64,000 nt of DNA from Verrucomicrobium sp. GAS474. Its GTDB lineage: Bacteria; Verrucomicrobiota; Verrucomicrobiia; Methylacidiphilales; GAS474. Position 1 is the stretch's first letter. Every line of letters starts with the position of its first letter. Positions 1 to 64,000 of the stretch are shown one piece after another. Under the pieces are notes generated by a model that was given only the letters and a program-made list of their open reading frames with translations, made no database searches and was not told where the DNA came from. The stretch covers positions 3,100,001 to 3,164,000 of the forward strand of contig NZ_LT629781.1 of NCBI RefSeq assembly GCF_900105685.1, read 5' to 3'. The position numbers were made by a program, and so were the translations under genes.

Positions 1-688
1 ACTCGCTCCCGTTCACGACCGGGTCGCGCTCCAGCCCCTCGCCGAGGCGGACCTCGATGGCGGGATGGTCGACGATCTTCTCGATCATCGGCGTGTAGCC
101 GTGGAGCGGGATCCCCTGGTAGATCGACTGGTAGTAATCGTCCCGGTAATTGAAGCGGAGGGGGAGCCGCTTGATGATCGAGCCGGGAAGCTCGGTCGGC
201 TCGCAGCCCCACTGCTTTTTCGTGTAGCCGTGGAAGAAGTTCCGGTAGAGGGCCTCGCCGACGAGGCTCAGCGCGACCTCCTCGAAAGTCCGCTCGTTCC
301 CCGTGCGGAACGGCGCGCCGAGCTCGCGGACGAAGGCCTCGGCCTCCTTCGGGGTCATGTTCTTCCCGAAGAACTGGTTGAGCGTCATCAGGTTCACCGG
401 CAGGGAGAAGATCCCCTTCGGCGTCACCGCCCGGACGCGGTTGACGAAGGCGCCGAACTCGGTGAAGCGGTTCACGTAGTCCCAGACGGCCTTGTTGCTC
501 GTGTGGAAGATGTGGGGGCCGTAGGTGTGGAGCATCACCCCGGTCGCCTCGTCGCGCGCCGTGTGGCAGTTGCCGCCGAGGTGGGGCCGCTTGTCGAAGA
601 GGACGCAGCGGAACCGCCCCGTGTCGGCCAGCTGCCGGGCCAGGACGGCGCTGCTCAATCCCGCACCGGCGAAGGCGATCGTTTTCAT
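1..688 (-). CDS. glf: UDP-galactopyranose mutase, 3' end outside window
   Basis: Flavoenzyme that interconverts UDP-galactopyranose and UDP-galactofuranose in the cytoplasm, supplying Galf to surface glycans. The ATG at 686-688 opens a frame that runs to the window edge (229 codons visible). The N-terminus has a dinucleotide-binding motif (GAGLSS) followed by DKRPHLGGNCH, then YGPHIFHT and GYTKKQWG, all characteristic of Glf. The missing C-terminal part should be about 140 residues if the protein has the usual length. It is the last gene seen in a minus-strand glycan locus, 31 bp after the heptose kinase, so it is probably co-transcribed. Confidence 0.9.
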   Translation of the reverse strand, partial: MKTIAFAGAGLSSAVLARQLADTGRFRCVLFDKRPHLGGNCHTARDEATGVMLHTYGPHIFHTSNKAVWDYVNRFTEFGAFVNRVRAVTPKGIFSLPVNLMTLNQFFGKNMTPKEAEAFVRELGAPFRTGNERTFEEVALSLVGEALYRNFFHGYTKKQWGCEPTELPGSIIKRLPLRFNYRDDYYQSIYQGIPLHGYTPMIEKIVDHPAIEVRLGEGLERDPVVNGSE

Positions 689-719
689 CGATGGAAAAAC
701 TAGTCGAGATGAACGGGCT

Positions 720-1712
720 TTAATCGGCGTAATGGATCAGCCGGGTTCCCTCTTCCTCGAAGCCGAAGGGCACATGCATCAGGCCCGGCAGGCTCGCCTT
801 CACCGCCTCCTGCTTCTCCGGGGGAACGAAGAGGAGGAGGAAGCCGCCGCCGCCCGCGCCGAGGAGCTTCCCGCCGATGGCCCCCTGTTCCCGGGCCGTG
901 GCGTAGGCGGTGTCGATCAGGGAGTTGCTGACCCGCGAGGAGAGGCCCCGCTTCAGCATCCAGCCCTCGTGGAGGAGCTCGCCGAAGGCGCGGATGTCGT
1001 GCTTCGCGTCGCAGAGGATCTCTCCCCCTTCCCGCGCCTGTTCCCGCATCCGCGCGAGGGAGGCGCCGTTGACGGCGACCTTCGCCTCCTGCTCGCCCAG
1101 GATCTCGTTCGCCGAGCGGGAGATGCAGGTGAAGAAGAGCATCAGGTGGGAATGGAGGAACGCCTTCCGCTTCGGGCAGACGGGGAGGCGGTCGACCCGG
1201 AAGGTCGTCTCCTTGTTGAAATGGATGTGATTGAGCCCGCCGATGGCGGCGACGACCTGGTCCTGGCTGCCGACCCGCTCCCCGATCACCTTCTGCTCGA
1301 TATGGATCGCCTCGCGGGCGAGGAAGTCATTGCTGACCAGCTCGTGCTTGAAGGCGTGGAGGCCGTGGAGGAGGCCGACGGTGAAGGCCGAGCTCGAGCC
1401 GAGGCCGGTCCGCGCGGGCAGGTCGGCCATGGCGAAGATCTCGACCCCCGACGCGATGCCGAGGTGCTGCAGGCAGCACCGGGCGCTCGGGTGCTCGATC
1501 TCCGCCACTTCCTTCACCAGTTCCGACTTCGAGTACCCGATATGGATGCGGTGCTCGAAGAACGCGGTAAGGCGGTTGACGGTGATGTAGATGTACTGGT
1601 CGATCGCGGTGCTCAGCACCTCGCCGCCCTGGTCGTTCTCCTCGTAATAATTCGGATAATCGGTGCCGCCTCCGAAGAAGCTGATCCGGAGGGGAGTGCG
1701 GGAAATAATCAT
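720..1712 (-). CDS. hddA: GHMP kinase, D-glycero-D-manno-heptose 7-phosphate kinase-like
   Basis: Predicted cytosolic sugar kinase of the GHMP family that phosphorylates heptose 7-phosphate at C1 for GDP-heptose synthesis. The start MIISRTPLRISFFGGGTDYP is typical of the HddA subgroup. The ATP-binding motif GLGSSS lies at residues 103-108, and the glycine-rich C-terminal motif GAGGGG is near residue 290. The length of 330 residues is normal. AAAGG about 8 nt before the ATG serves as a ribosome site. The HddC-like nucleotidyltransferase for the next step lies at 3957-4712 in the same operon. A fucose kinase-type activity is the main alternative. Confidence 0.8.
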   Translation of the reverse strand: MIISRTPLRISFFGGGTDYPNYYEENDQGGEVLSTAIDQYIYITVNRLTAFFEHRIHIGYSKSELVKEVAEIEHPSARCCLQHLGIASGVEIFAMADLPARTGLGSSSAFTVGLLHGLHAFKHELVSNDFLAREAIHIEQKVIGERVGSQDQVVAAIGGLNHIHFNKETTFRVDRLPVCPKRKAFLHSHLMLFFTCISRSANEILGEQEAKVAVNGASLARMREQAREGGEILCDAKHDIRAFGELLHEGWMLKRGLSSRVSNSLIDTAYATAREQGAIGGKLLGAGGGGFLLLFVPPEKQEAVKASLPGLMHVPFGFEEEGTRLIHYAD

Positions 1713-1760
1713 CGTCGTGCCTTTGCTGGGTGCGGAGTGGTTTGGAAATGAGGGGAAACC

Positions 1761-2687
1761 TTAGGAAGCCGGGGGAAGGACCTTTTCCTTGTTGTCGAGG
1801 AACCAGCCGATCGTCTTCCGCAGGCCCGTCTCGAGGGGGGTCTGGGTCCAGCCGGGATGGATGCCCTTCAGCTTGTCGATATCGAGGCACTTCGACTTCG
1901 CCCCGACGTAGCGGGAGGTGTCGTAGGAGATCTTCGCGGCGTCGTAGCCGACCTCCTCGCAGATGAGCCCCGCGAAGTGGCGGATCGGATACTCGATCCC
2001 GCTGCCGATGTTGATGAGGTCGTTCTCCCGGCTGTCGGCCAGGAAGAGCATCGCCTCGATGAAGTCGTCGACGAGGACGATCTCCCGTCGCTGGGTGCCG
2101 TCGCCCCAGAGGACGACCTCCTCCCCGTAGAACTTCGCGCGGAGGATCTTCCGGATGAGGTCGAAGATGAAGTGCATCTGCCGCCCGTCGGTGTGGTAGC
2201 CGGAGCCGTAGAGCGTCGAGGGGACGAGCGTCAGGTAGCGCATGCCGTATTGCTTCTGCAGGGCCAGCTGCCCGGCGTAGAGCATCCGCTTCGTCATCGC
2301 GTAGGTGAAGAGCGATTCGATCGGCTCCCCGACGAGGTAATAGGGCTCCTTCAACTCGAGGTCGGGCGCGTAGGCGCAGCTCGTTCCCATCGAGATCATC
2401 TTCGCCTGGGGCTGGAGGCGCTGCCACCAGGAGAGGACGTTCGTGTTCATCTCCTGGTTGATGATCCACTGCTCGCCCGGGTGGTGGAGGCAGAAGTCGC
2501 CCGCCTGGGTCCAGGCCGCGAGGTGGAAGATCCGGTCGAACTTCCCCGCATAGCCGTCGAGCGCGCCCGGCTTCCGCAGGTCGGCCTCGCGCGAGGTCGG
2601 GGAGACGACAGTATGGCCCTGGGCCTTCAGCGTGGCGAGGAGGTGCTGGCCGAGGAAGCCGCCGCCGCCGGTGACAAAGATATTCAT
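1761..2687 (-). CDS. NAD(P)-dependent epimerase/dehydratase (SDR)
   Basis: Extended short-chain dehydrogenase of 308 residues acting on a nucleotide sugar. It has TGGGGFLG at residues 6-13 for the dinucleotide and a YxxxK catalytic pair at Tyr129 and Lys133, with Ser103 or its neighbour completing the active site. The fold resembles GDP-fucose synthase and GDP-heptose epimerases or reductases. Its position between the kinase, C-methyltransferase and nucleotidyltransferase genes suggests it modifies a GDP-heptose or related sugar. The exact reaction (4,6-dehydratase, epimerase or reductase) cannot be fixed from sequence alone. Confidence 0.8.
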   Translation of the reverse strand: MNIFVTGGGGFLGQHLLATLKAQGHTVVSPTSREADLRKPGALDGYAGKFDRIFHLAAWTQAGDFCLHHPGEQWIINQEMNTNVLSWWQRLQPQAKMISMGTSCAYAPDLELKEPYYLVGEPIESLFTYAMTKRMLYAGQLALQKQYGMRYLTLVPSTLYGSGYHTDGRQMHFIFDLIRKILRAKFYGEEVVLWGDGTQRREIVLVDDFIEAMLFLADSRENDLINIGSGIEYPIRHFAGLICEEVGYDAAKISYDTSRYVGAKSKCLDIDKLKGIHPGWTQTPLETGLRKTIGWFLDNKEKVLPPAS

Positions 2688-2730
2688 GATGGAATCGGTT
2701 TTAAATGGAGTGAAACGATCAGGCTGGCTC

Positions 2731-3933
2731 CTAGCTTCCCTCCGCCTCGACGGGGAAGAAGAACTCGATCCCCTGGGCGATCAGGGCCTGGTTCCGGGCG
2801 AGGATCTCCTTCCGGAAGTTCCAGGCGAGGACGTAATAGACGTCGGGCTGGCCGGGGTACTCCCCCTCGATGTGGACGGGGATGTGCATGCCGGGGGAGT
2901 AGAGGCCGCGCCGGAGGGTGTTCTTCTCCAGCAACACCTGGACGAGGTCGGGGCCGACGCCGAAGTAGTTCAGCAGCGTGTTCCCCTTCACCGGGGCGCC
3001 CATGCCGAAGACCTTCTTCCCCTCGGCCTTCTTCGCGCGGAGGTAGGCGAGATTGCGTTCCTTCATCGCCTCGATCCGCTTGGCGAAGGCCTGGTAATAT
3101 TCGATCGTGTTCGCCCCGGCGGCGTTCTCCTCGGCGATGGCGGTCGCCAGGCGCTCGGCCTGGGGCCGCTTCCCGGGATGGCCGACGAAGCCGATCATCG
3201 AGCCGCCGTGGATCGGCGAGAGATAGGCGTCGAAGAGTTCGAGGCCGTGCCGGGAGAGAAGCTTCTTCAGCGTCTCCAGGTTGTAGTAGAGGAGGTGCTC
3301 ATGATAGATCTGGTCGAAGGCGCAGTTCTCCGCGATCCGCTTCATGTAGAGGAACTGGACGACGAAGACGCCGTCCTCGGCGAGGGAGAGCTTGATCCCC
3401 TCGGTGACGGAGTGGAGTTCCTCCAGGTGGAAGAAGACGCCCGAGGCGTTGATGACTTCGTATTTCCGGCCCAGCTTCTCGGCGGTCTCCTTGTTGAAGA
3501 AGGCGTGGAGGGTGTTCAGCCCGTTCTTGTTCGCGATCTCGGCGGGCATCGTCGACGATTCGACCCCCTGCACCGCGTAGCCGAGGGCCTTGTAGTGGCC
3601 GATCTGGGTGCCGTCGTTCGATCCGATGTCGAGGATCGCCTTTTCCTTCCGGTCCTTGAAGAAGCGGTCGTCGACCTCCTGCGCGATATGGGCGAAGTGG
3701 TCGCTCAACGTCTTCGTCATCCCGGAGAGGTAGGTGTGGTCGGCGAACATGATCTCCTTCTTGACCGTGTAGTCGAGCTGGGCGGTCGAGCACGCCTTGC
3801 AGAAGACGACGCGGAGGGGATAGAAGGGCTCCTTGCCGACCTGCTCGGCCGTGAGGAAGTGGTTGCACCACGGCTGCTCGCCGAGGTCGATGACCGGTTC
3901 AAGGTTCGTGGAGTCGCAGACGCGGCAGATCAT
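2731..3933 (-). CDS. sugar C-methyltransferase, zinc-binding SAM-dependent family
   Basis: 400-residue protein with the three-part layout of NDP-hexose C-methyltransferases (TylC3/NovU type). An N-terminal zinc site uses Cys3, Cys6, Cys45 and Cys48. A class I SAM fold has the motif ILDIGSNDG at about residues 100-108. The C-terminal domain includes GMGAPVKGNTLLNYFG, a conserved feature of this family. The predicted role is to add a methyl branch to a keto-sugar nucleotide made by the neighbouring SDR. It lies 43 bp upstream of the SDR gene in one transcription direction. Substrate identity is inferred from context. Confidence 0.82.
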   Translation of the reverse strand: MICRVCDSTNLEPVIDLGEQPWCNHFLTAEQVGKEPFYPLRVVFCKACSTAQLDYTVKKEIMFADHTYLSGMTKTLSDHFAHIAQEVDDRFFKDRKEKAILDIGSNDGTQIGHYKALGYAVQGVESSTMPAEIANKNGLNTLHAFFNKETAEKLGRKYEVINASGVFFHLEELHSVTEGIKLSLAEDGVFVVQFLYMKRIAENCAFDQIYHEHLLYYNLETLKKLLSRHGLELFDAYLSPIHGGSMIGFVGHPGKRPQAERLATAIAEENAAGANTIEYYQAFAKRIEAMKERNLAYLRAKKAEGKKVFGMGAPVKGNTLLNYFGVGPDLVQVLLEKNTLRRGLYSPGMHIPVHIEGEYPGQPDVYYVLAWNFRKEILARNQALIAQGIEFFFPVEAEGS

Positions 3934-3956
3934 GGGGATGGGAGGGTCGGGGGGGG

Positions 3957-4712
3957 TTAAGCGAAGAAGGAGGAATTGGAAGCGATGAAGGTCTCAGCCT
4001 GGCGGAGGGTCTCCGGCGTGCCGATGTCGAGGAACGGGGTCGAGGAGGGAAGCGGGGCGAGGCCGAGGGAGGTGCCCCCCGCCAGCAGGCCGGGGAAGAC
4101 CTCGGTCTCGAAGCTCAGCGGCTTCCCGGCGGGGAAGGAGGCGAGTAGCTCGTAATGGAAGAGGTAGACCCCGGCGCTGATCGTCCCGGGTCCCGCGTTC
4201 TCCCGTTTCTCGGCGAAGCGGGTGATCCGGTCGTTCACGCCGACGGTGATCGTCCCGTAGCGGGAGGCCTCCTCGACGCGGAGGCCGAGCAGCGCCCCGC
4301 CGTTCTTCCCCGCGGCGGCGAAGAGCGGCGCGAGCGGCCCGAGGGCGAGCGAATCGCCGTTCAGCACCAGCCATCCCTCGGGGGAGAGCCCCGAGGCCTC
4401 GACGGCGTGGAGGAAGCCGCCCGCCGTGCCGAGGGGCTCCGGCTCGGCCACGCAGGCGAGCGTCAGCCCGGGCAGGCTGAGGGTCTTGAAATGGGCCTCG
4501 ATCGCCTCGGCCTTGTATCCCGCCGAGATCACGACCCGCCCGATCCCCTGGGCCAGCAGATAGCGGACGACCCATTCGATGAAGGGCTTCCCCGCCGCGG
4601 GAGCCATCGGCTTCGGCAGGTCGGGAAGGAGATGGCGGATGCGGGTCCCCTGCCCTCCCGCGAGGATGACGGCGACGACGGCGGATGGGGCGATGGAGGG
4701 AAGTTCGGGCAT
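3957..4712 (-). CDS. hddC: sugar nucleotidyltransferase, HddC-like
   Basis: 251-residue nucleotidyltransferase with the signature LAGGQGTRI followed by PKPM at residues 33-36. It matches D-glycero-alpha-D-manno-heptose 1-phosphate guanylyltransferase and related NTP transferases. It would couple the sugar phosphate made by the HddA-like kinase to GTP. I chose the ATG at 4710-4712, 20 bp after the stop of the upstream gene. An in-frame ATG further upstream lies inside that gene and is unlikely. No GmhA or GmhB is present in the window, so the earlier heptose steps must be elsewhere. Confidence 0.8.
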   Translation of the reverse strand: MPELPSIAPSAVVAVILAGGQGTRIRHLLPDLPKPMAPAAGKPFIEWVVRYLLAQGIGRVVISAGYKAEAIEAHFKTLSLPGLTLACVAEPEPLGTAGGFLHAVEASGLSPEGWLVLNGDSLALGPLAPLFAAAGKNGGALLGLRVEEASRYGTITVGVNDRITRFAEKRENAGPGTISAGVYLFHYELLASFPAGKPLSFETEVFPGLLAGGTSLGLAPLPSSTPFLDIGTPETLRQAETFIASNSSFFA

Positions 4713-4732
4713 GGGGCGGAAGGTCGCGTGAT

Positions 4733-6679
4733 TTAAACTGATTTTGTAACCGAAGGCGATGGCCATTGCAGCCGAGTTTTTCCGCCGAAAAGGGCCTCGG
4801 CCATCTGGCGGCGGCTTTCGTCCCACGTCAGGATCGGCATCCCCCCGGAAGGCTGGGCCGTCTTCGCCGCGAGCGCGGGAATCCACGCCTCCAGCGCCCC
4901 GGCGAGGGCTTCCGGGGCGGCCCCGGAGAAGTAGGTGGCATGGCCTCCCGCGACCTCGCGGAAGACGGGAAGATCGCGGACCAGGATCGGCAGCCGATGC
5001 CGGGCCGCCTCGATCAGCGGCAGGCCGAAGCCCTCCCCCTCGGAGGCCATCAGGAGGCCCGAGGCGGTTTCGTAAAGCTTGAGGAGCATCTCGTCGCTCG
5101 CGACCTGGAACCAGAGGAGGCGGCGGCCCGCCTCGGGATGCTTCTCCATCGCCTCCCAGAGCGGCTCCAGCGCCCACCCCTTCTTCCCGACGATGACGAG
5201 GTAGGCGTTGACCCCCTTCTTCCAGAGGAGCTCGAAGGCCGCCAACGTCTGAAGATATCCCTTCCGGGGCTCGACGGTACCGACCATGAGGACCATCGGC
5301 AGCCGCTTCAGATGGGCGAGCGCATTCTCGAAGCCGTCGGGCACCCCGTCGGTCGGGATTCCCGTGTCGAGGTCGGCCCCGAGGTGGAACCAGTCGATCT
5401 TCAGGGGCTCGGCCCGCTCGGGCTTGTTGTGGTTGAGCCAGCGGGCGAGGTCGCTCGCCACGCTCTTGGAGATGCAAAGGAAGCCGTCGGCGATCTGGGC
5501 GGTCGCCCGGAGCCAGTTCTCGTAGAGCGGATGGGTTTCCGGGAGGAACCATTGGCGGTGGAGGATTGGCAGGAGATCGTAGACGACGAAGTAGAGCCGC
5601 ACCCCCTGCCGCGCGAGCTTCACGCAGAGATTCGCCGTCGGCACGAAGTGATAGATCCCGAGGTCGAGCTGGAGGAAGAGGTCGCCGGGTTTCCCCTCGA
5701 CCGGCTCCTCGATGATTCCCGCGTCCGATTCCTTGCGAAGCCGGGCCTTCAGCTTCCGCGCATAGCGATAGACCCCGTCATCGCCGACGTAGACCGGCTC
5801 GGTCCGATAACCCTCGGGCGGGCAGCGGAGGAACTCGCTGACCAGCCCGGCCATCACCCGCTCGATCCCCGTCTGCCGATAGGTCCGGGCGAGGCGGTGG
5901 ATATCGATCAGGAGCTGCCGAGGTTCCGTTCCGGGGAGGGGCGGCACCGCCTCCTCCGATCCCCGCGCCTGGGCCAGCAGCTTTTCAAGGACCGCCGCGC
6001 GGACGCGGAGGAGCACCGATTCGCTCGCCGCCCCTTCCAATCGCTGGAGCGCGCCGACCAGCTGCTGGGTCCGCTGCCGGGCCATCTCGTGGGCGACCCA
6101 TTCGGAATGGCGGACAAAATCGTCGAAGACGCCGGGAGGGAGCGAAAGGGGCGCCCGCAGCGACGCCTCGCGCTCCTTCGGAAGATAAAAGCGGTTCACC
6201 CCGTCGAAGTGGACGAAGAGATAGTCGCCCGCGGCGAGCGCCGCCTCCCAGCCGAAAGAGAGAGCCATCCGCCCGTCGGGCTTCACGGCGCGGACGACGA
6301 TCACCCAGGGACGGAGGAGCCGGAGATCGATCCCGGCCAGCGTCGCCGCGATCGGCTGCTCCTCGCCGTCGAGGTCGATGCGGAGGAAGTGGATTTCCCC
6401 GGCCTTCCGTTCCGCGCAGAGTGCCTGCAACTCCCCCGCCGTCGAAGGCAGGGAGCGATAATTGCCGTCCTCGGGCCGGGCCGCCTGGAGCTTCTGCCAG
6501 AGAGCCTCGCGGGGCTCGATATTGATGCCGCGCCAGCCCATCCCATAAAAGGAACAGGTCACCGATCCCTCCTGCGGGTCGCCCGCGCCGATATCGACGT
6601 AGAAGCCGCGATCGACCGACCGGAGGGCGCGGCGAAGGATCACATCCTCGAAGTTCCGCGCGTGGGAAAGAAAACTCAT
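4733..6679 (-). CDS. fusion protein: FkbM-family methyltransferase plus GT4 glycosyltransferase
   Basis: 648-residue two-domain protein. Residues 1-170 are an FkbM-like SAM methyltransferase with the motif DIGAGDP at 29-35 and NIEPREALW after it. Residues 175-250 form a helical linker. From about residue 255 (LLIDIHRLARTYRQTGIERV) to 630 is a GT-B glycosyltransferase of family 4, with MVGTVEPRKGY and the donor-binding EGFGLPLIEA. It may transfer a sugar and O-methylate the glycan, perhaps as a capping step. The start overlaps the upstream gene by 4 bp (ATGA), so translation is probably coupled. Acceptor and donor are unknown. Confidence 0.82.
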   Translation of the reverse strand: MSFLSHARNFEDVILRRALRSVDRGFYVDIGAGDPQEGSVTCSFYGMGWRGINIEPREALWQKLQAARPEDGNYRSLPSTAGELQALCAERKAGEIHFLRIDLDGEEQPIAATLAGIDLRLLRPWVIVVRAVKPDGRMALSFGWEAALAAGDYLFVHFDGVNRFYLPKEREASLRAPLSLPPGVFDDFVRHSEWVAHEMARQRTQQLVGALQRLEGAASESVLLRVRAAVLEKLLAQARGSEEAVPPLPGTEPRQLLIDIHRLARTYRQTGIERVMAGLVSEFLRCPPEGYRTEPVYVGDDGVYRYARKLKARLRKESDAGIIEEPVEGKPGDLFLQLDLGIYHFVPTANLCVKLARQGVRLYFVVYDLLPILHRQWFLPETHPLYENWLRATAQIADGFLCISKSVASDLARWLNHNKPERAEPLKIDWFHLGADLDTGIPTDGVPDGFENALAHLKRLPMVLMVGTVEPRKGYLQTLAAFELLWKKGVNAYLVIVGKKGWALEPLWEAMEKHPEAGRRLLWFQVASDEMLLKLYETASGLLMASEGEGFGLPLIEAARHRLPILVRDLPVFREVAGGHATYFSGAAPEALAGALEAWIPALAAKTAQPSGGMPILTWDESRRQMAEALFGGKTRLQWPSPSVTKSV

Positions 6680-8685
6680 GACGCCCCTCCCCCGGTTCCA
6701 TCAGCCCCGGCAGGACCGAGGAGGACGTTCAGGAACGAATCGGGATTGTGGTAGGCGAGATAACCCTCGCGCAGGCGGAGGACGTTTTCGCGCAGGGTCG
6801 GGAACTCCCGCTTCGCCTTCAGGATCGCCTCGGCGAGGGAGGCGGCGCTGCCGTCCTCGAAGAGGACGCCCGCGCCGGAATCGCCGAGCTGGCCGCTCAT
6901 CCAGGTCCCCTCGGTGACGACGACTGGCTTCCCGTTGGCGACGGCCTCGGTGAAGATCCCCGAGGTGCGGGAGAAGTAGGCCGTCTTCTGGTAAGGGATG
7001 AGGACCACGTCGGCGCTGGTGAGGAGCTCGTGATATCCGGCCTCGTCGAGGGCGCGGTCGACCAGCGTGAGGTTCTCCCCGGCGATGCGGCGAAGGGCGG
7101 CGAGAAAAGGCTCCATCGACTGGTGATGGCGGCTTCCGATGAAGGCCTGGAGGACGAACTCCATCTCGGCAAAATCGGGACGCTGGGCGAGTTGCGCCAC
7201 GGCGAGGGCGACGAGGGGGATCCCCTTCTCCTCCCGGGCGTCGCCCAGGATGATGAAGCGGAGCCGTCCTTCCTTCTTCGGGGGCAGACCCGCCGTCCCC
7301 TTCCCCTCATGCGCCGAGGGAAGCGGGACGGTGTGGGGAATCGGGACGACCTCGATGGGGAGCGAGGTCCATTGGCGGTATTCCTTCGCCAACCCCTCGC
7401 TGTCGGTGACGAGGCGGATCCGCCTTCCCTGGGCCACGGCCACCTGCTGGAGCGCGGCGAAGCCCTGGGCGAGGAAGAACGAATTCGAGTGGAGCGCCAG
7501 GCTGCCGTCCGGCGCGGGCCGGTAGTAGGTCATGCGGAAGAAGAGGACCACCTCGGGACAAAGCCCGGCGGGCCAACGGGCCAGCAGCCAGCTCCAGGCG
7601 AGCAATTGCCGATGGTCGAGGGTCGGCATGAAGAGCGTGTCCGAGGTGGCGACCTGCGGGAGGGCGTGCGAGAGATCGTGATAGAACTCGATGTTCGCCA
7701 TCGCGAAATCGTACTGGGCGTTCCCCTCGCCCGGCGTCCCGGCCTCGGGATGGCGGAAGAGCTCGTCGAGATAGCCGTGGCGGAAGGTCGGAACGGCCCG
7801 CAGCTGGGAGGTGATCTCCGGCGCGATCCCCTGCGCCCCCAAGGCGAGGAAAGAGATCCCGGCCCGCTGCGCCGCATCGGAGATCGACTTCGCGTAGTTG
7901 AAGAAATGACCGTGGATGATCTTGAGCGTCGGATCGAGGAGGACGAGGCCCCGCTTCCGGGCGGCGGCGGCGGGGAAGCGCCCCCCGGTCAACCTGGCCA
8001 AGGCGGCTCCGTAGGGCGCGCCGCGTTCGGCGTCGGTCCCTGCCCCTTCCGGGAGGGCCTCCCCCGCAACCCCGTAGCGGACGAAGAGGTCACGGTCCTG
8101 CGCCGAGCGGAAGAACAGGGCATCGGCCTGCCGGAAGGCCTCGACCTCGCTGATGACGAAGAGCTTTTGCGCCTTGGAATGCCCCGCCGCGCGGCAGCAG
8201 GCCCCGTGGGAAGTGAGGAGGAGCGGCTTGCCCTGGCGCTTACAGAGAGGGCCGACGCTCCGCGCCCAGAACGGCTCGTCGAGGAGGACGACGTCGGCGG
8301 CCGAGATCGCCGCGTCGAGGGCGGCCTCGAAGGGGGGATGGTCCCGATAGACCTGGAAGCGGAGCAGGAGGATCAGTTCCTCGCGGCTGAACCCCGCATA
8401 GGCCTCCTGGCTCGAAAGGCCGTCGACGATCCCCGCGATGTTGCGAACCGCGTCGGGAGGGAAGAAATAGGTGATGCGAAGGTCGGAGAAGACGAGCGGG
8501 TCCCGGTAATCGGGAAGCAGCAGAGAGACTTCGGCTCCGCCCGCGCTCAGGTAACGGACGAGGGCGGTCAGCCTTTCCCAGGCCTCGGGCTTTTCCCCCA
8601 CCGCCCAGGGATGGAGGAGCAACACTCGGAGAGGTCCCTCAGAGTGGGAAGAATGTGATGGGGGTGTGCCAGCCTCCAGGGACAT
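6676..8685 (-). CDS. large glycosyltransferase, GT4-like C-terminal domain
   Basis: 669-residue cytoplasmic protein. An N-terminal GT-B-like part begins LRVLLLHPWAVGEKP and ends near residue 200. A middle part is poorly conserved. The C-terminal GT4 part has FIILGDAREEKGIPLV and VVLIPYQKTAYFSRTSGIFTEA. It probably assembles the same glycan as the neighbouring enzymes. I prefer the ATG at 8683-8685 because the longer frame needs a TTG (8703) inside an 18-bp palindrome. Its stop overlaps the next gene start by 4 bp. The substrate is not recognisable. Confidence 0.72.
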   Translation of the reverse strand: MSLEAGTPPSHSSHSEGPLRVLLLHPWAVGEKPEAWERLTALVRYLSAGGAEVSLLLPDYRDPLVFSDLRITYFFPPDAVRNIAGIVDGLSSQEAYAGFSREELILLLRFQVYRDHPPFEAALDAAISAADVVLLDEPFWARSVGPLCKRQGKPLLLTSHGACCRAAGHSKAQKLFVISEVEAFRQADALFFRSAQDRDLFVRYGVAGEALPEGAGTDAERGAPYGAALARLTGGRFPAAAARKRGLVLLDPTLKIIHGHFFNYAKSISDAAQRAGISFLALGAQGIAPEITSQLRAVPTFRHGYLDELFRHPEAGTPGEGNAQYDFAMANIEFYHDLSHALPQVATSDTLFMPTLDHRQLLAWSWLLARWPAGLCPEVVLFFRMTYYRPAPDGSLALHSNSFFLAQGFAALQQVAVAQGRRIRLVTDSEGLAKEYRQWTSLPIEVVPIPHTVPLPSAHEGKGTAGLPPKKEGRLRFIILGDAREEKGIPLVALAVAQLAQRPDFAEMEFVLQAFIGSRHHQSMEPFLAALRRIAGENLTLVDRALDEAGYHELLTSADVVLIPYQKTAYFSRTSGIFTEAVANGKPVVVTEGTWMSGQLGDSGAGVLFEDGSAASLAEAILKAKREFPTLRENVLRLREGYLAYHNPDSFLNVLLGPAGADGTGGGAS

Positions 8686-8695
8686 AGACCTATTA

Positions 8696-8713
8696 TTACT
8701 CAAATTTGAGTAA
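8696..8713. promoter_or_regulatory. perfect 18-bp palindrome, candidate operator
   Basis: TTACTCAAATTTGAGTAA is a perfect inverted repeat centred 19-20 bp before the preferred ATG of the glycosyltransferase gene. It lies in a markedly AT-rich 60-80 bp stretch that also holds an odd-length palindrome (CATTAATTTAATG, 8738-8750). The AT-rich gap separates lhgO from the rest of the locus, so it probably carries a promoter for the glycan genes with a repressor or activator site. I could not assign convincing -35 and -10 hexamers. Confidence 0.4.
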
Positions 8714-8763
8714 ATACGTCCATTACTATTTTACCACCATTAATTTAATGAAGATCTGTTCTA

Positions 8764-9957
8764 TTAATTTGCGTCGATCAGACGGACGATTTCTTCCCCG
8801 ATGGCGAGCGAGGCCGTCGCCCCGGGCGAGGGCGCGTTGACCACGTGGAGGGCATTGGGACGGCGGATGAGGGAGAAATCCTGGACCAGTTCCCCCGAGG
8901 GGTCCATCGCCTGGGCGCGGACCCCCGCCCCGCCGGCAGAGAGATCGTCGATCCGCACATCGGGAACGAGGCGCTGGAGGGAGGCGCAGAAGAGCCGCTT
9001 GCTCCACGAACGCTCGATCTCCTCCCAGCACATCCGGCGGTGCTTGTTCAGGAACTTCCAAAGGCCGGGGAAGCTGAGGGCGTCCCAGAGATCGAAGGGA
9101 TTCACGTCGGTCTTCCTGTACCCCTCCCGCGCCCAGGCGAGGACGGCGTTCGGCCCCGCCTCGATGCCGCCGTGGATGAGGCGGGTGAAGTGGACGCCGA
9201 GGAACGGGAACGTCGGGTCGGGAACGGGATAGATCAGGTTGCGGACGAGGAACTGCCGGTCCGGACGGAGCTCGTAGTATTCCCCGCGGAACGGGACGAT
9301 CTTCACCGGGCTCTTCTCCCCCGCCGCTCCCGCGACGCGATCGGAGTGGAGGCCGCCGCAGTTGATGAGGAAATCGGCCGCGAAATCGCCCGCCGCCGTC
9401 TCGAGGCGCCAGCCGCCTCCCTCGGGGCAGGCCCGCTTCAGCTTCGCGTTGCAACGGATTGTCCCGCCCAGGCGGCCGATCTCGGCGGCCATCGCGACGA
9501 CGACCTGGGCGTAATCGACGATCCCCTCCTGCGGCACCCGCAGGGCAGCGATCCCGGCGACGTGGGGCTCGATCTCCCGCATCGGACCGGCGTCGAGCCA
9601 TTCCAGGCCGGAGAGGCCGTTCGCCACGCCCCGTTCCTGGAGGGCGCGGAGGCGGACGACCTCGGCCTCGTCGGTCGCCACGACGAGTTTCCCGCAGATC
9701 TCATGGGCGATGCCGTGTTCCTGGCAGAAGGCGACCATCTCCCGGATGCCGCTCACGGCGAGACGGGCCTTGAGGGAGCCGGGCTTGTAGTAGAGGCCAC
9801 AGTGGAGGACGCCGCTGTTGTGGGTCGTCTGCTGCTGGCCGGGGCGGGCATCCTTCTCATAGACGACGACCTCGGCGCCCGGATGGGATTTCAACAGCTT
9901 GATCGCGGTGGCGAGGCCGATGATGCCTCCCCCGATGACGGCGTACTTCCTGGACAT
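8764..9957 (-). CDS. lhgO: L-2-hydroxyglutarate oxidase/dehydrogenase
   Basis: FAD enzyme of 397 residues that oxidises L-2-hydroxyglutarate to 2-oxoglutarate, passing electrons to oxygen or the membrane quinone pool. It begins MSRKYAVIGGGIIGLATAIK, with the Rossmann FAD motif at residues 9-14. HNSGVLHCGLYYKPGSLKA follows and is highly characteristic of LhgO. Length is as expected. It is the first gene of the minus-strand run that continues into glycan synthesis, but an AT-rich gap follows it, so it may be its own unit. A related DAO-family oxidase is the only alternative. Confidence 0.9.
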   Translation of the reverse strand: MSRKYAVIGGGIIGLATAIKLLKSHPGAEVVVYEKDARPGQQQTTHNSGVLHCGLYYKPGSLKARLAVSGIREMVAFCQEHGIAHEICGKLVVATDEAEVVRLRALQERGVANGLSGLEWLDAGPMREIEPHVAGIAALRVPQEGIVDYAQVVVAMAAEIGRLGGTIRCNAKLKRACPEGGGWRLETAAGDFAADFLINCGGLHSDRVAGAAGEKSPVKIVPFRGEYYELRPDRQFLVRNLIYPVPDPTFPFLGVHFTRLIHGGIEAGPNAVLAWAREGYRKTDVNPFDLWDALSFPGLWKFLNKHRRMCWEEIERSWSKRLFCASLQRLVPDVRIDDLSAGGAGVRAQAMDPSGELVQDFSLIRRPNALHVVNAPSPGATASLAIGEEIVRLIDAN

Positions 9958-9964
9958 CGCCGTA

Positions 9965-10537
9965 TCAAAGACCCAACCGCTTCCGATCGCCAGCCGAAAC
10001 CTCGACCCACTTCCCCGCCGCCAGCGTCCCGAGCGGGAACGTCCCGACCGCGACCCGCAGGAGCCGCAGCGTCGGATGGCCTACCGCCGCCGTCATCCGG
10101 CGGACCTGCCGGTTCTTTCCCTCGATCAACTCGAGGCCGATCCAGGAATCGGGGACGTTCTTGCGGAAGCGGATCGGGGGATCGCGGGGGACGACTTCGG
10201 GCTGGGGATCGAGGAGCCAGGCGCGGCAGGGGCGGGCCCGATAGCCCTGGATTTCGATCCCTCCCTTGGCCAGCTTCGCCAGCGCCTCCGCCCCCGGCAC
10301 CCGCTCCACCTGCGCCCAGTACGTGCGGGGATGGCCCTCCCCCTTCTCGGGGTCGAGGAGCCGGGTGTTGAGCCCCGCCTCGTCGGAAAGGAGGAGGAGC
10401 CCCTCGCTGTCGGCGTCGAGGCGGCCGAGCGGATAGACCCGCTTGGGAAAGCCGAATTCGGCCAGGGTCCGGTTCGGCGAGCCGTCGGGGGTGAACTGGC
10501 TGAGGACGCCGTAAGGTTTGTGGAATGCGATCAACAT
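9965..10537 (-). CDS. rluE: 23S rRNA pseudouridine synthase, RluE/RsuA family
   Basis: 190-residue enzyme that isomerises a uridine in rRNA. It starts MLIAFHKPYGVLSQFTPDG, typical of RluE, which lacks the N-terminal S4 domain found in RluB and RsuA. The catalytic Asp sits in GRLDADSEGLLLL, and LIEGKNRQVRRM is the conserved C-terminal motif. A longer open frame extends upstream, but it would overlap the divergent aminotransferase start. The ATG at 10535-10537 gives the standard protein. It lies 7 bp from the lhgO start, so the two genes may share transcription. Confidence 0.87.
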   Translation of the reverse strand: MLIAFHKPYGVLSQFTPDGSPNRTLAEFGFPKRVYPLGRLDADSEGLLLLSDEAGLNTRLLDPEKGEGHPRTYWAQVERVPGAEALAKLAKGGIEIQGYRARPCRAWLLDPQPEVVPRDPPIRFRKNVPDSWIGLELIEGKNRQVRRMTAAVGHPTLRLLRVAVGTFPLGTLAAGKWVEVSAGDRKRLGL

Positions 10538-10592
10538 TGCGGGAGGAACTTCCGTTCTGCACTCTAGCCGGAGCTTTTCAAGATCGGAAGAC

Positions 10593-11309
10593 ATGAAGAC
10601 ATTCCTCCCCTGGCTCGGCGTATTCGAGACCCTCCGCGTCGAGGCCGGCCGCCCGCTCCTCCTCGAGGAACATCTGGCCTCCCTGCGCGAGGCGGCCGAA
10701 GCCGTCGGCCTCGTCCTTCCCGCCGAATTCCGCGACAACCTCCACGAAAAGGCCTCGCGCCTCCCGGGCGACACCGGACGGTGGCGGTGGATCGTCGACA
10801 GCGAGGGGGGCCGGGCGCTCTTCACCCACGAGCCCGGCTCCCCGCTCGAGCACTTCCGCGTCCGGATCGCGCCGGAACGGGTCGGCTCGATGAACTGGGA
10901 CGCCCGTTACAAGACCCTCTCCTACCTCACCCATTGGCAGGCCCGGAAGAGCGCCGAGGCGGCGGGCCACGACGAGGGGCTCCTCCTCAACGAAAACGGC
11001 TACCTCGCCTCGGGGGCGATGACCAATCTCTTCTGGGTCCGGAAGGGCCAGATCCACACCCCCGCCCTCGACTGCGGCTGCCGGAACGGGGCCGTCCGCC
11101 GGTGGATCTTCGCCCAATTCTCCGGGAAACCGGGGAAGATCGTCGAAGGCTATTTCCCGCCCTCCGTGCTGGAGGAGGCGGAGGAAATCTTCCTGACGAA
11201 CAGCTGGATCGGGATCCGCCCCGTCATCCGGCTCGACGGCTGGGAAATCTCCCCCGGCCCGGTGACCCGGAAGCTGGCCGGACAGTACCGCGCCGATCTG
11301 AAGATCTGA
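10593..11309 (+). CDS. class IV aminotransferase, PabC or branched-chain type
   Basis: 238-residue PLP enzyme of fold type IV. The PLP Lys is Lys107 in ARYKTLSYL. The NENGYLASGAMTNLFWVRKG segment (Glu134, Asn145) followed by TPALDCGCRNGAVRR is the family signature. Members include 4-amino-4-deoxychorismate lyase (folate synthesis) and branched-chain or D-amino acid aminotransferases. The small size and absent large substrate loop favour a PabC-like role but do not prove it. GGAAG lies just before the ATG. It is transcribed divergently from rluE over a 55-bp gap and converges on oppC. Confidence 0.78.
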   Translation: MKTFLPWLGVFETLRVEAGRPLLLEEHLASLREAAEAVGLVLPAEFRDNLHEKASRLPGDTGRWRWIVDSEGGRALFTHEPGSPLEHFRVRIAPERVGSMNWDARYKTLSYLTHWQARKSAEAAGHDEGLLLNENGYLASGAMTNLFWVRKGQIHTPALDCGCRNGAVRRWIFAQFSGKPGKIVEGYFPPSVLEEAEEIFLTNSWIGIRPVIRLDGWEISPGPVTRKLAGQYRADLKI

Positions 11310-11318
11310 CGGGCTTCC

Positions 11319-12242
11319 CTACCGTACCGACTTCGGGTCGAGGATGTCCCGGAGGCCGTCGCCGAGGAAGTTCAACGCCATCAGCGTCGCCGCCATGAAG
11401 CTGCCGGGGAAGACGAGGAGCCACCACGAGACGCGGAGCGGGTTGATCACCTGTACTCCCTCGGCCATCAGGGAGCCGAGGCTCGCCGCCGGGGCCTGGA
11501 CGCCGAGGCCGAGGAAGCTGAGGAACGATTCCTGGAGGATGACCGACGGGATCGAGAGGGTGAGGTAGACGATCACGATGCCGAGAAGGTTCGGCACCAG
11601 GTGGCGGAAGACGATCTTGAACGGGCTCTGCCCGAGGGTCCGCGCCGCCTGGACGAAGGAGAGCTCCTTCAGCACCAGCACCTGCCCCCGGACGATCCGG
11701 GCCATCGTCAGCCACTCGAAGCAGCCGATGCCGACGAAGAGGAGGACGATCCGCGCCTCGGTCTTCCACACGCCGGAGAAGGTCTGGGTCAGCGGCTTTT
11801 CGAGGACGGCGATGAGGAGGATGATGAAGATCAGCGTCGGAAGGGAGGCGATGATGTCGACGATCCGCATCATCGCGTTGTCGGTCCGCCCCCCGGCGTA
11901 GCCCGAGATCGCCCCGTAGGCGACGCCGATGACGAGGCTGACCCCGGCCCCGACGAGGCCGACGAGGAGGGAGAGCCGCGCCCCGCAGAGGATGCGGGTC
12001 AGGAGGTCCCGCCCGTGGAGGTCGGTCCCGAACCAGTGGGCGCGGCAGGGCGGAAGGAACTGGGCGCCCGAGGTCGTCTCCGGCGCGTAGCCGGTGAGGA
12101 ACGGCCCGACGACGGCCGCGACGACGAGGAGGACGAGGAGGATCGTCGAGCCCGCCATCCACCGGTTGCCGAAGAGGATCCAGGAAAGGGGGACCTTCGG
12201 CTTGGGCGCGGACGCGGAGGAGGACGGGGACGTAGCGCTCAT
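11319..12242 (-). CDS. peptide ABC transporter permease, OppC/DppC family
   Basis: 307-residue inner-membrane permease with about six membrane helices. It opens with a cytosolic Ser/Ala-rich leader before the first helix (GSTILLVLLVVAAVVGPFLT). The motif FGTDLHGRDLLTRILCGARL is standard for OppC. The EAA loop that docks to the ATPase lies in AARTLGQSPFKIVFRHLVPN. The start ATG (12240-12242) overlaps the stop of the upstream permease by 4 bp. It is the last gene of the cassette; the ATPase subunits are not adjacent. Confidence 0.9.
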   Translation of the reverse strand: MSATSPSSSASAPKPKVPLSWILFGNRWMAGSTILLVLLVVAAVVGPFLTGYAPETTSGAQFLPPCRAHWFGTDLHGRDLLTRILCGARLSLLVGLVGAGVSLVIGVAYGAISGYAGGRTDNAMMRIVDIIASLPTLIFIILLIAVLEKPLTQTFSGVWKTEARIVLLFVGIGCFEWLTMARIVRGQVLVLKELSFVQAARTLGQSPFKIVFRHLVPNLLGIVIVYLTLSIPSVILQESFLSFLGLGVQAPAASLGSLMAEGVQVINPLRVSWWLLVFPGSFMAATLMALNFLGDGLRDILDPKSVR

Positions 12243-13186
12243 GTGTTCCGGATCCGTTTGTCGAGCATTGCGCAGAGGACGTCGACGACGATGTTGAAGA
12301 GGACGAGGAGGAAGCTGTAGACCAGCACCACGCCGCCCACCAGGAAGATGTCGAGGTTGAGGACGCTGTTCACGAAGAACGGCCCGATGCCGGGGATCGC
12401 GAAGATCTGCTCGACGACGAGGGAGCCGGTCATGAGGTTCGCCGCCAGCGGCCCCGCATAGGCGAGGACGGGGAGGATCGCGACCTTCAGCGCGTGGACG
12501 TAGACGACGCGCCCCTCGGCCACGCCCTTCGCCCGGGCCGTCCGGACGTAGTCCTGCTGGAGCACGTCGAGGAGGCTCGTCCGCATCAGGCGGGCGACCG
12601 AGGCGGCGAAGGGGAGCGCGAGGCAGACCGAGGGGAGGATCAGTTCCCGCGGGCCGCCCCATCCGGCGACGGGGAACCACCGGAGGCCGACGCCGAAGAG
12701 GAGGATCGCCAGGGGGGCGAGGACGAAGGAGGGAAGCGAGATGCCGAGCAGGGAGAGGAGCATCGCGCCGCGGTCCCCCGCCTGGTTATGCCGGACGGCG
12801 GCGAAGGAGCCGAGGGCGATCCCCGCCGTCATCGCGATCACGAAGGCGCACGCCCCGATCGCCATCGAGACGGGGAGCGATTGGGCCAGGATCTCGCCGA
12901 CCGTCCGGTTCTTGTACCGGATCGAGGGGCCGAGATCGCCGTGGGCGAGGCTGCCGAGGTAGTTGAAGTACTGTTCCCCCCGCGTCCCCGCGAGGTTGTA
13001 GCGGGCCTGGAGCTGGTGGAGGACGGCCTCGGGGATCGCCCGCTCCGTGGTGAAGGGATTGCCCGGCGCGAAGCGCATCGCGAGGAAGGTGAGCGAGACG
13101 ACGACGAAGAGGACGAGCGCCCCCGAGAGAAGCCGCCGCGCCAGGAACCCGGCGAAGCTAACGCTGCTGCCGCCGCCCGAACTCAC
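12239..13186 (-). CDS. peptide ABC transporter permease, OppB/DppB family
   Basis: 315-residue inner-membrane permease. The N-terminal helix ARRLLSGALVLFVVVSLTFL is followed by RFAPGNPF, the OppB hallmark. The EAA motif is in VRTARAKGVAEGRVVYVHAL, and GSLVVEQIFAIPGIG is a typical late segment. A GTG at 13184-13186 is the start: it overlaps the binding-protein stop as GTGA, an arrangement that supports coupled translation. It forms the transmembrane pore with the OppC-like partner. Substrate is peptide or another small solute. Confidence 0.9.
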   Translation of the reverse strand: MSSGGGSSVSFAGFLARRLLSGALVLFVVVSLTFLAMRFAPGNPFTTERAIPEAVLHQLQARYNLAGTRGEQYFNYLGSLAHGDLGPSIRYKNRTVGEILAQSLPVSMAIGACAFVIAMTAGIALGSFAAVRHNQAGDRGAMLLSLLGISLPSFVLAPLAILLFGVGLRWFPVAGWGGPRELILPSVCLALPFAASVARLMRTSLLDVLQQDYVRTARAKGVAEGRVVYVHALKVAILPVLAYAGPLAANLMTGSLVVEQIFAIPGIGPFFVNSVLNLDIFLVGGVVLVYSFLLVLFNIVVDVLCAMLDKRIRNT

Positions 13187-14823
13187 GGCCTCCCCTCCCC
13201 TTGCCCGGACTTCGGCTTCATCGCCATGTCCCGGATCGGATGGTCGTCGATCGGGTTCGGCGTGAAGCCGTCGAGCCGCTCCGCATGATAGAGGGCCGTC
13301 GTCACGTATTGGTAAAGGGGGATCACCGGCAGCTCCTTCTCGACGAGGATCGACTCGGCCCGGGCGAGGAGGTCGAGGCGCTTCGCCATGTCGGGCTCGC
13401 GGCGGGCGGCGGCCAGCAGGCCGTCGTAGGCGGGGGAAGACCAGCCGGTGCGGTTGTTCCCGTTGCCGGTCTCGAAGCAGTTCAGGAACGTCGTCGGATC
13501 GGGGTAATCGGCGACCCAGCTCGACCGGGCGATGTCGAAGTCGAGGCTGCTCATCGAGTTGAGGTAGACCTTCCACTCCTGGTTGCGGAGGGTGACGTTG
13601 ATCCCGAGGTTCTCCTTCCAGATGGCCTGGATCTCGGTCGCGATCTGCTCGTTCTGCTCGCTGCTGTTGTAGAGGATCGAGATGAGGGGGAAGCCCTTGC
13701 CGCCGGGATATCCGGCCTGGGCCAGGAGGGCCCGCGCCTTCTCGGGATCGTAGGCGAGTCCGGCGGGATAGGGATACCCCCGGTCGGCAAAGCCGGGCGG
13801 GACGAACGTGTTCATCGTCGGCTCTCCCGACCGGGTGATCCGCTCGACGATCCGCCTCTTGTCGACCGCCAGCGCGAGGGCCTGCCGGACGCGGGGATCG
13901 GAGAGCGGCTTCCGCGTCACGTTGAGGCGGTAGAAGTAGTCGCCGAGGATCGGCGCGGGGTGGAAGTAGGGCTTCGTCCGCAGCACGTCGATGAAGAAGG
14001 AAGGGACGAGCGACTTGTCGAGGATCAGGTCGCAGAGGCCGGAGTGGAAGAGGTTGAAGGCGGTCGTCGCCGAGGAGAGGGAGAGGGCGTCGACGGTTTC
14101 GAGACGGACGGCGGCGGCGTTCCAGTAGCGGGGGTTCTTCCGGAGGCGGACCCGGTCGTTGAGCCGCCACGATTCGAGGACGAAGGGGCCATTCGAGACG
14201 AGGTGGCCGGGCTTGATCCAGTCCTCGCCCCATTTCTTCATCGATTCCAGGTGGACGGGGGCGAGGGTCGAGCAGGCGCAGATGTCGGGGAAATAGGGCG
14301 TCGGCTCGACGAGCTGGACGACGAGGGTCTTCTCGTCGGGGGCCGAGACGCCGACCTTCGCGAAGTCGTCGATCTTCCCCTCGTTGTAGGCCTGGGCGTT
14401 GACGATCGGGTAATAGAAATCGGCATAGCCCGAGGCGGTGACCGGGCTCATCGCCCGACGCCACGACTCGACGAAATCGAGCGAGGTCAGCCGGTCCCCG
14501 TTGCTCCACGCCGATTCGCGGAGGTGGAAGGTGTAGGTCCGCCCGTCGGGCGAGATCTCCCAACGCTCGGCGAGGCCGGGGACGATCTTCCCTTCCCCGC
14601 TCCGCGTCGTCAGCCCCTCGAAGAGGGCCTCGCAGAGGCGGATCTCCGGCTGCCCGGTGACGGTGTGGGGATCGAGGCTCTCCGGCTCCGCGCCGTTGGC
14701 GAAGACGAGATCGGCCCGCTGCCGCCCGCCGTCGCAGCCGGAAAGCCCGGAGAGGAGGAGGGCAAAAAGAAAGAGGGCCGGAATCCCGGCCCTCAGGAGA
14801 TGTTTAACGGAACTCTGCTTCAC
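13183..14823 (-). CDS. oligopeptide-binding lipoprotein, OppA/DppA family (SBP family 5)
   Basis: 546-residue periplasmic receptor anchored by lipid. The signal peptide ends in the lipobox LSGC with Cys30 as the modified residue. The mature protein begins with FANGAEPESLDPHTVTGQPE, a clear SBP-5 signature, and retains the usual length of about 520 residues. It delivers peptides to the two permeases encoded directly downstream. The gene starts 20 bp after the end of secG on the same strand, so it may be read from the glycolysis-secG transcript as well as from its own promoter. Confidence 0.92.
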   Translation of the reverse strand: MKQSSVKHLLRAGIPALFLFALLLSGLSGCDGGRQRADLVFANGAEPESLDPHTVTGQPEIRLCEALFEGLTTRSGEGKIVPGLAERWEISPDGRTYTFHLRESAWSNGDRLTSLDFVESWRRAMSPVTASGYADFYYPIVNAQAYNEGKIDDFAKVGVSAPDEKTLVVQLVEPTPYFPDICACSTLAPVHLESMKKWGEDWIKPGHLVSNGPFVLESWRLNDRVRLRKNPRYWNAAAVRLETVDALSLSSATTAFNLFHSGLCDLILDKSLVPSFFIDVLRTKPYFHPAPILGDYFYRLNVTRKPLSDPRVRQALALAVDKRRIVERITRSGEPTMNTFVPPGFADRGYPYPAGLAYDPEKARALLAQAGYPGGKGFPLISILYNSSEQNEQIATEIQAIWKENLGINVTLRNQEWKVYLNSMSSLDFDIARSSWVADYPDPTTFLNCFETGNGNNRTGWSSPAYDGLLAAARREPDMAKRLDLLARAESILVEKELPVIPLYQYVTTALYHAERLDGFTPNPIDDHPIRDMAMKPKSGQGEGRP

Positions 14824-14842
14824 GCGTCCCGATAAAGCCGCG

Positions 14843-15226
14843 TTATTTTTTCGCCGCAGGAGCCGCCGCAGGCGCTTCGGACGACGCCGCGGCCGAAGCG
14901 GGAACGGGCGCGGGAGCGGGCGTCGCCGCCGGGGCGACCGCCGACGCGTCGGGCTGCACCAGCCGCTTGTGGAGGGACGATTCGGCGGCCCGGTGGCTCG
15001 TGAGGTAGGCCAGGAGGATGGCGAGGAAGAAGAACATCCCCGTCAGCCACGAGGTGAACTTCACGAGGACCGCCGAGGTCTGGGCGCCGAAGACGGTCTC
15101 GGTCAGGCCGCCGCCGAAGGCCGCGCCGAGGCCGTCCTGCTTCGAGCGCTGCATGAGGATGGCGAGGACCAGCAGGAGGCTGAGGCCGACGAAGAGGACG
15201 ATGAGGATGTCGATCAGGATGTTCAT
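14843..15226 (-). CDS. secG: preprotein translocase subunit SecG
   Basis: 127-residue protein with two membrane helices (residues 4-23 and about 53-75), joined by the conserved cytosolic loop QRSKQDGLGAAFGGG. It is an auxiliary subunit of the SecYEG channel in the inner membrane. The C-terminal third is an Ala/Pro-rich tail, longer than in the E. coli protein and of low complexity. It follows tpiA by 30 bp, and tpiA-secG adjacency is common across bacteria, which supports the call. Confidence 0.92.
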   Translation of the reverse strand: MNILIDILIVLFVGLSLLLVLAILMQRSKQDGLGAAFGGGLTETVFGAQTSAVLVKFTSWLTGMFFFLAILLAYLTSHRAAESSLHKRLVQPDASAVAPAATPAPAPVPASAAASSEAPAAAPAAKK

Positions 15227-15256
15227 GGACGTGTATCTTGGAAGGGAAAGGCTGAC

Positions 15257-16051
15257 TTAGCTGGCCGCGCCGGGCTCGGCCGCGCTCAGGACGATCGCCG
15301 CGAAGCCGCGGGCGTCGAGGCTCGCGCCGCCGACGAGGGCGCCGTCGATGTCGGGCTGGTGGAGGATCTCGGCGGCGTTCTCGGCCTTCACGCTGCCGCC
15401 GTACTGGATGCGGATCTTGCGGGCGACCTCGGCCGAGATGTTCTTCTCGATGAGGCTGCGGATGAAGGCGTGGGCTTCCTGCGCCTGGGCGGGAGAGGCC
15501 GTCTTGCCGGTGCCGATGGCCCAGACGGGCTCATAGGCGATGATGATGTCGGAGAAATCCTTCTCGGGAATCCCGTCGAGGCCGCCGGTGAGCTGCTTCG
15601 TGAGGACCTTCTTCCAGACGGCGTCGCCGCCTTCCCGCTCCTTCAGCGTCTCGCCGACGCAGAGGATGGGGCGGAGGCTGCCCGCGAGGGCGACCTTGAC
15701 CTTCTCGTTGATCAGGGCGTCGCTCTCGGCGAAATACTGGCGGCGCTCCGAGTGGCCGACGATGACGTACCGGCAGTAGACGTCGCGGAGCATCGCCACC
15801 GAGATTTCCCCGGTGTAGGCGCCGCTGGCCGCCTGATGGACGTTCTGCGCGCCGAGGAAGACGTTCGGGACCTCGCCGACGAGCTCGGCGACGACGCCGA
15901 GCGCGGTGAAGGGGGGAATGAGGACGATGTCGGCCTGATCGAACTTCTTCACTTCGTTCAGGACTTCGGCGGCGAGGAGCTTCGCCTCGGTCGCCGTCTT
16001 GTTCATCTTCCAGTTTCCGGCGATGATCTTTTTACGGTAAATCTTCGACAT
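15257..16051 (-). CDS. tpiA: triosephosphate isomerase
   Basis: 264-residue TIM-barrel enzyme interconverting dihydroxyacetone phosphate and glyceraldehyde 3-phosphate. It shows AGNWKMN at residues 11-17 (catalytic Asn and Lys), VIVGHSERRQYF (His) and AYEPVWAIGTG (catalytic Glu and flexible loop). The ATG at 16049-16051 gives the standard N-terminus. A TTG 48 bp upstream is in frame but less likely. It follows pgk by 66 bp in the gap-pgk-tpiA-secG series. Confidence 0.96.
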   Translation of the reverse strand: MSKIYRKKIIAGNWKMNKTATEAKLLAAEVLNEVKKFDQADIVLIPPFTALGVVAELVGEVPNVFLGAQNVHQAASGAYTGEISVAMLRDVYCRYVIVGHSERRQYFAESDALINEKVKVALAGSLRPILCVGETLKEREGGDAVWKKVLTKQLTGGLDGIPEKDFSDIIIAYEPVWAIGTGKTASPAQAQEAHAFIRSLIEKNISAEVARKIRIQYGGSVKAENAAEILHQPDIDGALVGGASLDARGFAAIVLSAAEPGAAS

Positions 16052-16117
16052 AAATAAGTTGGGTCGGTTTTCCTCGGTCAGCAAGGAGGGGTTATTCAAG
16101 CAGAACCGGCAAGGCGG

Positions 16118-17335
16118 TCAAGCCTTGTCGGGAATGCAGGCGACGCCGGGGAGGACGGCTCCTTCGAGGAATTCGAGGGAGGCGCCGCCGCCCGTCGAGA
16201 TGAAGGAAACCTTGTCGGCCACGCCCGCGCGCTTCACCGCCTTCACCGAATCGCCGCCGCCGATGATCGTGACGGCCTCGCGGTTCGCCGCGACGGCCTC
16301 GGCGATGGCGAAGGTCCCCTTCGCGCATTCCTTGACCTCGAAGACGCCCGCCGGGCCGTTCCAGAGGACGGTCTTCGCCGTGGCGATCTCGGCCGTCCAG
16401 AGCTTCACCGTCTCAGGCCCGATGTCGACCCCTTCCCAGCCGTCGGGGATCTGGTCGCCCGGGTTGGTGTAGCGGCCGGGGGAGACCGTCTTCTTCGCGA
16501 AATCGAATTCCTCGACGATGTAGTTGTCGACGGGAAGGAGGAACTTGACCCCCTTGGCCTTCGCCTTGTCGAGGGCCGCCAGGGCGGTGCCGACCTGATC
16601 GGGCTCAACGAGGGACTTGCCGACCTTCTTGCCGAGGGCGAGGGCGAAGGTGTAGGCCATCGCGCCGCCGATCAGGATCGTGTCGGCCTTATCGAGGAGG
16701 GAGTCGATCACCTTGATCTTGTCGGAGACCTTGGCCCCGCCGAGGATGACGACGAAGGGCTTCTGCGCGTGGGCGACGGCGTCGCCGAGGAACTTCAGCT
16801 CCCGTTCCATGAGGAGGCCGATCCCCTTTTCCTTCACGAACTTGGCGACCCCCTCGGTCGAGGCGTGGGCACGGTGGGCGGCGCCGAAGGCGTCATTGAT
16901 GTAGACGTCGGCGAGCTTGCCGAGCTGGGCGGCGAAGACGGGATCGTTCTTTTCCTCCTCGGCGTGGAAGCGGGTGTTCTCCAGGAGGAGGATCTCGCCG
17001 TCCTTGAGCGCGGCGGCCTTGGCCTCGGCGACGGGACCGACGGTCTCCTCGGAGAACTGGACGGGGGTGCCGCTCAGCTCGGCCAGGCGGACGGCGACGG
17101 GGGCGAGGCTCTCCTTCACGTTCTTCTTCCCCTTCGGACGGCCCATGTGGGCGCAGAGGATGATCCGGGCGCCCTTTTCGCGGAGCAGCTTGATCGTCGG
17201 CAACGTCTCGCGGATGCGGGTGTCGTCGGTGATGACGTAGGCGCCGTCCTTTTCGTCGAGCGGGACGTTGTAGTCGACGCGCACGAGGGTGCGGAGTCCG
17301 TTGAGCTCGAGATCGCGAATCGTTACTTTGGCCAT
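16118..17335 (-). CDS. pgk: phosphoglycerate kinase
   Basis: 405-residue two-domain glycolytic kinase making ATP from 1,3-bisphosphoglycerate. Visible signatures are VRVDYNVPLDEK near the N-terminus, AHMGRPKG, and the C-terminal nucleotide loop IGGGDSVKAVKRAGV. The ATG at 17333-17335 gives MAKVTIRDLEL, the normal beginning. A longer upstream frame runs through the gap-pgk spacer and is rejected. Gene order and same-strand spacing place it in one operon with gap and tpiA. Confidence 0.96.
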   Translation of the reverse strand: MAKVTIRDLELNGLRTLVRVDYNVPLDEKDGAYVITDDTRIRETLPTIKLLREKGARIILCAHMGRPKGKKNVKESLAPVAVRLAELSGTPVQFSEETVGPVAEAKAAALKDGEILLLENTRFHAEEEKNDPVFAAQLGKLADVYINDAFGAAHRAHASTEGVAKFVKEKGIGLLMERELKFLGDAVAHAQKPFVVILGGAKVSDKIKVIDSLLDKADTILIGGAMAYTFALALGKKVGKSLVEPDQVGTALAALDKAKAKGVKFLLPVDNYIVEEFDFAKKTVSPGRYTNPGDQIPDGWEGVDIGPETVKLWTAEIATAKTVLWNGPAGVFEVKECAKGTFAIAEAVAANREAVTIIGGGDSVKAVKRAGVADKVSFISTGGGASLEFLEGAVLPGVACIPDKA

Positions 17336-17392
17336 GGCTGGGGGGAAGGTGGGGGAGGGTTGGTCTGTTTGTGCTTGTGCTTGGGAAGAGCA

Positions 17393-17428
17393 ACGCCGCA
17401 CGCCCCGAGATTTCGGAACGTGCGGCGT
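17393..17428 (-). other. hairpin in the gap-pgk spacer
   Basis: ACGCCGCACG (17393-17402) pairs perfectly with CGTGCGGCGT (17419-17428), giving a 10-bp stem on the mRNA between gap and pgk. No T-run follows on the minus strand, so it is not a standard intrinsic terminator. It could act as an mRNA processing or stabilising structure that makes gap more abundant than the distal genes. Confidence 0.5.
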
Positions 17429-17447
17429 GCGGGAGGAAGCCTCGGTA

Positions 17448-18708
<1,261 letters not shown>

Positions 18709-18982
18709 CAGAAGCTTTTTCGTTATTCCGGCAGGGCGCGTTGGGGCAGAATTGGCCTGATGGCGCGACGCCGAGCCGAAGCAATACCCGCAGTGGTCTT
18801 GTGAGATCGGCAACAAAGCCAGCAGGCCAATTCTGGCCCAACCCTCCGGGCTGGAGGGATTTTACTTTCCTCCGTTGTTGCTCGCGGCTTATGTGTGTCG
18901 CACACACACCGCGCCGCTCGCGCCTAGGCGGAAAGTAAACTTCCTCACAGCGCGCCCTGCCGGAATAACGAAAAAGCTTCTG
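18709..18982. repeat. 274-bp palindromic element with perfect 32-bp terminal inverted repeats
   Basis: Bases 18709-18740 (beginning CAGAAGCTTTTTCG) are the exact reverse complement of 18951-18982, all 32 positions matching. Inside lie further inverted repeats: 18741-18758 with 18825-18842 (AGAATTGGCCT core, one mismatch) and TTACTTTCC (18862-18870) with GGAAAGTAA (18930-18938). The element would fold into a long stem carrying two hairpin arms. No transposase frame is present and I see no target-site duplication. It ends 2 bp before the ATG of the next gene, so it forms that gene's leader. A MITE-like or REP-derived element is likely. Confidence 0.75.
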
Positions 18983-18984
18983 AT

Positions 18985-19614
18985 ATGGAAACCGCACCGG
19001 CAGCCTCCCCGATCCTCCACCCCTTCCGCCGTCTCTACAATTGGACGATCCACTGGTGCTCGACCCCCTATGCGATCCCGGCCCTCTGCCTCGTCGCCTT
19101 CGCCGACGCCTCGTTCTTCCCGATCCCGCCCGAGGCGATCCTGATCCTTCTCGCCTTCGCCCATCCGAAGAAGTGGTGGCTCTATCCGCTGATCGCCCTC
19201 CCCTTCTCCCTCCTCGGCGCGGTCGTTGGGTGGAACATCGGCCATCATGGCTGGAACCTGATCGGGCCGTGGATGTTCGCCCATATCCCGGGCTTCCACC
19301 CGGAGTTGTTCGACAAGGTCTCCGCCGAGTACCAGAAGAACGCCTTCCTCGTCCTGATCGGCGGCCCGTTCACCTATATCCCGGCGAAGGTCTTCACCAT
19401 CACCTCGGGCATCTGCGGCGTCCCGCTGACGACGCTCCTCATTGCCGACGCCATCGGGCGGGGGGCGCGCCTCCTTCTCGTCGCCTTCCTCATCCGGGCC
19501 TTCGGGGAGAAAGTGCGCGACCTGCTGGAGAATCACTTCAAGAAGTTCATCCTGATCGCGGGATTGGTCGTGATTCCGCTGCTGATTCTGATCAAGGTGC
19601 TCCACTCCCGCTAG
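18985..19614 (+). CDS. YqaA-like membrane protein (VTT/DedA-related)
   Basis: 209-residue multi-pass inner-membrane protein. FADASFFPIPPEAILILLAF and GGPFTYIPAKVFTITSG are the re-entrant, proline-containing segments of the SNARE-associated/VTT family, closest in layout to YqaA. Family members are linked to lipid scrambling or membrane homeostasis, but the substrate here is unknown. The ATG sits 2 bp after the palindromic element, which therefore provides the leader and any ribosome site. The stop TAG shares the palindrome CTAG with the stop of the convergent gene. Confidence 0.78.
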   Translation: METAPAASPILHPFRRLYNWTIHWCSTPYAIPALCLVAFADASFFPIPPEAILILLAFAHPKKWWLYPLIALPFSLLGAVVGWNIGHHGWNLIGPWMFAHIPGFHPELFDKVSAEYQKNAFLVLIGGPFTYIPAKVFTITSGICGVPLTTLLIADAIGRGARLLLVAFLIRAFGEKVRDLLENHFKKFILIAGLVVIPLLILIKVLHSR

Positions 19615-20627
19615 GGCACCCGGAACCGCGCCACCAGCGGGCGGTGATCGCTCGCCGTGGTGGCATCGAGGCCCGGGCCTTCCTCGGGGCGGCTGAGGTA
19701 AAGGAAAGAGCCCTCCGGCTCGAACCGCGTCCGCAGGGAGGCGTTCACCAGCTGGTAATCGATCCGCTCCCGGGTCTTCTTCGGATAGACCACCTCGGTC
19801 CATTGCTCCCCCAGCCGATCGACCAGTGGCAGGGGCCAGAGCGGCGATTCCTTCCCCTTCCCTCCCCACAACGCCCGGAGGCTCCCGCCTTCCTCGGTGT
19901 CGTTCAGGTCCCCCATGACGAGGAGGTCTTCTCCCGGATGCCGTGCCAGGAAGGCATCGGCCTGGCCTCGGAGGGTCTGGGCCTCCTTCCGGCGCACCAC
20001 GGCATCACCCGTCTCCCCGGGCTCCTCCGGCGCGATCTCGATCTCGGCCTTCGACGCGTCGGCCTTCTTCGACTTCAAATGGGCCAGCATCACCCCCAGC
20101 CGATAGCCGGGAGCGACCTCGATCTCGGCGGAGACGAAGCCCCGGTTCACGGAGAAACGGGCCTCGCGCCGTTCCCTCGTCCGCCCATCGACCAGCGTGA
20201 CGGGGAAACGGTCCTTGTTCAGCTCCTCGGCGGCGACGATCGGAAAGCGGGAAAGGAGGAGGAGCTGGATCCGGGTATCGTGGCCCAGCACCGTCGCCAT
20301 GCAGGGATAATCGAGGCCCGCCTGCTTCAGCACCTCCCGGAAGAGATGGATGTTCCGGTCCTGCGGGTCGCGGATGATCTCGGCGACGCCGACGATATCG
20401 GGATCGATCTTGCGGAGGATTGCGACGACGGCGTTGATCTCCGCCGCCGGTTTCATCGCCGAAAGGACATGCCGCCCGTCGATGAAGCGGTCGGTGACGC
20501 CGAAGTTCTCGACGTTCCACCAGCACGCCGTGAAGGTCTTCCCCTCCCCCGCCGCGGCCCGGGGCGGTACGGCGCAAAAAAGCCCCCAGCCCAGCAGGAA
20601 AATCCCGGCAAGGCGGAGGGCTTTCAT
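19611..20627 (-). CDS. secreted endonuclease/exonuclease/phosphatase-family protein
   Basis: 338-residue phosphodiesterase fold. A signal peptide of about 26 residues (MKALRLAGIFLLGWGLFCAV) precedes ACWWNVENFG. Metal and catalytic motifs of the EEP fold are visible: NVENF, AEI (Glu), MGDLNDTEEG (Asp-Asn) and TASDHRPLVARF (Asp-His) at the end. It is likely exported and may degrade nucleic acid or a phosphoester. The ATG at 20625-20627 is preferred because it begins the signal peptide. The gene lies 15 bp past the end of speA, so read-through from speA is possible. Confidence 0.85.
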   Translation of the reverse strand: MKALRLAGIFLLGWGLFCAVPPRAAAGEGKTFTACWWNVENFGVTDRFIDGRHVLSAMKPAAEINAVVAILRKIDPDIVGVAEIIRDPQDRNIHLFREVLKQAGLDYPCMATVLGHDTRIQLLLLSRFPIVAAEELNKDRFPVTLVDGRTRERREARFSVNRGFVSAEIEVAPGYRLGVMLAHLKSKKADASKAEIEIAPEEPGETGDAVVRRKEAQTLRGQADAFLARHPGEDLLVMGDLNDTEEGGSLRALWGGKGKESPLWPLPLVDRLGEQWTEVVYPKKTRERIDYQLVNASLRTRFEPEGSFLYLSRPEEGPGLDATTASDHRPLVARFRVP

Positions 20628-20641
20628 TTCGACGGCGCGGC

Positions 20642-22561
20642 TTAATCGAACTGGAGGTACGTCGACCCCTTCAGGCCCTTTTCGTAATTCTCCAGGAGGC
20701 GCATCCCCTCGTTCGGCTTGAGGACGTCGGCCTTGATCGCCGCGTCGATCTGGGCCTTCATCGCCCGCTCGATCAGGTGGGGATCGTACTGCACCGAGGC
20801 GAGCATCTCCCCGATGCTGACGCCGGGGATCGTCTCCTCGATATAGAAGCCGTCCTCCTCGTCGGGATCGAGGAAGACGTGGGCCTCGTTCACGTTGCCG
20901 AAGAGGTTGTGCTGGTCGCCCATGATGTCCTGGTAGGCCCCCATCAGGAAGATGCCGAGGTAGTAGGGCCGTCCGTCGATCGCGTGGAGGGGGAGCGTCC
21001 CCTGGAGGACTTCCTCGCCGGTGATGAACTCGGAGATCTTCCCGTCGGAATCGCAGGTGATGTCGACGAGGGTCCCCTGGTGGGCCGGTTTCTCGTTGAG
21101 GCGATGGACCGGGGCGATGGGGAACATCTGGCCGAGCGCCCAATGGTCGATCAGGGACTGGAAGAGGGAGAAGTTGCAGAGGAACTGGTCGCCGAGGGAA
21201 TCCTCGAGCTCCCGAATTTCCTTCGGGATCGTCGGCGCGCCGCGGTAGTGGCGGACGATTTCCTCGGCGATTTCCCAGAAGAGGGTCTCGATCTGGGCCT
21301 TCGCCTGGAGGTCGAGGAGGCCGAGGTTGAACCGCGCCTCGCAATCCTCCTTGATCTGGAGGGCGTCGTGGAAGAGCTCCCGGCGGTTCTTCCGGTTCAG
21401 CGTCTGGCGGATCTCGAGGAGATCGGCGGCCAGCTTGTGGGCCGGGACGATGTTCTCCGAGGTCTTCTCCCGCTTCGTCTTCTCGATCGCGCCGAAGACA
21501 TCGACGATGAGGACCGAGTGGTGGGCGACGACGGCGCGGCCGCTCTCGCTGACGAGCGTCGGATGGGGGACCTGCTCCTCGTTGCATATCTCGGCGACGT
21601 TGTAGACGATGTCCCGGGCGTATTCGTTCAGCGTGTAATTGATGCTCGTGTCGTTGGCCGACCGGCTGCCGTCATAGTCGACGCCGAGGCCGCCGCCGAC
21701 ATCGAGGTAGCCGAGGGCGAAGCCTTCCTTCCAGAGCTTCCCGTAGTAGCGCGCCCCCTCGCGGGCCGCCCGCTTCACCGTCTGGATGTCGGGGATCTGG
21801 GAGCCGATGTGGAAGTGGATCAGCTTGAAGCAATGGGCCATCCCGTTGCCCCGCAGGATCTCCGCCGCCTCCAGCAGCTCCGCCGTGGAGAGGCCGAACT
21901 TCGCGTTTTCCCCGCCGGAGAGGGCCCACTTCCCGCCGCTCTTCGTGCTGAGGCGGACGCGGATGCCGATCATCGGCTCGACGTTCATGTTGCGGGAGAT
22001 GTCGATGATCGCCTTCAATTCCTCGATCTTCTCGACGACCATGATGATCGTCTTGCCGAGCTTGCGGCCCATGAGGGCGGTCTCGATGAAGGTCTTGTCC
22101 TTGTAGCCGTTGCAGATCATCAGGCTTTCGAGGTCAGTGTGCATCGCCAGCCCCGCGAAGAGCTCCGGCTTGCTCCCGACCTCGAGGCCGTGGTGGTAGG
22201 GCGCCCCGGCGTCGACGATCTCCTCGACGACCTCGCGAAGCTGGTTCACCTTGATGGGAAAGACGCCGCGGTAGACGCCGCCGTAGCCGGCCTCGCGGAT
22301 CGCCTCGCCGAAGGCCTCGTTCAGCCGCTGCACCCGGTGGCGCAGGAGGTCCTGGAAGCGGAGGAGCATCGGGAACTTCAGGCCGCGCTCGCGGGCGTCC
22401 TCGATCACCTCGGCCATGTCGATCTGCGCGCCCTGCTCCTGGAGCGGGCTGACCGAGATGTTGCCCTTGTCGTTAACGCCGAAATAGCCCGCGCCCCAAC
22501 GATCGATCTGGTACGTCTGAAGTGCTTCCTGGAGATCCCATTGCCCGTCGGGGGTAGTCAT
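20642..22561 (-). CDS. speA: biosynthetic arginine decarboxylase
   Basis: 639-residue PLP enzyme converting arginine to agmatine, the first step of this polyamine route. It starts with WDLQEALQTYQIDRWGAGYFGVN, the SpeA signature. The PLP Lys is Lys104 in VFPIKVNQ, and GGGLGVDYDG is the phosphate-binding glycine loop. Length matches the E. coli family. The promoter TTGCCA-16-TATAGT ends only 7 nt before the ATG, so the mRNA probably begins at or next to the start codon. It is divergent from the nuclease-like gene. Confidence 0.95.
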   Translation of the reverse strand: MTTPDGQWDLQEALQTYQIDRWGAGYFGVNDKGNISVSPLQEQGAQIDMAEVIEDARERGLKFPMLLRFQDLLRHRVQRLNEAFGEAIREAGYGGVYRGVFPIKVNQLREVVEEIVDAGAPYHHGLEVGSKPELFAGLAMHTDLESLMICNGYKDKTFIETALMGRKLGKTIIMVVEKIEELKAIIDISRNMNVEPMIGIRVRLSTKSGGKWALSGGENAKFGLSTAELLEAAEILRGNGMAHCFKLIHFHIGSQIPDIQTVKRAAREGARYYGKLWKEGFALGYLDVGGGLGVDYDGSRSANDTSINYTLNEYARDIVYNVAEICNEEQVPHPTLVSESGRAVVAHHSVLIVDVFGAIEKTKREKTSENIVPAHKLAADLLEIRQTLNRKNRRELFHDALQIKEDCEARFNLGLLDLQAKAQIETLFWEIAEEIVRHYRGAPTIPKEIRELEDSLGDQFLCNFSLFQSLIDHWALGQMFPIAPVHRLNEKPAHQGTLVDITCDSDGKISEFITGEEVLQGTLPLHAIDGRPYYLGIFLMGAYQDIMGDQHNLFGNVNEAHVFLDPDEEDGFYIEETIPGVSIGEMLASVQYDPHLIERAMKAQIDAAIKADVLKPNEGMRLLENYEKGLKGSTYLQFD

Positions 22562-22568
22562 TTGGCGG

Positions 22569-22596
22569 ACTATAAGAAGCGGCGGGGTTTTGGCAA
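22569..22596 (-). promoter_or_regulatory. sigma70-type promoter of speA, positioned for a leaderless mRNA
   Basis: On the minus strand TTGCCA (22596-22591) and TATAGT (22574-22569) are separated by 16 bp. Only 7 bases separate the -10 from the ATG at 22561, so the expected transcription start falls on or beside that codon. No Shine-Dalgarno sequence fits in the gap. Confidence 0.6.
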
Positions 22597-22730
22597 TGCA
22601 TCTGCAGGTTCCACGAAAGATTTTTCACGACTGACACAATGCCCTCGCGGAGCGAGAAAGAAAAACAGGGGAAAAGCAACTGGCATTAAGGCCGGTTCGG
22701 GCCTGTTTGGTCCCCCTCCCATCGCTTGGC

Positions 22731-22759
22731 TTGTCAACCCGGCTCCGGATGTTTAAATA
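22731..22759 (+). promoter_or_regulatory. candidate promoter of the bifunctional-nuclease gene
   Basis: TTGTCA (22731-22736) is followed after 16-17 bp by TTAAAT/TAAATA (22753-22759). The -10 ends about 7 bases before the GTG at 22766, so the transcript would begin at or near the start codon. The -35 is strong and the -10 only moderate. Confidence 0.45.
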
Positions 22760-22765
22760 GGCCCA

Positions 22766-23242
22766 GTGAAATCCGACGTTGTGCCCGTCCGAGTCGAGGG
22801 CGTCTTCCCGACCGAGCAGCAGGGCGTGGCCATCATCCTGGGGAACGAGGAGAAGGTCTTCGTCATCACCGTCGATTCCTACGTCGGCCGCGCCATTGCC
22901 CTTTCCATGCGGGACGAGCGGAGCGAGCGCCCCCTCACCCACGAGTTGATCGGCCTGATCTTCGACGCCTTCGACATCGCCATCGACCGCGTCGTGATCA
23001 ACGACCTGCGGAGCAACACCTACTTCGCCCGCATCATCCTGAAGGCCGAGAACGAGGTCCACCAGAAGATCATCGAGATCGACGCCCGCCCGAGCGACTG
23101 CCTCGCCATCGCCCTGGCCAAGAAACGCCCGATCTTCGTCAGCCGCGAGGTCTGGGACGAGGTCGAGGACGCGACCGAACTGCTGGAAAAGATGCGCCAG
23201 GCCCGCAAGGACGCCGGGAACGAAGGCGAAGAGCCGCTTTAA
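22766..23242 (+). CDS. bifunctional nuclease-family protein (BFN/DUF151)
   Basis: 158-residue cytosolic protein spanning the conserved BFN domain. ILGNEEKVFVITVDSYVGRA, DLRSNTYFARIILK and DARPSDCLAIALA are its recognisable blocks. Family members have reported DNase/RNase activity in plants and are a common single-domain protein in bacteria, with an unclear role. The frame starts at a GTG, and I see no Shine-Dalgarno before it. A second in-frame GTG lies five codons later. The last 20 residues are acidic and less conserved. Confidence 0.85.
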   Translation: MKSDVVPVRVEGVFPTEQQGVAIILGNEEKVFVITVDSYVGRAIALSMRDERSERPLTHELIGLIFDAFDIAIDRVVINDLRSNTYFARIILKAENEVHQKIIEIDARPSDCLAIALAKKRPIFVSREVWDEVEDATELLEKMRQARKDAGNEGEEPL

Positions 23243-23278
23243 TCAATTATAAGGACCGATCAGGACCTCTCTCATCCC

Positions 23279-23659
23279 ATGAAAATCGCCGCCCATATCG
23301 CCGGAGCCCTGCTCGGCCTCCTCTTCGTCGTCTTCTCCCTCATGGTACTCCTGAAGCTCGCGCCGACGCCCTCCCTCCCGCCGGGCCCCGCGGCCTCCTT
23401 CATGGACGCCTTCGTCCCCACGGGCTACATGACGTTCGTGAAAGTCTGCGAATTGATCGGCGGCCTCCTCGTCGCCATTCCCCGGACGCGAAACTTCGGC
23501 CTCCTCGTCCTCGGGCCGATCATCGTGAACATCCTCGCCTTCCACCTCTTCATCACGAAGGGGGCGGGGCTCTTCGAGCCGGTGCTGATCCTGATCTGCC
23601 TGCTCGCCGCGTTCCTGCTGTGGAGCGGCCGCAAGGCCTTCGGCGGCCTGGGCCGCTGA
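23279..23659 (+). CDS. small DoxX-like membrane protein
   Basis: 126-residue protein with four predicted membrane helices: residues 5-27, about 50-66, 70-92 and 98-115. The segment FMDAFVPTGYMTFVKVCELI followed by GGLLVAI resembles the second and third helices of DoxX/DUF4870-like proteins. A function cannot be assigned. It lies 36 bp after the BFN gene on the same strand and may be co-transcribed with it. Confidence 0.65.
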   Translation: MKIAAHIAGALLGLLFVVFSLMVLLKLAPTPSLPPGPAASFMDAFVPTGYMTFVKVCELIGGLLVAIPRTRNFGLLVLGPIIVNILAFHLFITKGAGLFEPVLILICLLAAFLLWSGRKAFGGLGR

Positions 23660-23714
23660 CGGCAGCCCACGCCGTCGAGTTCCTGCGGCCTGGCGGCGGG
23701 GTTCCCGACGTCGT

Positions 23715-24905
23715 TTAGTACGTCGACCCGATCAGCTCTTCGCCGAGCGCGTAATCGATCTCCGCGCCGTCCTCGATCGCCGCTTTCAGGGGCCGATGGC
23801 CCTTCGCGTCTTCCTCCGTCAGCAGGAGGGGATTGAGGCGGTGGATCGCCAGCAGGAAGGCCTTCAGCGCCTCGGGGCTCTTCGTCGCCTTGAAGAGGTA
23901 ATAGACCACGTTCCGCTTTTCCTCGCCCCGGTCGTTGACGCCGAGGCCGTAGGCCAGGAGGAGCGCGGCGAGGTCGAGGCGGCGGTTTTCGAGCGCCAGG
24001 AGGAGGGGCGAGGCCTTCGCCGTCTTCGTCGGGTCCCATGCCGTCACGCCCTTGTTCTCGAAGCAATTCACGATCAGCTGCCGGTTGCCCCGCTCGATGA
24101 AGCCGAGGACTTCGATCCGGGAGGGCTCGGGCTTCATCACCGCCTTCTTCGACATCGGGAACTGCGGCGTCAGCAGGGAACCCCAGGCGGAACGCTCCTC
24201 CAGCGGACGGATGAGGGACTTCTCGCCCCGCTCCTTGGCAAGGTCGAGGGGGGTCTTCCCCTCCAGGTCGGGCGCGGTCGGATCGGCGCCGTAATCGAGG
24301 AGGCGGATCATGATCGTCCCGTTGTCGGCGAGGTTCACCGAGAGATGGAGCGGCGTCCGGCCCTTGTCGTCGGAGAGATTGACGATCGCCTTGCGGTCGA
24401 GCAGCTGCTCGACGTTCAGCATCTGCCCGGAGACGACGGCGGCATGGAGCGGGGAAGACTGGTCGACCGGATGGCGGATGTTCGCGTCGCCCTTTCGGGC
24501 CAGGAGGACGGGGAGGAGGCTGTCGATCAGGCGGGTCGCGGCGGCGGCGTGCATGATCGTGCCGTAGCGGGTGTGGGGGCTATTGGGATTCGTTCCGGCG
24601 CGGAGGAGGTACTCGACCATCACCGGCGTCTTCGCGTCGATCGCCTCCTCGAGAGGATGCTTTCCCGCGCTGGGGCTGAGGCGGTCGACCTCGAAGCCGA
24701 GCCGCTTCAGCGACTCGATGCAGCGGCAGGCATTCTTCTGGATCGCAATGCTGAGCAGATCGGACCCTTCGAGCCGGATCGAGACGGCGGAGACCTTGAG
24801 CCCCGCGATGCAGCGGACCAAGAATTCGGGATCGTCGCCCATCAACGATTTGGCGATCCCGTCGTACATCATTTCGGGCGTCATTGCCTTTGATCCTGCC
24901 ATCAT
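23715..24905 (-). CDS. ankyrin-repeat protein
   Basis: 396-residue protein with at least five ankyrin-type repeats. The clearest are KHPLEEAIDAKTPVMVEYLL, SSPLHAAVVSGQMLNVEQLL and GRTPLHLSVNL, then KTPLDLAKERG, with more degenerate copies at the C-terminus. It has no signal peptide or membrane helix, so it is probably cytosolic and mediates protein contacts. The ATG at 24903-24905 is chosen because a strong AGGAGG lies 4 nt before it. An ATG 15 bp upstream contains that ribosome site within its coding part. It converges on the DoxX-like gene. Confidence 0.8.
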   Translation of the reverse strand: MMAGSKAMTPEMMYDGIAKSLMGDDPEFLVRCIAGLKVSAVSIRLEGSDLLSIAIQKNACRCIESLKRLGFEVDRLSPSAGKHPLEEAIDAKTPVMVEYLLRAGTNPNSPHTRYGTIMHAAAATRLIDSLLPVLLARKGDANIRHPVDQSSPLHAAVVSGQMLNVEQLLDRKAIVNLSDDKGRTPLHLSVNLADNGTIMIRLLDYGADPTAPDLEGKTPLDLAKERGEKSLIRPLEERSAWGSLLTPQFPMSKKAVMKPEPSRIEVLGFIERGNRQLIVNCFENKGVTAWDPTKTAKASPLLLALENRRLDLAALLLAYGLGVNDRGEEKRNVVYYLFKATKSPEALKAFLLAIHRLNPLLLTEEDAKGHRPLKAAIEDGAEIDYALGEELIGSTY

Positions 24906-25216
24906 AACTCCTCCTGCCATAAATTCACTCCCTTGAAAATAACGGCGACCGATTCATCCGCTTTAAAGCCGGTTCCGTCCGATTGGTGTTTTTTGGATTC
25001 CCTAAAAATTCCGTCGTAACTCACTCAAAACAAAAGTAATACGAAATTCAACAGAAATTAACGCAATTTTCACAGTCTAATATAAAACAAATAGATCACG
25101 TCGGTAAAACAAGCCCCTCCTACGGCATTAAACTCGCGCCAAAACCGCGACTTGAAGTCCGGCCCGGAGAGCGTCACCTTTTCTCGTCCTTGCCCCCACC
25201 CCGAAAGCGGGTAATA
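24906..25216. other. AT-rich divergent intergenic region
   Basis: This 311-bp gap between the ankyrin gene and panC is far richer in A and T than its surroundings, especially 25000-25110. No open frame of note is present. It must carry promoters for both directions. The best-looking plus-strand one is listed separately; I could not define a minus-strand promoter. Confidence 0.5.
25058..25086 (+). promoter_or_regulatory. candidate promoter upstream of panC
   Basis: TTAACG (25058-25063) and TATAAA (25081-25086) are separated by exactly 17 bp inside the AT-rich gap. The -10 is near consensus and the -35 weaker. The transcript would have a leader of roughly 120 bases before panC. Confidence 0.35.
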
Positions 25217-26077
25217 ATGTCACATTCCATGCGTCGCATCACTTCGCCCGACCTCATGCAGCAATTGGCCCTCCGGTGGAAACGGGAGAAAGTGGGACAA
25301 AGAGCCCGGATTGCCCTGGTCCCGACCATGGGCGCGCTCCACGAGGGCCATGCCGAATTGATCCGCCAGGCGCGCAAGCAGGCCGCCCACGTGATCGTCT
25401 CCCTCTACGTGAACCCGACCCAGTTCGGCCCGAAGGAAGACCTCTCCCGCTATCCCCGTCCCCTCGACGCCGACGCCGCCCTCTGCCGCCGCCTCGGCGT
25501 CGATGTCCTCTTCAACCCCGCGAACCTCTACGCCCCCGACCACAGCACCTGGGTAACCGAGGAGGCCGCCTCCCTCGGCCGCTGCGGCGGATCGCGTCCC
25601 GGCCACTTCCGGGGCGTCGCCACCGTCGTCACGAAGCTCTTCGCCCTCACCCAGCCCGATCTCGCCTTCTTCGGCCTGAAGGATGCCCAGCAGCTCTCCG
25701 TCATCGAGCGCGTCGTCCGCGATCTCGCCCTTCCCGTCCGGATCGTCCCCGTCGAGATCGTCCGGGACCGGGACGGCCTCGCCCTCAGCTCCCGCAACCG
25801 CTACCTCACCCCCGCCGAGCGGAACCGGGCCCTCGCCCTCCCCCTCCTCCTCCAGGCCGCCGTGGTCCAGCCCGCCCCCGCCGCCTGGTTCCGCACCCAC
25901 ATCACCCGCCTTCCCGGGCTGACGCTCGATTACGTCGAGGCCGTCGACGGCCGCCTCTGCGCCGCCATCCGCGTCGGCAAGACCCGCCTCATCGACAATC
26001 TCCCGCTCCTTTCCCCGGCTCCCCGAAAAAGAGCGAAAAGAGTGAAACAAGGCGTCCGTTCCCGTCGTCTAGCCTAG
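25217..26077 (+). CDS. panC: pantoate--beta-alanine ligase
   Basis: 286-residue cytosolic enzyme that joins pantoate to beta-alanine with ATP, giving pantothenate for coenzyme A. The nucleotidyltransferase HIGH-like motif is PTMGALHEGH (His42, His45). YVNPTQFGPKEDLSRYPR, GLKDAQQL and RDGLALSSRNRYL complete the family pattern. I use the ATG at 25217. A TTG 27 bp upstream and an ATG 12 bp downstream are alternatives. Its stop lies 2 bp before the amidase gene, so the two should be translated from one mRNA. Confidence 0.93.
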   Translation: MSHSMRRITSPDLMQQLALRWKREKVGQRARIALVPTMGALHEGHAELIRQARKQAAHVIVSLYVNPTQFGPKEDLSRYPRPLDADAALCRRLGVDVLFNPANLYAPDHSTWVTEEAASLGRCGGSRPGHFRGVATVVTKLFALTQPDLAFFGLKDAQQLSVIERVVRDLALPVRIVPVEIVRDRDGLALSSRNRYLTPAERNRALALPLLLQAAVVQPAPAAWFRTHITRLPGLTLDYVEAVDGRLCAAIRVGKTRLIDNLPLLSPAPRKRAKRVKQGVRSRRLA

Positions 26078-26079
26078 CC

Positions 26080-27327
26080 ATGCCTGCCGCCGTGAAGTTC
26101 AAGCTCCGCCTCCTTTTCCTCCTGCTCCCGCAGCTGTTCCTCCTCTTCCCCGGACTCCTCCGGGCCGAGAACACCAGCTGGCACCTCGTCACCCGCAACC
26201 ATCGGGACTACCTCCCCCTCGCCGATTTCTGCGCCTTCTACGAATTCCCCTCCCCCACCGTCAACGACAACCACCGCCTCTCCGTGAAGGGGCCGCGCGG
26301 GCAGATCACCTTCGAGGCCGACAGCACCCGGATCACCTACAACGGGGTCTGCCACTACCTCAGCTTCCCCGTCCTCGCCGAAGAGGGCGGCTGGTACGTC
26401 TCCCGCATCGACCTCGCCTACTTCTTCGAGCCCCTCCTCCGTCCCGCCAAGATCGCCACCGACAACCCCTTCAAGGGCGTCATCATCGACCCCGGCCACG
26501 GCGGGGCCGACAACGGTGCCTACTCGACCCAGGGCGGCATGGAGAAGACCTACACCCTCGACACCGCCTTCCGCCTGGAGCGGCTCCTCCAGTCCCGGAA
26601 CGTCACCACCGTCCTCACCCGCCGCCGGGACGAGTTCATCCCCCTCGAGGAACGGGCCCGCTTCGGCGAACGCTATCCCGATTTCCTCTTCGTCAGCATC
26701 CACTTCAACTCGGCGGGCCGGGGCGCGCGCGGCCTCGAGACCTATGCCGAGACGCCGCGCGGCGCCTCCTCCACCAGCTCCGAGGGCTCCCTCCGCCAAT
26801 CCGACTTCGAGAACGTCCCCGGTAACGAGGAAAACCCCCTCAACATCCTCCTCGCCTCCTCCATCCACCGGCGCATCTCCAACGGCCTCAACCCCGGCGA
26901 CCTCGAGGCCGACCGGGGCGTGAAGCGGGCCCGCTTCGTCGTCCTCAAGGAGAACCCCCTCCCCGCCACCCTCGTCGAGGGAGGCTTCCTCACGAACCCG
27001 CTCGAGTCGCGCCTCATCGCCCAGACCGCCTATCGCCAGAAGCTCGCCGAATTCATCGCCGACGGCATCGGCGATTTCCTCCGCAGCACGAAGTCCCCCC
27101 TCGCCGCCGCCTTCCGCGCCTCGTTCTCCGAGCCGAACCTCGAACCCGGCCCCCCTTCTTCCCCGCCCTCCGCGCCCGCCGTCCTCAACATCCCGACCGC
27201 CCCCGCCGTCCCCGAGCCCGCGCCCGAGATCTCCACCGTTCCCCCCGCCATTCCCTCCGATCCCACGGCCATGGCCCCCATCCCTCCGGCGCAGCAAACT
27301 CAGCAACCCCAGCAGGCCCAGCCCTAG
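26080..27327 (+). CDS. N-acetylmuramoyl-L-alanine amidase, Amidase_3 family
   Basis: 415-residue exported zinc amidase that cleaves the peptide stem from peptidoglycan. The signal peptide spans about residues 1-29 (LLFLLLPQLFLLFPGLLRAE). A region of about 100 residues follows. The catalytic domain starts at FKGVIIDPGHGG with zinc ligands His140, Glu155 and His208, and LVEGGFLTNP provides the catalytic Glu. The last 75 residues are Pro/Ala/Gln-rich, possibly a wall or protein-binding tail. The gene is 2 bp after panC and 30 bp before a two-component kinase. Confidence 0.9.
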   Translation: MPAAVKFKLRLLFLLLPQLFLLFPGLLRAENTSWHLVTRNHRDYLPLADFCAFYEFPSPTVNDNHRLSVKGPRGQITFEADSTRITYNGVCHYLSFPVLAEEGGWYVSRIDLAYFFEPLLRPAKIATDNPFKGVIIDPGHGGADNGAYSTQGGMEKTYTLDTAFRLERLLQSRNVTTVLTRRRDEFIPLEERARFGERYPDFLFVSIHFNSAGRGARGLETYAETPRGASSTSSEGSLRQSDFENVPGNEENPLNILLASSIHRRISNGLNPGDLEADRGVKRARFVVLKENPLPATLVEGGFLTNPLESRLIAQTAYRQKLAEFIADGIGDFLRSTKSPLAAAFRASFSEPNLEPGPPSSPPSAPAVLNIPTAPAVPEPAPEISTVPPAIPSDPTAMAPIPPAQQTQQPQQAQP

Positions 27328-27357
27328 GACGACGCCACCGGTTCCACCCCGCAGGCC

Positions 27358-28575
27358 ATGAAGAACACCTTCCTCGACAAGCTCCTCCACCGGATCGACC
27401 GCGTCGGCTCCGACGACCTGCAGAATTACCTCCAGCAGCTCGCCCGGGAAAAGGGGTTCCTCGAAACCGTCTTCAACACCCTCCAGGAAGGGATCGTCGT
27501 CATCGATCCCGAGGGGCGCATCCTCTACCTCAACCACGCCGTCGAGGACCTGCTGGGGCTCCCCGGGGAGGAAGCCCTCCAGCAGCCGATCTCGCGCTAC
27601 CTGCGCGGCATCCCGTGGGCCTCCCTCCTCGCCGAGAAGCAGATCCTCAACCGCGACCTCGAGGTCACCTATCCCCTCCGCCGCCAGCTCAACCTCAGCT
27701 GCGTCCCCCTCGACGCCTCCGACCACGGCCAGGGCCGCCCCCGAAAGGGCCCGCCCGCGGGCGGCTTCGTCCTGATCTTCCGCGACCTCACCCTCGCCCG
27801 CGAGGAGACGCGGGAGACCATCGAGTCGGAAAAGCTCGGAGCCCTCACCCTCCTCGCCGCGGGCGTCGCCCACGAGCTCGGCAACCCGCTGAACTCCCTC
27901 AACATCCACCTCCAGCTTCTGGAGCGCGACCTGAGGCGTCTCGACGCCTTCAAGTCGCCCGCCACGAAGGAATCGTGGCAGGTCCTCCAGTCGGAGATCG
28001 CCCGCCTCGACACCATCATCGCGAATTTCCTTCGCGCCGTCCGCCCCACCTCCCCCCAGCTGAAGCCGGAGAACCTCAACGCCCTCCTCGAGGAATCGGT
28101 CGCCTTCCTGAAGCCCGAGATCGACGACCGGGACATGCTCGTCGAGATCGACCTCGACCCCGGCGCCCCGGCCCTCCTGATCGACCGGGACCAGATCAAG
28201 CAGGCCTTCTACAACCTCATCAAGAACGGCGTCCAGGCGATGCGGACCGGCGGCATCCTCCGCATCGTCTCCGAGCGGGACGACACCCACCTCATCCTCT
28301 CCTTCATCGACAACGGCTCCGGCATCTCCCCCGACCGGATCACCCGCATCTTCGAGCCCTACTACACCACGAAGGCCTCCGGCACCGGCCTCGGCCTCCT
28401 CATCGTCCGCCGCATCGTCCGCGACCACGGCGGCGAGATGCAGATCGAGAGCCATGAAGGCCGCGGCACCACCGTCCGCATCCTCCTCCCCCTGCCCGAG
28501 CGACGCGTCCGCCTCCTCACCGCCGGTTCCCCCGACGGAGGCGCCCCGGCCTCCGACATCCAAGCCAAGAAATGA
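27358..28575 (+). CDS. cytosolic PAS-domain histidine kinase, NtrB-type
   Basis: 405-residue sensor kinase without membrane helices. An N-terminal helical segment is followed by a PAS domain (about 33-145, EGIVVIDPEGRILYLNHAVE). A HisKA domain has its phospho-acceptor His172 in AGVAHELGNPLNS. The HATPase domain shows N-box NLIKNGVQAM, DNGSGI and TGLGLLIVRRI. It should phosphorylate the NtrC-type regulator whose start overlaps its stop by 4 bp (ATGA). The input signal is internal and unknown. Confidence 0.92.
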   Translation: MKNTFLDKLLHRIDRVGSDDLQNYLQQLAREKGFLETVFNTLQEGIVVIDPEGRILYLNHAVEDLLGLPGEEALQQPISRYLRGIPWASLLAEKQILNRDLEVTYPLRRQLNLSCVPLDASDHGQGRPRKGPPAGGFVLIFRDLTLAREETRETIESEKLGALTLLAAGVAHELGNPLNSLNIHLQLLERDLRRLDAFKSPATKESWQVLQSEIARLDTIIANFLRAVRPTSPQLKPENLNALLEESVAFLKPEIDDRDMLVEIDLDPGAPALLIDRDQIKQAFYNLIKNGVQAMRTGGILRIVSERDDTHLILSFIDNGSGISPDRITRIFEPYYTTKASGTGLGLLIVRRIVRDHGGEMQIESHEGRGTTVRILLPLPERRVRLLTAGSPDGGAPASDIQAKK

Positions 28576-29969
28576 AACATCTCCCCGAACTGAAGGGAAA
28601 CCTCCCCGGCCTCCTCATCGTCGAGGACGAGAAAAACACCCGCGACGGCCTCCGCCGCGCCTTCGAGGACAAGTACGAGGTCTACCTCGCCCCCGACATC
28701 CAGTCGGCCTGGAACGTCCTCGAAACCGAGCCGATCGACCTCCTCCTCACCGATCTCCGCCTCGGCACCGAGAGCGGCATGGATCTCCTTTCCAAGGCCC
28801 AGAGCCTCCCGAAGCCCCCCGTCTCCCTCCTCATGACGGCCTACGGCTCGGTCGACAACGCCGTCGAGGCGATGCGCCGGGGGGCCTACGACTACGTCAC
28901 GAAGCCGCTGAACCTCGACAAGCTCGAGATGCTCCTCGCCCGCGCCCTCCGCTCCACCCGCGTCGAGGCCGAGAACGTCCAGCTGAAGAAGGCCCTCGAC
29001 AAGAAATTCGGCGTCGAGCGCCTCCTCGGGAATTCGCCGGTGATGCAGCAGATCCTGGAGAAAATCCAGCAGGTCGCCCCCGCCCGGGCCAGCGTCCTCA
29101 TCGAAGGGGAAAGCGGAACCGGGAAGGAACTCGCCGCCCAGGCCCTCCACGGCCTCAGCCCGCGCAAGGAAAAGCCCCTCGTCACCGTCCATTGCGCCGC
29201 GCTCTCCCCGCAGCTCCTGGAGAGCGAGCTCTTCGGCCACGAGAAAGGCTCCTTCACCGGCGCGACCGAGCGGCGCATCGGCCGCTTCGAGGAGGCCAAC
29301 CACGGCACCCTCTTCCTCGACGAGATCGGCGAGATCGACGCCTCGACCCAGGTGAAGCTCCTCCGCGTCATCGGCGAGCGGACCCTCCAGCGCGTCGGGG
29401 GCAACCAGACCATCGAGGTCGACACCCGCATCATCGCCGCGACGAACCGGAACCTCGAATCGATGGTCGCCGAGGGGAAATTCCGCGAGGACCTCTACTT
29501 CCGCCTCAACGTCGTCAAGATCACCATGCCGCCCCTGCGGCAGCGCAAGGAGGACATCCCCCTCCTCCTCGCCGCCTTCCTCAAGGAATTCTCGAAGGAG
29601 AACGACAAGCGGGTCCTCCACATCACCCCCTCCGCGCGGGAGGCCCTCCTCGCCTACGACTGGCCGGGCAACGTCCGGGAACTCCGCATGGCCGTCGAGC
29701 ACGGCGTCGTCCTCGCCCGCGGGGAGACCGTCGACCTCCACGACCTCCCCGAGCGCCTCTTCATGCCCCCCGCGCTTTCCGGTCTTGGCGGGACGGGCGG
29801 CACCTCCTTCGATTCCCACAACCTCAATCTTGAGGCGATGGAGAAAAAGTTCATCATCCAATCGCTGAAGATCTGCCAGGGAAACCGGACCGAGGCGGCG
29901 AAGATGCTCGGCATCAGCCGCCGCACCCTCCACCGGAAAATCAACGAGTACCAACTCGAGCACCTTTAA
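28572..29969 (+). CDS. NtrC-family sigma54-dependent response regulator
   Basis: 465-residue activator. The receiver domain has phospho-acceptor Asp61 and the conserved Lys111. The AAA+ domain shows Walker A GESGTGKE (Lys185) and Walker B LFLDEIGEID. The sigma54-contact loop reads GSFTGA at 226-231, where the commonest form is GAFTGA. A Fis-like helix-turn-helix (RTEAAKMLGISRRTLHRKIN) closes the protein. It would activate promoters that use sigma54. The exopolysaccharide genes downstream are candidate targets, but I did not find a clear -24/-12 site near them. Confidence 0.95.
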   Translation: MKHLPELKGNLPGLLIVEDEKNTRDGLRRAFEDKYEVYLAPDIQSAWNVLETEPIDLLLTDLRLGTESGMDLLSKAQSLPKPPVSLLMTAYGSVDNAVEAMRRGAYDYVTKPLNLDKLEMLLARALRSTRVEAENVQLKKALDKKFGVERLLGNSPVMQQILEKIQQVAPARASVLIEGESGTGKELAAQALHGLSPRKEKPLVTVHCAALSPQLLESELFGHEKGSFTGATERRIGRFEEANHGTLFLDEIGEIDASTQVKLLRVIGERTLQRVGGNQTIEVDTRIIAATNRNLESMVAEGKFREDLYFRLNVVKITMPPLRQRKEDIPLLLAAFLKEFSKENDKRVLHITPSAREALLAYDWPGNVRELRMAVEHGVVLARGETVDLHDLPERLFMPPALSGLGGTGGTSFDSHNLNLEAMEKKFIIQSLKICQGNRTEAAKMLGISRRTLHRKINEYQLEHL

Positions 29970-29990
29970 ACCGCATCCCCTCCTCCCCCC

Positions 29991-31781
29991 ATGACTTTCC
30001 ACCAGCTCCTCTACACCCTCGAACTCGGCAAGGGAACCGCCTGGGTCCGCCTCATCACCTTCTCCATCATCTTCCTCGGCCTCGCCGCCTGGTACGACGT
30101 CGGCCTCAATCCGGGGAACGGAAACTTCCACAGCTTCGGCGAGACCCAGGCGATGGACAACGCCCAGATCGCCCGGCAGCTCGCCCGGGGCGAAGGGTAC
30201 AGCACCAAAGTCCTCACCCCCTTCCGCCTCTCCCAGGACCGGAACCGCGCCTTCCTCGCCACCGGCGGCCTTTCGTCCGAACTCGGCTCCGCCGTTCCGA
30301 CCGCTCTGCCGAAACTCTCCCTGCCGGAAACGCTGACCCCGCCCCTCTACCCCGCCGCCCTCGCCGTCCTCTACAAGATCACCGGCGTCTCCTTCGAGGC
30401 CCCCATCTCGGGCAATCCCTTCGCGAACCGGGCCGAGCTCATCGCCCTTCTCTTCAACCAGGCCTGCCTCGTCGCCACCGCCTTCACCGGCTTCTTCCTC
30501 GCCCTCGCCCTCTTCGACCTCCGCGTCGCCCAGCTCTCCGGCATCCTCCTCCTCTTCTCCCCCATCCTCTGGCGCTTTTCCGTCACCGGCCTCGCCACCT
30601 CCTTCACCCTCCTCCTCCTCACCCTCTCCGCCCTCTTCCTCCACCGCGCCTTCCTGGCCAACGAGAAGGAGGAGCGCGGCGCCTCGGCCTCCGTCCTCCT
30701 GAACTTCACCGGCAGCAGCCTCTTCCTCGCCCTCGCCGCGCTTTCCGATTACAGCGCCCTCTGGCTCATCCCCGCCCTCTTCCTCGCCGCCCTCTTCCTG
30801 CGCTCCCGGGGCCTTCCGATCGTGATCCTCCTCGTCGCCTGCGGCCTCGTCGACCTCCCCTGGCTCTTCCGCAACTATTCCCTCACCGGCGATCTCTTCG
30901 GCGGGGCCGTCCTTCTCCTTGCCGCCGGCGGGGAAGGCTATCCCGGCACCCTCCTCCAGCGGTCCTACCATCCGATCGTCGACACCCTCTCCCCCTGGGG
31001 GGCCAGCTTCCACAACCTCATCCACGGCCTCCGCTGGAGCATCGAGAACGGCTTCTCCAACCTGGGAGCCAGCTTCATCGTCTTCTTCTTCTTCGCCGGG
31101 CTCCTTCACTTCTTCAAGCGGACCCACGCGCAGAAACTCCGCTACGTCACCCTCGTCGCCCTCCTCCTCCTCGTCGTCGGCCCCGCCATCGCCGCCTCGG
31201 AGCCGAAACTCCTGTCGAGCCAGAACCGCCTCGTCCTCCTCCTCGCCGTCATCACCGTCTTCGGAGCCTCCTTCTTCCACATCCTCCTCGACCGCCTCGA
31301 GCTCGGCCTCGGCCTCCTCCGCAAGGTCGTCCTCTGGCTCTTCGTCGGGCTCAACTGCTTCCCCTTCTTCCTCGCCCTCCTGAAGCCCGAGGGATCGGCC
31401 TTCCATTATCCCCCCTACCATCCCCCGATGATCACGCTCGCCTCCCGGTGGTATATGGAAGACGAGATCATCGCCACCGACATCCCCTACGCCACCGCCT
31501 GGTACGGCGATCGGACCTCCCTCTGGCTCCCCGCCACCACGAAGGATTTCATCGAAATCAATGACTACGTCCACCCCCTCTCCGGCATTCTCCTGACCCC
31601 CCTCAGCATGAATTCCCAGGCCCTCAACGAAATCTACAAGGGCGAGTGGAAAGGATGGGCCCTCCTCGTCCTCGGCCTCCAGCGTCCCGCCGAGATTCCC
31701 CTCACCGCCCTCATCCGCCTCCCCCCGAACGAAAACGAGTACCTCCTGCTGACCGATCGCCCTCGTTGGCCCCAAAAATAA
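29991..31781 (+). CDS. large multi-pass membrane protein, GT-C-like
   Basis: 596-residue protein with about ten predicted membrane helices and a soluble C-terminal part from about residue 460. An early loop (ETQAMDNAQIARQLARGEGY) has the layout of the first periplasmic loop of GT-C glycosyltransferases and PMT-like proteins, including acidic residues near helix 1. No family is certain. Position between the NtrC pair and the polysaccharide export genes suggests a role in glycan transfer or assembly. It begins 21 bp after the regulator stop, so it may belong to the same operon. Confidence 0.6.
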   Translation: MTFHQLLYTLELGKGTAWVRLITFSIIFLGLAAWYDVGLNPGNGNFHSFGETQAMDNAQIARQLARGEGYSTKVLTPFRLSQDRNRAFLATGGLSSELGSAVPTALPKLSLPETLTPPLYPAALAVLYKITGVSFEAPISGNPFANRAELIALLFNQACLVATAFTGFFLALALFDLRVAQLSGILLLFSPILWRFSVTGLATSFTLLLLTLSALFLHRAFLANEKEERGASASVLLNFTGSSLFLALAALSDYSALWLIPALFLAALFLRSRGLPIVILLVACGLVDLPWLFRNYSLTGDLFGGAVLLLAAGGEGYPGTLLQRSYHPIVDTLSPWGASFHNLIHGLRWSIENGFSNLGASFIVFFFFAGLLHFFKRTHAQKLRYVTLVALLLLVVGPAIAASEPKLLSSQNRLVLLLAVITVFGASFFHILLDRLELGLGLLRKVVLWLFVGLNCFPFFLALLKPEGSAFHYPPYHPPMITLASRWYMEDEIIATDIPYATAWYGDRTSLWLPATTKDFIEINDYVHPLSGILLTPLSMNSQALNEIYKGEWKGWALLVLGLQRPAEIPLTALIRLPPNENEYLLLTDRPRWPQK

Positions 31782-31898
31782 CCCAATCGACAGCCACTTA
31801 GGTCATTTTAGGTATTTTCCCACATTGCCTAATCACCATCAATTTTGTTGTTGTCTTAGCGTAAAAAATAGGAAGAATAAACCAACGTACGCTTGGCA

Positions 31899-33191
31899 AT
31901 GAAATTAAGCATTCCTACCTTGGCGGTTCTGGCAGCCTCCGCCCTCCCCCTCTTCGCGCAGCAGCCCGACCTGGGTAATCTCATTACCATGCCCGAGGCG
32001 GGTGCCGGGGTTGCTCCCCTACAGCAGGGTGAGGAGTACACGAAGACCCAGGCCCAGCTTAAGGCCGAGTCGAAGAAGGCCTTCTCCGTTTCCGCCTCCC
32101 TCCGCGAGGAATACGACGACAATATTTACACAGCGCACGATAATAAGGTCAGCGACTACAAGACCACCGTCGAGCCGAGCTTCCTCTTCAATTATCCGAT
32201 GGCCGATACCCTGCTCTCCGCCCGGTACACCTTCGACGCCACCGCCTACGCCGACCGCGACAAGACCTTCGACTTCGGCCACGACCTCGTCCTCCGCGCC
32301 AACCACACCTTCTCCAGCCGCTTCAGCCTCGACGCCCGGGACCGCGTCCACTACGCCCAGGAACCCGAGATCAGCACCGGCAGCGTCGTGAACCGCGTCG
32401 CCGGCACCTACTTCAACAACACGTTCAGCCTCCAGGGCACCACCACCTGGACCCCGAAGCTCTCGACCGTCAGTTCCTACACGAACGACTATTACAGCTA
32501 CGACGACAAGACCGTCGCCAACACCAACAACCGCGACGCCCACACCCTCCAGAACGACTTCCGCTACACCCTCACCCCCACCGTCACCCTCGTGAACGGC
32601 GGCTCGATCAGCATCCAGGACTACGAATACAAGACCGTCTCCACCACCACCGGCCTCCCGGTCAGCCGCAGCTGGAACTCCTACACGATCTACACCGGCG
32701 CCGACTGGACCGTCCTCCCCGAGGTCACCGTCGGGGCGCGCGGCGGCGGCGTCTACACCGTCTACGACGCGAGCGGCCTCAACAGCAGCTTCGCCCCCTA
32801 CGCCACCGCCTTCGTCACCTGGCAGACCGGGGCCCGCAGCTCCCTCGATTTCAGCTACCTCCACAGCGTCGCCCCGACCGACGTCTCCAGCTACAGCAGC
32901 GCGACGACCGATTCCTTCTCCCTCGCCGGTTCCTACAAGTTCACCGCGAAGCTCACCGGCCGCCTCCAGGGCAGCTATTCGTTGAACAAGAGCGACGGCG
33001 ACACCTCGATCAACGCGGGGGCCAGCAGCTACTACGAGAACACCCTCGGCCTCACCGCCGGATTGGGATACGACCTCACCCAGTATCTCAACCTGAACGC
33101 CGGCTACACCCTGACCAACGTCGGTGCCACCTCCATCGGCAGCTCCTACAACCGCAATCAGATCTCGATCGGTCTGACCGGATCGTTCTAG
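31899..33191 (+). CDS. outer-membrane beta-barrel protein
   Basis: 430-residue secreted protein. The signal peptide is MKLSIPTLAVLAASALPLFA, probably cleaved before QQPDL. The rest alternates hydrophobic and polar residues in strands, is rich in Thr, Ser and Tyr, and ends in Phe (LTGSF), as outer-membrane barrels do. It resembles barrel proteins of the BBP2/EpsL-like type found beside exopolysaccharide genes. A TTG 6 bp upstream is in frame, but the ATG starts the signal peptide. Tandem sequence blocks of Asp/Tyr/Ser-rich strands are visible throughout. Confidence 0.8.
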   Translation: MKLSIPTLAVLAASALPLFAQQPDLGNLITMPEAGAGVAPLQQGEEYTKTQAQLKAESKKAFSVSASLREEYDDNIYTAHDNKVSDYKTTVEPSFLFNYPMADTLLSARYTFDATAYADRDKTFDFGHDLVLRANHTFSSRFSLDARDRVHYAQEPEISTGSVVNRVAGTYFNNTFSLQGTTTWTPKLSTVSSYTNDYYSYDDKTVANTNNRDAHTLQNDFRYTLTPTVTLVNGGSISIQDYEYKTVSTTTGLPVSRSWNSYTIYTGADWTVLPEVTVGARGGGVYTVYDASGLNSSFAPYATAFVTWQTGARSSLDFSYLHSVAPTDVSSYSSATTDSFSLAGSYKFTAKLTGRLQGSYSLNKSDGDTSINAGASSYYENTLGLTAGLGYDLTQYLNLNAGYTLTNVGATSIGSSYNRNQISIGLTGSF

Positions 33192-33334
33192 GCCGGACCC
33201 GCGCCGCAGCGTCCATCCGGGGAGCGGGGAGAGCGCGGGAAATCGCCCAGCAGCACATCGAGTGAGTCCCTCCCCCATTTTTCAGCGCAATGGCTTTGCC
33301 AGAAGCGCGGCCATGACTTAACGTCACTACTTAC

Positions 33335-35524
33335 ATGTCTGTTTCCGAGTCGATCGATCTCCCCCATTTCAATGACTATTGGCGGGTCATCCGCGCCCGC
33401 TTCGGGATCATCCTCACCCTCTTCATCCTGACCTTCGGCACGGGATACTTCGTCTCCGCCTTCGTCCTCCAGAAGCAATACGGCGGCACCGTCGACATCC
33501 GCGTCTTCAAGCAGGACAAGGACGTCCAGGTCTTCAGCCAGAGCGACCGCAACGCCTTCGACCCCATTTTCTTCGAGTCGGAGCGGTCGACCATCGAATC
33601 GAAGGAAATCCTCTATCCCGTCATCAAGAAACTCAACCTCGTCGAGAAGTGGTCCCAACGCTACCTCCACGGGGAGCGCCTCCTGCGCGAGGACGAAGTC
33701 TACGGGATCCTCCTCGGCCGCCACCTGAAGGTCGAGCCCCAGCGCGGCTCGAACATCATCCAGATCACCGGCATCAGCGAGGAGATGGAGGAGGCCCCCC
33801 TCCTCGCCAACACCATTGCCGAAACCTATATCGGCGTCCGCACGAAGAACGAGAAAGACCGGATCAACCGCGGCCTCGACAACGTCGCCGACCAGATCGA
33901 GAAGCAGCGCACCATCGTCACCGACGCCAAGAAGAAGGTCGACGACATGCGCCTCCAGCTCGGCGTCGACATCATCCCCGGCACCCAGAACGAGAGCCAG
34001 CTCCTCGACCAGGAACTCGAAGGGAAGCAGAAGCAGCTCGACGACGCCCGGCAGGACGCCGTCGCCCGCCGCGTCCGCTACGAGCAGCTGAAGAACCTCT
34101 CCACCGAGGACCTCATCGACACCCTCCCCTCCCTCGGCCTGAACGACGCCAACATCGACCAGATCCGCCAGCAGGAACTCCAGGGCAGCGCCAACATCCA
34201 GAGCCTCCTCAAGGGCGGCTTCGGCGAGGAACACCCCCGCGTCCAGTCGCTCCGCGCCGCCGTCGGCCGCGCCCAGGAACAGCTGAAGTCCCTCGCCGAG
34301 GGCAAGCGCCGCGCCCTCCTCATCGATCTCAACGTCAGCGAGGAAAAGCTCAAGCTCCTCGAGGCCGACGTCGCCTCCCTCCGCGACAAGCTGCGCCAGG
34401 AAAAGAGCGACAAGATGGCCCCCTTCCAGGAAGCCGTGAAGGAGCGCGACCGGCAGCAATACATCCTCGACCAATACGAGATCCGCTACAAGCAGGAGAA
34501 CCTCGACCAGCAATCGCCCAGCCAGCCGGCCACCGTCATCTCCCCGGCCAACACGAATCCCAATCCCGTCCGGCCGATCCTGTGGCTGAACATCACCCTC
34601 TCCGGCGTCGCCGGGCTCCTGCTCGGCCTCTCTGTCGCCTTCTTCATCGAATACCTCGACACCAGCGTCAAGAGCCTCAACGACGTCGAGAAAACCCTCG
34701 GCGTTCCCGTCCTCGGGATCATCCCCCGCGGCGTGAAGCCCCTCAACAAGGAGCCTAAGGACACCCCCCACGCCGAGAGCTACCGCATCCTCCGCGCCCG
34801 CATCGACCTCCAGGCCCACTCCGGCCCCGGCAACACCCTCACCATGATCAGCGGCGGCCCGGGCGAGGGCAAGTCGACCACCCTCTTCAACCTCGCCCAC
34901 GTCTGCGCCGAGGCGGGCCAGTCGGTCATCATCCTCGACGCCGACTTGCGCCGCCCCTCCCAGCACACGATCCTCGACATCGCCTCCGGCCCCGGCCTCG
35001 CCGACCACCTCATCCGCGGCGTCCCCATCGCCGACCTCATTCGGGAGACCGCCATCCCGAACCTCCATATCATCCCCGCAGGCGAAGACGCCCACGACGC
35101 CATCAGCCGTTTCGACAACCAGGTCCTCCGGGAAATCATCGTCGAGCTGAAGGAGAAGTACCAGGTTATCTTCATCGACTCCCCGCCCGCCCTCGGCGTC
35201 AGCGACGCCTCGGTCATCGCCCACGAGGTCGACAAGGTCGTCATGGTCATCCAGCACCGCCGCTATCCCCGCGAAATCTCGATCCGGACGAAGAAAGCCA
35301 TCGAGGAAGTCCAGGGGAACCTCGTCGGCGTCGCCCTCAACTCGGTCGCCACCAACAGCGACGAGGGCTATTACTACTACGGCGCCTACGCCGACTATTA
35401 CAACAACCCGAAGAACCGGAAAAAGAAGAAGAAAGGCTCCTCCCTCCAGCCTCGCCCCGCTCCCCCTCTTCCTCCCGGAACCACGCCGCCGCCCACTCCG
35501 CCTTCCCAGCCCGACGAGTTCTAA
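33335..35524 (+). CDS. exopolysaccharide tyrosine autokinase, Wzc/ExoP type
   Basis: 729-residue inner-membrane protein. A Wzz-like domain with a first helix at about 23-45 leads to a long coiled-coil region (about 190-450) and a second helix at about 430-450. The cytosolic kinase has Walker A GGPGEGKSTT (Lys513), Walker A' VIILDADLRRP near 531-541, and Walker B VIFIDSPP near 611-618. The tail has a tyrosine cluster (EGYYYYGAYADYY, about 677-689) and a Pro-rich end. It controls polymer length and export. The gene is followed after 20 bp by the Wza-like gene. Confidence 0.93.
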   Translation: MSVSESIDLPHFNDYWRVIRARFGIILTLFILTFGTGYFVSAFVLQKQYGGTVDIRVFKQDKDVQVFSQSDRNAFDPIFFESERSTIESKEILYPVIKKLNLVEKWSQRYLHGERLLREDEVYGILLGRHLKVEPQRGSNIIQITGISEEMEEAPLLANTIAETYIGVRTKNEKDRINRGLDNVADQIEKQRTIVTDAKKKVDDMRLQLGVDIIPGTQNESQLLDQELEGKQKQLDDARQDAVARRVRYEQLKNLSTEDLIDTLPSLGLNDANIDQIRQQELQGSANIQSLLKGGFGEEHPRVQSLRAAVGRAQEQLKSLAEGKRRALLIDLNVSEEKLKLLEADVASLRDKLRQEKSDKMAPFQEAVKERDRQQYILDQYEIRYKQENLDQQSPSQPATVISPANTNPNPVRPILWLNITLSGVAGLLLGLSVAFFIEYLDTSVKSLNDVEKTLGVPVLGIIPRGVKPLNKEPKDTPHAESYRILRARIDLQAHSGPGNTLTMISGGPGEGKSTTLFNLAHVCAEAGQSVIILDADLRRPSQHTILDIASGPGLADHLIRGVPIADLIRETAIPNLHIIPAGEDAHDAISRFDNQVLREIIVELKEKYQVIFIDSPPALGVSDASVIAHEVDKVVMVIQHRRYPREISIRTKKAIEEVQGNLVGVALNSVATNSDEGYYYYGAYADYYNNPKNRKKKKKGSSLQPRPAPPLPPGTTPPPTPPSQPDEF

Positions 35525-35544
35525 CCGATCCCGGTTTACCCATC

Positions 35545-36264
35545 ATGTCCTCCCCCCTTCTTGCCCGCCTCCTCCTCCTCGTCCTCCTCCCCCTCCTCGC
35601 CTCCTGCATGGGGGAGACCGGCAGCACCTCCACCGCTCCCGCCGCCAATCCGGGAGCCGAAACCCCCTTCGCCACCCTCCCCACTGCCCCCGCAGGCGTC
35701 AACGACCCCGCTCCCGCGACGACCACGACGATCGCCACTCCCGCCCCCGCACCGGCGCCCACGCTGAACGACGACCCTTCCGGCGACATCCTCCGCCCCG
35801 GGGACATCCTCACCATCCGCCTCACCGGCGTCCCGAACGAGGAGAGCTTCATCAGCGAAATGAAGGTCGACGAGAAGGGCGATATCTCGATGCCCTACAT
35901 CCCGACTTCCTTCCGGGCCGCCGGATATACCTCAACCCGGTTGAAGCAGGCAATCGAGGACGCCTATCGCAGCCGCCATATCTTCACCACGCCGAACATC
36001 ACCATCGTCCCCCAGGCCCGCTTTGTGAACGTCAACGGCGAGGTCCGTTCCCCCCAGCGCATCGTCTTCACCAACGACTTGACCGCCCTCAAGGCCGTCA
36101 CGGCCTGCGGCGGCTTCACCGACTTCGCCAACCGCCGGGACATCCAGATCCTCCGCAAGACCGGCGTCCTCCATCTCAACGCCCTCGAGGCGATCAAGAA
36201 CCCCTCCATCGACATTCCGCTCCAGGCCGGAGACCAGGTTCAGATCCCCCGTTCCATTTTTTAA
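35545..36264 (+). CDS. polysaccharide export lipoprotein, Wza-like
   Basis: 239-residue outer-membrane export protein. The signal peptide ends in a lipobox (LASC, Cys at about residue 21). A Thr/Ala/Pro-rich linker follows. The Poly_export domain begins GDILRPGDILTIRLTGVPNE, and an SLBB-like segment is VNVNGEVRSPQRIVFTND. It is shorter than E. coli Wza and has one SLBB domain, so it may form a simpler portal with the upstream barrel protein. It works with the autokinase encoded just before it. Confidence 0.9.
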   Translation: MSSPLLARLLLLVLLPLLASCMGETGSTSTAPAANPGAETPFATLPTAPAGVNDPAPATTTTIATPAPAPAPTLNDDPSGDILRPGDILTIRLTGVPNEESFISEMKVDEKGDISMPYIPTSFRAAGYTSTRLKQAIEDAYRSRHIFTTPNITIVPQARFVNVNGEVRSPQRIVFTNDLTALKAVTACGGFTDFANRRDIQILRKTGVLHLNALEAIKNPSIDIPLQAGDQVQIPRSIF

Positions 36265-36336
36265 TCGAAACGGAACAAAAGAGATTGCCAAAACGGCCGC
36301 CTCTTTGCATCCTGCCCCTCCGCATTCCACGGACAC

Positions 36337-36410
36337 GGGCCCTTAGCTCAGCGGATTAGAGCGGCTGACTACGGATCAGCAGGTCAAAGGTTCGAATCCT
36401 TTAGGGCCCA
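36337..36410 (+). tRNA. tRNA-Arg (ACG)
   Basis: 74-nt cloverleaf. The acceptor stem GGGCCCT pairs with AGGGCCC. The anticodon stem GCTGA/TCAGC encloses loop CTACGGA with anticodon ACG, and the T-arm reads GGTTCGAATCC. CCA is not encoded: the sequence continues ATTTTTT. Only 48 bp separate it from tRNA-Gly, so the two are probably transcribed together. Confidence 0.95.
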
Positions 36411-36458
36411 TTTTTTCAACGTGTGGAAGCGCCGGAGGGCTCCCCTCCCCTTCATTTT

Positions 36459-36532
36459 GCGGGTGTAGTTCAATGGTAGAACGGGAGATTTCCAATCTCC
36501 ATACGAGGGTTCGATTCCCTTCACCCGCTCCA
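36459..36532 (+). tRNA. tRNA-Gly (TCC)
   Basis: 74-nt cloverleaf including an encoded CCA. The acceptor stem GCGGGTG pairs with CACCCGC. The anticodon stem GGAGA/TCTCC encloses TTTCCAA with anticodon TCC. The 3' end and the bases just beyond it are repeated 133 bp downstream. A 9-bp hairpin (GCTCCACTT/AAGTGGAGC, 36527-36548) starts within the tRNA 3' end. Confidence 0.95.
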
Positions 36533-36535
36533 CTT
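36510..36535 (+). repeat. first copy of 26-bp direct repeat at the tRNA-Gly 3' end
   Basis: This segment covers the T-loop, acceptor 3' strand, CCA and three further bases. An identical copy lies at 36643-36668. Such a duplication of a tRNA 3' end is the usual footprint of a site-specific integrase (attL/attR). The 107 bp between the copies hold no gene. Confidence 0.8.
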
Positions 36536-36642
36536 TCCGAAGTGGAGCGCACCCAGAATCCCCGAACCCGAAGGAGAGACTGCCATCGCGCTAGCGATTT
36601 TCCGAAAAAGGGGCTAACTAACCAGCAGGGCCGGGAGGCCAA

Positions 36643-36668
36643 TTCGATTCCCTTCACCCGCTCCACTT
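36643..36668 (+). repeat. second copy of the tRNA-Gly 3'-end repeat, possible attachment-site scar
   Basis: Identical over 26 bp to 36510-36535, differing at once on both sides. It stands 22 bp before the GTG of the Spx/ArsC-like gene. It cannot be a functional tRNA because the 5' part is absent. Confidence 0.8.
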
Positions 36669-36690
36669 CTCCAGATTAGACCCCCTTGCC

Positions 36691-37044
36691 GTGCTTAAAA
36701 TCTATACCTACTCCGGTTGCGACACCTGCCGGAAAGCGTTGAAATTTCTTACCTCCCGGGGCATCGCGCATACCAACATCCCCATCCGCGAGACCCCGCC
36801 GTCGAAGGCCGAACTCCAGGCCATGCTGAAGGAATACGGCGGCGATCGGCGGAAGCTTTTCAACACCTCCGGACAGGATTATCGGGCGCTGGGTCTGGGA
36901 GAAAAATTCCCCGCCATGTCCGAAGCCGAAGCGATCGCCCTGCTCGGCTCCAACGGCAATCTCGTCAAAAGGCCTTTCCTCATCGGCAAAGACATTCTAC
37001 GCGTCGGATTCAAGGAAGAGGAATGGGGCGCGGTTCTGGGCTAA
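36691..37044 (+). CDS. Spx/ArsC-family thioredoxin-fold protein
   Basis: 117-residue cytosolic protein. It begins MLKIYTYSGCDTCRKALKFL with a CxxC pair (Cys10, Cys13) like Spx. VKRPFLIGKDILRVGFKEEEW is the conserved C-terminal block with a cis-Pro site. The family includes arsenate reductases, Spx-type regulators and YffB. There is no adjacent arsenic gene, so a redox role is as likely as arsenate reduction. The frame starts with GTG, and I see no ribosome site before it. Confidence 0.8.
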   Translation: MLKIYTYSGCDTCRKALKFLTSRGIAHTNIPIRETPPSKAELQAMLKEYGGDRRKLFNTSGQDYRALGLGEKFPAMSEAEAIALLGSNGNLVKRPFLIGKDILRVGFKEEEWGAVLG

Positions 37045-37142
37045 ACGCTCACGAACCGAGTGAAATAGCCGCTGCGGCTCTCCCTTATCTCCCCCCTAAA
37101 TCCCTTTGACCTCTCTCTGAGGCCAAGGCACTATTTCGCCCT

Positions 37143-38387
37143 ATGTCGTCGCCGAAAAAGGTCAATCTCCGTACCCCCGAAGTCATGAAGCTCGTCCAGG
37201 CCGAGGTCGAGGGGCATTACCGGAGCCCCATCGTTGAATTCCTCCGCCACACCGGCTCCCCCATCGCCGCCGCGGGCATCACCGTGAAATTGGCCAAGGC
37301 CTTCGGCTTCTGCTACGGCGTCGAGCGCGCCATCGACCTCGCCTACGCCGCCGCGAAGGTCTGCCATGAACAGAACATCTTCCTCCTCGGCGAGATCATC
37401 CATAACCCCGAGGTCAACGACCAGCTCTCCGGGATGGGCATCAAGCAGCTCCACGAAGTCGACGGCCAATACCAGATCGACCACCTCACCGGCGAGGACG
37501 TCGTCATCGTCCCCGCCTTCGGCGCCGAGGTGAAGACCACCAACCGCATCCGCGAGATCGGCTGCCAGGTCGTCGACACCACCTGCGGCGACGTCATGAG
37601 CGTCTGGAAGCGGATCCGCCAATACAAGAAGGAGCAGATCACCTCGATCATCCACGGCAAGGCCTGGCACGAGGAGACGAAGGCGACCGCCAGCCGCGCC
37701 ATCGGCGACGGCACCGAGCCGAGCGGACACTACCTCGTCGTCTACAACCTCAAGGAAACCGACTACGTCTGCGACTACATCCGCAACGGCGGCAACAAGG
37801 AAGAGTTCCTTGAAAAGTTCAAGGGTGCCTACTCCCCCAACTTCGATCCCGACATCCACCTCCGCGCCGTCGGCGTCGCCAACCAGACGACCATGATGCG
37901 CGGCGAGACCGAGGAAGTGCAGAACCGCATCCGCAAGGCGATCGAGGACCGCTACGGCGTCGCCGCCCTCGACCAGCACTTCCGCTTCTTCGACACCATC
38001 TGCGGCGCGACCCAGGAGCGCCAGGACGCCCTGAAGGACATGCTCGACAACGACAAGCCCGACGTCCTCATCGTCGTCGGCGGCTACAACAGCAGCAACA
38101 CCTCCCACCTCGCCGAGATGGGCGAAGTCGAGCTTCCCACCTACTTCATCAAGAACTCGGACAAGCTCGTCTCCCCGAAGGAAATCTGCCACTGGAACCT
38201 CCACGAGAGCAAGGAAGTCACCACGAAGAACTGGCTCCCCGAGGGCGACGTCCAGGTCGGCATCACCGCCGGCGCCTCCTGCCCGAACAACCTGATCGAG
38301 GAGACCATCAAGAAGCTCTTCTCCTTCCGCAACGTCGACGTCACCGAGCTCCTCCCCAAGGACCTCGGCCTCCCTCCCCAGGCCTAG
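37143..38387 (+). CDS. ispH: 4-hydroxy-3-methylbut-2-enyl diphosphate reductase, long form
   Basis: 414-residue iron-sulfur enzyme for the last step of the MEP isoprenoid route, giving IPP and DMAPP. The three cluster-binding Cys residues are visible: Cys57 in FGFCYGVERA, Cys148 in VDTTCGDV and one in TAGASCPNN near residue 380. It is about 100 residues longer than the E. coli enzyme and resembles the cyanobacterial and plant form, with an N-terminal extension and an internal insert (about 160-260). It is transcribed with a 98-bp gap after the Spx-like gene. Confidence 0.93.
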   Translation: MSSPKKVNLRTPEVMKLVQAEVEGHYRSPIVEFLRHTGSPIAAAGITVKLAKAFGFCYGVERAIDLAYAAAKVCHEQNIFLLGEIIHNPEVNDQLSGMGIKQLHEVDGQYQIDHLTGEDVVIVPAFGAEVKTTNRIREIGCQVVDTTCGDVMSVWKRIRQYKKEQITSIIHGKAWHEETKATASRAIGDGTEPSGHYLVVYNLKETDYVCDYIRNGGNKEEFLEKFKGAYSPNFDPDIHLRAVGVANQTTMMRGETEEVQNRIRKAIEDRYGVAALDQHFRFFDTICGATQERQDALKDMLDNDKPDVLIVVGGYNSSNTSHLAEMGEVELPTYFIKNSDKLVSPKEICHWNLHESKEVTTKNWLPEGDVQVGITAGASCPNNLIEETIKKLFSFRNVDVTELLPKDLGLPPQA

Positions 38388-38442
38388 TCCCCGGCCTCCC
38401 GGCTCGCTCCCCACCACCGCCCTCATCCCACCCCGCACCCGA

Positions 38443-39858
38443 ATGAAGCTCGAAGTCCTCGCCCAAGCGCCCGCCTCCTCCAAGGCCGACCTCCTCCGAT
38501 TCGCCCCCCGCGGCTCCCGCCCCGTGGCCGACGTGAAGCCCGCCGAGTTCGACGGCCTCGCCTCGACCTCCCTCCTCCACCGCGAGGGAGCCCGGCGCGT
38601 CCTCTACGTCGGCATCGGCGCTTCCGCCTCCGTCACGCCGGACCTCCTCCGCCGCGCCGCGGGGAGCGGGGCGAAGTCCCTCCTGAAGATCGGCGCGGAG
38701 GAGATCCTCGTCGACGCCACCGGCCACGAGGCCCACGTCGGCCCCATCGTCGAGGGGATCTTCCTCGCCGCCTACAAGTTCGAGGCCTTCAAGGCCCCCG
38801 CCGCCCGGCGCAAGACGATCTTGAAGAGCCTCCGCGTCGTCGTCGCGCCCGCCCACCTCGCCGCCGCGAAGAAGGAGGCCGAGGCCTCCCGCCACATCGC
38901 CGAGGCGACGAATATCGTCCGCGAGATCGGCAACCTCCCCGGCAACGAAATCACCCCCATCGTTCTCGCCGACATCGCGAAGGAACTCGCCCGCACCCAC
39001 CACCTCAAGTACACCGTCTGGGACGAGAAACGGCTGGAAAAGGAAGGCTTCGGCGGCATCCTCGCCGTCGGCAAAGGCTCCGCCAATCCCCCCCGCCTCA
39101 TCTCCCTCGAATACGAGGGCGGCGCCCGCAAGGACGCTCCCGTCGTCATCGTCGGCAAGGCGATCACCTTCGACAGCGGCGGCATCAGCATCAAACCGAG
39201 CGACCGGATGGACGAGATGAAGTTCGACAAGATGGGGGGGTGCGCCGTCCTCGGCATCCTCCGGGCCGTCGCCGACCTGAAACTCCCGATCAACGTCGTC
39301 GGCCTCATCACCAGCGCCGAGAACATGCCGGGCAGCCGCGCCTATCGCCCCGGCGACATCGTCACCACCTACAGCGGCCAGACCATCGAGGTCCTGAATA
39401 CCGACGCCGAGGGCCGCATCGTCCTCGCCGACGCCCTCGCCTACGCCGTCGCGAAGCACAAGCCCCGCCTCCTCTTCGACCTCGCCACCCTCACCGGTGC
39501 CTGCGTCGTCGCCCTCGGCGGGAGCCGGGCCGGCCTCTTCACCTCCGATCCCGCCCTCCGGCAGGCCCTCTGGGAGCGTTCCGAAGCCGCGGGCGATCCC
39601 GTCTGGCCCCTCCCGATGGGGGACGAATACGCCGACCAGATCAAGAGCGACGTCGCCCTCGTGAAGAACACCGGCGGCCGCGAGGGCGGCGCCTCGACCG
39701 CCGCCTCCTTCCTCCAGCATTGGGCCGGGGAAACCCCCTGGGTCCACCTCGACATCGCCGGCCCCGCCTGGATCACCAAGGAACTTCCCTACCTGGAAAA
39801 GGGCGCGACCGGCTTCGGCGTCCGCCTGCTCGTCGATTTCCTCCGGAAAAAGAAGTAA
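38443..39858 (+). CDS. pepA: leucyl aminopeptidase, M17 family
   Basis: 471-residue cytosolic di-metal aminopeptidase. The catalytic C-terminal domain shows GKAITFDSGGISIKPSDRMD (Lys and Asp ligands), MKFDKMGGCAVLG and NTDAEGRIVLADAL (Asp and Glu ligands with the catalytic Arg). The N-terminal domain, up to about residue 150, is variable as usual. In other bacteria PepA also serves in DNA recombination and regulation; that is not implied here. The next gene begins 4 bp after its stop. Confidence 0.94.
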   Translation: MKLEVLAQAPASSKADLLRFAPRGSRPVADVKPAEFDGLASTSLLHREGARRVLYVGIGASASVTPDLLRRAAGSGAKSLLKIGAEEILVDATGHEAHVGPIVEGIFLAAYKFEAFKAPAARRKTILKSLRVVVAPAHLAAAKKEAEASRHIAEATNIVREIGNLPGNEITPIVLADIAKELARTHHLKYTVWDEKRLEKEGFGGILAVGKGSANPPRLISLEYEGGARKDAPVVIVGKAITFDSGGISIKPSDRMDEMKFDKMGGCAVLGILRAVADLKLPINVVGLITSAENMPGSRAYRPGDIVTTYSGQTIEVLNTDAEGRIVLADALAYAVAKHKPRLLFDLATLTGACVVALGGSRAGLFTSDPALRQALWERSEAAGDPVWPLPMGDEYADQIKSDVALVKNTGGREGGASTAASFLQHWAGETPWVHLDIAGPAWITKELPYLEKGATGFGVRLLVDFLRKKK

Positions 39859-39862
39859 ACCC

Positions 39863-41179
39863 GTGCCCTTCCCATCCCGACGCGTGTTCCTCATCTTCGT
39901 CATCGCCGCGACCGCGATCACCCTCACCCTCTACTTCGGGATGCAGGAGGAAACGCGGATCGTCCTGCCGAAAAAGGGAACCCCCGTCAGCAGCGATGGG
40001 ACCGTCAAGAAAACCGCCTCCCTCATCCTCTGGGCCGTGGCGGGGAATGCCGACGCCGACAAGATCCGCAACCGCATCCCCGGTTGGGAAACCGCCCTCA
40101 ACGCGAAGATCAGCCTCCGCCTCTTCGCTTCGCGGACCGACTTTGAATCGGCCCGCATCATCACCGCCCGGAACCGGGAAGCCCCCGACGTCTTCCCCGT
40201 CTCCGCCGCCGATGCGGAGAGCCTCGACAAGAGCGGCGCCCTCCAGCGCCTCCCCCTGGCCTCGATCGACGCCTCCCAGTGGGTCCCCCAGACCCTCGCC
40301 CCCTTCCAGCGCGGGGACAACGCCCTCCTCGCCTACCCCGCCCAATACTCCCTCACCCTCCTTTACTACAACAAGGCCGAGTTCGACCGCGTCGGCATCG
40401 CCTACCCTGACGACCAGTGGAACTGGGATTCCCTCCTCGACGTCGCCAAGGCGCTCTACAAGCCCTCCGTCAGCGGCCGCCCCCCCCATTACGGCATCGA
40501 GGTCGTCCCCACCCTCGGCCTCTGGAACGCCTTCTCCCTCCAGCTCGGCGCTCCCGTCTACAACAACCGCCAGTGGAACCTCGGCAGCGCCGAGGGGGAC
40601 AGCATCCAGAAGGAAGCCCTCCAGTTCCTCATCGATATCTATCAGAAGTACACCTTCGCCGCCCCCACCCCCCAGGGAGGCAAGCCCCTCTTCTTCCTCC
40701 GGGGCCAATCCGCCATGCTCATCGGCGGCAGCGAGCTGATGAAGGCGATCCGTTCCGCCCCCGACGTCAACTGGGGCGTCACCCTCCTGCCCGCCAAATA
40801 CGCCATGGAGCCCGACCGCCTCCGCCGCGCCACCCCCATGCGCCTCCGCGGCTGGGCCGTCAACAGCCGAACGCTGGAAGAGCCTTCCCTCCAGGCCGCC
40901 CGCGGCCTCGCCGAGCGCCTCTCCGCGATCCCCCTCGACGGCTGGTCCCCCGCCCGCCTCTCCGGAACCAGCGACGACGACGGCGGCGCCTCCGCCTCCC
41001 CCATCGTCCTCCAGTCCCTCGACTACGCCGTCCCCCCCTACATCGGCGCCCAGGCCCCCCGCATCTACGAGATCGCCGACAGCCTCATGGGAACGTTCTC
41101 CTCCGCCTCGACCACGACGGGCAAATTCCTCGCGAAGATCCACACCCTCGTCGACGACATCAAGCCCGACGCGAAATAG
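39863..41179 (+). CDS. membrane-anchored extracellular solute-binding protein, family 1
   Basis: 438-residue sugar-binding-protein fold. The N-terminus (RRVFLIFVIAATAITLTLYF) is hydrophobic but has no lipobox and no obvious cleavage site, so the protein may stay anchored. YPAQYSLTLLYYNKAEFDRV and GIAYPDDQWNWDSLLDVAKA are typical of family-1 receptors, as is FLRGQSAMLIGGSEL. No permease or ATPase lies nearby, so it is an orphan. It starts at a GTG 4 bp after pepA and is 23 bp before nth, consistent with one operon. Confidence 0.8.
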   Translation: MPFPSRRVFLIFVIAATAITLTLYFGMQEETRIVLPKKGTPVSSDGTVKKTASLILWAVAGNADADKIRNRIPGWETALNAKISLRLFASRTDFESARIITARNREAPDVFPVSAADAESLDKSGALQRLPLASIDASQWVPQTLAPFQRGDNALLAYPAQYSLTLLYYNKAEFDRVGIAYPDDQWNWDSLLDVAKALYKPSVSGRPPHYGIEVVPTLGLWNAFSLQLGAPVYNNRQWNLGSAEGDSIQKEALQFLIDIYQKYTFAAPTPQGGKPLFFLRGQSAMLIGGSELMKAIRSAPDVNWGVTLLPAKYAMEPDRLRRATPMRLRGWAVNSRTLEEPSLQAARGLAERLSAIPLDGWSPARLSGTSDDDGGASASPIVLQSLDYAVPPYIGAQAPRIYEIADSLMGTFSSASTTTGKFLAKIHTLVDDIKPDAK

Positions 41180-41202
41180 GAACCACGGAGTCCCGACCGA
41201 TC

Positions 41203-41892
41203 ATGGCGACCTCCGCCCAAGCCCGCGTCCCGGAACTCGTCGCCCGGCTCCGCGCCGCCTATCCCGACGCCCACTGCGAGCTCGATTTCAAGACCCCCTT
41301 CCAGCTCCTCATCGCCACGATCCTCTCGGCGCAGTGCACCGACGTCCTCGTGAACCGCGTCACCCCGGGCCTTTTCGCCGCCTACCCCTCCCCCGCCGCC
41401 CTCGCCGCCGCCCCGGTCCCCGAAGTCGAGCAGGCCATCAAGCGGATCGGCCTCTACCGAAACAAGGCGAAAAACATCGTCCTCTGCGCCCAGGCCCTCG
41501 TCCGCGATCACGGCGGCGAGGTTCCCCGCACCATGGAAGAGTTGACCGCCCTCGCCGGGGTCGGAAGGAAGACCGCCAACGTCGTCCTCGGGAACGCCTT
41601 CGGCATCGAATCGGGCGTCGTCGTCGACACCCACGTCGCCCGCCTCTCCAACCGTCTCGCCCTCGTCCGGGGGGAACTCGATCCGGTGAAGATCGAAAAG
41701 GTCCTCCAGCGCCTGATCCCGCGCGCCGAATGGACCCTCTTCTCCCACCTCCTCATCTGGCACGGACGCCGCCGCTGCATGGCCCGGAACCCCGATTGCC
41801 CCCACTGCGAGGTCGCCGATCTCTGCCCCAAACGGGGCGTCCCCAAGGCCAAGGGCCCGGCCAAAGCACCGAAAAAAACCGGTGCAACGTGA
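41203..41892 (+). CDS. nth: endonuclease III
   Basis: 229-residue DNA glycosylase/AP lyase that removes oxidised pyrimidines. The helix-hairpin-helix carries catalytic Lys123 (AGVGRKTANVV) and Asp142 (VVDTHVARL). Four Cys at 192, 199, 202 and 208 (C-x6-C-x2-C-x5-C) bind the 4Fe-4S cluster. The C-terminus is a short Lys/Pro/Ala tail. The ATG at 41203 is the first that gives the normal protein. It ends 13 bp before the tmRNA promoter. Confidence 0.95.
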   Translation: MATSAQARVPELVARLRAAYPDAHCELDFKTPFQLLIATILSAQCTDVLVNRVTPGLFAAYPSPAALAAAPVPEVEQAIKRIGLYRNKAKNIVLCAQALVRDHGGEVPRTMEELTALAGVGRKTANVVLGNAFGIESGVVVDTHVARLSNRLALVRGELDPVKIEKVLQRLIPRAEWTLFSHLLIWHGRRRCMARNPDCPHCEVADLCPKRGVPKAKGPAKAPKKTGAT

Positions 41893-41905
41893 TTCCCGTG
41901 CGACT

Positions 41906-41934
41906 TTGACATCGTCCGCCTTCTCGCCTATCTT
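41906..41934 (+). promoter_or_regulatory. sigma70 promoter of ssrA
   Basis: A perfect -35 TTGACA (41906-41911) and a -10 TATCTT (41929-41934) are separated by 17 bp. The tmRNA 5' end at 41943 lies 8 bases past the -10, exactly where transcription should begin. It is the clearest promoter in the window. Confidence 0.85.
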
Positions 41935-41942
41935 TCCTGTAC

Positions 41943-42310
41943 GGGGGCGCATTTGGCATCGATTTCGATGTGCGGCTGCCCGCGGCAAGTCGAGGGCTGT
42001 GAATTGGTTGGCCTCGTAAAAAAACCAGTTCAAAAAAATAAAAGCCAACGAAGAATTGGCCCTCGCTGCTTAATTAAAAAATAAGCACGACGTCGTTGCT
42101 CCGACTCCGGCTGGGAGACAACGGCGCTATTAGCCGGGCGGGTGTGCAAGGTGAGTGACCGACCTTGCATGTCGGCATCAACGTGGTGACTGGGATGGTG
42201 GGGCCTGCGATCCGGCAACTCACCGTTCGAGAACAAATGGATCGCTAAACTTGTAGAAGCGGCTGGCTAATCGCCGAAAGACGGGGGTTCGAATCCCCCC
42301 GCCTCCACCA
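41943..42310 (+). ncRNA. ssrA: transfer-messenger RNA
   Basis: 368-nt one-piece tmRNA. The 5' end GGGGGCG pairs with CGCCTCC at the 3' end, followed by A and an encoded CCA. The tRNA-like T-arm is GGGTTCGAATCCC. The resume codon region gives GCC AAC GAA GAA TTG GCC CTC GCT GCT TAA, a tag of ANEELALAA after the tRNA-borne Ala. Ribosomes stalled on broken mRNA transfer to this tag, which marks the product for ClpXP-type proteases. Both clpX and clpP are encoded in this window. Confidence 0.96.
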
Positions 42311-42358
42311 TCCCGGCCCTTCCTCCCGACCACGGGGGAAGGGCCGGGACCTTTTTTT
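42311..42358 (+). terminator. intrinsic terminator of ssrA
   Basis: A stem of about 17 bp (42311-42328 with 42333-42349, TCCCGGCCCTTCC against GGAAGGGCCGGGA) is followed by CCTTTTTTT (T-run 42352-42358). It begins directly after the encoded CCA. The next gene begins 5 bp later. Confidence 0.92.
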
Positions 42359-42363
42359 ATCCG

Positions 42364-43236
42364 ATGCCCTCGCTGCCCAGGACCCTCCTCCTGACCTCCC
42401 TCTCCCTCCTCGCCTTCGCGGGCAACTCCCTCCTCTCCCGCCTCGCCCTGAAGGAAACGGGAATCGATCCCGGCAGCTTCATCGTGATCCGCCTCGCCAC
42501 CGCCACGCTCACCCTCCTGGCCCTCGTCCTCGTGCGAAAAAGGGGGGACCACCCTCGTCTCGGCGGCAGTTGGCTCTCCGCCTTCGCCCTTCTCCTCTAC
42601 GCCGTTCCCTTCACCTTCTCCTATGTGCTCCTCTCGGCCGGAACGGGGGCCCTCCTTTCCTTCGGCGCGGTCCAGCTCACCATGCTCATCGCCGGCTGGC
42701 GCCGGGGGGAAATCTTCAACGGCTGGCAGGGCCTCGGCCTCCTCCTGGCGCTGGGCGGCATCCTGGTACTCCTGCTCCCGGGAGCAACCGCCCCGCCGCT
42801 CTTCGAGGCCCTCTTGATGATCGTGGCCGGGGTCGGCTGGGGATTCTATTCCCTGCGCGGCCAGGGCCGGGGCGATCCCCTCGCCGAGAACGCGGGTAAT
42901 TTCCTCCGGGCCACCTCCCTCGTCGTCCTCGCCACCCTGGGCTGCCTTCCCTTTTTTCACGGCCTCCATTGGGTCTCGGCGGGGATCGTCTACGCCGTCT
43001 GCTCCGGCGTCGTCACCTCGGCCTTCGGGTACATCATTTGGTACGCCGCCCTTCGGGGCCTCAGCGCGACCTCGGCAGCCACCGTTCAATTGAGCGTCCC
43101 CGTCCTCACCGCCCTGATCAGCCTCCCCCTCCTGGGAGAGGCCCCGACCCTTCGTCTCGTCCTGGTTTCCCTCGCCGTGTTGGCCGGGATTGCCCTCACC
43201 TTGTTGAAACGGGAGGCGTCACCCGCCCGTCCTTGA
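42364..43236 (+). CDS. EamA/DMT-superfamily permease
   Basis: 290-residue inner-membrane transporter with about ten helices in two EamA repeats (residues 1-140 and 145-285). FAGNSLLSRLALKETGIDPG at the start and GYIIWYAALRGLSATSAATV in the second repeat are typical. Substrate is unknown; family members export metabolites or amino acids. The ATG is 5 bp after the T-run of the ssrA terminator, leaving almost no room for an independent leader. Expression may depend on read-through or on a promoter inside the tmRNA region. Confidence 0.88.
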   Translation: MPSLPRTLLLTSLSLLAFAGNSLLSRLALKETGIDPGSFIVIRLATATLTLLALVLVRKRGDHPRLGGSWLSAFALLLYAVPFTFSYVLLSAGTGALLSFGAVQLTMLIAGWRRGEIFNGWQGLGLLLALGGILVLLLPGATAPPLFEALLMIVAGVGWGFYSLRGQGRGDPLAENAGNFLRATSLVVLATLGCLPFFHGLHWVSAGIVYAVCSGVVTSAFGYIIWYAALRGLSATSAATVQLSVPVLTALISLPLLGEAPTLRLVLVSLAVLAGIALTLLKREASPARP

Positions 43237-43255
43237 GATCCGAGGCTAAAGCACC

Positions 43256-43894
43256 TTATTTGCCGAAGGTATCGACCTTGAACTGGAGGTTATCGACCTT
43301 CGCCTGAAGCTCGTTGATCCGACGGGAAGAAAACTCGTCCGGCATGCTGCCGCCGCTGCGGAAGCCCTGCTGCCGCTGCTGTTCCTCCCAGTTGGAGCGC
43401 CCCTTCTGCGCTTCCTGAAGTGCGGCCTGAACCGAGGCCAGTTCCTTTTTGAGATCGTCGAGAGTCGGCCCTTTCGGGACGGCGGTATCGACCGGAGTCG
43501 ATTCGGCCTTCGGAGCCGCGGCGGGAACGACGAAGGGAGTCGCGGCGGCGGTCGACTTGCCGGAAGCCGAATCGGCCAGCTTCTCGGCCAGCTCCTCGTT
43601 CTTGCGCTTCTCCTCGGCCAATTGCCTTTTCAACGCTTCATTTTCCCGCCGCACGCCGCTCGCCGCCGCATCGGACGATTCGGCCATCTTTTCCTGCGCC
43701 TGCTCAATGCCGCCTTTGGCCCGCTCCTCGGCGGCCTTCGCCGCCTCGCGGGCCTCCTTCACCTCCCCCTGGAGGGCATCGGCACGGCTCGCCGCCCGCT
43801 CCCGCTCCGGCAGGAGCATTTCCTGGAAGATCGCCCCCGCGCCGAGGGCCGCGCCGATGACGCAAAAGACGAAAGCGATACCGAGTGAACGCAT
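43256..43894 (-). CDS. membrane-anchored coiled-coil protein, unknown function
   Basis: 212-residue protein. One membrane helix (residues 3-24, GIAFVFCVIGAALGAGAIF) anchors it. Residues 30-110 are an Ala/Glu/Lys-rich coiled coil. A Pro/Ala linker follows, and a second short coiled coil ends the protein (INELQAKVDNLQFKVDTF). It is probably periplasmic or cytosolic structural protein; I do not recognise a family. It is convergent with the EamA gene and possibly co-transcribed from 44395. Confidence 0.7.
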   Translation of the reverse strand: MRSLGIAFVFCVIGAALGAGAIFQEMLLPERERAASRADALQGEVKEAREAAKAAEERAKGGIEQAQEKMAESSDAAASGVRRENEALKRQLAEEKRKNEELAEKLADSASGKSTAAATPFVVPAAAPKAESTPVDTAVPKGPTLDDLKKELASVQAALQEAQKGRSNWEEQQRQQGFRSGGSMPDEFSSRRINELQAKVDNLQFKVDTFGK

Positions 43895-43951
43895 GATGCA
43901 ATAGGCCCTGGAGAGAGCTCGTCTAAAGGTTTGTCCCCCCCTCGCCCCGTT

Positions 43952-44395
43952 TTAGTGGGGATCCCGATTCAACTTATCCCACAAATTCGATTCGCCGACC
44001 AGACTTCCGAGATCGGCCGCCGTGTATTGGCTCGAAAGCAGATCCTGCTTCAACCGATCCTGCGCCTCGACGTAGAACGCCTCGATGTCGTTCCGGTTGC
44101 TGTCGTTCGCCGGGGCATTCCGCACCTTGGGCCAAAGATCCTCCGCCAGCCGGAACGCCGCATAATCGGCCCCGACCCGGAAGAGCCCCGAGTGGCGGGA
44201 AAACGCCCCCTCGGCATCGAGGGCCCGAAAACTCTGGAGCGGCTGCACCGCGGAGAGCTTCCCTCCCATGAAATCGATCCCGGCGCGGATTTCTTTTTCC
44301 TTCGTCCCCTCCGTGAGATGGGACATAAAAAAGACCCCGCCTAAAACCAATAAAACGACCCCCAATGCAGCCCAAAGCGTCCCCTTTTCATTCAT
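43952..44395 (-). CDS. membrane-anchored protein of unknown function
   Basis: 147-residue protein with one N-terminal helix (residues 7-24, LWAALGVVLLVLGGVFFM) and a soluble remainder without recognised motifs. The soluble part is predicted alpha-helical. It shares strand and tight spacing (57 bp) with the coiled-coil gene that follows, suggesting a two-gene unit. Confidence 0.65.
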   Translation of the reverse strand: MNEKGTLWAALGVVLLVLGGVFFMSHLTEGTKEKEIRAGIDFMGGKLSAVQPLQSFRALDAEGAFSRHSGLFRVGADYAAFRLAEDLWPKVRNAPANDSNRNDIEAFYVEAQDRLKQDLLSSQYTAADLGSLVGESNLWDKLNRDPH

Positions 44396-44470
44396 GTGGC
44401 GCGGAGACTAACACATCAGCCGTTGACGATCAACGCCCGGCCTACATGGAATACCCCAACCAGGAAAACG

Positions 44471-44857
44471 CTAGGAAGCCGACGCTTCCGATTCGGGCGG
44501 CTGCGTGGAGTGAGGCGGCTCCGACGGCTGGGGCGATTGGGGGGGCAGCCCTTCGGCAGCCTGGGTCGCGAACTTCAATGCCGACTTCAAATGGAAGCGG
44601 GTGCGGGTCGTGAACTCCCGCTCGACGGCGCGGCGGAGAAGGACGTCGCCGAAGAGCCGCGTGAGGAGATCCCGGCCCCTCGGGGTCAACGCCGTGAAGT
44701 TCAGGTCGTTGCCTTCGGCCCAGGTGCCGGTGAAGATTTCCTTCTGGAGCCCGAACTCCATCGCGGCCCGGTCCTGATGCCGGATCCTGAAAATACCGGC
44801 CTCGGCGGTCAAAAGATTCAACGGGGCAACGGCGGCAAGGAAGGTTTCAAGATTCAT
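44471..44857 (-). CDS. hypothetical protein
   Basis: 128-residue protein without signal peptide or membrane helix. The first 100 residues look like a small folded domain (QKEIFTGTWAEGNDLNFTAL is its most distinctive part). The last 25 are Pro/Ser/Glu-rich and low in complexity. No family recognised. Codon use matches its neighbours, which supports it as a real gene. Confidence 0.55.
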   Translation of the reverse strand: MNLETFLAAVAPLNLLTAEAGIFRIRHQDRAAMEFGLQKEIFTGTWAEGNDLNFTALTPRGRDLLTRLFGDVLLRRAVEREFTTRTRFHLKSALKFATQAAEGLPPQSPQPSEPPHSTQPPESEASAS

Positions 44858-44937
44858 CGAAGGAGCGGGTGGAGGGTCCAGCGTAGGGCCAAACGCCCAT
44901 TAGACAAGGAGACAAGACCCCCTTCCACTCTTCGGTC

Positions 44938-47652
44938 TCAATGCCCCTTCTGCCGCGCCTGATAGCTCCGTTCCAGGATGAGGGTCAGGTCCTTTCCGTG
45001 AAAGGGCTTGCCGATATAATCGTCCATTCCGGCCTCGGCACATTCCCGCACCTCGTTCGCCATCGCATTCGCCGTCATCGCCACGATGCGGAGTCCCGCG
45101 GCATAGGGAGCCTGGCGCAATTGGCGGGTTGCCGCCAGGCCGTCGAGGCCGGGCATCTGGACATCCATCAGGACCAGGTCGTAAGGCTGTCCCTCTCCCT
45201 GCCTCCGTTCCACGGCCTCCAGCACCGCCGCCCCATTGGGAACCACGTCGGGCTGATATCCCAACCCCCGCAACAGGCCGCAGGCGACGCGCTGGTTCAC
45301 GAGGTTGTCCTCGGCCACCAGGATGCGGAGGGGCGAGCGGAGGGCCGTCGAGGAATCAAGGGAGGAGGCCGCGCTCTTCTGCGGCTTCGTCTCGGAACCC
45401 TGAGATCCGCTTGCCAACACCTCGACCAGCGCCCGATAAAGCGCCTCCTGCCGCAGCGGCTTCCAGAGGCGTCTTTTCACTGAGGGAAGGCCCGGCTCCG
45501 CCGATCCCGTCGGTGCCGCCGAACTGAGGATCAGGATCGGCAGGTCGGGAGCGAGTTTCCCCATCTCGCCGGCCAGCTCGTCCCCATTCATCCCCGGCAT
45601 GTGATAATCGATGAGGGCGACGTCGAACGCCCCCTCGCGCCGCAGGCGTTCCAGCGCCTCCGCCGAGGTGCCATACTTCTCCGGCACCATCCCCCAGCTC
45701 CGTGTCTGCTGGACCAGAATCGCCCGGTTCGCCTCGCTGTCGTCGACGATCAGCACCTTCCGCAGGCGGAGCTTCCCCTGCTCCGGGATCGGCTCCGGCA
45801 GTTCCTCCCTGCTGAGGGGGAAGGTTAGCGTGAACGAGAAGACCGAGCCCACTCCTGGCGCGCTCTCGACCGAGATCACGCCCCCCATCTTGCCGACGAT
45901 CCTCTGGCTGATCGCCAGGCCCAGGCCGGTCCCGCCATAGTGCCGATGCGTCGAGGTGTCGACCTGCGTGAAGGCCGAAAACAGACCGGCGATCTTTTCG
46001 CGCGGGATGCCGATGCCGGTGTCCCGGATCGAGAAATGGATCGTCGCAAAGCCGGGGAAACCCCCGACATTCGTCCCCGGGGGCGCATCGATCCCGCGCA
46101 GGGCGATCTCGACCTCCCCCTGCGCGGTGAACTTCACCGCATTCCCCGCCAGGTTGAGGAGCACCTGCCGGAGCCGGAGATCGTCCCCCACCAGGGCCAG
46201 AGGCATCCCCGGATCGATCCGGCAGAGCAGGTCGATCTTCCGCTCCGCCGCAATGGGGGCGAGGCTTTCCAGGGTCCGCTCCACGCAGTCCCGCAGGTTG
46301 AAGGAATGGAGATCGAGCTGGAACTGGCCCGCCTCGATCTTGGAAAAATCGAGGATGTCGTTGATGATCGAGAGAAGCGCGTCGCCGCTCCGCCCGATGA
46401 TCTCGACCTGCTGCCGCTGGTCGGAAGTCAGCTCGGTCTCGCGCAGCAGTTCGGCCATGCCGATCACGCCGTTCATCGGCGTCCGGATCTCGTGGCTCAT
46501 GTTGGCCAGGAACTCCGACTTCACCCGCGCCCCCTCTTCCGCCGCATCCCGCGCCGCCGACAAGGCCATCATCTTCCGTCCCCGCCGGGCATCGCTGTAG
46601 AGCAGCCAGCCCATTCCCCCCATCGCCATCAGGATCAGCAGGCTCAGCAACATCTGATCCTGCAGCGCGGCGAAGACCTTCCCCTGCCAGGCTTCCGTCT
46701 GGCGCGAGGAATCTTGCTCGATCTCGTCGGAAAGCGAATCCATCAGCCGGTCGAGTTCCCGCAACTCCCCTTCCCCGAGCAACTCGGGAGAGACCGACAT
46801 CGCCGTGCCGGACAGGCTCTTCCTCACCCGTTCCGCGTCGAGGGAAACCCCCTCCCTCCACCGCCGGAGAGCCGCCTCGACCTCACCCACATCGTTCGGT
46901 TCCCCGCCGGCGGGACGGAGCCGCGCCAGCGATCCTCCCATTTCCCCCTCCATCTGCCTCAACTGCTCGAGAAAGGAGCCATTCCCGGTCAGCAGATAAC
47001 CGCGGTAATCGCTGTTCGCCTCGAAGACCTCGGAGGAAAGCCGGGCCAGCGCATGGGCGCGCCGCTGCAACGCCAGGAGATCGATGCCCGAGGTCGAACC
47101 CGAATCGAACTCCTCCCTCCGATGCTGCTGCTTCCGCTCGAACTGGGCCGCGAGGCGATCCATGGCCGCGTCGAGAGCCCGCGTCTCGCCCTCCAATACC
47201 GACGCCTCCACCGGCAGGCGGCCGCGATGGGCTGATTCCTGCATGCGGGCGATATTCTGCGAGATCGCCTCCTGCCAACGGCGATAGCTCTCCACCAGGA
47301 GCCGCTCGGAATCGGAACCGTCCCTCTGCGAATGAAGCCGCGCCAACGACGCTTCCATCTCCTCCCTCATCTGCACGACTTGGTCGAGGTAAGAGGACTC
47401 GCCCGTCAGAAGGTACCCGCGATAGTCACTGTTTTCCTCGAAAACCCCCGAGGAGAGCCGAGCCAGGGCATGCGCCCGGTTCCGCGTCTCGACGACCTCC
47501 TTCCCCGTCCCGACCAAACCGCGAAAGCTATGGAGGGAAAGAAAGATCGCAACCCCGAACAGAGCCAACATGAACGCGGCAGAAACGAAGCGAAGCGGTG
47601 TACCCGCAAAAAAGCGTGAAAGACGGGGGGACGCCACAGCGTTCATGGCCAT
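44938..47652 (-). CDS. hybrid histidine kinase with two CHASE3-like modules and two receivers
   Basis: 904-residue membrane sensor. Helix 1 (about 22-44) precedes two tandem CHASE3-like repeats (about 57-175 and 197-315), sharing RAHALARLSS, SDYRGYLLTG and SLARL. Helix 2 (about 334-352) leads to a HisKA domain (His387 in FLANMSHEIRTPMNG) and HATPase (DTGIGIP, GTGLGLA). Two receivers follow, with Asp682 and Asp830. There is no Hpt domain, so phosphate must pass to a separate protein. I start at ATG 47652; an ATG two codons later is equally possible. Confidence 0.93.
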   Translation of the reverse strand: MAMNAVASPRLSRFFAGTPLRFVSAAFMLALFGVAIFLSLHSFRGLVGTGKEVVETRNRAHALARLSSGVFEENSDYRGYLLTGESSYLDQVVQMREEMEASLARLHSQRDGSDSERLLVESYRRWQEAISQNIARMQESAHRGRLPVEASVLEGETRALDAAMDRLAAQFERKQQHRREEFDSGSTSGIDLLALQRRAHALARLSSEVFEANSDYRGYLLTGNGSFLEQLRQMEGEMGGSLARLRPAGGEPNDVGEVEAALRRWREGVSLDAERVRKSLSGTAMSVSPELLGEGELRELDRLMDSLSDEIEQDSSRQTEAWQGKVFAALQDQMLLSLLILMAMGGMGWLLYSDARRGRKMMALSAARDAAEEGARVKSEFLANMSHEIRTPMNGVIGMAELLRETELTSDQRQQVEIIGRSGDALLSIINDILDFSKIEAGQFQLDLHSFNLRDCVERTLESLAPIAAERKIDLLCRIDPGMPLALVGDDLRLRQVLLNLAGNAVKFTAQGEVEIALRGIDAPPGTNVGGFPGFATIHFSIRDTGIGIPREKIAGLFSAFTQVDTSTHRHYGGTGLGLAISQRIVGKMGGVISVESAPGVGSVFSFTLTFPLSREELPEPIPEQGKLRLRKVLIVDDSEANRAILVQQTRSWGMVPEKYGTSAEALERLRREGAFDVALIDYHMPGMNGDELAGEMGKLAPDLPILILSSAAPTGSAEPGLPSVKRRLWKPLRQEALYRALVEVLASGSQGSETKPQKSAASSLDSSTALRSPLRILVAEDNLVNQRVACGLLRGLGYQPDVVPNGAAVLEAVERRQGEGQPYDLVLMDVQMPGLDGLAATRQLRQAPYAAGLRIVAMTANAMANEVRECAEAGMDDYIGKPFHGKDLTLILERSYQARQKGH

Positions 47653-47983
47653 AACTTTTTCAGCACCAAGCGAAAGGAACTTAAAGGCCCCCCTTCCTCC
47701 TCCCGCTTGGAGGACAATAATAGCATTTGAACGAGCCGTGCGCGAATTATTTTGCGCGGACCGGGAGAGACATCGCAGGGACAAGATACGTTCAATATTT
47801 TTCCACACGACGTCGGGAACCCAAGCGGAGCGCGCTCTACGGATGAAAGGGATGGCAAGATGCCGGACTCCGGCTTACCCTGCGGAAACGCTCCCCCGCC
47901 ATGAAGCCTCCCCTCCCCTTGCCGATTGATGGCGACGCCGTCGAGGGGCTCACGGCGATTCACGCCGGGATTGCCGAGGCCGC
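47653..47983. other. intergenic region between hybrid kinase and MFS gene
   Basis: 331 bp between divergent genes. It carries a short AT-rich part (47710-47810) where promoters for both directions would fit, though I cannot fix hexamers. Near its end is a possible 28-codon leader ORF (listed separately). No other coding signal is seen. Confidence 0.45.
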
Positions 47984-47987
47984 ATGA
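47901..47987 (+). CDS. possible 28-residue leader peptide upstream of the MFS gene
   Basis: ATG at 47901 opens 28 codons (starting MKPPLPLPIDGDAVEG) ending in TGA that overlaps the MFS ATG as ATGA. The overlap suggests translational coupling. There is no ribosome site before it, and the peptide has no recognised motif, so it may be chance or a remnant. Confidence 0.25.
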   Translation: MKPPLPLPIDGDAVEGLTAIHAGIAEAA

Positions 47988-49312
47988 CGGCCCTCACTGA
48001 CGCCGACCGGAATTGGCGGCGCTTCGTCTTTTTCCGGGTTCTGTTCAACTCCCGGTTCTACTATCCCGTCCTCGCGGTCTTGTTCCTCGACCTGGGCCTG
48101 AGCGGCACCGAATATACCCTGCTGAATTTCGCGTGGGCCCTGGCGATCGTCTTCACCGACCTCCCCGCCGGGGTGCTGGCCGACCGGATCGGGAGAAAGC
48201 CGCTGATCGTCACGGCGGCCGTCCTCATGGTCGCCGAGATGGTTCTCCTCAGCGTGGCCCCCCGCAACGGAGGCTGGATACTCGTCCTCTGCTGCCTGGC
48301 GAACCGTCTGCTCAGCGGCATTGCCGAGGGCATGGCCAGCGGTGCCGACGAGGCGCTGGTTTTCGACTCCCTGGCGGAGCGGAACCGTTCCGACGAGTGG
48401 CCCCAGGTGTTGAATCAGGTGATGCGTTGGCAGAGCGTCGGGATGATGATCGCCATGCTGGTCGGCGGTGCCGTCTACGACCCCGCCTTTCTCTCGGGCC
48501 TGCTGGCGGCGGTCGGGATTCACGTTCATTTGGACCAGGCCACGACGCTGCGCTTCCCGGTGTACCTGAATCTGGCGACGGCCCTCCTCGCCCTCTGGAC
48601 CGTTCTCGGCCTTCGGGAACCGTCGGTCCACGTCCGCCGCGTCGCCCCTGAAGCCGGAGATCGGGGAAACGCCGAGGCGACGGCCTGGAACATCGCGGCG
48701 AGGGCCGGCGGCTGGATCGCCAAGACGCCCGTGGCGCTCTTCGTCATCGTGGCGGGGGTGATCCTTGATTCGGTCGTCCGGCTCTTCCTCACCTTCTCCA
48801 GTTCCTATTACCGGCTGATTCATCTCCCGGAGGCCCTCTTCGGCATCGTGGGAGCGTCGTTGGGCGGCCTGGGCCTCGTGGTGAGCCCCCTCGCCAGGAG
48901 GCTCGTCGGCAGCGGCTCGGTGGCCCGCAATTACCTCCACGTGACGGCGGTGGTTGTCGCCGGATTGATCGGGGTGGCCTATCGCTGGAACCATTGGGGG
49001 GTCCTTTTCCTCTTCCCCCTCGGGGCCGCCATGATGACGCTCGGCTACATGGTTTCCTACTATCTCAATGCCTTGGTCGATTCGTCCCACCGGGCGACGG
49101 TCCTCTCGTTCAAGGGGGTGGCGTTCAACCTCGGCTACGGATTCATCAGCCTTGCCTTCGCGGTGGTGCTCCGGTCGGTCCGCAATGGGGGCGATGCCCA
49201 GGCTGCCGTGGGAGAGGCGTTGGTTTTCCTCCCTGCGTGGGTCGCGTTTGGCGGAGGGCTCTGTGCGGTGCTGTTTTGGCGGAAACGGCGGGAGTTGGGG
49301 CGGGTGGTGTAG
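47984..49312 (+). CDS. MFS transporter
   Basis: 442-residue inner-membrane transporter with about twelve helices. The loop 2-3 motif reads DLPAGVLADRIGRKPLIV, the classic MFS signature. A charged cytosolic segment separates the two halves at about residues 208-235. Substrate is unknown; drug or sugar export is possible. The ATG overlaps a short upstream ORF by 4 bp. Confidence 0.88.
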   Translation: MTALTDADRNWRRFVFFRVLFNSRFYYPVLAVLFLDLGLSGTEYTLLNFAWALAIVFTDLPAGVLADRIGRKPLIVTAAVLMVAEMVLLSVAPRNGGWILVLCCLANRLLSGIAEGMASGADEALVFDSLAERNRSDEWPQVLNQVMRWQSVGMMIAMLVGGAVYDPAFLSGLLAAVGIHVHLDQATTLRFPVYLNLATALLALWTVLGLREPSVHVRRVAPEAGDRGNAEATAWNIAARAGGWIAKTPVALFVIVAGVILDSVVRLFLTFSSSYYRLIHLPEALFGIVGASLGGLGLVVSPLARRLVGSGSVARNYLHVTAVVVAGLIGVAYRWNHWGVLFLFPLGAAMMTLGYMVSYYLNALVDSSHRATVLSFKGVAFNLGYGFISLAFAVVLRSVRNGGDAQAAVGEALVFLPAWVAFGGGLCAVLFWRKRRELGRVV

Positions 49313-49411
49313 GGGACTGCCTGCGCGATGGGGCACCTCTCGTAAAGGGAAGCTAACTGGCAGGGAAGGGTGGACTAAGCGAGGGGATACGCTTCGCGCC
49401 GTTTTCAATTA

Positions 49412-49425
49412 GACAGGGAGGGATT
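49412..49425 (-). repeat. partial copy of the tRNA-Ser 3' end
   Basis: GACAGGGAGGGATT here is identical to 49516-49529 inside tRNA-Ser (T-arm and acceptor 3' strand), in the same orientation and 104 bp downstream of the tRNA on the minus strand. It may mark an old attachment site. Confidence 0.5.
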
Positions 49426-49488
49426 GGGGCCCCGTCTCCCGGTCCCCCATCCGATAATCGCCTCCGGCTTTAGGGAGACCCTGTCCTT

Positions 49489-49511
49489 GCGGACAAAGTT
49501 TCTTTGTCCGC
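49489..49511 (-). other. perfect hairpin just downstream of tRNA-Ser
   Basis: GCGGACAAAG and CTTTGTCCGC form a 10-bp stem with a 3-base loop, starting 3 bases past the tRNA 3' end on the minus strand. No T-run follows, so it may direct 3'-end processing or weak termination. Confidence 0.55.
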
Positions 49512-49513
49512 TG

Positions 49514-49600
49514 CGGACAGGGAGGGATTCGAACCCTCGAACGTTTTAAGGCGTTACACGCTTTCCAGGCGAGCCCAATCAACCACTCTGGCACCTGTCC
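49514..49600 (-). tRNA. tRNA-Ser (GGA)
   Basis: 87-nt class II tRNA. The acceptor stem GGACAGG pairs with CCTGTCC. The anticodon loop CTGGAAA contains GGA, the long variable arm is present, and the T-arm reads GGGTTCGAATCCC. CCA is not encoded. Confidence 0.95.
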
Positions 49601-49691
49601 TTCTTGCGAACGCTAGCCTTCTAGCGGGATGACGAGTAAAGCAAGATTGACGGAGGGGGGCAAATCCCCTTTTCGTCTTTTTCGACTTTTT

Positions 49692-50801
49692 TCAGAGCCG
49701 CAACCGCTCCTCGACCCGGGTCAGGTTCCTGACTCCTTTCTTCGTCACGACGACGAGGTCTTCGAGCCGGACCCCGCCGAGGCCGGGAATATAGAGCCCG
49801 GGTTCGACGGTCATCATGTGGCCTTCCTTGAATTTGCCCGCGCCGAAGCGGGGGGGCTCGTGGATTTCGAGGCCGAGGCTGTGACCGGTGCCGTGGAAGA
49901 AGCCGGTCCAGCGGCCGTTCTTCCGCTCGGTGGGGTAACCGGCGGCGGCGAAGCGGGCGGTCAATTCCTTGTGGAGCGGACCGCCGTCGACGCCGGGGGC
50001 CATCTTCTTCATGACCCACTTCTTGCCGGCCTCGACAGTGGCGTAGAGGTGTTCGAGGGCGGGCGAGGGCGTTCCCTTCACGACGGTGCGGGTGAGGTCG
50101 CCGAAGTAGCCGGTCCGTTGGTCGCGGGGGAAGATATCGAGGATGATCGCCTCGTCGGCCCGCAGGGGGCCATGGCCGCGCTCGTGGGGGTCGCAGGCCT
50201 GATCGCCCCCGGCGACGATGGTCCCGGCGGGGAGGCCGCCTTCGCGAATGATGGCGGCGTCGATCTCGCCCCGGAGCCGTTCCGAGGTCAGCGGCTTCCC
50301 GCCCCAGCGCAGGGCGCGTCGGGGGCCGACGTCGCTCGCGCGGAGCACCTCGAAGGCCCGGGTCATCCCGATCTCGGCGAGGCGGAGGGCATGGGTGATC
50401 TTGGCGACTTCGTCCTCGGCCTTGATTTCCCGCTCGGGGAAGAAGAGGCCGTTCTTGGAGACGGCACGGACGGCGATCCGTTTTTTCTTCAGCTCTTGGG
50501 CGAGGCCGAGGGGGAAGCTCTCCGGGACCTCGACGGAGGTGAAGCGGTATTGCTTCGCGAGGACGGCGACGAGGTCGGCGGCGGTACGTTTCCCCGCCGG
50601 GGCGAGGTCTTCGGTGCAGAGGACGAGGTCGGCGCAACCGTTTTTGCGCGCCCGGTCGACCTCCAGGGGGCTGAGGACGGCGATGGTCTTCCGTCCGACT
50701 TTCAGCCAGAGGAAGGGATCGGGGACCGAAAGCCGGGTGGCGTAGAGGAGGTCGGCATCGTGGTCGCTGGCGGCGTAGATGAGGCGGGCGGCTGGGGGCA
50801 T
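49692..50801 (-). CDS. M24-family metallopeptidase (Xaa-Pro peptidase-like)
   Basis: 369-residue cytosolic protein. The N-terminal creatinase-like domain is followed by a pita-bread catalytic domain with all five metal ligands: Asp in AIILDIFPRD, Asp in YFGDLTRT, His in HGTGHSLGLEIHE, Glu in TVEPGLY and Glu in RLEDLVVV. It should remove N-terminal residues before Pro. I use the ATG at 50799-50801, preceded directly by GGAGG. A GTG 27 bp upstream lies inside a terminator hairpin. Only 11 bp separate the ATG from that terminator's T-run. Confidence 0.88.
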   Translation of the reverse strand: MPPAARLIYAASDHDADLLYATRLSVPDPFLWLKVGRKTIAVLSPLEVDRARKNGCADLVLCTEDLAPAGKRTAADLVAVLAKQYRFTSVEVPESFPLGLAQELKKKRIAVRAVSKNGLFFPEREIKAEDEVAKITHALRLAEIGMTRAFEVLRASDVGPRRALRWGGKPLTSERLRGEIDAAIIREGGLPAGTIVAGGDQACDPHERGHGPLRADEAIILDIFPRDQRTGYFGDLTRTVVKGTPSPALEHLYATVEAGKKWVMKKMAPGVDGGPLHKELTARFAAAGYPTERKNGRWTGFFHGTGHSLGLEIHEPPRFGAGKFKEGHMMTVEPGLYIPGLGGVRLEDLVVVTKKGVRNLTRVEERLRL

Positions 50802-50812
50802 CCTCCGAGCAT

Positions 50813-50850
50813 AAAAAAACGGCGCCACGAAGCAATCGTGCCGCCGCTTT
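50813..50850 (-). terminator. intrinsic terminator downstream of ndh
   Basis: On the minus strand CGGCGGCACGA and TCGTGGCGCCG form an 11-bp stem with one mismatch and a 5-base loop, followed by TTTTTTT (50819-50813). It lies 23 bp after the ndh stop codon. Confidence 0.8.
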
Positions 50851-50872
50851 TTTGATCAGGGGATCAACCCGA

Positions 50873-52168
50873 TCAGGTCACCTTCGGACGACCCTGCACC
50901 GAGGCGCTGTAGTTGTCGGTGATGATGCGGGCGCCGTGCTTGTAGCGGATGTAGCTGTAACCCCACTGGAGCAGGACGGCGAGCCGGTTCCGGAAGCCGA
51001 CGAGGTAGATGAGGTGGACGAAGAGCCAGGTGACCCAGGCGAAGAAGCCGTGGAACTTGACATTGCCGATCATGACGACGGCCTTGGAGCGGCCGATGGT
51101 CGCCATCGTTCCCTTGTCGAAGTACTTGAACTCGGGGCGGCTGGCGGCGTCGACCTTGCCCGAGGCGAGCTCGGCGTTGATGACCTTGGCCGCATGGGCC
51201 CCCATCTGGATGGCACCGGGGGAGACGCCGGGGACCGGCTTGCCCTTGTTGCCCTTGGAGAAGGCGAGATCGCCGATGGCGAAGATCTCGGGATGTCCGG
51301 GGACGCTGAGATCGGGGCTGACTTCGATGCGGCCGCCGCGGTCGACGGGGACGCCGAGGGTGCGGGTGACGGGGCTGGCGGCGACACCGGCCGACCAGAC
51401 GATGACGGCGGAGCGGATGATGGTGCCGTCGGCGAGCTCGACCTCGTTCTGGCGGATGGCCTTCACCATCGCGCCGACGCGGACGTCGACGCCAAGCTTC
51501 TCCAGTTCGCCCTTCGTGTGGGCGGAGAGGTCCTCGGGGAGGTGGCCCATGATGCGGGGGGCGGCCTCGATGAGGATGATGCGGGCGTCGCGGGTGTCGA
51601 CGTGGTTGAAGTCCTGGGGGATGACCTTCTTCGCCAGCTCGGCGAAGGCGCCGGCCGTCTCGACGCCCGTGGGGCCGCCGCCGACGACGACGAAGGTGAG
51701 GAGTTCCTTGCGGAGCTCGGCGCTCGTCGTGTTCTCGGCCTCTTCGAGGGCGGAGAGGAGCTTCTGGCGGATCGAGAGGGCGTCGTCGATGGTCTTCAGG
51801 CCGGGGGCGAACTCGGACCACTGGTCGTTGCCGAAGTAGGAGGTCTTCCCGCCGGCGGCGAGGACGAGGTAGTCGTAGGAGAAGGTCCGCTCGCGGGCGA
51901 TGACCTTCTTCTCGGCGACGTTGACGCTGCTGACTTCGTCGAGGTAGACGGTCGTGTTCGGCAGGTCGTGGAGGATGGCGCGGATCGGCTGCGCGATTTC
52001 CGACTCGGCCAGCCCGGCGGAAGCCACCTGGTACAGGAGGGGCTGGAAGAGGTGGTGATTGCGCCGATCGATGACGATCAGTTCGGCGTTTTCGGTATGG
52101 AGGTTCTTGGCGAATTCGAGGCCGCCGAAACCGGCTCCGATGACAACGATGCGTTTCTTTTGGGACAT
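50873..52168 (-). CDS. ndh: type II NADH dehydrogenase
   Basis: 431-residue single-subunit, non-proton-pumping NADH:quinone oxidoreductase on the inner face of the membrane. The FAD motif is VIGAGFGGLEFA, the NADH motif VVVGGGPTGVETAGAFAE and the second FAD motif IFAIGDLAF. The C-terminal WVTWLFVHLIYLVGFRNRLA helix anchors it. The ATG at 52166-52168 has AGGA about 9 nt before it. A TTG 30 bp upstream is in frame but less likely. Confidence 0.95.
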   Translation of the reverse strand: MSQKKRIVVIGAGFGGLEFAKNLHTENAELIVIDRRNHHLFQPLLYQVASAGLAESEIAQPIRAILHDLPNTTVYLDEVSSVNVAEKKVIARERTFSYDYLVLAAGGKTSYFGNDQWSEFAPGLKTIDDALSIRQKLLSALEEAENTTSAELRKELLTFVVVGGGPTGVETAGAFAELAKKVIPQDFNHVDTRDARIILIEAAPRIMGHLPEDLSAHTKGELEKLGVDVRVGAMVKAIRQNEVELADGTIIRSAVIVWSAGVAASPVTRTLGVPVDRGGRIEVSPDLSVPGHPEIFAIGDLAFSKGNKGKPVPGVSPGAIQMGAHAAKVINAELASGKVDAASRPEFKYFDKGTMATIGRSKAVVMIGNVKFHGFFAWVTWLFVHLIYLVGFRNRLAVLLQWGYSYIRYKHGARIITDNYSASVQGRPKVT

Positions 52169-52279
52169 GACGTGGTTCCTGTGACTTTGATCAGGCAACC
52201 GCGCCTGCGCCTTCAGAGCCAGGCGCGTTTACCTTGAAATTGTGGGCTTAGATTCGTTGTTTTTCGCCCAGAGTCAACA

Positions 52280-53386
52280 TCACTCCTTGTCGTCGGCAGA
52301 ATTCTTCTGCTCGACGGCCTTGCGGAGGAGTTTTTTGAGCTCTTCGATCCCCTCCCCGCTGCCGCCCGCGGCCGGGATGACCTTGCGGCGGCTCCGCTTC
52401 TTGAAGGCGGCGAGGTTTTCCTCGGAGCCGGGAAGGTCCATCTTGTTCGCCAGGATGAGGGAGGGGCGGGTGGCCAGCTCGGCCCGGTAGAGCTTCAGTT
52501 CCTTGCGGAGGAGGGCGTAATCGTCGTAGGGGTCGCGCCCTTCGAGGCCCGACATGTCGATGACGAAGAGGAGGACGGCGCACCGCTCGACGTGCCGGAG
52601 GAATTCATGGCCGAGGCCGCGCCCCTCGCTCGCCCCTTCGATGAGGCCGGGAATATCGGCGACGGAGACTTTCCGGTAATCGGGATACTCGACGATGCCG
52701 ATCATCGGCTCGAGCGTGGTGAAGGGATAGGCGCCGATCTTCGGCTGGGCCTTGGAAAGGGCGCCGAGGAGGGTCGACTTCCCGGCGTTCGGATAGCCGA
52801 CGAGGCCGACGTCGGCGATCGACTTCAGCTCGAGGAGATATTGGCCGTTCTCGCCGGGCCAGCCCTCTTCGTAACGGCGGGGGGCCTGGTTGATCGACGA
52901 CTTGAAATGGCGGTTGCCGCGCCCGCCGTCGCCGCCCTGGCAGAGGACGATGCGCTGCCCGGGCTCGACCAGGTCGGCGATGACTTCGAGCTCGGTCCCG
53001 ATGTCGGGGATCGGGAGGAGCCGCTGCGAGGAGGGGACGAGGGGGGCGCCGAATTCGTCGAACTCGGGCTCGGGGGAATCGGGCGGAACTTCGAGGCGGC
53101 TGATGATCGTGCCGGGCGGGACTTTGAGGACGAGGTCGGGGGCGTTCCTGCCCGACATCTGCTTGTGCTGGCCGTTCTCCCCGTTCTTCGCGTACTGGTG
53201 GGGGACGTAGCCGATGTGGGCGAGGTTGTTCAGGTGGTGGTCGACCTCGAGGATGACGCTGCCGCCCTTTCCGCCGTCGCCGCCGTTGGGGCCGCCGTTG
53301 GGCTTGTGGAGTTCCCGCAGGAAGCTGACGCAGCCGCGGCCGCCTTTTCCGGCGCGGGCCATGATACGGATGCGATCGACAAACAT
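52280..53386 (-). CDS. obgE: GTPase ObgE/CgtA
   Basis: 368-residue ribosome-assembly GTPase. The N-terminal Obg fold (FVDRIRIMARAGKGGRGCVS) is Gly-rich. The G domain has P-loop GYPNAGKST, switch DIPGLIEGASEGRGLG and NKMDLP. A short Lys-rich C-terminal tail (about 20 residues) is present. It assists 50S subunit maturation. The gene follows rpmA after an intrinsic terminator, so it may have its own promoter in the 94-bp spacer. Confidence 0.96.
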   Translation of the reverse strand: MFVDRIRIMARAGKGGRGCVSFLRELHKPNGGPNGGDGGKGGSVILEVDHHLNNLAHIGYVPHQYAKNGENGQHKQMSGRNAPDLVLKVPPGTIISRLEVPPDSPEPEFDEFGAPLVPSSQRLLPIPDIGTELEVIADLVEPGQRIVLCQGGDGGRGNRHFKSSINQAPRRYEEGWPGENGQYLLELKSIADVGLVGYPNAGKSTLLGALSKAQPKIGAYPFTTLEPMIGIVEYPDYRKVSVADIPGLIEGASEGRGLGHEFLRHVERCAVLLFVIDMSGLEGRDPYDDYALLRKELKLYRAELATRPSLILANKMDLPGSEENLAAFKKRSRRKVIPAAGGSGEGIEELKKLLRKAVEQKNSADDKE

Positions 53387-53418
53387 AGGAATATCTCGGG
53401 AGGGGAGGCTAAAAATCT

Positions 53419-53461
53419 AAAAAAAAGCGGCGCATGGGGCTTGTGGCCCGCTGCGCCGCTT
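53419..53461 (-). terminator. intrinsic terminator after rplU-rpmA
   Basis: AAGCGGCGCA and TGCGCCGCTT (53461-53452 with 53434-53425 on the minus strand) form a perfect 10-bp stem. The arm continues into a T-run of eight (53426-53419). It ends the ribosomal-protein pair before obgE. Confidence 0.9.
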
Positions 53462-53480
53462 CGGAAAACAATGCGAAGGC

Positions 53481-53732
53481 TTAGGAAGCGGACGCGACGA
53501 CGTGAACCAGCTTCTTCTTCGTGTCGAACGAGACCTTGCCGTCGATGAGGGCGAAGAGGGTGTGATCGCGGCCCATGCCGACGTTCTTGCCCGCGTTCAC
53601 CGGGGTGCCGCGCTGGCGGAGGATGATCGCGCCGGCCGTGATCGACTGGTCGCCGAAGATCTTGACGCCGAGACGCTTGCTAACGCTATCGCGCCCGTTG
53701 CGCGTGCTGCCCTGACCTTTTTTATGTGCCAT
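53481..53732 (-). CDS. rpmA: 50S ribosomal protein L27
   Basis: 83-residue ribosomal protein near the peptidyl-transferase centre. It begins [20 protein letters not shown], and [18 protein letters not shown] is the family signature. There is no N-terminal extension of the kind cleaved in Firmicutes. It follows rplU by 34 bp. Confidence 0.98.
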
Positions 53733-53766
53733 GAGAAGTTACTCCTGTTTTCTGGATCGAAATTGA

Positions 53767-54078
53767 TTAGACCGTGATCGCGGTGACCTTGACGCGGCTC
53801 AGCTTCTGCCGATGGCCGACGGTGCGGTGATAGCCCTCGCGGCGACGATACTTGAAGGCGACAACCTTGTCGGCCTTCACTTCTTCGACGAGTTCGAGGG
53901 AAACGCTGGCCCCGGTGACAAGGGGGGTACCGATCTTGACGTCGGTGCCGTTGGCCACGAGGAGGACATCGTTGATGATGGCCTTGGAATCTTTACCTTC
54001 CAAGAGCTCGACATCAAGGATATCACCCACGGTGACCTTGTACTGCTTTCCGCCGGTGCGAATGACTGCGATAGACAT
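53767..54078 (-). CDS. rplU: 50S ribosomal protein L21
   Basis: 103-residue 23S rRNA-binding protein. IRTGGKQYKVTVGD at the N-terminus and FKYRRREGYHRTVGHRQKLS at the C-terminus are diagnostic. It is the first gene of the rplU-rpmA pair. GGA lies about 12 nt before the ATG. Confidence 0.98.
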   Translation of the reverse strand: MSIAVIRTGGKQYKVTVGDILDVELLEGKDSKAIINDVLLVANGTDVKIGTPLVTGASVSLELVEEVKADKVVAFKYRRREGYHRTVGHRQKLSRVKVTAITV

Positions 54079-54157
54079 ATTCTGTGTCCTGATAAAATTA
54101 GGAAGGTTGAGGATGCCAAAAGGCCCCCGGAATGCAACAAATTTGTTTCGTCCCCTT

Positions 54158-54190
54158 AAAAAACCGCCCTCCCCTCAGAGAAGGGCGCGG
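54158..54190 (-). terminator. intrinsic terminator after the small secreted-protein gene
   Basis: On the minus strand CGCCCTTCTC pairs with GGGGAGGGCG through two G-U pairs, followed by TTTTTT (54163-54158). It lies 9 bp past the stop of the 124-residue protein. Confidence 0.75.
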
Positions 54191-54198
54191 GGGAGAAA

Positions 54199-54573
54199 TT
54201 AAAACTCGATCGAGAAGAGGCTCAGGCCGCCCGTCGGCTTCTGCGCCGTATGGGTGACGGCCATGTTCGCCGGGCCGGTAGCGGAGGAGCTGAAGTAGCT
54301 CTTGCCGTAGCCCGCGTTCGCCGGAGCGAGCGGGGAAAGGAGGATCGGACCCTTCTTGTAAAGGTCGACGCCGAGGCCGCCGTAGGTGACGCCGGGCTGC
54401 TCGGCCTCCGTCTTGCCCTTGCGGAGGGAGGGACCGGCGGCGTTCTTCTTCGCGAGGGTGCCATTGCTGGTGCTGAAGCCGGGCGTGGTGTCGTCGGCGG
54501 CGTGGAGGGAGGAGATTCCCGCGCCCAGGGCGAGGAGACCGACGAGCAGGAGGGAGGAGGCCGACTTTTTCAT
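54199..54573 (-). CDS. small exported protein of unknown function
   Basis: 124-residue protein. A signal peptide (SSLLLVGLLALGAGISSLHA) is cleaved after Ala24 or nearby, leaving a mature part of about 100 residues rich in Gly, Ser and Pro. No family recognised. The ATG at 54571-54573 starts the signal peptide; a longer upstream frame adds an unlikely leader. It lies between clpX and rplU on the same strand and ends at its own terminator. Confidence 0.65.
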   Translation of the reverse strand: MKKSASSLLLVGLLALGAGISSLHAADDTTPGFSTSNGTLAKKNAAGPSLRKGKTEAEQPGVTYGGLGVDLYKKGPILLSPLAPANAGYGKSYFSSSATGPANMAVTHTAQKPTGGLSLFSIEF

Positions 54574-54637
54574 GACATTTCTAAAATAAACCACTTTCCC
54601 GGTTTTGGAAAGAGGCAAGGTTAAGTCGCTCGGAATG

Positions 54638-55942
54638 CTAGGCCGCTTCCTTGTCCTGCTTCCGCCGGATGAGGGGCGGCTTCCGCCCTTCGACGGCGGC
54701 GCGGTTGATCGTCACCTCGGCGATGTCGTCGCGGGAGGGGAGATCGTACATGAGGTCGAGCATCCGCTTTTCGAGGAGGGTCCGCAGGGCGCGGGCCCCG
54801 GTTCCCTTCTTGATCGCCTCCTCGGCGAGGGCGCGGAGGGCGTCCTTCGTGAAGGTCAGGGCGACGTTCTCCATCCCCATGAGCTTCTCGTACTGCTTCG
54901 TCAGGGCGTTCTTCGGGTCGGTGAGCACCTGGACGAGCTCGTCCTCGCTCAGCTCGGCCAGGGGGGCGCAGACGGGGAGGCGGCCGATGAATTCGGGAAT
55001 CAGGCCGTAGGAGATGAGGTCTTCGGGCTCGGTCTCGCGGAGGAGGCGGCTGGCGTTGAGCTCGTCGTGGGTGACGGGGCCGCCGACGCCGAAGCCGAGG
55101 CTCTTCCGCCCCATCCGCCGCTGGACGATCTGGGGCAGCCCGACGAAGGCGCCGCCGCAGATGAAGAGGATCTTCTCGGTGTTGATCTGGATGTATTCCT
55201 GCTGGGGATGCTTCCGGCCGCCCTGGGGGGGAACATTGCAGATGCTCCCCTCGAGGATTTTCAGCAGGGCCTGCTGGACGCCCTCGCCCGAGACGTCCCG
55301 GGTGATCGAGGCGCTGTCGCCGCGGCGGGCGATCTTGTCGATCTCGTCGATGTAGATGATGCCTCGCTCGGCCTTCTTCACGTCGTAATCGGCGGCCTGG
55401 AGGAGGCGGAGGACGATGGTCTCGACATCCTCGCCGACGTACCCGGCCTCGGTCAGGGTGGTGGCATCGGCGATGCAGAAGGGGACGTCGAGGAGCCGGG
55501 CCAGCGTCCGGGCGAGGAGGGTTTTTCCCGAACCGGTGGGGCCGATGAGGAGGATGTTGCTCTTGTCGATCTCGACCTCGTGGCCGGAGACGAAAGGAAT
55601 CGCGTCGCCCCCCTTCCCTTCGGCGGGGGCCTTGGTTTCGGAGGCGAGGAGCCGCTTGTAATGGTTGTGGACGGCGACGGAGAGGACCTTCTTCGCGTAG
55701 TCCTGCCCGATGACGTGCTCGTCGAGGGCGCGGCGGATCTCGAGGGGCTTCGGGACGCGGAGGGTCGAGGCGATGCCGTCCTTCCCCTGCCCTTCCTCGC
55801 GCAGTTCCTTGTCGAGGATGTTCTTGCAGACGACGATGCAGCTGTCGCAGATGTAGACGCCGGGACCGGCGATCAGCTTGCGGACCTCCGCATGGCTGCG
55901 GCCGCAGAAGGAACACATGGTCAGGTTCGTGGGCCGGGCCAT
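54638..55942 (-). CDS. clpX: ATP-dependent Clp protease ATP-binding subunit ClpX
   Basis: 434-residue AAA+ unfoldase that feeds substrates, including tmRNA-tagged proteins, to ClpP. The zinc domain has Cys10, Cys13, Cys32 and Cys35. Walker A is GPTGSGKT at 134-141, and Walker B is [10 protein letters not shown]. The sensor motif [12 protein letters not shown] and the IGF-like ClpP loop region are as expected. It follows clpP by 18 bp in the order tig-clpP-clpX. Confidence 0.97.
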
Positions 55943-55960
55943 AGCGTTCGTCTTCCGGCG

Positions 55961-56632
55961 TTATTTATCGACCGACGGGGGGACGAGGTCTTTCTTCGTC
56001 TTCACGACCTCGTCGATGAGGCCGTAGGTCTTGGCGTCCTCGGCCGACATGAAGAAGTCCCGGTCGGTGTCCTTCTCGACCCGCTCGAAGGGCTGGCCGG
56101 TGTGGGCGGCCAGGATCTCGTTGAGGGTCTTCTTGGTCCGGAGGATTTCCTTGGCCTGGATGCTGATGTCGGAGGCCTGCCCCTGGGCGCCGCCGAGAGG
56201 CTGGTGGATCATGATGCGGGCGTGGGGGAGGCCGAAACGCTTCCCCTTCGTCCCCGCCGCGAGGAGCACCGCGCCCATGCTGGCCGCCTGGCCGATGCAG
56301 TAGGTGCAGACGTCGCAGCTCATGAACTGCATCGTGTCGTAGATCGCGAGGCCCGCGGTGACGTAGCCGCCGGGGGAGTGGATGTAGATGTGGATGTCCT
56401 TCTTCGGGTCCTGCATCTGGAGGAAGAGGAGCTGCGCGATGATGACGTTGGCCACGTTGTCGTCGATCGGCGTGCCGATGAAGACGATCCGGTCCTTCAG
56501 CAGGCGGGAGTAGATGTCGTACCCCTGCTCCCCGCGGCCCGTCTGCTCGACGACCATGGGGACGACGGCGCCGTGCGAGGCGCCCCGGCCGTTCAAAGGC
56601 TGCAGAATCTGCGGAATCAGCGGGAAGCTCAT
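55961..56632 (-). CDS. clpP: ATP-dependent Clp protease proteolytic subunit
   Basis: 223-residue serine protease subunit of the 14-mer ClpP chamber. The catalytic triad is Ser118 in GQAASMGA, His143 in MIHQPLGG and Asp192 in DTDRDFF, with the same Ser-to-Asp spacing as in E. coli. The first 20-30 residues may be a propeptide. It lies 8 bp after tig. Confidence 0.97.
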
Positions 56633-56640
56633 AAGTCCTA

Positions 56641-57939
56641 TCAGGCTACCACGTTTGCCTGTCCCAGCAAGAAGTCGATCACGTTCTGGGAGAGGAGGCG
56701 GCGCTGGACTTCGGCGAAGCCGCCCTTGTCGGAGAGCTCCTTGACGAACTTCTCGACCGGCTTGCCCGACTGGTAGGCGAGGTAGGTGACGTAGTTGGCG
56801 ACCTGGTCCTGGGTGACGGTAATCTTTTCCTCCTCGGCGATGCGGCGGAGGATGAACTGGAGCTTCACGGTCTCCTTCGCGCCCTTGGCGGCGTTGTCGA
56901 AGATTTCCTGCTTCTTCTCCTCCAGCACCTCGGCGGGGATGCCGCGGGACTGGTTCTCGGAGACGATGTCCTGGACGATGTCGCGGGTCTCGTCCTTCAC
57001 GACCGACTCGGGGAGCTCGAAGTCGACCGCGGCGATGAGGGCCTCGCCGATTTCCTTGCGCTGCTCGGCCTTCACTTCGCGTTCCTTCTCGTTCTTGAGC
57101 TCGGTGCGGAGCTTCGTCTCGAACTCGGCGGCGGGGACGCCGACGAGCTGCTGGGAGAGGGCGTCGGTGATTTCGGGGAGCTCGCGGACCTTGATCCCCT
57201 TCACCTCGACCTCGTAGACGGCGCTCTTGCCCTTCAGGGCGTCGATGATCGCGTCGTCGGGGATGGTGACGGTGATGGTCTTCTTGTCATTGATGTTCAG
57301 GCCGATCAGGGCGTCGGTGAAGCCGGGGACGAAGAAATCGGAACGGACGAGGAGCCACTGGTCGACGCCGCCGGAGAGCTGGCGGGCCTGGGGGGCGATT
57401 TCCTCGATGGCCTTGCCGTCGACGGTGCCCTTGTAGTCGAGGACGGCGATGTCCTCGGCCTGGATGGGCCGGGCGGGAGCGTCGACGAACTTGCCGTACT
57501 GGGAGAGGAGCCGCTCCTTCGCCTTGGTCACGTCGTCCTCGGTGATCTCGGTCGAGCGGCCCTTGACGGTGAGGCCCTTGTAGTTCGGGAGGGCGAATTC
57601 GGGGGCGACGTCGATGAGGGTGGAGAAGCTCAGGGAGAGGCCGGGCTGGTAGCTGACCGACTCGACGTCGGGGTAGCTGACGACGTTGAGGTTCCGCTTC
57701 TCGAACGCTTCGCGGTAGGCCTTCGGGACGAGGGTCCGCTGGAGCTCGCTCTCGATCTCCTTCTGGTACTTCTTGAGGATGACGCCCTTCGGGGCCTTGC
57801 CGGGGCGGAAGCCGGGGATGCGGGCGTGCTTCGAGTAATCGGCGGCGACTTTGTCGAACTCCTCGTTGACGCGGTCGGCGGGAACTTCGATGCGGAGGCG
57901 CTTGCGGCACGCCGAGATTTCTTCAATGGTAACGTTCAT
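56641..57939 (-). CDS. tig: trigger factor
   Basis: 432-residue ribosome-associated chaperone. The N-terminal ribosome-binding tail contains [13 protein letters not shown], the signature loop that contacts L23. The central FKBP-like domain (about 155-245) and long helical C-terminal arms follow. The last residues are LLGQANVVA. It heads the tig-clpP-clpX operon, linking folding at the ribosome with proteolysis. Confidence 0.96.
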
Positions 57940-58064
57940 AAGCAGTGGTTTAACAGTAAAATGGGGAGTGGGTTACTAAAGCGGCTCCCGGGGGCGGGGT
58001 CAAGCCCCGAGCGAACCCGAAGCGTGAGGATGGGGGCACGCTATGCCCCCCATTCCCTCCCTCT

Positions 58065-58670
58065 TTATTCGACCAGATCGTCGATCGAGTCGCTGATGCT
58101 GAGCTTGATCAGCACCCAGCCCTTGTCGTTCCCGGCCCGGTAATAGACGAAGCGCCACTTCAGCGGGTTGATCGCGAGGGAGCTGATGTAGGTCGTCGCG
58201 ACCAGGTGGGCGCCGATGATGCGGGTGTCGTAGACCTCGTAATCGCTCACCTTGCCGTAGAGCGTGAGGGCCTGCTGGATCTTGTCGACGTAGTAATTGA
58301 CGCTGTCTTCCTGGGCGGCGAGGCGGCTGCCCTGGAGGAGGAGACCGAAGCTCTTCTTCACGTCGCTCCGCATCAGCCCCTTGAAGAAGGTGTCGAGCGA
58401 TGCGGCGATTTCGGGCGGGGGCGGGACGGGATTCGGCGGGCGGGTGGCGGAATAGGGGCTGCGGGGCTGGACGTTGACGTTCGAGGGGGCCGTCTGGGGG
58501 ATCGCCGGCCCGAGGTCGGTCGACTTCATCGGCCCGGCCGAGGGGACCTGCAACTCGGTCTGCGGCGGCGCGGCCTGATTCTGTGCCTGGGCCTGAGCCT
58601 CGATTGCCATGCCGCCCAGGGCGAGCGCCAGCCAGCCCGCCGCCAGGAAACGAACGCCGCGCTTACTCAT
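58065..58670 (-). CDS. exported protein of unknown function
   Basis: 201-residue protein. A signal peptide (residues 1-26, FLAAGWLALALGGMAIEAQA) precedes a Gln/Pro-rich linker (about 30-85) and a folded C-terminal domain of about 115 residues (SLDTFFKGLMRSDVKKSFG to the end). This may be NTF2-like, though I cannot confirm a family. The ATG overlaps the upstream stop by 8 bp (ATGAGTAA), so translation is coupled. A longer upstream start would overlap the MBL gene further. Confidence 0.62.
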   Translation of the reverse strand: MSKRGVRFLAAGWLALALGGMAIEAQAQAQNQAAPPQTELQVPSAGPMKSTDLGPAIPQTAPSNVNVQPRSPYSATRPPNPVPPPPEIAASLDTFFKGLMRSDVKKSFGLLLQGSRLAAQEDSVNYYVDKIQQALTLYGKVSDYEVYDTRIIGAHLVATTYISSLAINPLKWRFVYYRAGNDKGWVLIKLSISDSIDDLVE

Positions 58671-59286
58671 TGAGGAGAAGCCGAAGCCGCTCTTTTGCCT
58701 GAATCCGGAGAGGAGTGCCATGGGCAAAGGTGATAAGGGAGAAATCGAGACGGAGCAATTGTTTTAGCGAGGCACGGCTCGCCTTCTCGTTGAGGCAGTA
58801 CTTTTTCGGCAGGAGGGCGAGGCCCGTTTCCTCCAGGTTGATGACGGCGTCGCCGAGGAAGAGGACTCCCCCGTCGTCGGGCGCATGAAAGGCCGTCTCC
58901 CCCGCCCCGCCTCCGGGAATCGGGATCGCGAGGAGGCCCCCGACCGCTTCCTCCCCGGCGAAGGGATGGTCGACGACGATACCGAGTTCCTCGACCGCGT
59001 CGGCATGGGCGTGGATGGGAATGCCGAAGCGGCGGCGGAAGCCTTCGGCGGCACGGGCATGGTTCCCGTTCGTCAACACGACAGCGAAGGTGGGGTGGCC
59101 GCCCAGCGCGGCTTCGAGTTCCTCCCCGTCGGCCTCGATCGGGTCGATGAAGAGCCAGCCCTTCTCCCCCAGCCACGCCTTCGCGCAGAGGACCGCCTTG
59201 CACGCCGGATCGTAGGCGCTCCAGAAGAGCAGGCGCGGGGTGACTTGCTCGACCGACTCCGCCCTAACTTCTTTGACCTTCTTCAT
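58663..59286 (-). CDS. metallo-beta-lactamase-fold protein with a degenerate metal motif
   Basis: 207-residue protein. The MBL fold is indicated by GWLFIDPIEADG, GETAFHAP (His134), LFLGDAVINL (Asp146) and LITFAHGTPL (His189). The usual THxHxDH motif is replaced by TNGNHAR at 72-78, as in MBL subfamilies whose role is unclear. It may bind one metal or none. Its start overlaps the upstream gene by 23 bp and its stop overlaps the downstream gene by 8 bp, so it is firmly inside the gcvP-led operon. Confidence 0.78.
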   Translation of the reverse strand: MKKVKEVRAESVEQVTPRLLFWSAYDPACKAVLCAKAWLGEKGWLFIDPIEADGEELEAALGGHPTFAVVLTNGNHARAAEGFRRRFGIPIHAHADAVEELGIVVDHPFAGEEAVGGLLAIPIPGGGAGETAFHAPDDGGVLFLGDAVINLEETGLALLPKKYCLNEKASRASLKQLLRLDFSLITFAHGTPLRIQAKERLRLLLNE

Positions 59287-60346
59287 CGATGATTTCCTTC
59301 ACCATGCTCTCGATTTCCCCGGACGTTTCCAATCCCGAAAAACGGAGCGGCCCCCGGCCCGGCATTCCGATCTCCAGCAGGGAACCAGCCCCCGACGCCT
59401 TCGACCCTGCCTGGGCGAGCAGGCGGCGAGCGTAATCGGCCCGGATCGCCGCTGCCGTCGCTGCGGCGGCGAGGCCCGCCTCTCCCATCAGCCGCAGCCC
59501 GGCGTCGATCCGCAGCAGCAGGTCGGGGCGATTGGTCCACTCCTCGTCGGCATCGGGGCGGAGCCACGCGGAGAAACTCCGGTCGAAGGCGGGGAGATAC
59601 CATTCGCCATCGCCCTCCAGGAAGAAGGAGAAATCGAAGAAGGCGAGGTCGAAGCCGAGCCGGGCCGGATTCAACCCCGCCCCGATCGAACGGATGTCGA
59701 CCGGGCCGACCCCGGCGAGGGAGCCGACGTGATGGGCCGACTCGACGATCTCCCCCACGGCCCGCGCGCCTCCGGCGAGCAACTCCGCCTCGATGGCCGC
59801 CGGGGTCAGGAGGTAAAGGCGGGCCGGGGAGAACGCGAGCGGGTTCCGCAGGGGAACCGCGTCGGGCGGGACAGTGCGGGCGGCGATCTCCGCCTCGGTC
59901 GCCACTAGGACGATTCCCTCGGCCTCGATCAGGTACTTTTCCCGCGTCCAGGCGCGGAGGAGCGCCTCGGCCTGGTCGAGGACGCCGTCGTAGGAAGCCG
60001 TGGGCGAACCGAGGGAACCGTAGGAAAGCCGCTCCCGCAGCCATTCCCGCACAGAGAAGAGCCACTCCCGTTCCCCTTCCCTTCCCTGCGCCGATTGGAA
60101 GGGATGGAGCCGGAGCAGCGGCGCGACGGCGGGATCGAGGAGGATCTGGCGAAAGGGCGAGGAGGAGACCGCCGCCGAGAGCGGGACCGAGCCCTCCCCC
60201 CGGGCCGCGTCTCCCTCGGGAAAGGCGAGCGGACGGACCCGGCGGTAGTCGGAGGAGAGCATCCCCTCGGCCAGCTCCCCGCCGCCGAAGGGCGGTTGAA
60301 AGGGGGTGTCGGAGAAAAAGGCGGCGAGGGAGGAGGCCCGAGTCAT
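59264..60346 (-). CDS. protein of unknown function in the gcvP operon
   Basis: 360-residue protein without signal peptide, membrane helix or motif I recognise. The most distinctive segments are SSDYRRVRPLAFPEGDAARG, GAGLNPARLGFDLAFFDFSF and EWTNRPDLLLRIDAGLRLMG. Residues 130-185 have an alternating hydrophobic pattern like a beta-rich fold. Its start overlaps the GcvPA-like gene by 4 bp (ATGA) and its end overlaps the MBL gene by 23 bp. Conserved context would be the best clue to its role. Confidence 0.6.
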   Translation of the reverse strand: MTRASSLAAFFSDTPFQPPFGGGELAEGMLSSDYRRVRPLAFPEGDAARGEGSVPLSAAVSSSPFRQILLDPAVAPLLRLHPFQSAQGREGEREWLFSVREWLRERLSYGSLGSPTASYDGVLDQAEALLRAWTREKYLIEAEGIVLVATEAEIAARTVPPDAVPLRNPLAFSPARLYLLTPAAIEAELLAGGARAVGEIVESAHHVGSLAGVGPVDIRSIGAGLNPARLGFDLAFFDFSFFLEGDGEWYLPAFDRSFSAWLRPDADEEWTNRPDLLLRIDAGLRLMGEAGLAAAATAAAIRADYARRLLAQAGSKASGAGSLLEIGMPGRGPLRFSGLETSGEIESMVKEIIDEEGQRS

Positions 60347-61665
60347 AGATCGGCCCCCAGAATCCGACCGGCGTTGCGGTCCCGGAGTTGCTTGAGGGCT
60401 TTGAGGAAGTATTCCATCTCACGCAACGTCCGCCGCTCGGTGACCGAGACGAGGAGGCCGCTCGGCTTGCTCTCCGGTATCGCCTGTGTGGCACTTGGAA
60501 GCCGGACGGGGAGCCCGGCGCAAATCCCTTGCTCTTCCAACTCGGCGACGATCTCCTCGGCAGGGAGCGGCGTCTGGAAGACGAATTCGTTGAAGAAAGG
60601 GACCTTCGCCGGGAAGGCGGGGTGGAAACCGGTGATCTGCGAAAGGGCCGAGTGCAGGAAGCGGGCGTACTGGAGCCGGAGCCCGGCCAGCGTCGCCAGC
60701 CCTTCCCCGCCGAGTCCTTCGAGAAAGGCCGCCGCCTCGCCCGCCTGTCCCCCGGAGCGGGCGGGGAAGCCCCCACCAAGGTGGCGATCCATTTCGGAAC
60801 GGTCGAGGTAGGCCTTCTGGTATTCCCCCGCCGCAACGAACCAGCCATCCCCCACCCCGCGCCGGGAGAGGCCGACGGAATGCAGGGAACCGCAACAGAA
60901 ATTGGCCGCGACCTCGCCCGGTGTCCGCAGGAGGGCGAGGCTGAGGGGGTCGACCAGGGGGATGAAGAGGGCCCCCCGGTGGTGGACGATCTGGCCGATC
61001 TCGCTCATCGGCTCAAGGCAGCCGAGGGCGTTCGGCGAGGCGACGAGGACGGCGGCGATCCCGTTCGACGTCGACGCCGCCGTCGGCGGGGCGGAGAAAT
61101 GGGCGAGGAGTTCCGAGGCCGAGACGACGCCGTCTTCCCAGCCGAGAGTGCGGCAGCGGAAGCCGAAGCGGTCAAGCTGCCGCCGGAGCGGCTTGTCGAA
61201 GGTGAGCGGGAGGGTCCCGGCGAGGAGGATTTCCCGGCACCCGGGCCGCGCCTCGGCGATGAGGTGGACGAGGGTCGAGGCGGCATCCCGGGCCGTCAGC
61301 ACCGCGGGAAGGACGGCGGCCATCCCCGTCAACGCGGCGAGGTGGCGGGCCAGCCGTTCCCCCCAGGCGTCGGGATTCCGGCGGGCGGCGAGGGAGGCCG
61401 TCTCCATCGCCCCGGCGAGGGAAGAGGGAACGAAGCAGGAGCCGAATCCGGCCCCGAGGAACGAGATCTGCCCCTCAACCGGGGAGACCGCCGCCCCGTA
61501 TTGGGAAAGGCGGCGGCGGTAGGTCTGCTCCGGGATCGGGAGTCCCCTCCCCTCCTTCGGGGAGGGATCGGGAAGCGGCAACCCCCGCGCCGCGAAAATC
61601 TCCGCCGCATCGGAACGCCCGGCCTTCGCCAGGATTTCCGCGTCGATGCGGCGGAGGTGGTTCAT
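60343..61665 (-). CDS. degenerate glycine decarboxylase subunit 1-like protein (GcvPA-like)
   Basis: 440-residue protein aligning with the N-terminal half of glycine decarboxylase. The start resembles P-protein subunit 1, with FLGAGFGSCFVPSSL in place of FLGAGAYDHYIP. The conserved TPYQ-E-SQG block is missing. GEVAANFCCGSLHSVGL, FFNEFVFQTPLP and GLLVSVTERRTLREMEYFLK keep the family pattern. It has no PLP-binding lysine, which lies in the other half. It stands 6 bp after a complete gcvP, so it is probably not the active subunit and may be a partner or regulator. Confidence 0.7.
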   Translation of the reverse strand: MNHLRRIDAEILAKAGRSDAAEIFAARGLPLPDPSPKEGRGLPIPEQTYRRRLSQYGAAVSPVEGQISFLGAGFGSCFVPSSLAGAMETASLAARRNPDAWGERLARHLAALTGMAAVLPAVLTARDAASTLVHLIAEARPGCREILLAGTLPLTFDKPLRRQLDRFGFRCRTLGWEDGVVSASELLAHFSAPPTAASTSNGIAAVLVASPNALGCLEPMSEIGQIVHHRGALFIPLVDPLSLALLRTPGEVAANFCCGSLHSVGLSRRGVGDGWFVAAGEYQKAYLDRSEMDRHLGGGFPARSGGQAGEAAAFLEGLGGEGLATLAGLRLQYARFLHSALSQITGFHPAFPAKVPFFNEFVFQTPLPAEEIVAELEEQGICAGLPVRLPSATQAIPESKPSGLLVSVTERRTLREMEYFLKALKQLRDRNAGRILGADL

Positions 61666-61671
61666 AAAAGT

Positions 61672-64000
61672 CTAAACGTAGGCATCGACCGGGAGGCAGG
61701 AGCAGATGAGGTTCCGGTCTCCGTAAACGTTATCGACCCGGCCGACGGGAGACCAGACTTTATGGGTCCGCAGCCACGGCAGCGGAAAGGCGGCCTGCTC
61801 CCGGGTGTAAGGCCGGTCCCACGCGTCGCCGCAGACGACGACGGCGGTGTGGGGGGCGTTCTTCAGGACGTTGTCCTTCGGGTCGGCCTGGCCCGAGGCG
61901 ACGGCCTCGATCTCGCCGTGGATCGAGAGCATCGCGTCGCAGAAGCGGTCGAGCTCCTCCTTCGACTCGCTCTCGGTCGGCTCGATCATCAGCGTGCCGG
62001 GGACGGGCCACGACATCGTCGGGGCGTGGAAGCCGTAGTCGATGAGCCGCTTCGCGACGTCCTCGACCTCGATCCCGGCCTTCTTCCAGCCGCGCAGGTC
62101 GATGATGCACTCGTGAGCGACGAGGTTCCCGTGGCCCCGGAAGAGGACGGGGAAATGATTCTCCAGGCGGCGGGCGATGTAGTTCGCGTTCAGGATCGCG
62201 AGCTTCGTCGCCTCGGTGACGCCGGAGCCGCCGAGCATCGCGATGTAGGCCCACGAGATCGGGAGGATCGAGGCGCTCCCCCACGGGGCCGAGGAGACCG
62301 CGCCCGACTTCCCCGAGGTCCCGTTCCCGATCACCGAGTGGGAGGGAAGGAACGGCTTCAGGTGGGCGGCGACGCCGATGGGGCCGACGCCGGGACCGCC
62401 GCCGCCGTGCGGGATGGCGAAGGTTTTGTGGAGATTGAGGTGGCAGACGTCGGCCCCGATGTCGCCGGGGCGGCAGAGGCCGACCTGGGCGTTCATGTTC
62501 GCGCCGTCCATGTAGACCTGCCCGCCCGCCGCGTGGACGATGCGGCAAATCTCGACGATCCCTTCCTCGAAGACCCCGAAGGTCGAGGGATAGGTGACCA
62601 TGAGCGCGGCGAGGTCGGCCTTGTGGGCCTCGGCCTTCGCCCGGAGGTCGGCGATGTCGATGTTCCCCTCGGCGTCGCAGGCGACGGCGACGACCTTGAA
62701 GCCGGCCATCGCGGCGCTCGCCGGATTGGTGCCGTGGGCCGAGGTCGGGATGATGCAGACGTGGCGGTTCCCCTCGCCCTTGGAGAGATGGTAGTCGCGG
62801 ATCGCCAGGAGCCCGGCGTATTCGCCCTGGGAACCGGCGTTCGGCTGGAGGGAGACGGCGGCGAAGCCGGTGATCTCGGCGAGCCACCCTTCGAGCTCGG
62901 CGAAGAGCTCCGCATAGCCCTGCGCCTGCTCGACGGGGACGAAGGGATGGAGCTTCGAGAAGCCGGGGAAGGTGACGGCGAGCATCTCGCTCGTCGCGTT
63001 GAGCTTCATCGTGCACGACCCGAGGGGGATCATCGACGTGGCCAGGGAGATGTCCTTCAGCTCCAGGTGGCGGACGTAGCGGAGGAACTCGGTCTCGGTA
63101 TGGTGCCGGTTGAAGACGGGATGGGTGAGGATCGCCCCCTGCCGCGCGAAGGCGGCGGGGAACGCGGCGTCGAGGCCCGGGCTCTCCTTCAACGCATCGA
63201 AGGTCAGCGGCGTCTTAGGGGAGAAGAGGGCGAGCAGGGCGTCGATGTCGGCGGGGGTCGTCGTCTCGTTGAGGGAGATGGCCAGGGAACGGGTCGGCAG
63301 CCCCGCGTCGAGGGTGCGGAGATTGATCCCGGCGGCGACGGCGCGGGCCATGAGGCCGTCGACGGTCTCCCCGGCGGCGGGGAAGACGTGGAGGGTGTCG
63401 AAGAACGGGGCCTCGCCGAGGGCGTACCCGGCGCGGCGGAGCCCTTCGGCGAGCGCCTTCGCCAACAGATGGACGCGGGCCGCGATCCGGCGGAGCCCCT
63501 CGGGGCCGTGCCAGACGGCGTAGAAGGAAGCCATGTTCGCCAGCAGCGCCTGGGCGGTGCAGATGTTGCTCGTCGCCTTCTCGCGGCGGATGTGCTGTTC
63601 CCGGGTCTGGAGGGAGAGGCGGAGGGCGTGGTTCCCCTGCGCGTCCTTCGAGACGCCGATGAGGCGGCCCGGCATGGAACGCTTGTACTCGTCCTTCGTG
63701 GCGAAGAAGGCGGCGTGGGGCCCGCCGTAGCCGAGGGGGACGCCGAAGCGTTGGGAATTGCCGAGGACGATGTCGGCCCCGAACTCGCCGGGGGGCCGGA
63801 GCACCGTCAAGGCGAGGAGGTCGGCGGCGACGACGACGAGGGCGCCCGCCTCCTTCGCCTTCGCGATCGGGGCGTCGTAGGAAAGGAGGGAGCCGTCGGT
63901 CGCCGGATACTGGAGGAGGAGGCCGAAGACCGAGGCGTCGATGAGCGCCGCGTCCTTGAAGACGTCGGTCACGAGGACGGCGATGCCGAGCGGCTTCGCG
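61672..64000 (-). CDS. gcvP: glycine dehydrogenase (decarboxylating), P-protein, 5' end outside window
   Basis: Single-chain P-protein of the glycine cleavage system, which decarboxylates glycine and passes aminomethyl to the lipoyl H-protein. 775 codons are visible, and the frame stays open to the window edge; about 190 N-terminal residues are missing if the length is normal. The first half shows [20 protein letters not shown]. The second half holds the PLP lysine in [18 protein letters not shown] (codon 62427-62425). It heads the minus-strand operon that continues with the GcvPA-like gene 6 bp later. Confidence 0.97.

Follow-up and report, generated by a model that had tools for sequence, protein, structure and literature searches.

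A palindromic element before a YqaA-like gene of Verrucomicrobium sp. GAS474 is probably an IS5-type MITE with a conserved folding core

Introduction

A palindromic element lies at 18709-18982 of a 64-kb stretch of the Verrucomicrobium sp. GAS474 chromosome (the whole stretch analysed, 64,000 nucleotides, is called the window here), where it is the strongest compact inverted repeat, and the start codon of a YqaA-like gene follows 2 bp past its end. The locus raises the question of whether the element is a fixed leader of that gene or a mobile sequence, and also a broader one. The middle of a MITE is usually regarded as a passive stretch between two end sequences for the transposase; a conserved core under unrelated ends raises the question of whether folding helps a DDE-mobilised element multiply. 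Here, we report that the window element is probably an IS5-type MITE, mobilised in trans by an IS5-family (IS1031-like) DDE transposase and carrying a conserved folding core.

Results

The element and the gene beside it comprise the following features (basis of each call in brackets).

18709..18740, + strand: left terminal inverted repeat, CAGAAGCTTTTTCGTTATTCCGGCAGGGCGCG (sequence)
18740..18842, + strand: inner hairpin 1, 25-bp imperfect stem plus tip (R1 match)
18842..18850, no strand: junction mini-hairpin CCC-TCC-GGG (fold)
18851..18950, - strand: inner hairpin 2, best-conserved tip (R1 match at 18859-18941)
18951..18982, + strand: right terminal inverted repeat, exact reverse complement of the left (sequence)
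18985..19614, + strand: YqaA-like membrane protein gene (VTT domain, E 6.8e-7, just below the Pfam cut-off)

The original prediction, made from the letters of the window, holds in its anatomy. The arms at 18709-18740 and 18951-18982 are exact reverse complements over the 32 bp claimed (the repeat extends to 35 bp with one mismatch), the two further inverted repeats said to lie inside are the two inner hairpins, and the ATG at 18985 agrees with the predicted end 2 bp before the gene. Open reading frames called mechanically across 18709-18982 include none that is gene-like, as claimed, and the flanks, with ends placed as in other copies, are CCA (left) and TGA (right), so that no 3-bp target duplication is visible, again as claimed. 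Judging by copies that do have TNA duplications, the mobile part of the window copy would start at G18711; its target duplication, if it had one, is now gone. Both inner hairpins share one tip motif, the second inverted relative to the first. R1, a covariance model of the tip hairpin, matches the first tip region at 18750-18832 (+ strand, E 2.5e-5), and the second tip, read on the - strand, is CTAGGCGCGAGCG...CGAGCAACAACG. On its other side the element adjoins an ordinary, operon-like gapdh-pgk-tpi-secG run (14843-18497, minus strand, read by eye).

Folded as RNA, the window element reaches a predicted energy of -173.7 kcal/mol, against -101.8 +/- 5.8 for shuffled sequences (z -12.4); z was -12.6 when it was folded as DNA and -13.6 for the opposite strand. 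The predicted single-strand fold is a cloverleaf, consisting of a long outer stem, two long hairpins and the CCC-TCC-GGG mini-hairpin between them. Among ten two-hairpin elements folded, nine have a CCC-NNN-GGG mini-hairpin.

The genome of the window (G000; one contig, 3.76 Mb) carries about nine full copies and several partial relatives. Three further copies belong with the window copy to type I (73-81% alike), and a type II subfamily comprises five copies (83-96% alike) plus shorter derivatives. The outer stem is about 31-33 bp in all of them, with strongly divergent sequences (AGAAGCTTTTTCGTTATTCC in the window copy; AGAACCTACTTCACGACTGG, AGAACCTGGTTTATGAATAG, AGAGACTGTGAAACAAATAG and AGAGCCTGTCCTGCACTTTG in others), despite which the hairpin tips are near-identical. 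A 16-bp match at 2674416, before another gene, was rejected as a chance match (E about 1).

Beyond this genome, the tip pattern occurs at 25 places in GTDB-based contigs, labelled Verrucomicrobia, Acidobacteria, Burkholderiales, Betaproteobacteria (complete chromosome CP070643.1) and Parcubacteria; taxon labels of MAGs can reflect contamination, but in the Betaproteobacterium all 24 matches lie on one chromosome. R1 matched in 14 of 387 Verrucomicrobiota genomes (13 of 197 genera). Matches, which count hairpins and thus count an element with two good tips twice, numbered 39 each in Acidobacteria nzgw75 and Verrucomicrobia Loclat, 24 in Betaproteobacterium bin90, 19 in Burkholderiales Loclat, 4 in a Parcubacteria bin, and 26 and 6 in two congeners. 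In one lineage, elements with only a single hairpin measure 162 bp. The plasmid, phage and viral collections searched held no match to the element, and an Rfam covariance-model search at gathering and relaxed thresholds gave no useful match. An occurrence that is patchy and multi-copy and crosses phyla is in keeping with mobility and horizontal spread. R1 can also be used to pick out many elements that lack annotation in environmental genomes.

The tip reads 5' CNAGGC-GC-GA-GC-GA opposite a 3' strand GA-GC-GA-GC-AAC, in which Watson-Crick GC steps alternate with tandem G-A mismatches (a G-A ladder). Across 22 tip hairpins from several phyla, 92.9% of cells were paired, against 66% when shuffled and 40-47% when slid, and double-sided changes were present at 13 of 14 stem pairs; the corresponding values for 111 hairpins, in an alignment fitted to the model, were 92.7% and 18 of 18. 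In AV genomes the ladder changes from GCGAGCGA/GAGCGAGC to GCGAGGGA/CGACCGAGC, so that the steps become GG/CC and the G-A mismatches are retained, a pattern that favours a folded strand over direct repeats in duplex DNA. The inner stems are widely divergent yet still paired, and are common to elements with unrelated ends. On the tip-forward strand, G-U events exceeded A-C events (46 and 21, counted once per lineage and column), a weak hint of selection on the strand bearing the G-A tips, as the covariance model used for collection and alignment may favour G-U.

When pairing is kept was judged from paired and unpaired changes in the outer arms, counted in registers set by hand (the register of a few rows is off by one base, which leaves pairing within a row unaffected). 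Between subfamilies in the Acidobacterium (G390), 48 changes were paired and 13 unpaired; in G000 and the congener G002 together, the counts were 114 and 14, the 114 being inflated by perhaps 15-30 through out-of-register rows. Recent copies gave 0 paired and 9 unpaired changes in AV and 4 and 24 in Loclat Verrucomicrobium (G393). Individual copies thus seem to decay freely after insertion, with pairing preserved in the multiplying lineage and not at each host site. A shared transposase could explain parallel change of the two terminal arms, which could simply track it, but does not so explain the inner stems; only these and the tips argue for folding. Because paired changes fall between subfamilies and unpaired ones between recent copies, we infer that folding, of single-stranded DNA or RNA, serves the element in multiplying rather than the host at individual sites.

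The main rival to this inference accepts a MITE but derives the paired stems from copying of one arm onto the other (hairpin template switching) during replication or transposition, with no selection on a folded molecule. Such copying would produce arms of widely differing sequence that are nonetheless often perfect complements, and recent copies that then decay through single changes; it would erase the conserved mismatches at the tips, the G-A ladder and the AGGC/AAC loop. Tips that covary with their mismatches kept therefore argue against copying alone, as does the excess of G-U over A-C on one strand, a measure that is possibly biased. We regard arm-to-arm copying as a serious possibility, though an unlikely one as the whole explanation, and prefer a folding core.

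As to the enzyme, with the ends set at one fixed boundary (A|G...C|T), 15 of 39 copies had identical 3-bp flanks, against about 0.6 expected at 1/64, and all 15 have the form TNA (TAA, TTA, TCA or TGA); many further copies also have a TNA duplication. None is visible in the window copy, in copies e3 and e4 or in most type II copies, and the sequence around type II copies is TA or CTAG; the Betaproteobacterium copies have no TNA duplication. A candidate source of the transposase was found in G002.

L112:1133-2021 (G002): insertion sequence of 889 bp, flanks TTA/TCA, ends GAAGCTGTGAAAAAAGTC

The frames of this insertion sequence match the IS5-family model NF033580, DUF4096 (PF13340) and DDE_Tnp_1 (PF01609). 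Its ends match MITEs of the same genome: the terminal sequence GAAGCTGTGAAAAAAGT compares with GAAGCTGTGAAAGAAGT, the start of a MITE (L055) that has TAA on both sides. Only the initial GAAGCT of the window copy agrees with the ends of this insertion sequence, and it counts against the IS5 link that the match lies in a congener and covers ends only. At a second PF01609 match in G002 (L113), no terminal repeats like those of the element were seen. ISLrh, a member of the IS1031 group within IS5, combines TNA duplications with ends GAACCTGTCTAGTATCT (PMC12016507), and these ends are close to the GAACCTG ends of the G000 copies e2 and e3. That the family consists of IS5-mobilised MITEs is well supported, and we infer that an IS5-family (IS1031-type) transposase also moved the window copy itself. 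A PF01609 search of G000 found no DDE_Tnp_1 match; with no such gene and no target duplication, the window copy may be stranded.

Mobilisation in the manner of REP/REPIN, in which the hairpins would serve a single-strand (HUH, Y1) transposase as its substrate, would suit the conserved tips, the folding constraint and a window copy with no target duplication. We consider it quite improbable: TNA duplications in many copies and ends in common with a DDE-type insertion sequence are unexpected for HUH elements, and 270 bp compares poorly with 20-40 bp.

Several other palindromic elements occur near or within copies. Beside the G002 insertion sequence, L112:1083-1138 is a 56-bp near-perfect palindrome (TCTTAGAGCCTATCCGAATAACC...GGATAGGCTCTTAGA) with TTA on both sides and several more copies in G002; it is a mini-element that is all stem and has related ends. 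At L058:1675-1899, a long palindromic element of another kind (TCTAATACCAAGTCA...) directly abuts a MITE, and an insertion within one hairpin of L055 resembles part of it; such elements nest and may exchange hairpins. Two copies in Loclat Verrucomicrobium (L074 and L085) have no left stem, TACATAACATAGTAATA being joined straight to the tip CTAGGCG, which suggests recombination or another element at that point. In the Betaproteobacterium (G389), L208:194-402 is a near-continuous 73-bp imperfect inverted repeat running through both tips, possibly a fold-back derivative.

Congeners were compared at the insertion sites. Empty sites were found at all three loci tested, one of them precise. The yqaA locus of G002 (YqaA protein 84% identical) has the same conserved upstream DNA with the element absent; the prmC-murA copy is precisely absent from G002, the alignments of L004 5-1478 and 1751-3225 meeting at L250 position 1496; and G001 has neither the prmC-murA nor the pstA-pstB copy. 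The simplest history is that the window copy arrived immediately ahead of the yqaA start codon once the lineage had separated from G002.

Of the four type I copies, three stop 2-4 bp short of an ATG, that of yqaA, pstB or murA. The pstA-pstB and prmC-murA copies occupy short gaps between co-directional genes and are for this reason probably co-transcribed with them. As read from these junctions, the gene starts next to type I copies were evidently retained, and a side effect of the element on the mRNA is possible.

A fixed, structured regulatory leader of the yqaA mRNA (riboswitch-like or an attenuator) would account for the position 2 bp ahead of the start codon, the very stable fold and the strong covariation in the family. 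It is nevertheless very unlikely: G002 has the yqaA locus without the element, the same element stands before murA, pstB and elsewhere, it occurs in both orientations relative to the downstream gene, and Rfam offers no match of note. Sequence comparison of G000 and its congeners gave no sign of a dedicated-leader role for the window copy. The least likely reading is a non-mobile DNA structure (intergenic terminator, chromosome-organising repeat or attC-like recombination site), which the palindromic, intergenic, multi-copy character would allow and which the precise empty site and the target duplications contradict; the size and tip of the element are also, we presume, at odds with attC.

These results separate the two origins that the original prediction had left side by side. 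It had proposed a search for many copies with variable flanks and for an empty site; multiple G000 copies lie at different sites, and the G002 yqaA locus is element-free. A single copy conserved in place, named there as evidence against mobility, is not what was found, the element being multi-copy in G000 and absent at yqaA in G002. A small element mobilised in trans is favoured by the multi-site copies, the empty sites, the TNA duplications and the congener's IS5-family insertion sequence with matching ends. A dedicated yqaA leader as the origin is abandoned in view of elements in both orientations ahead of unrelated genes and the empty G002 site.

Discussion

At family level, the elements have every feature of the MITE definition applied: they are short, non-coding and dispersed, with terminal repeats, empty sites and target duplications. 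For the IS5-type MITE preferred here, an IS5-family transposase would act on the terminal repeats, usually duplicating a 3-bp TNA target. The core between the ends, two inverted hairpins and the mini-hairpin, would form a cloverleaf in one strand; pairing would be maintained while the stem sequence changes, and the fold may help multiplication as single-stranded DNA or RNA.

More tentatively, the core could be a widespread, undescribed module of cloverleaf and G-A ladder that has moved between phyla and from one IS5-type end sequence to another, and that must fold as single-stranded DNA or RNA for the element to multiply; we hold this stronger version possible but doubtful. If it is true, the spread of DDE-mobilised MITEs would include a step that depends on structure. 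Open-access literature searches (most subscription papers and ISfinder lay outside their scope) returned no paper with the letters of the tip motif, the nearest being general papers on MITEs and REPs. We thus found no earlier description of a conserved cloverleaf core under unrelated ends across phyla, which is no proof of novelty.

Among known systems, REP/REPIN sequences, with TnpA_REP, resemble the element as palindromic intergenic repeats with conserved hairpin features; they are 20-40 bp long, tagged GTAG or CGTC and moved by HUH transposases (PMC3733652). The size and anatomy of the element do not fit such a palindrome, and this identity was rejected. AGCGA-quadruplex DNA recalls the tip, which has AGCGA repeats and G-A alternating with G-C pairs; the quadruplex needs four repeats (PMC5442326), and the likeness, drawn from the letters of the tip, is a lead only. 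With the IS1031 group of the IS5 family (ISLrh, PMC12016507), the elements share GA(A/G)CCTGT... ends and, in many copies, the 3-bp TNA duplication, and a congener carries an IS5-family insertion sequence with matching ends; they differ in having no internal transposase gene and in the CTAG/TA, not TNA, contexts of type II copies. Bacterial MITEs such as Correia/NEMIS, RUP and ERIC (PMC2229807) are likewise short, non-coding and dispersed, with terminal inverted repeats and target duplications, are often beside genes, and have transcripts predicted to form long stems. In contrast to these, the elements described here conserve their core and tips across phyla under unrelated ends, with wide compensatory change in the inner stems.
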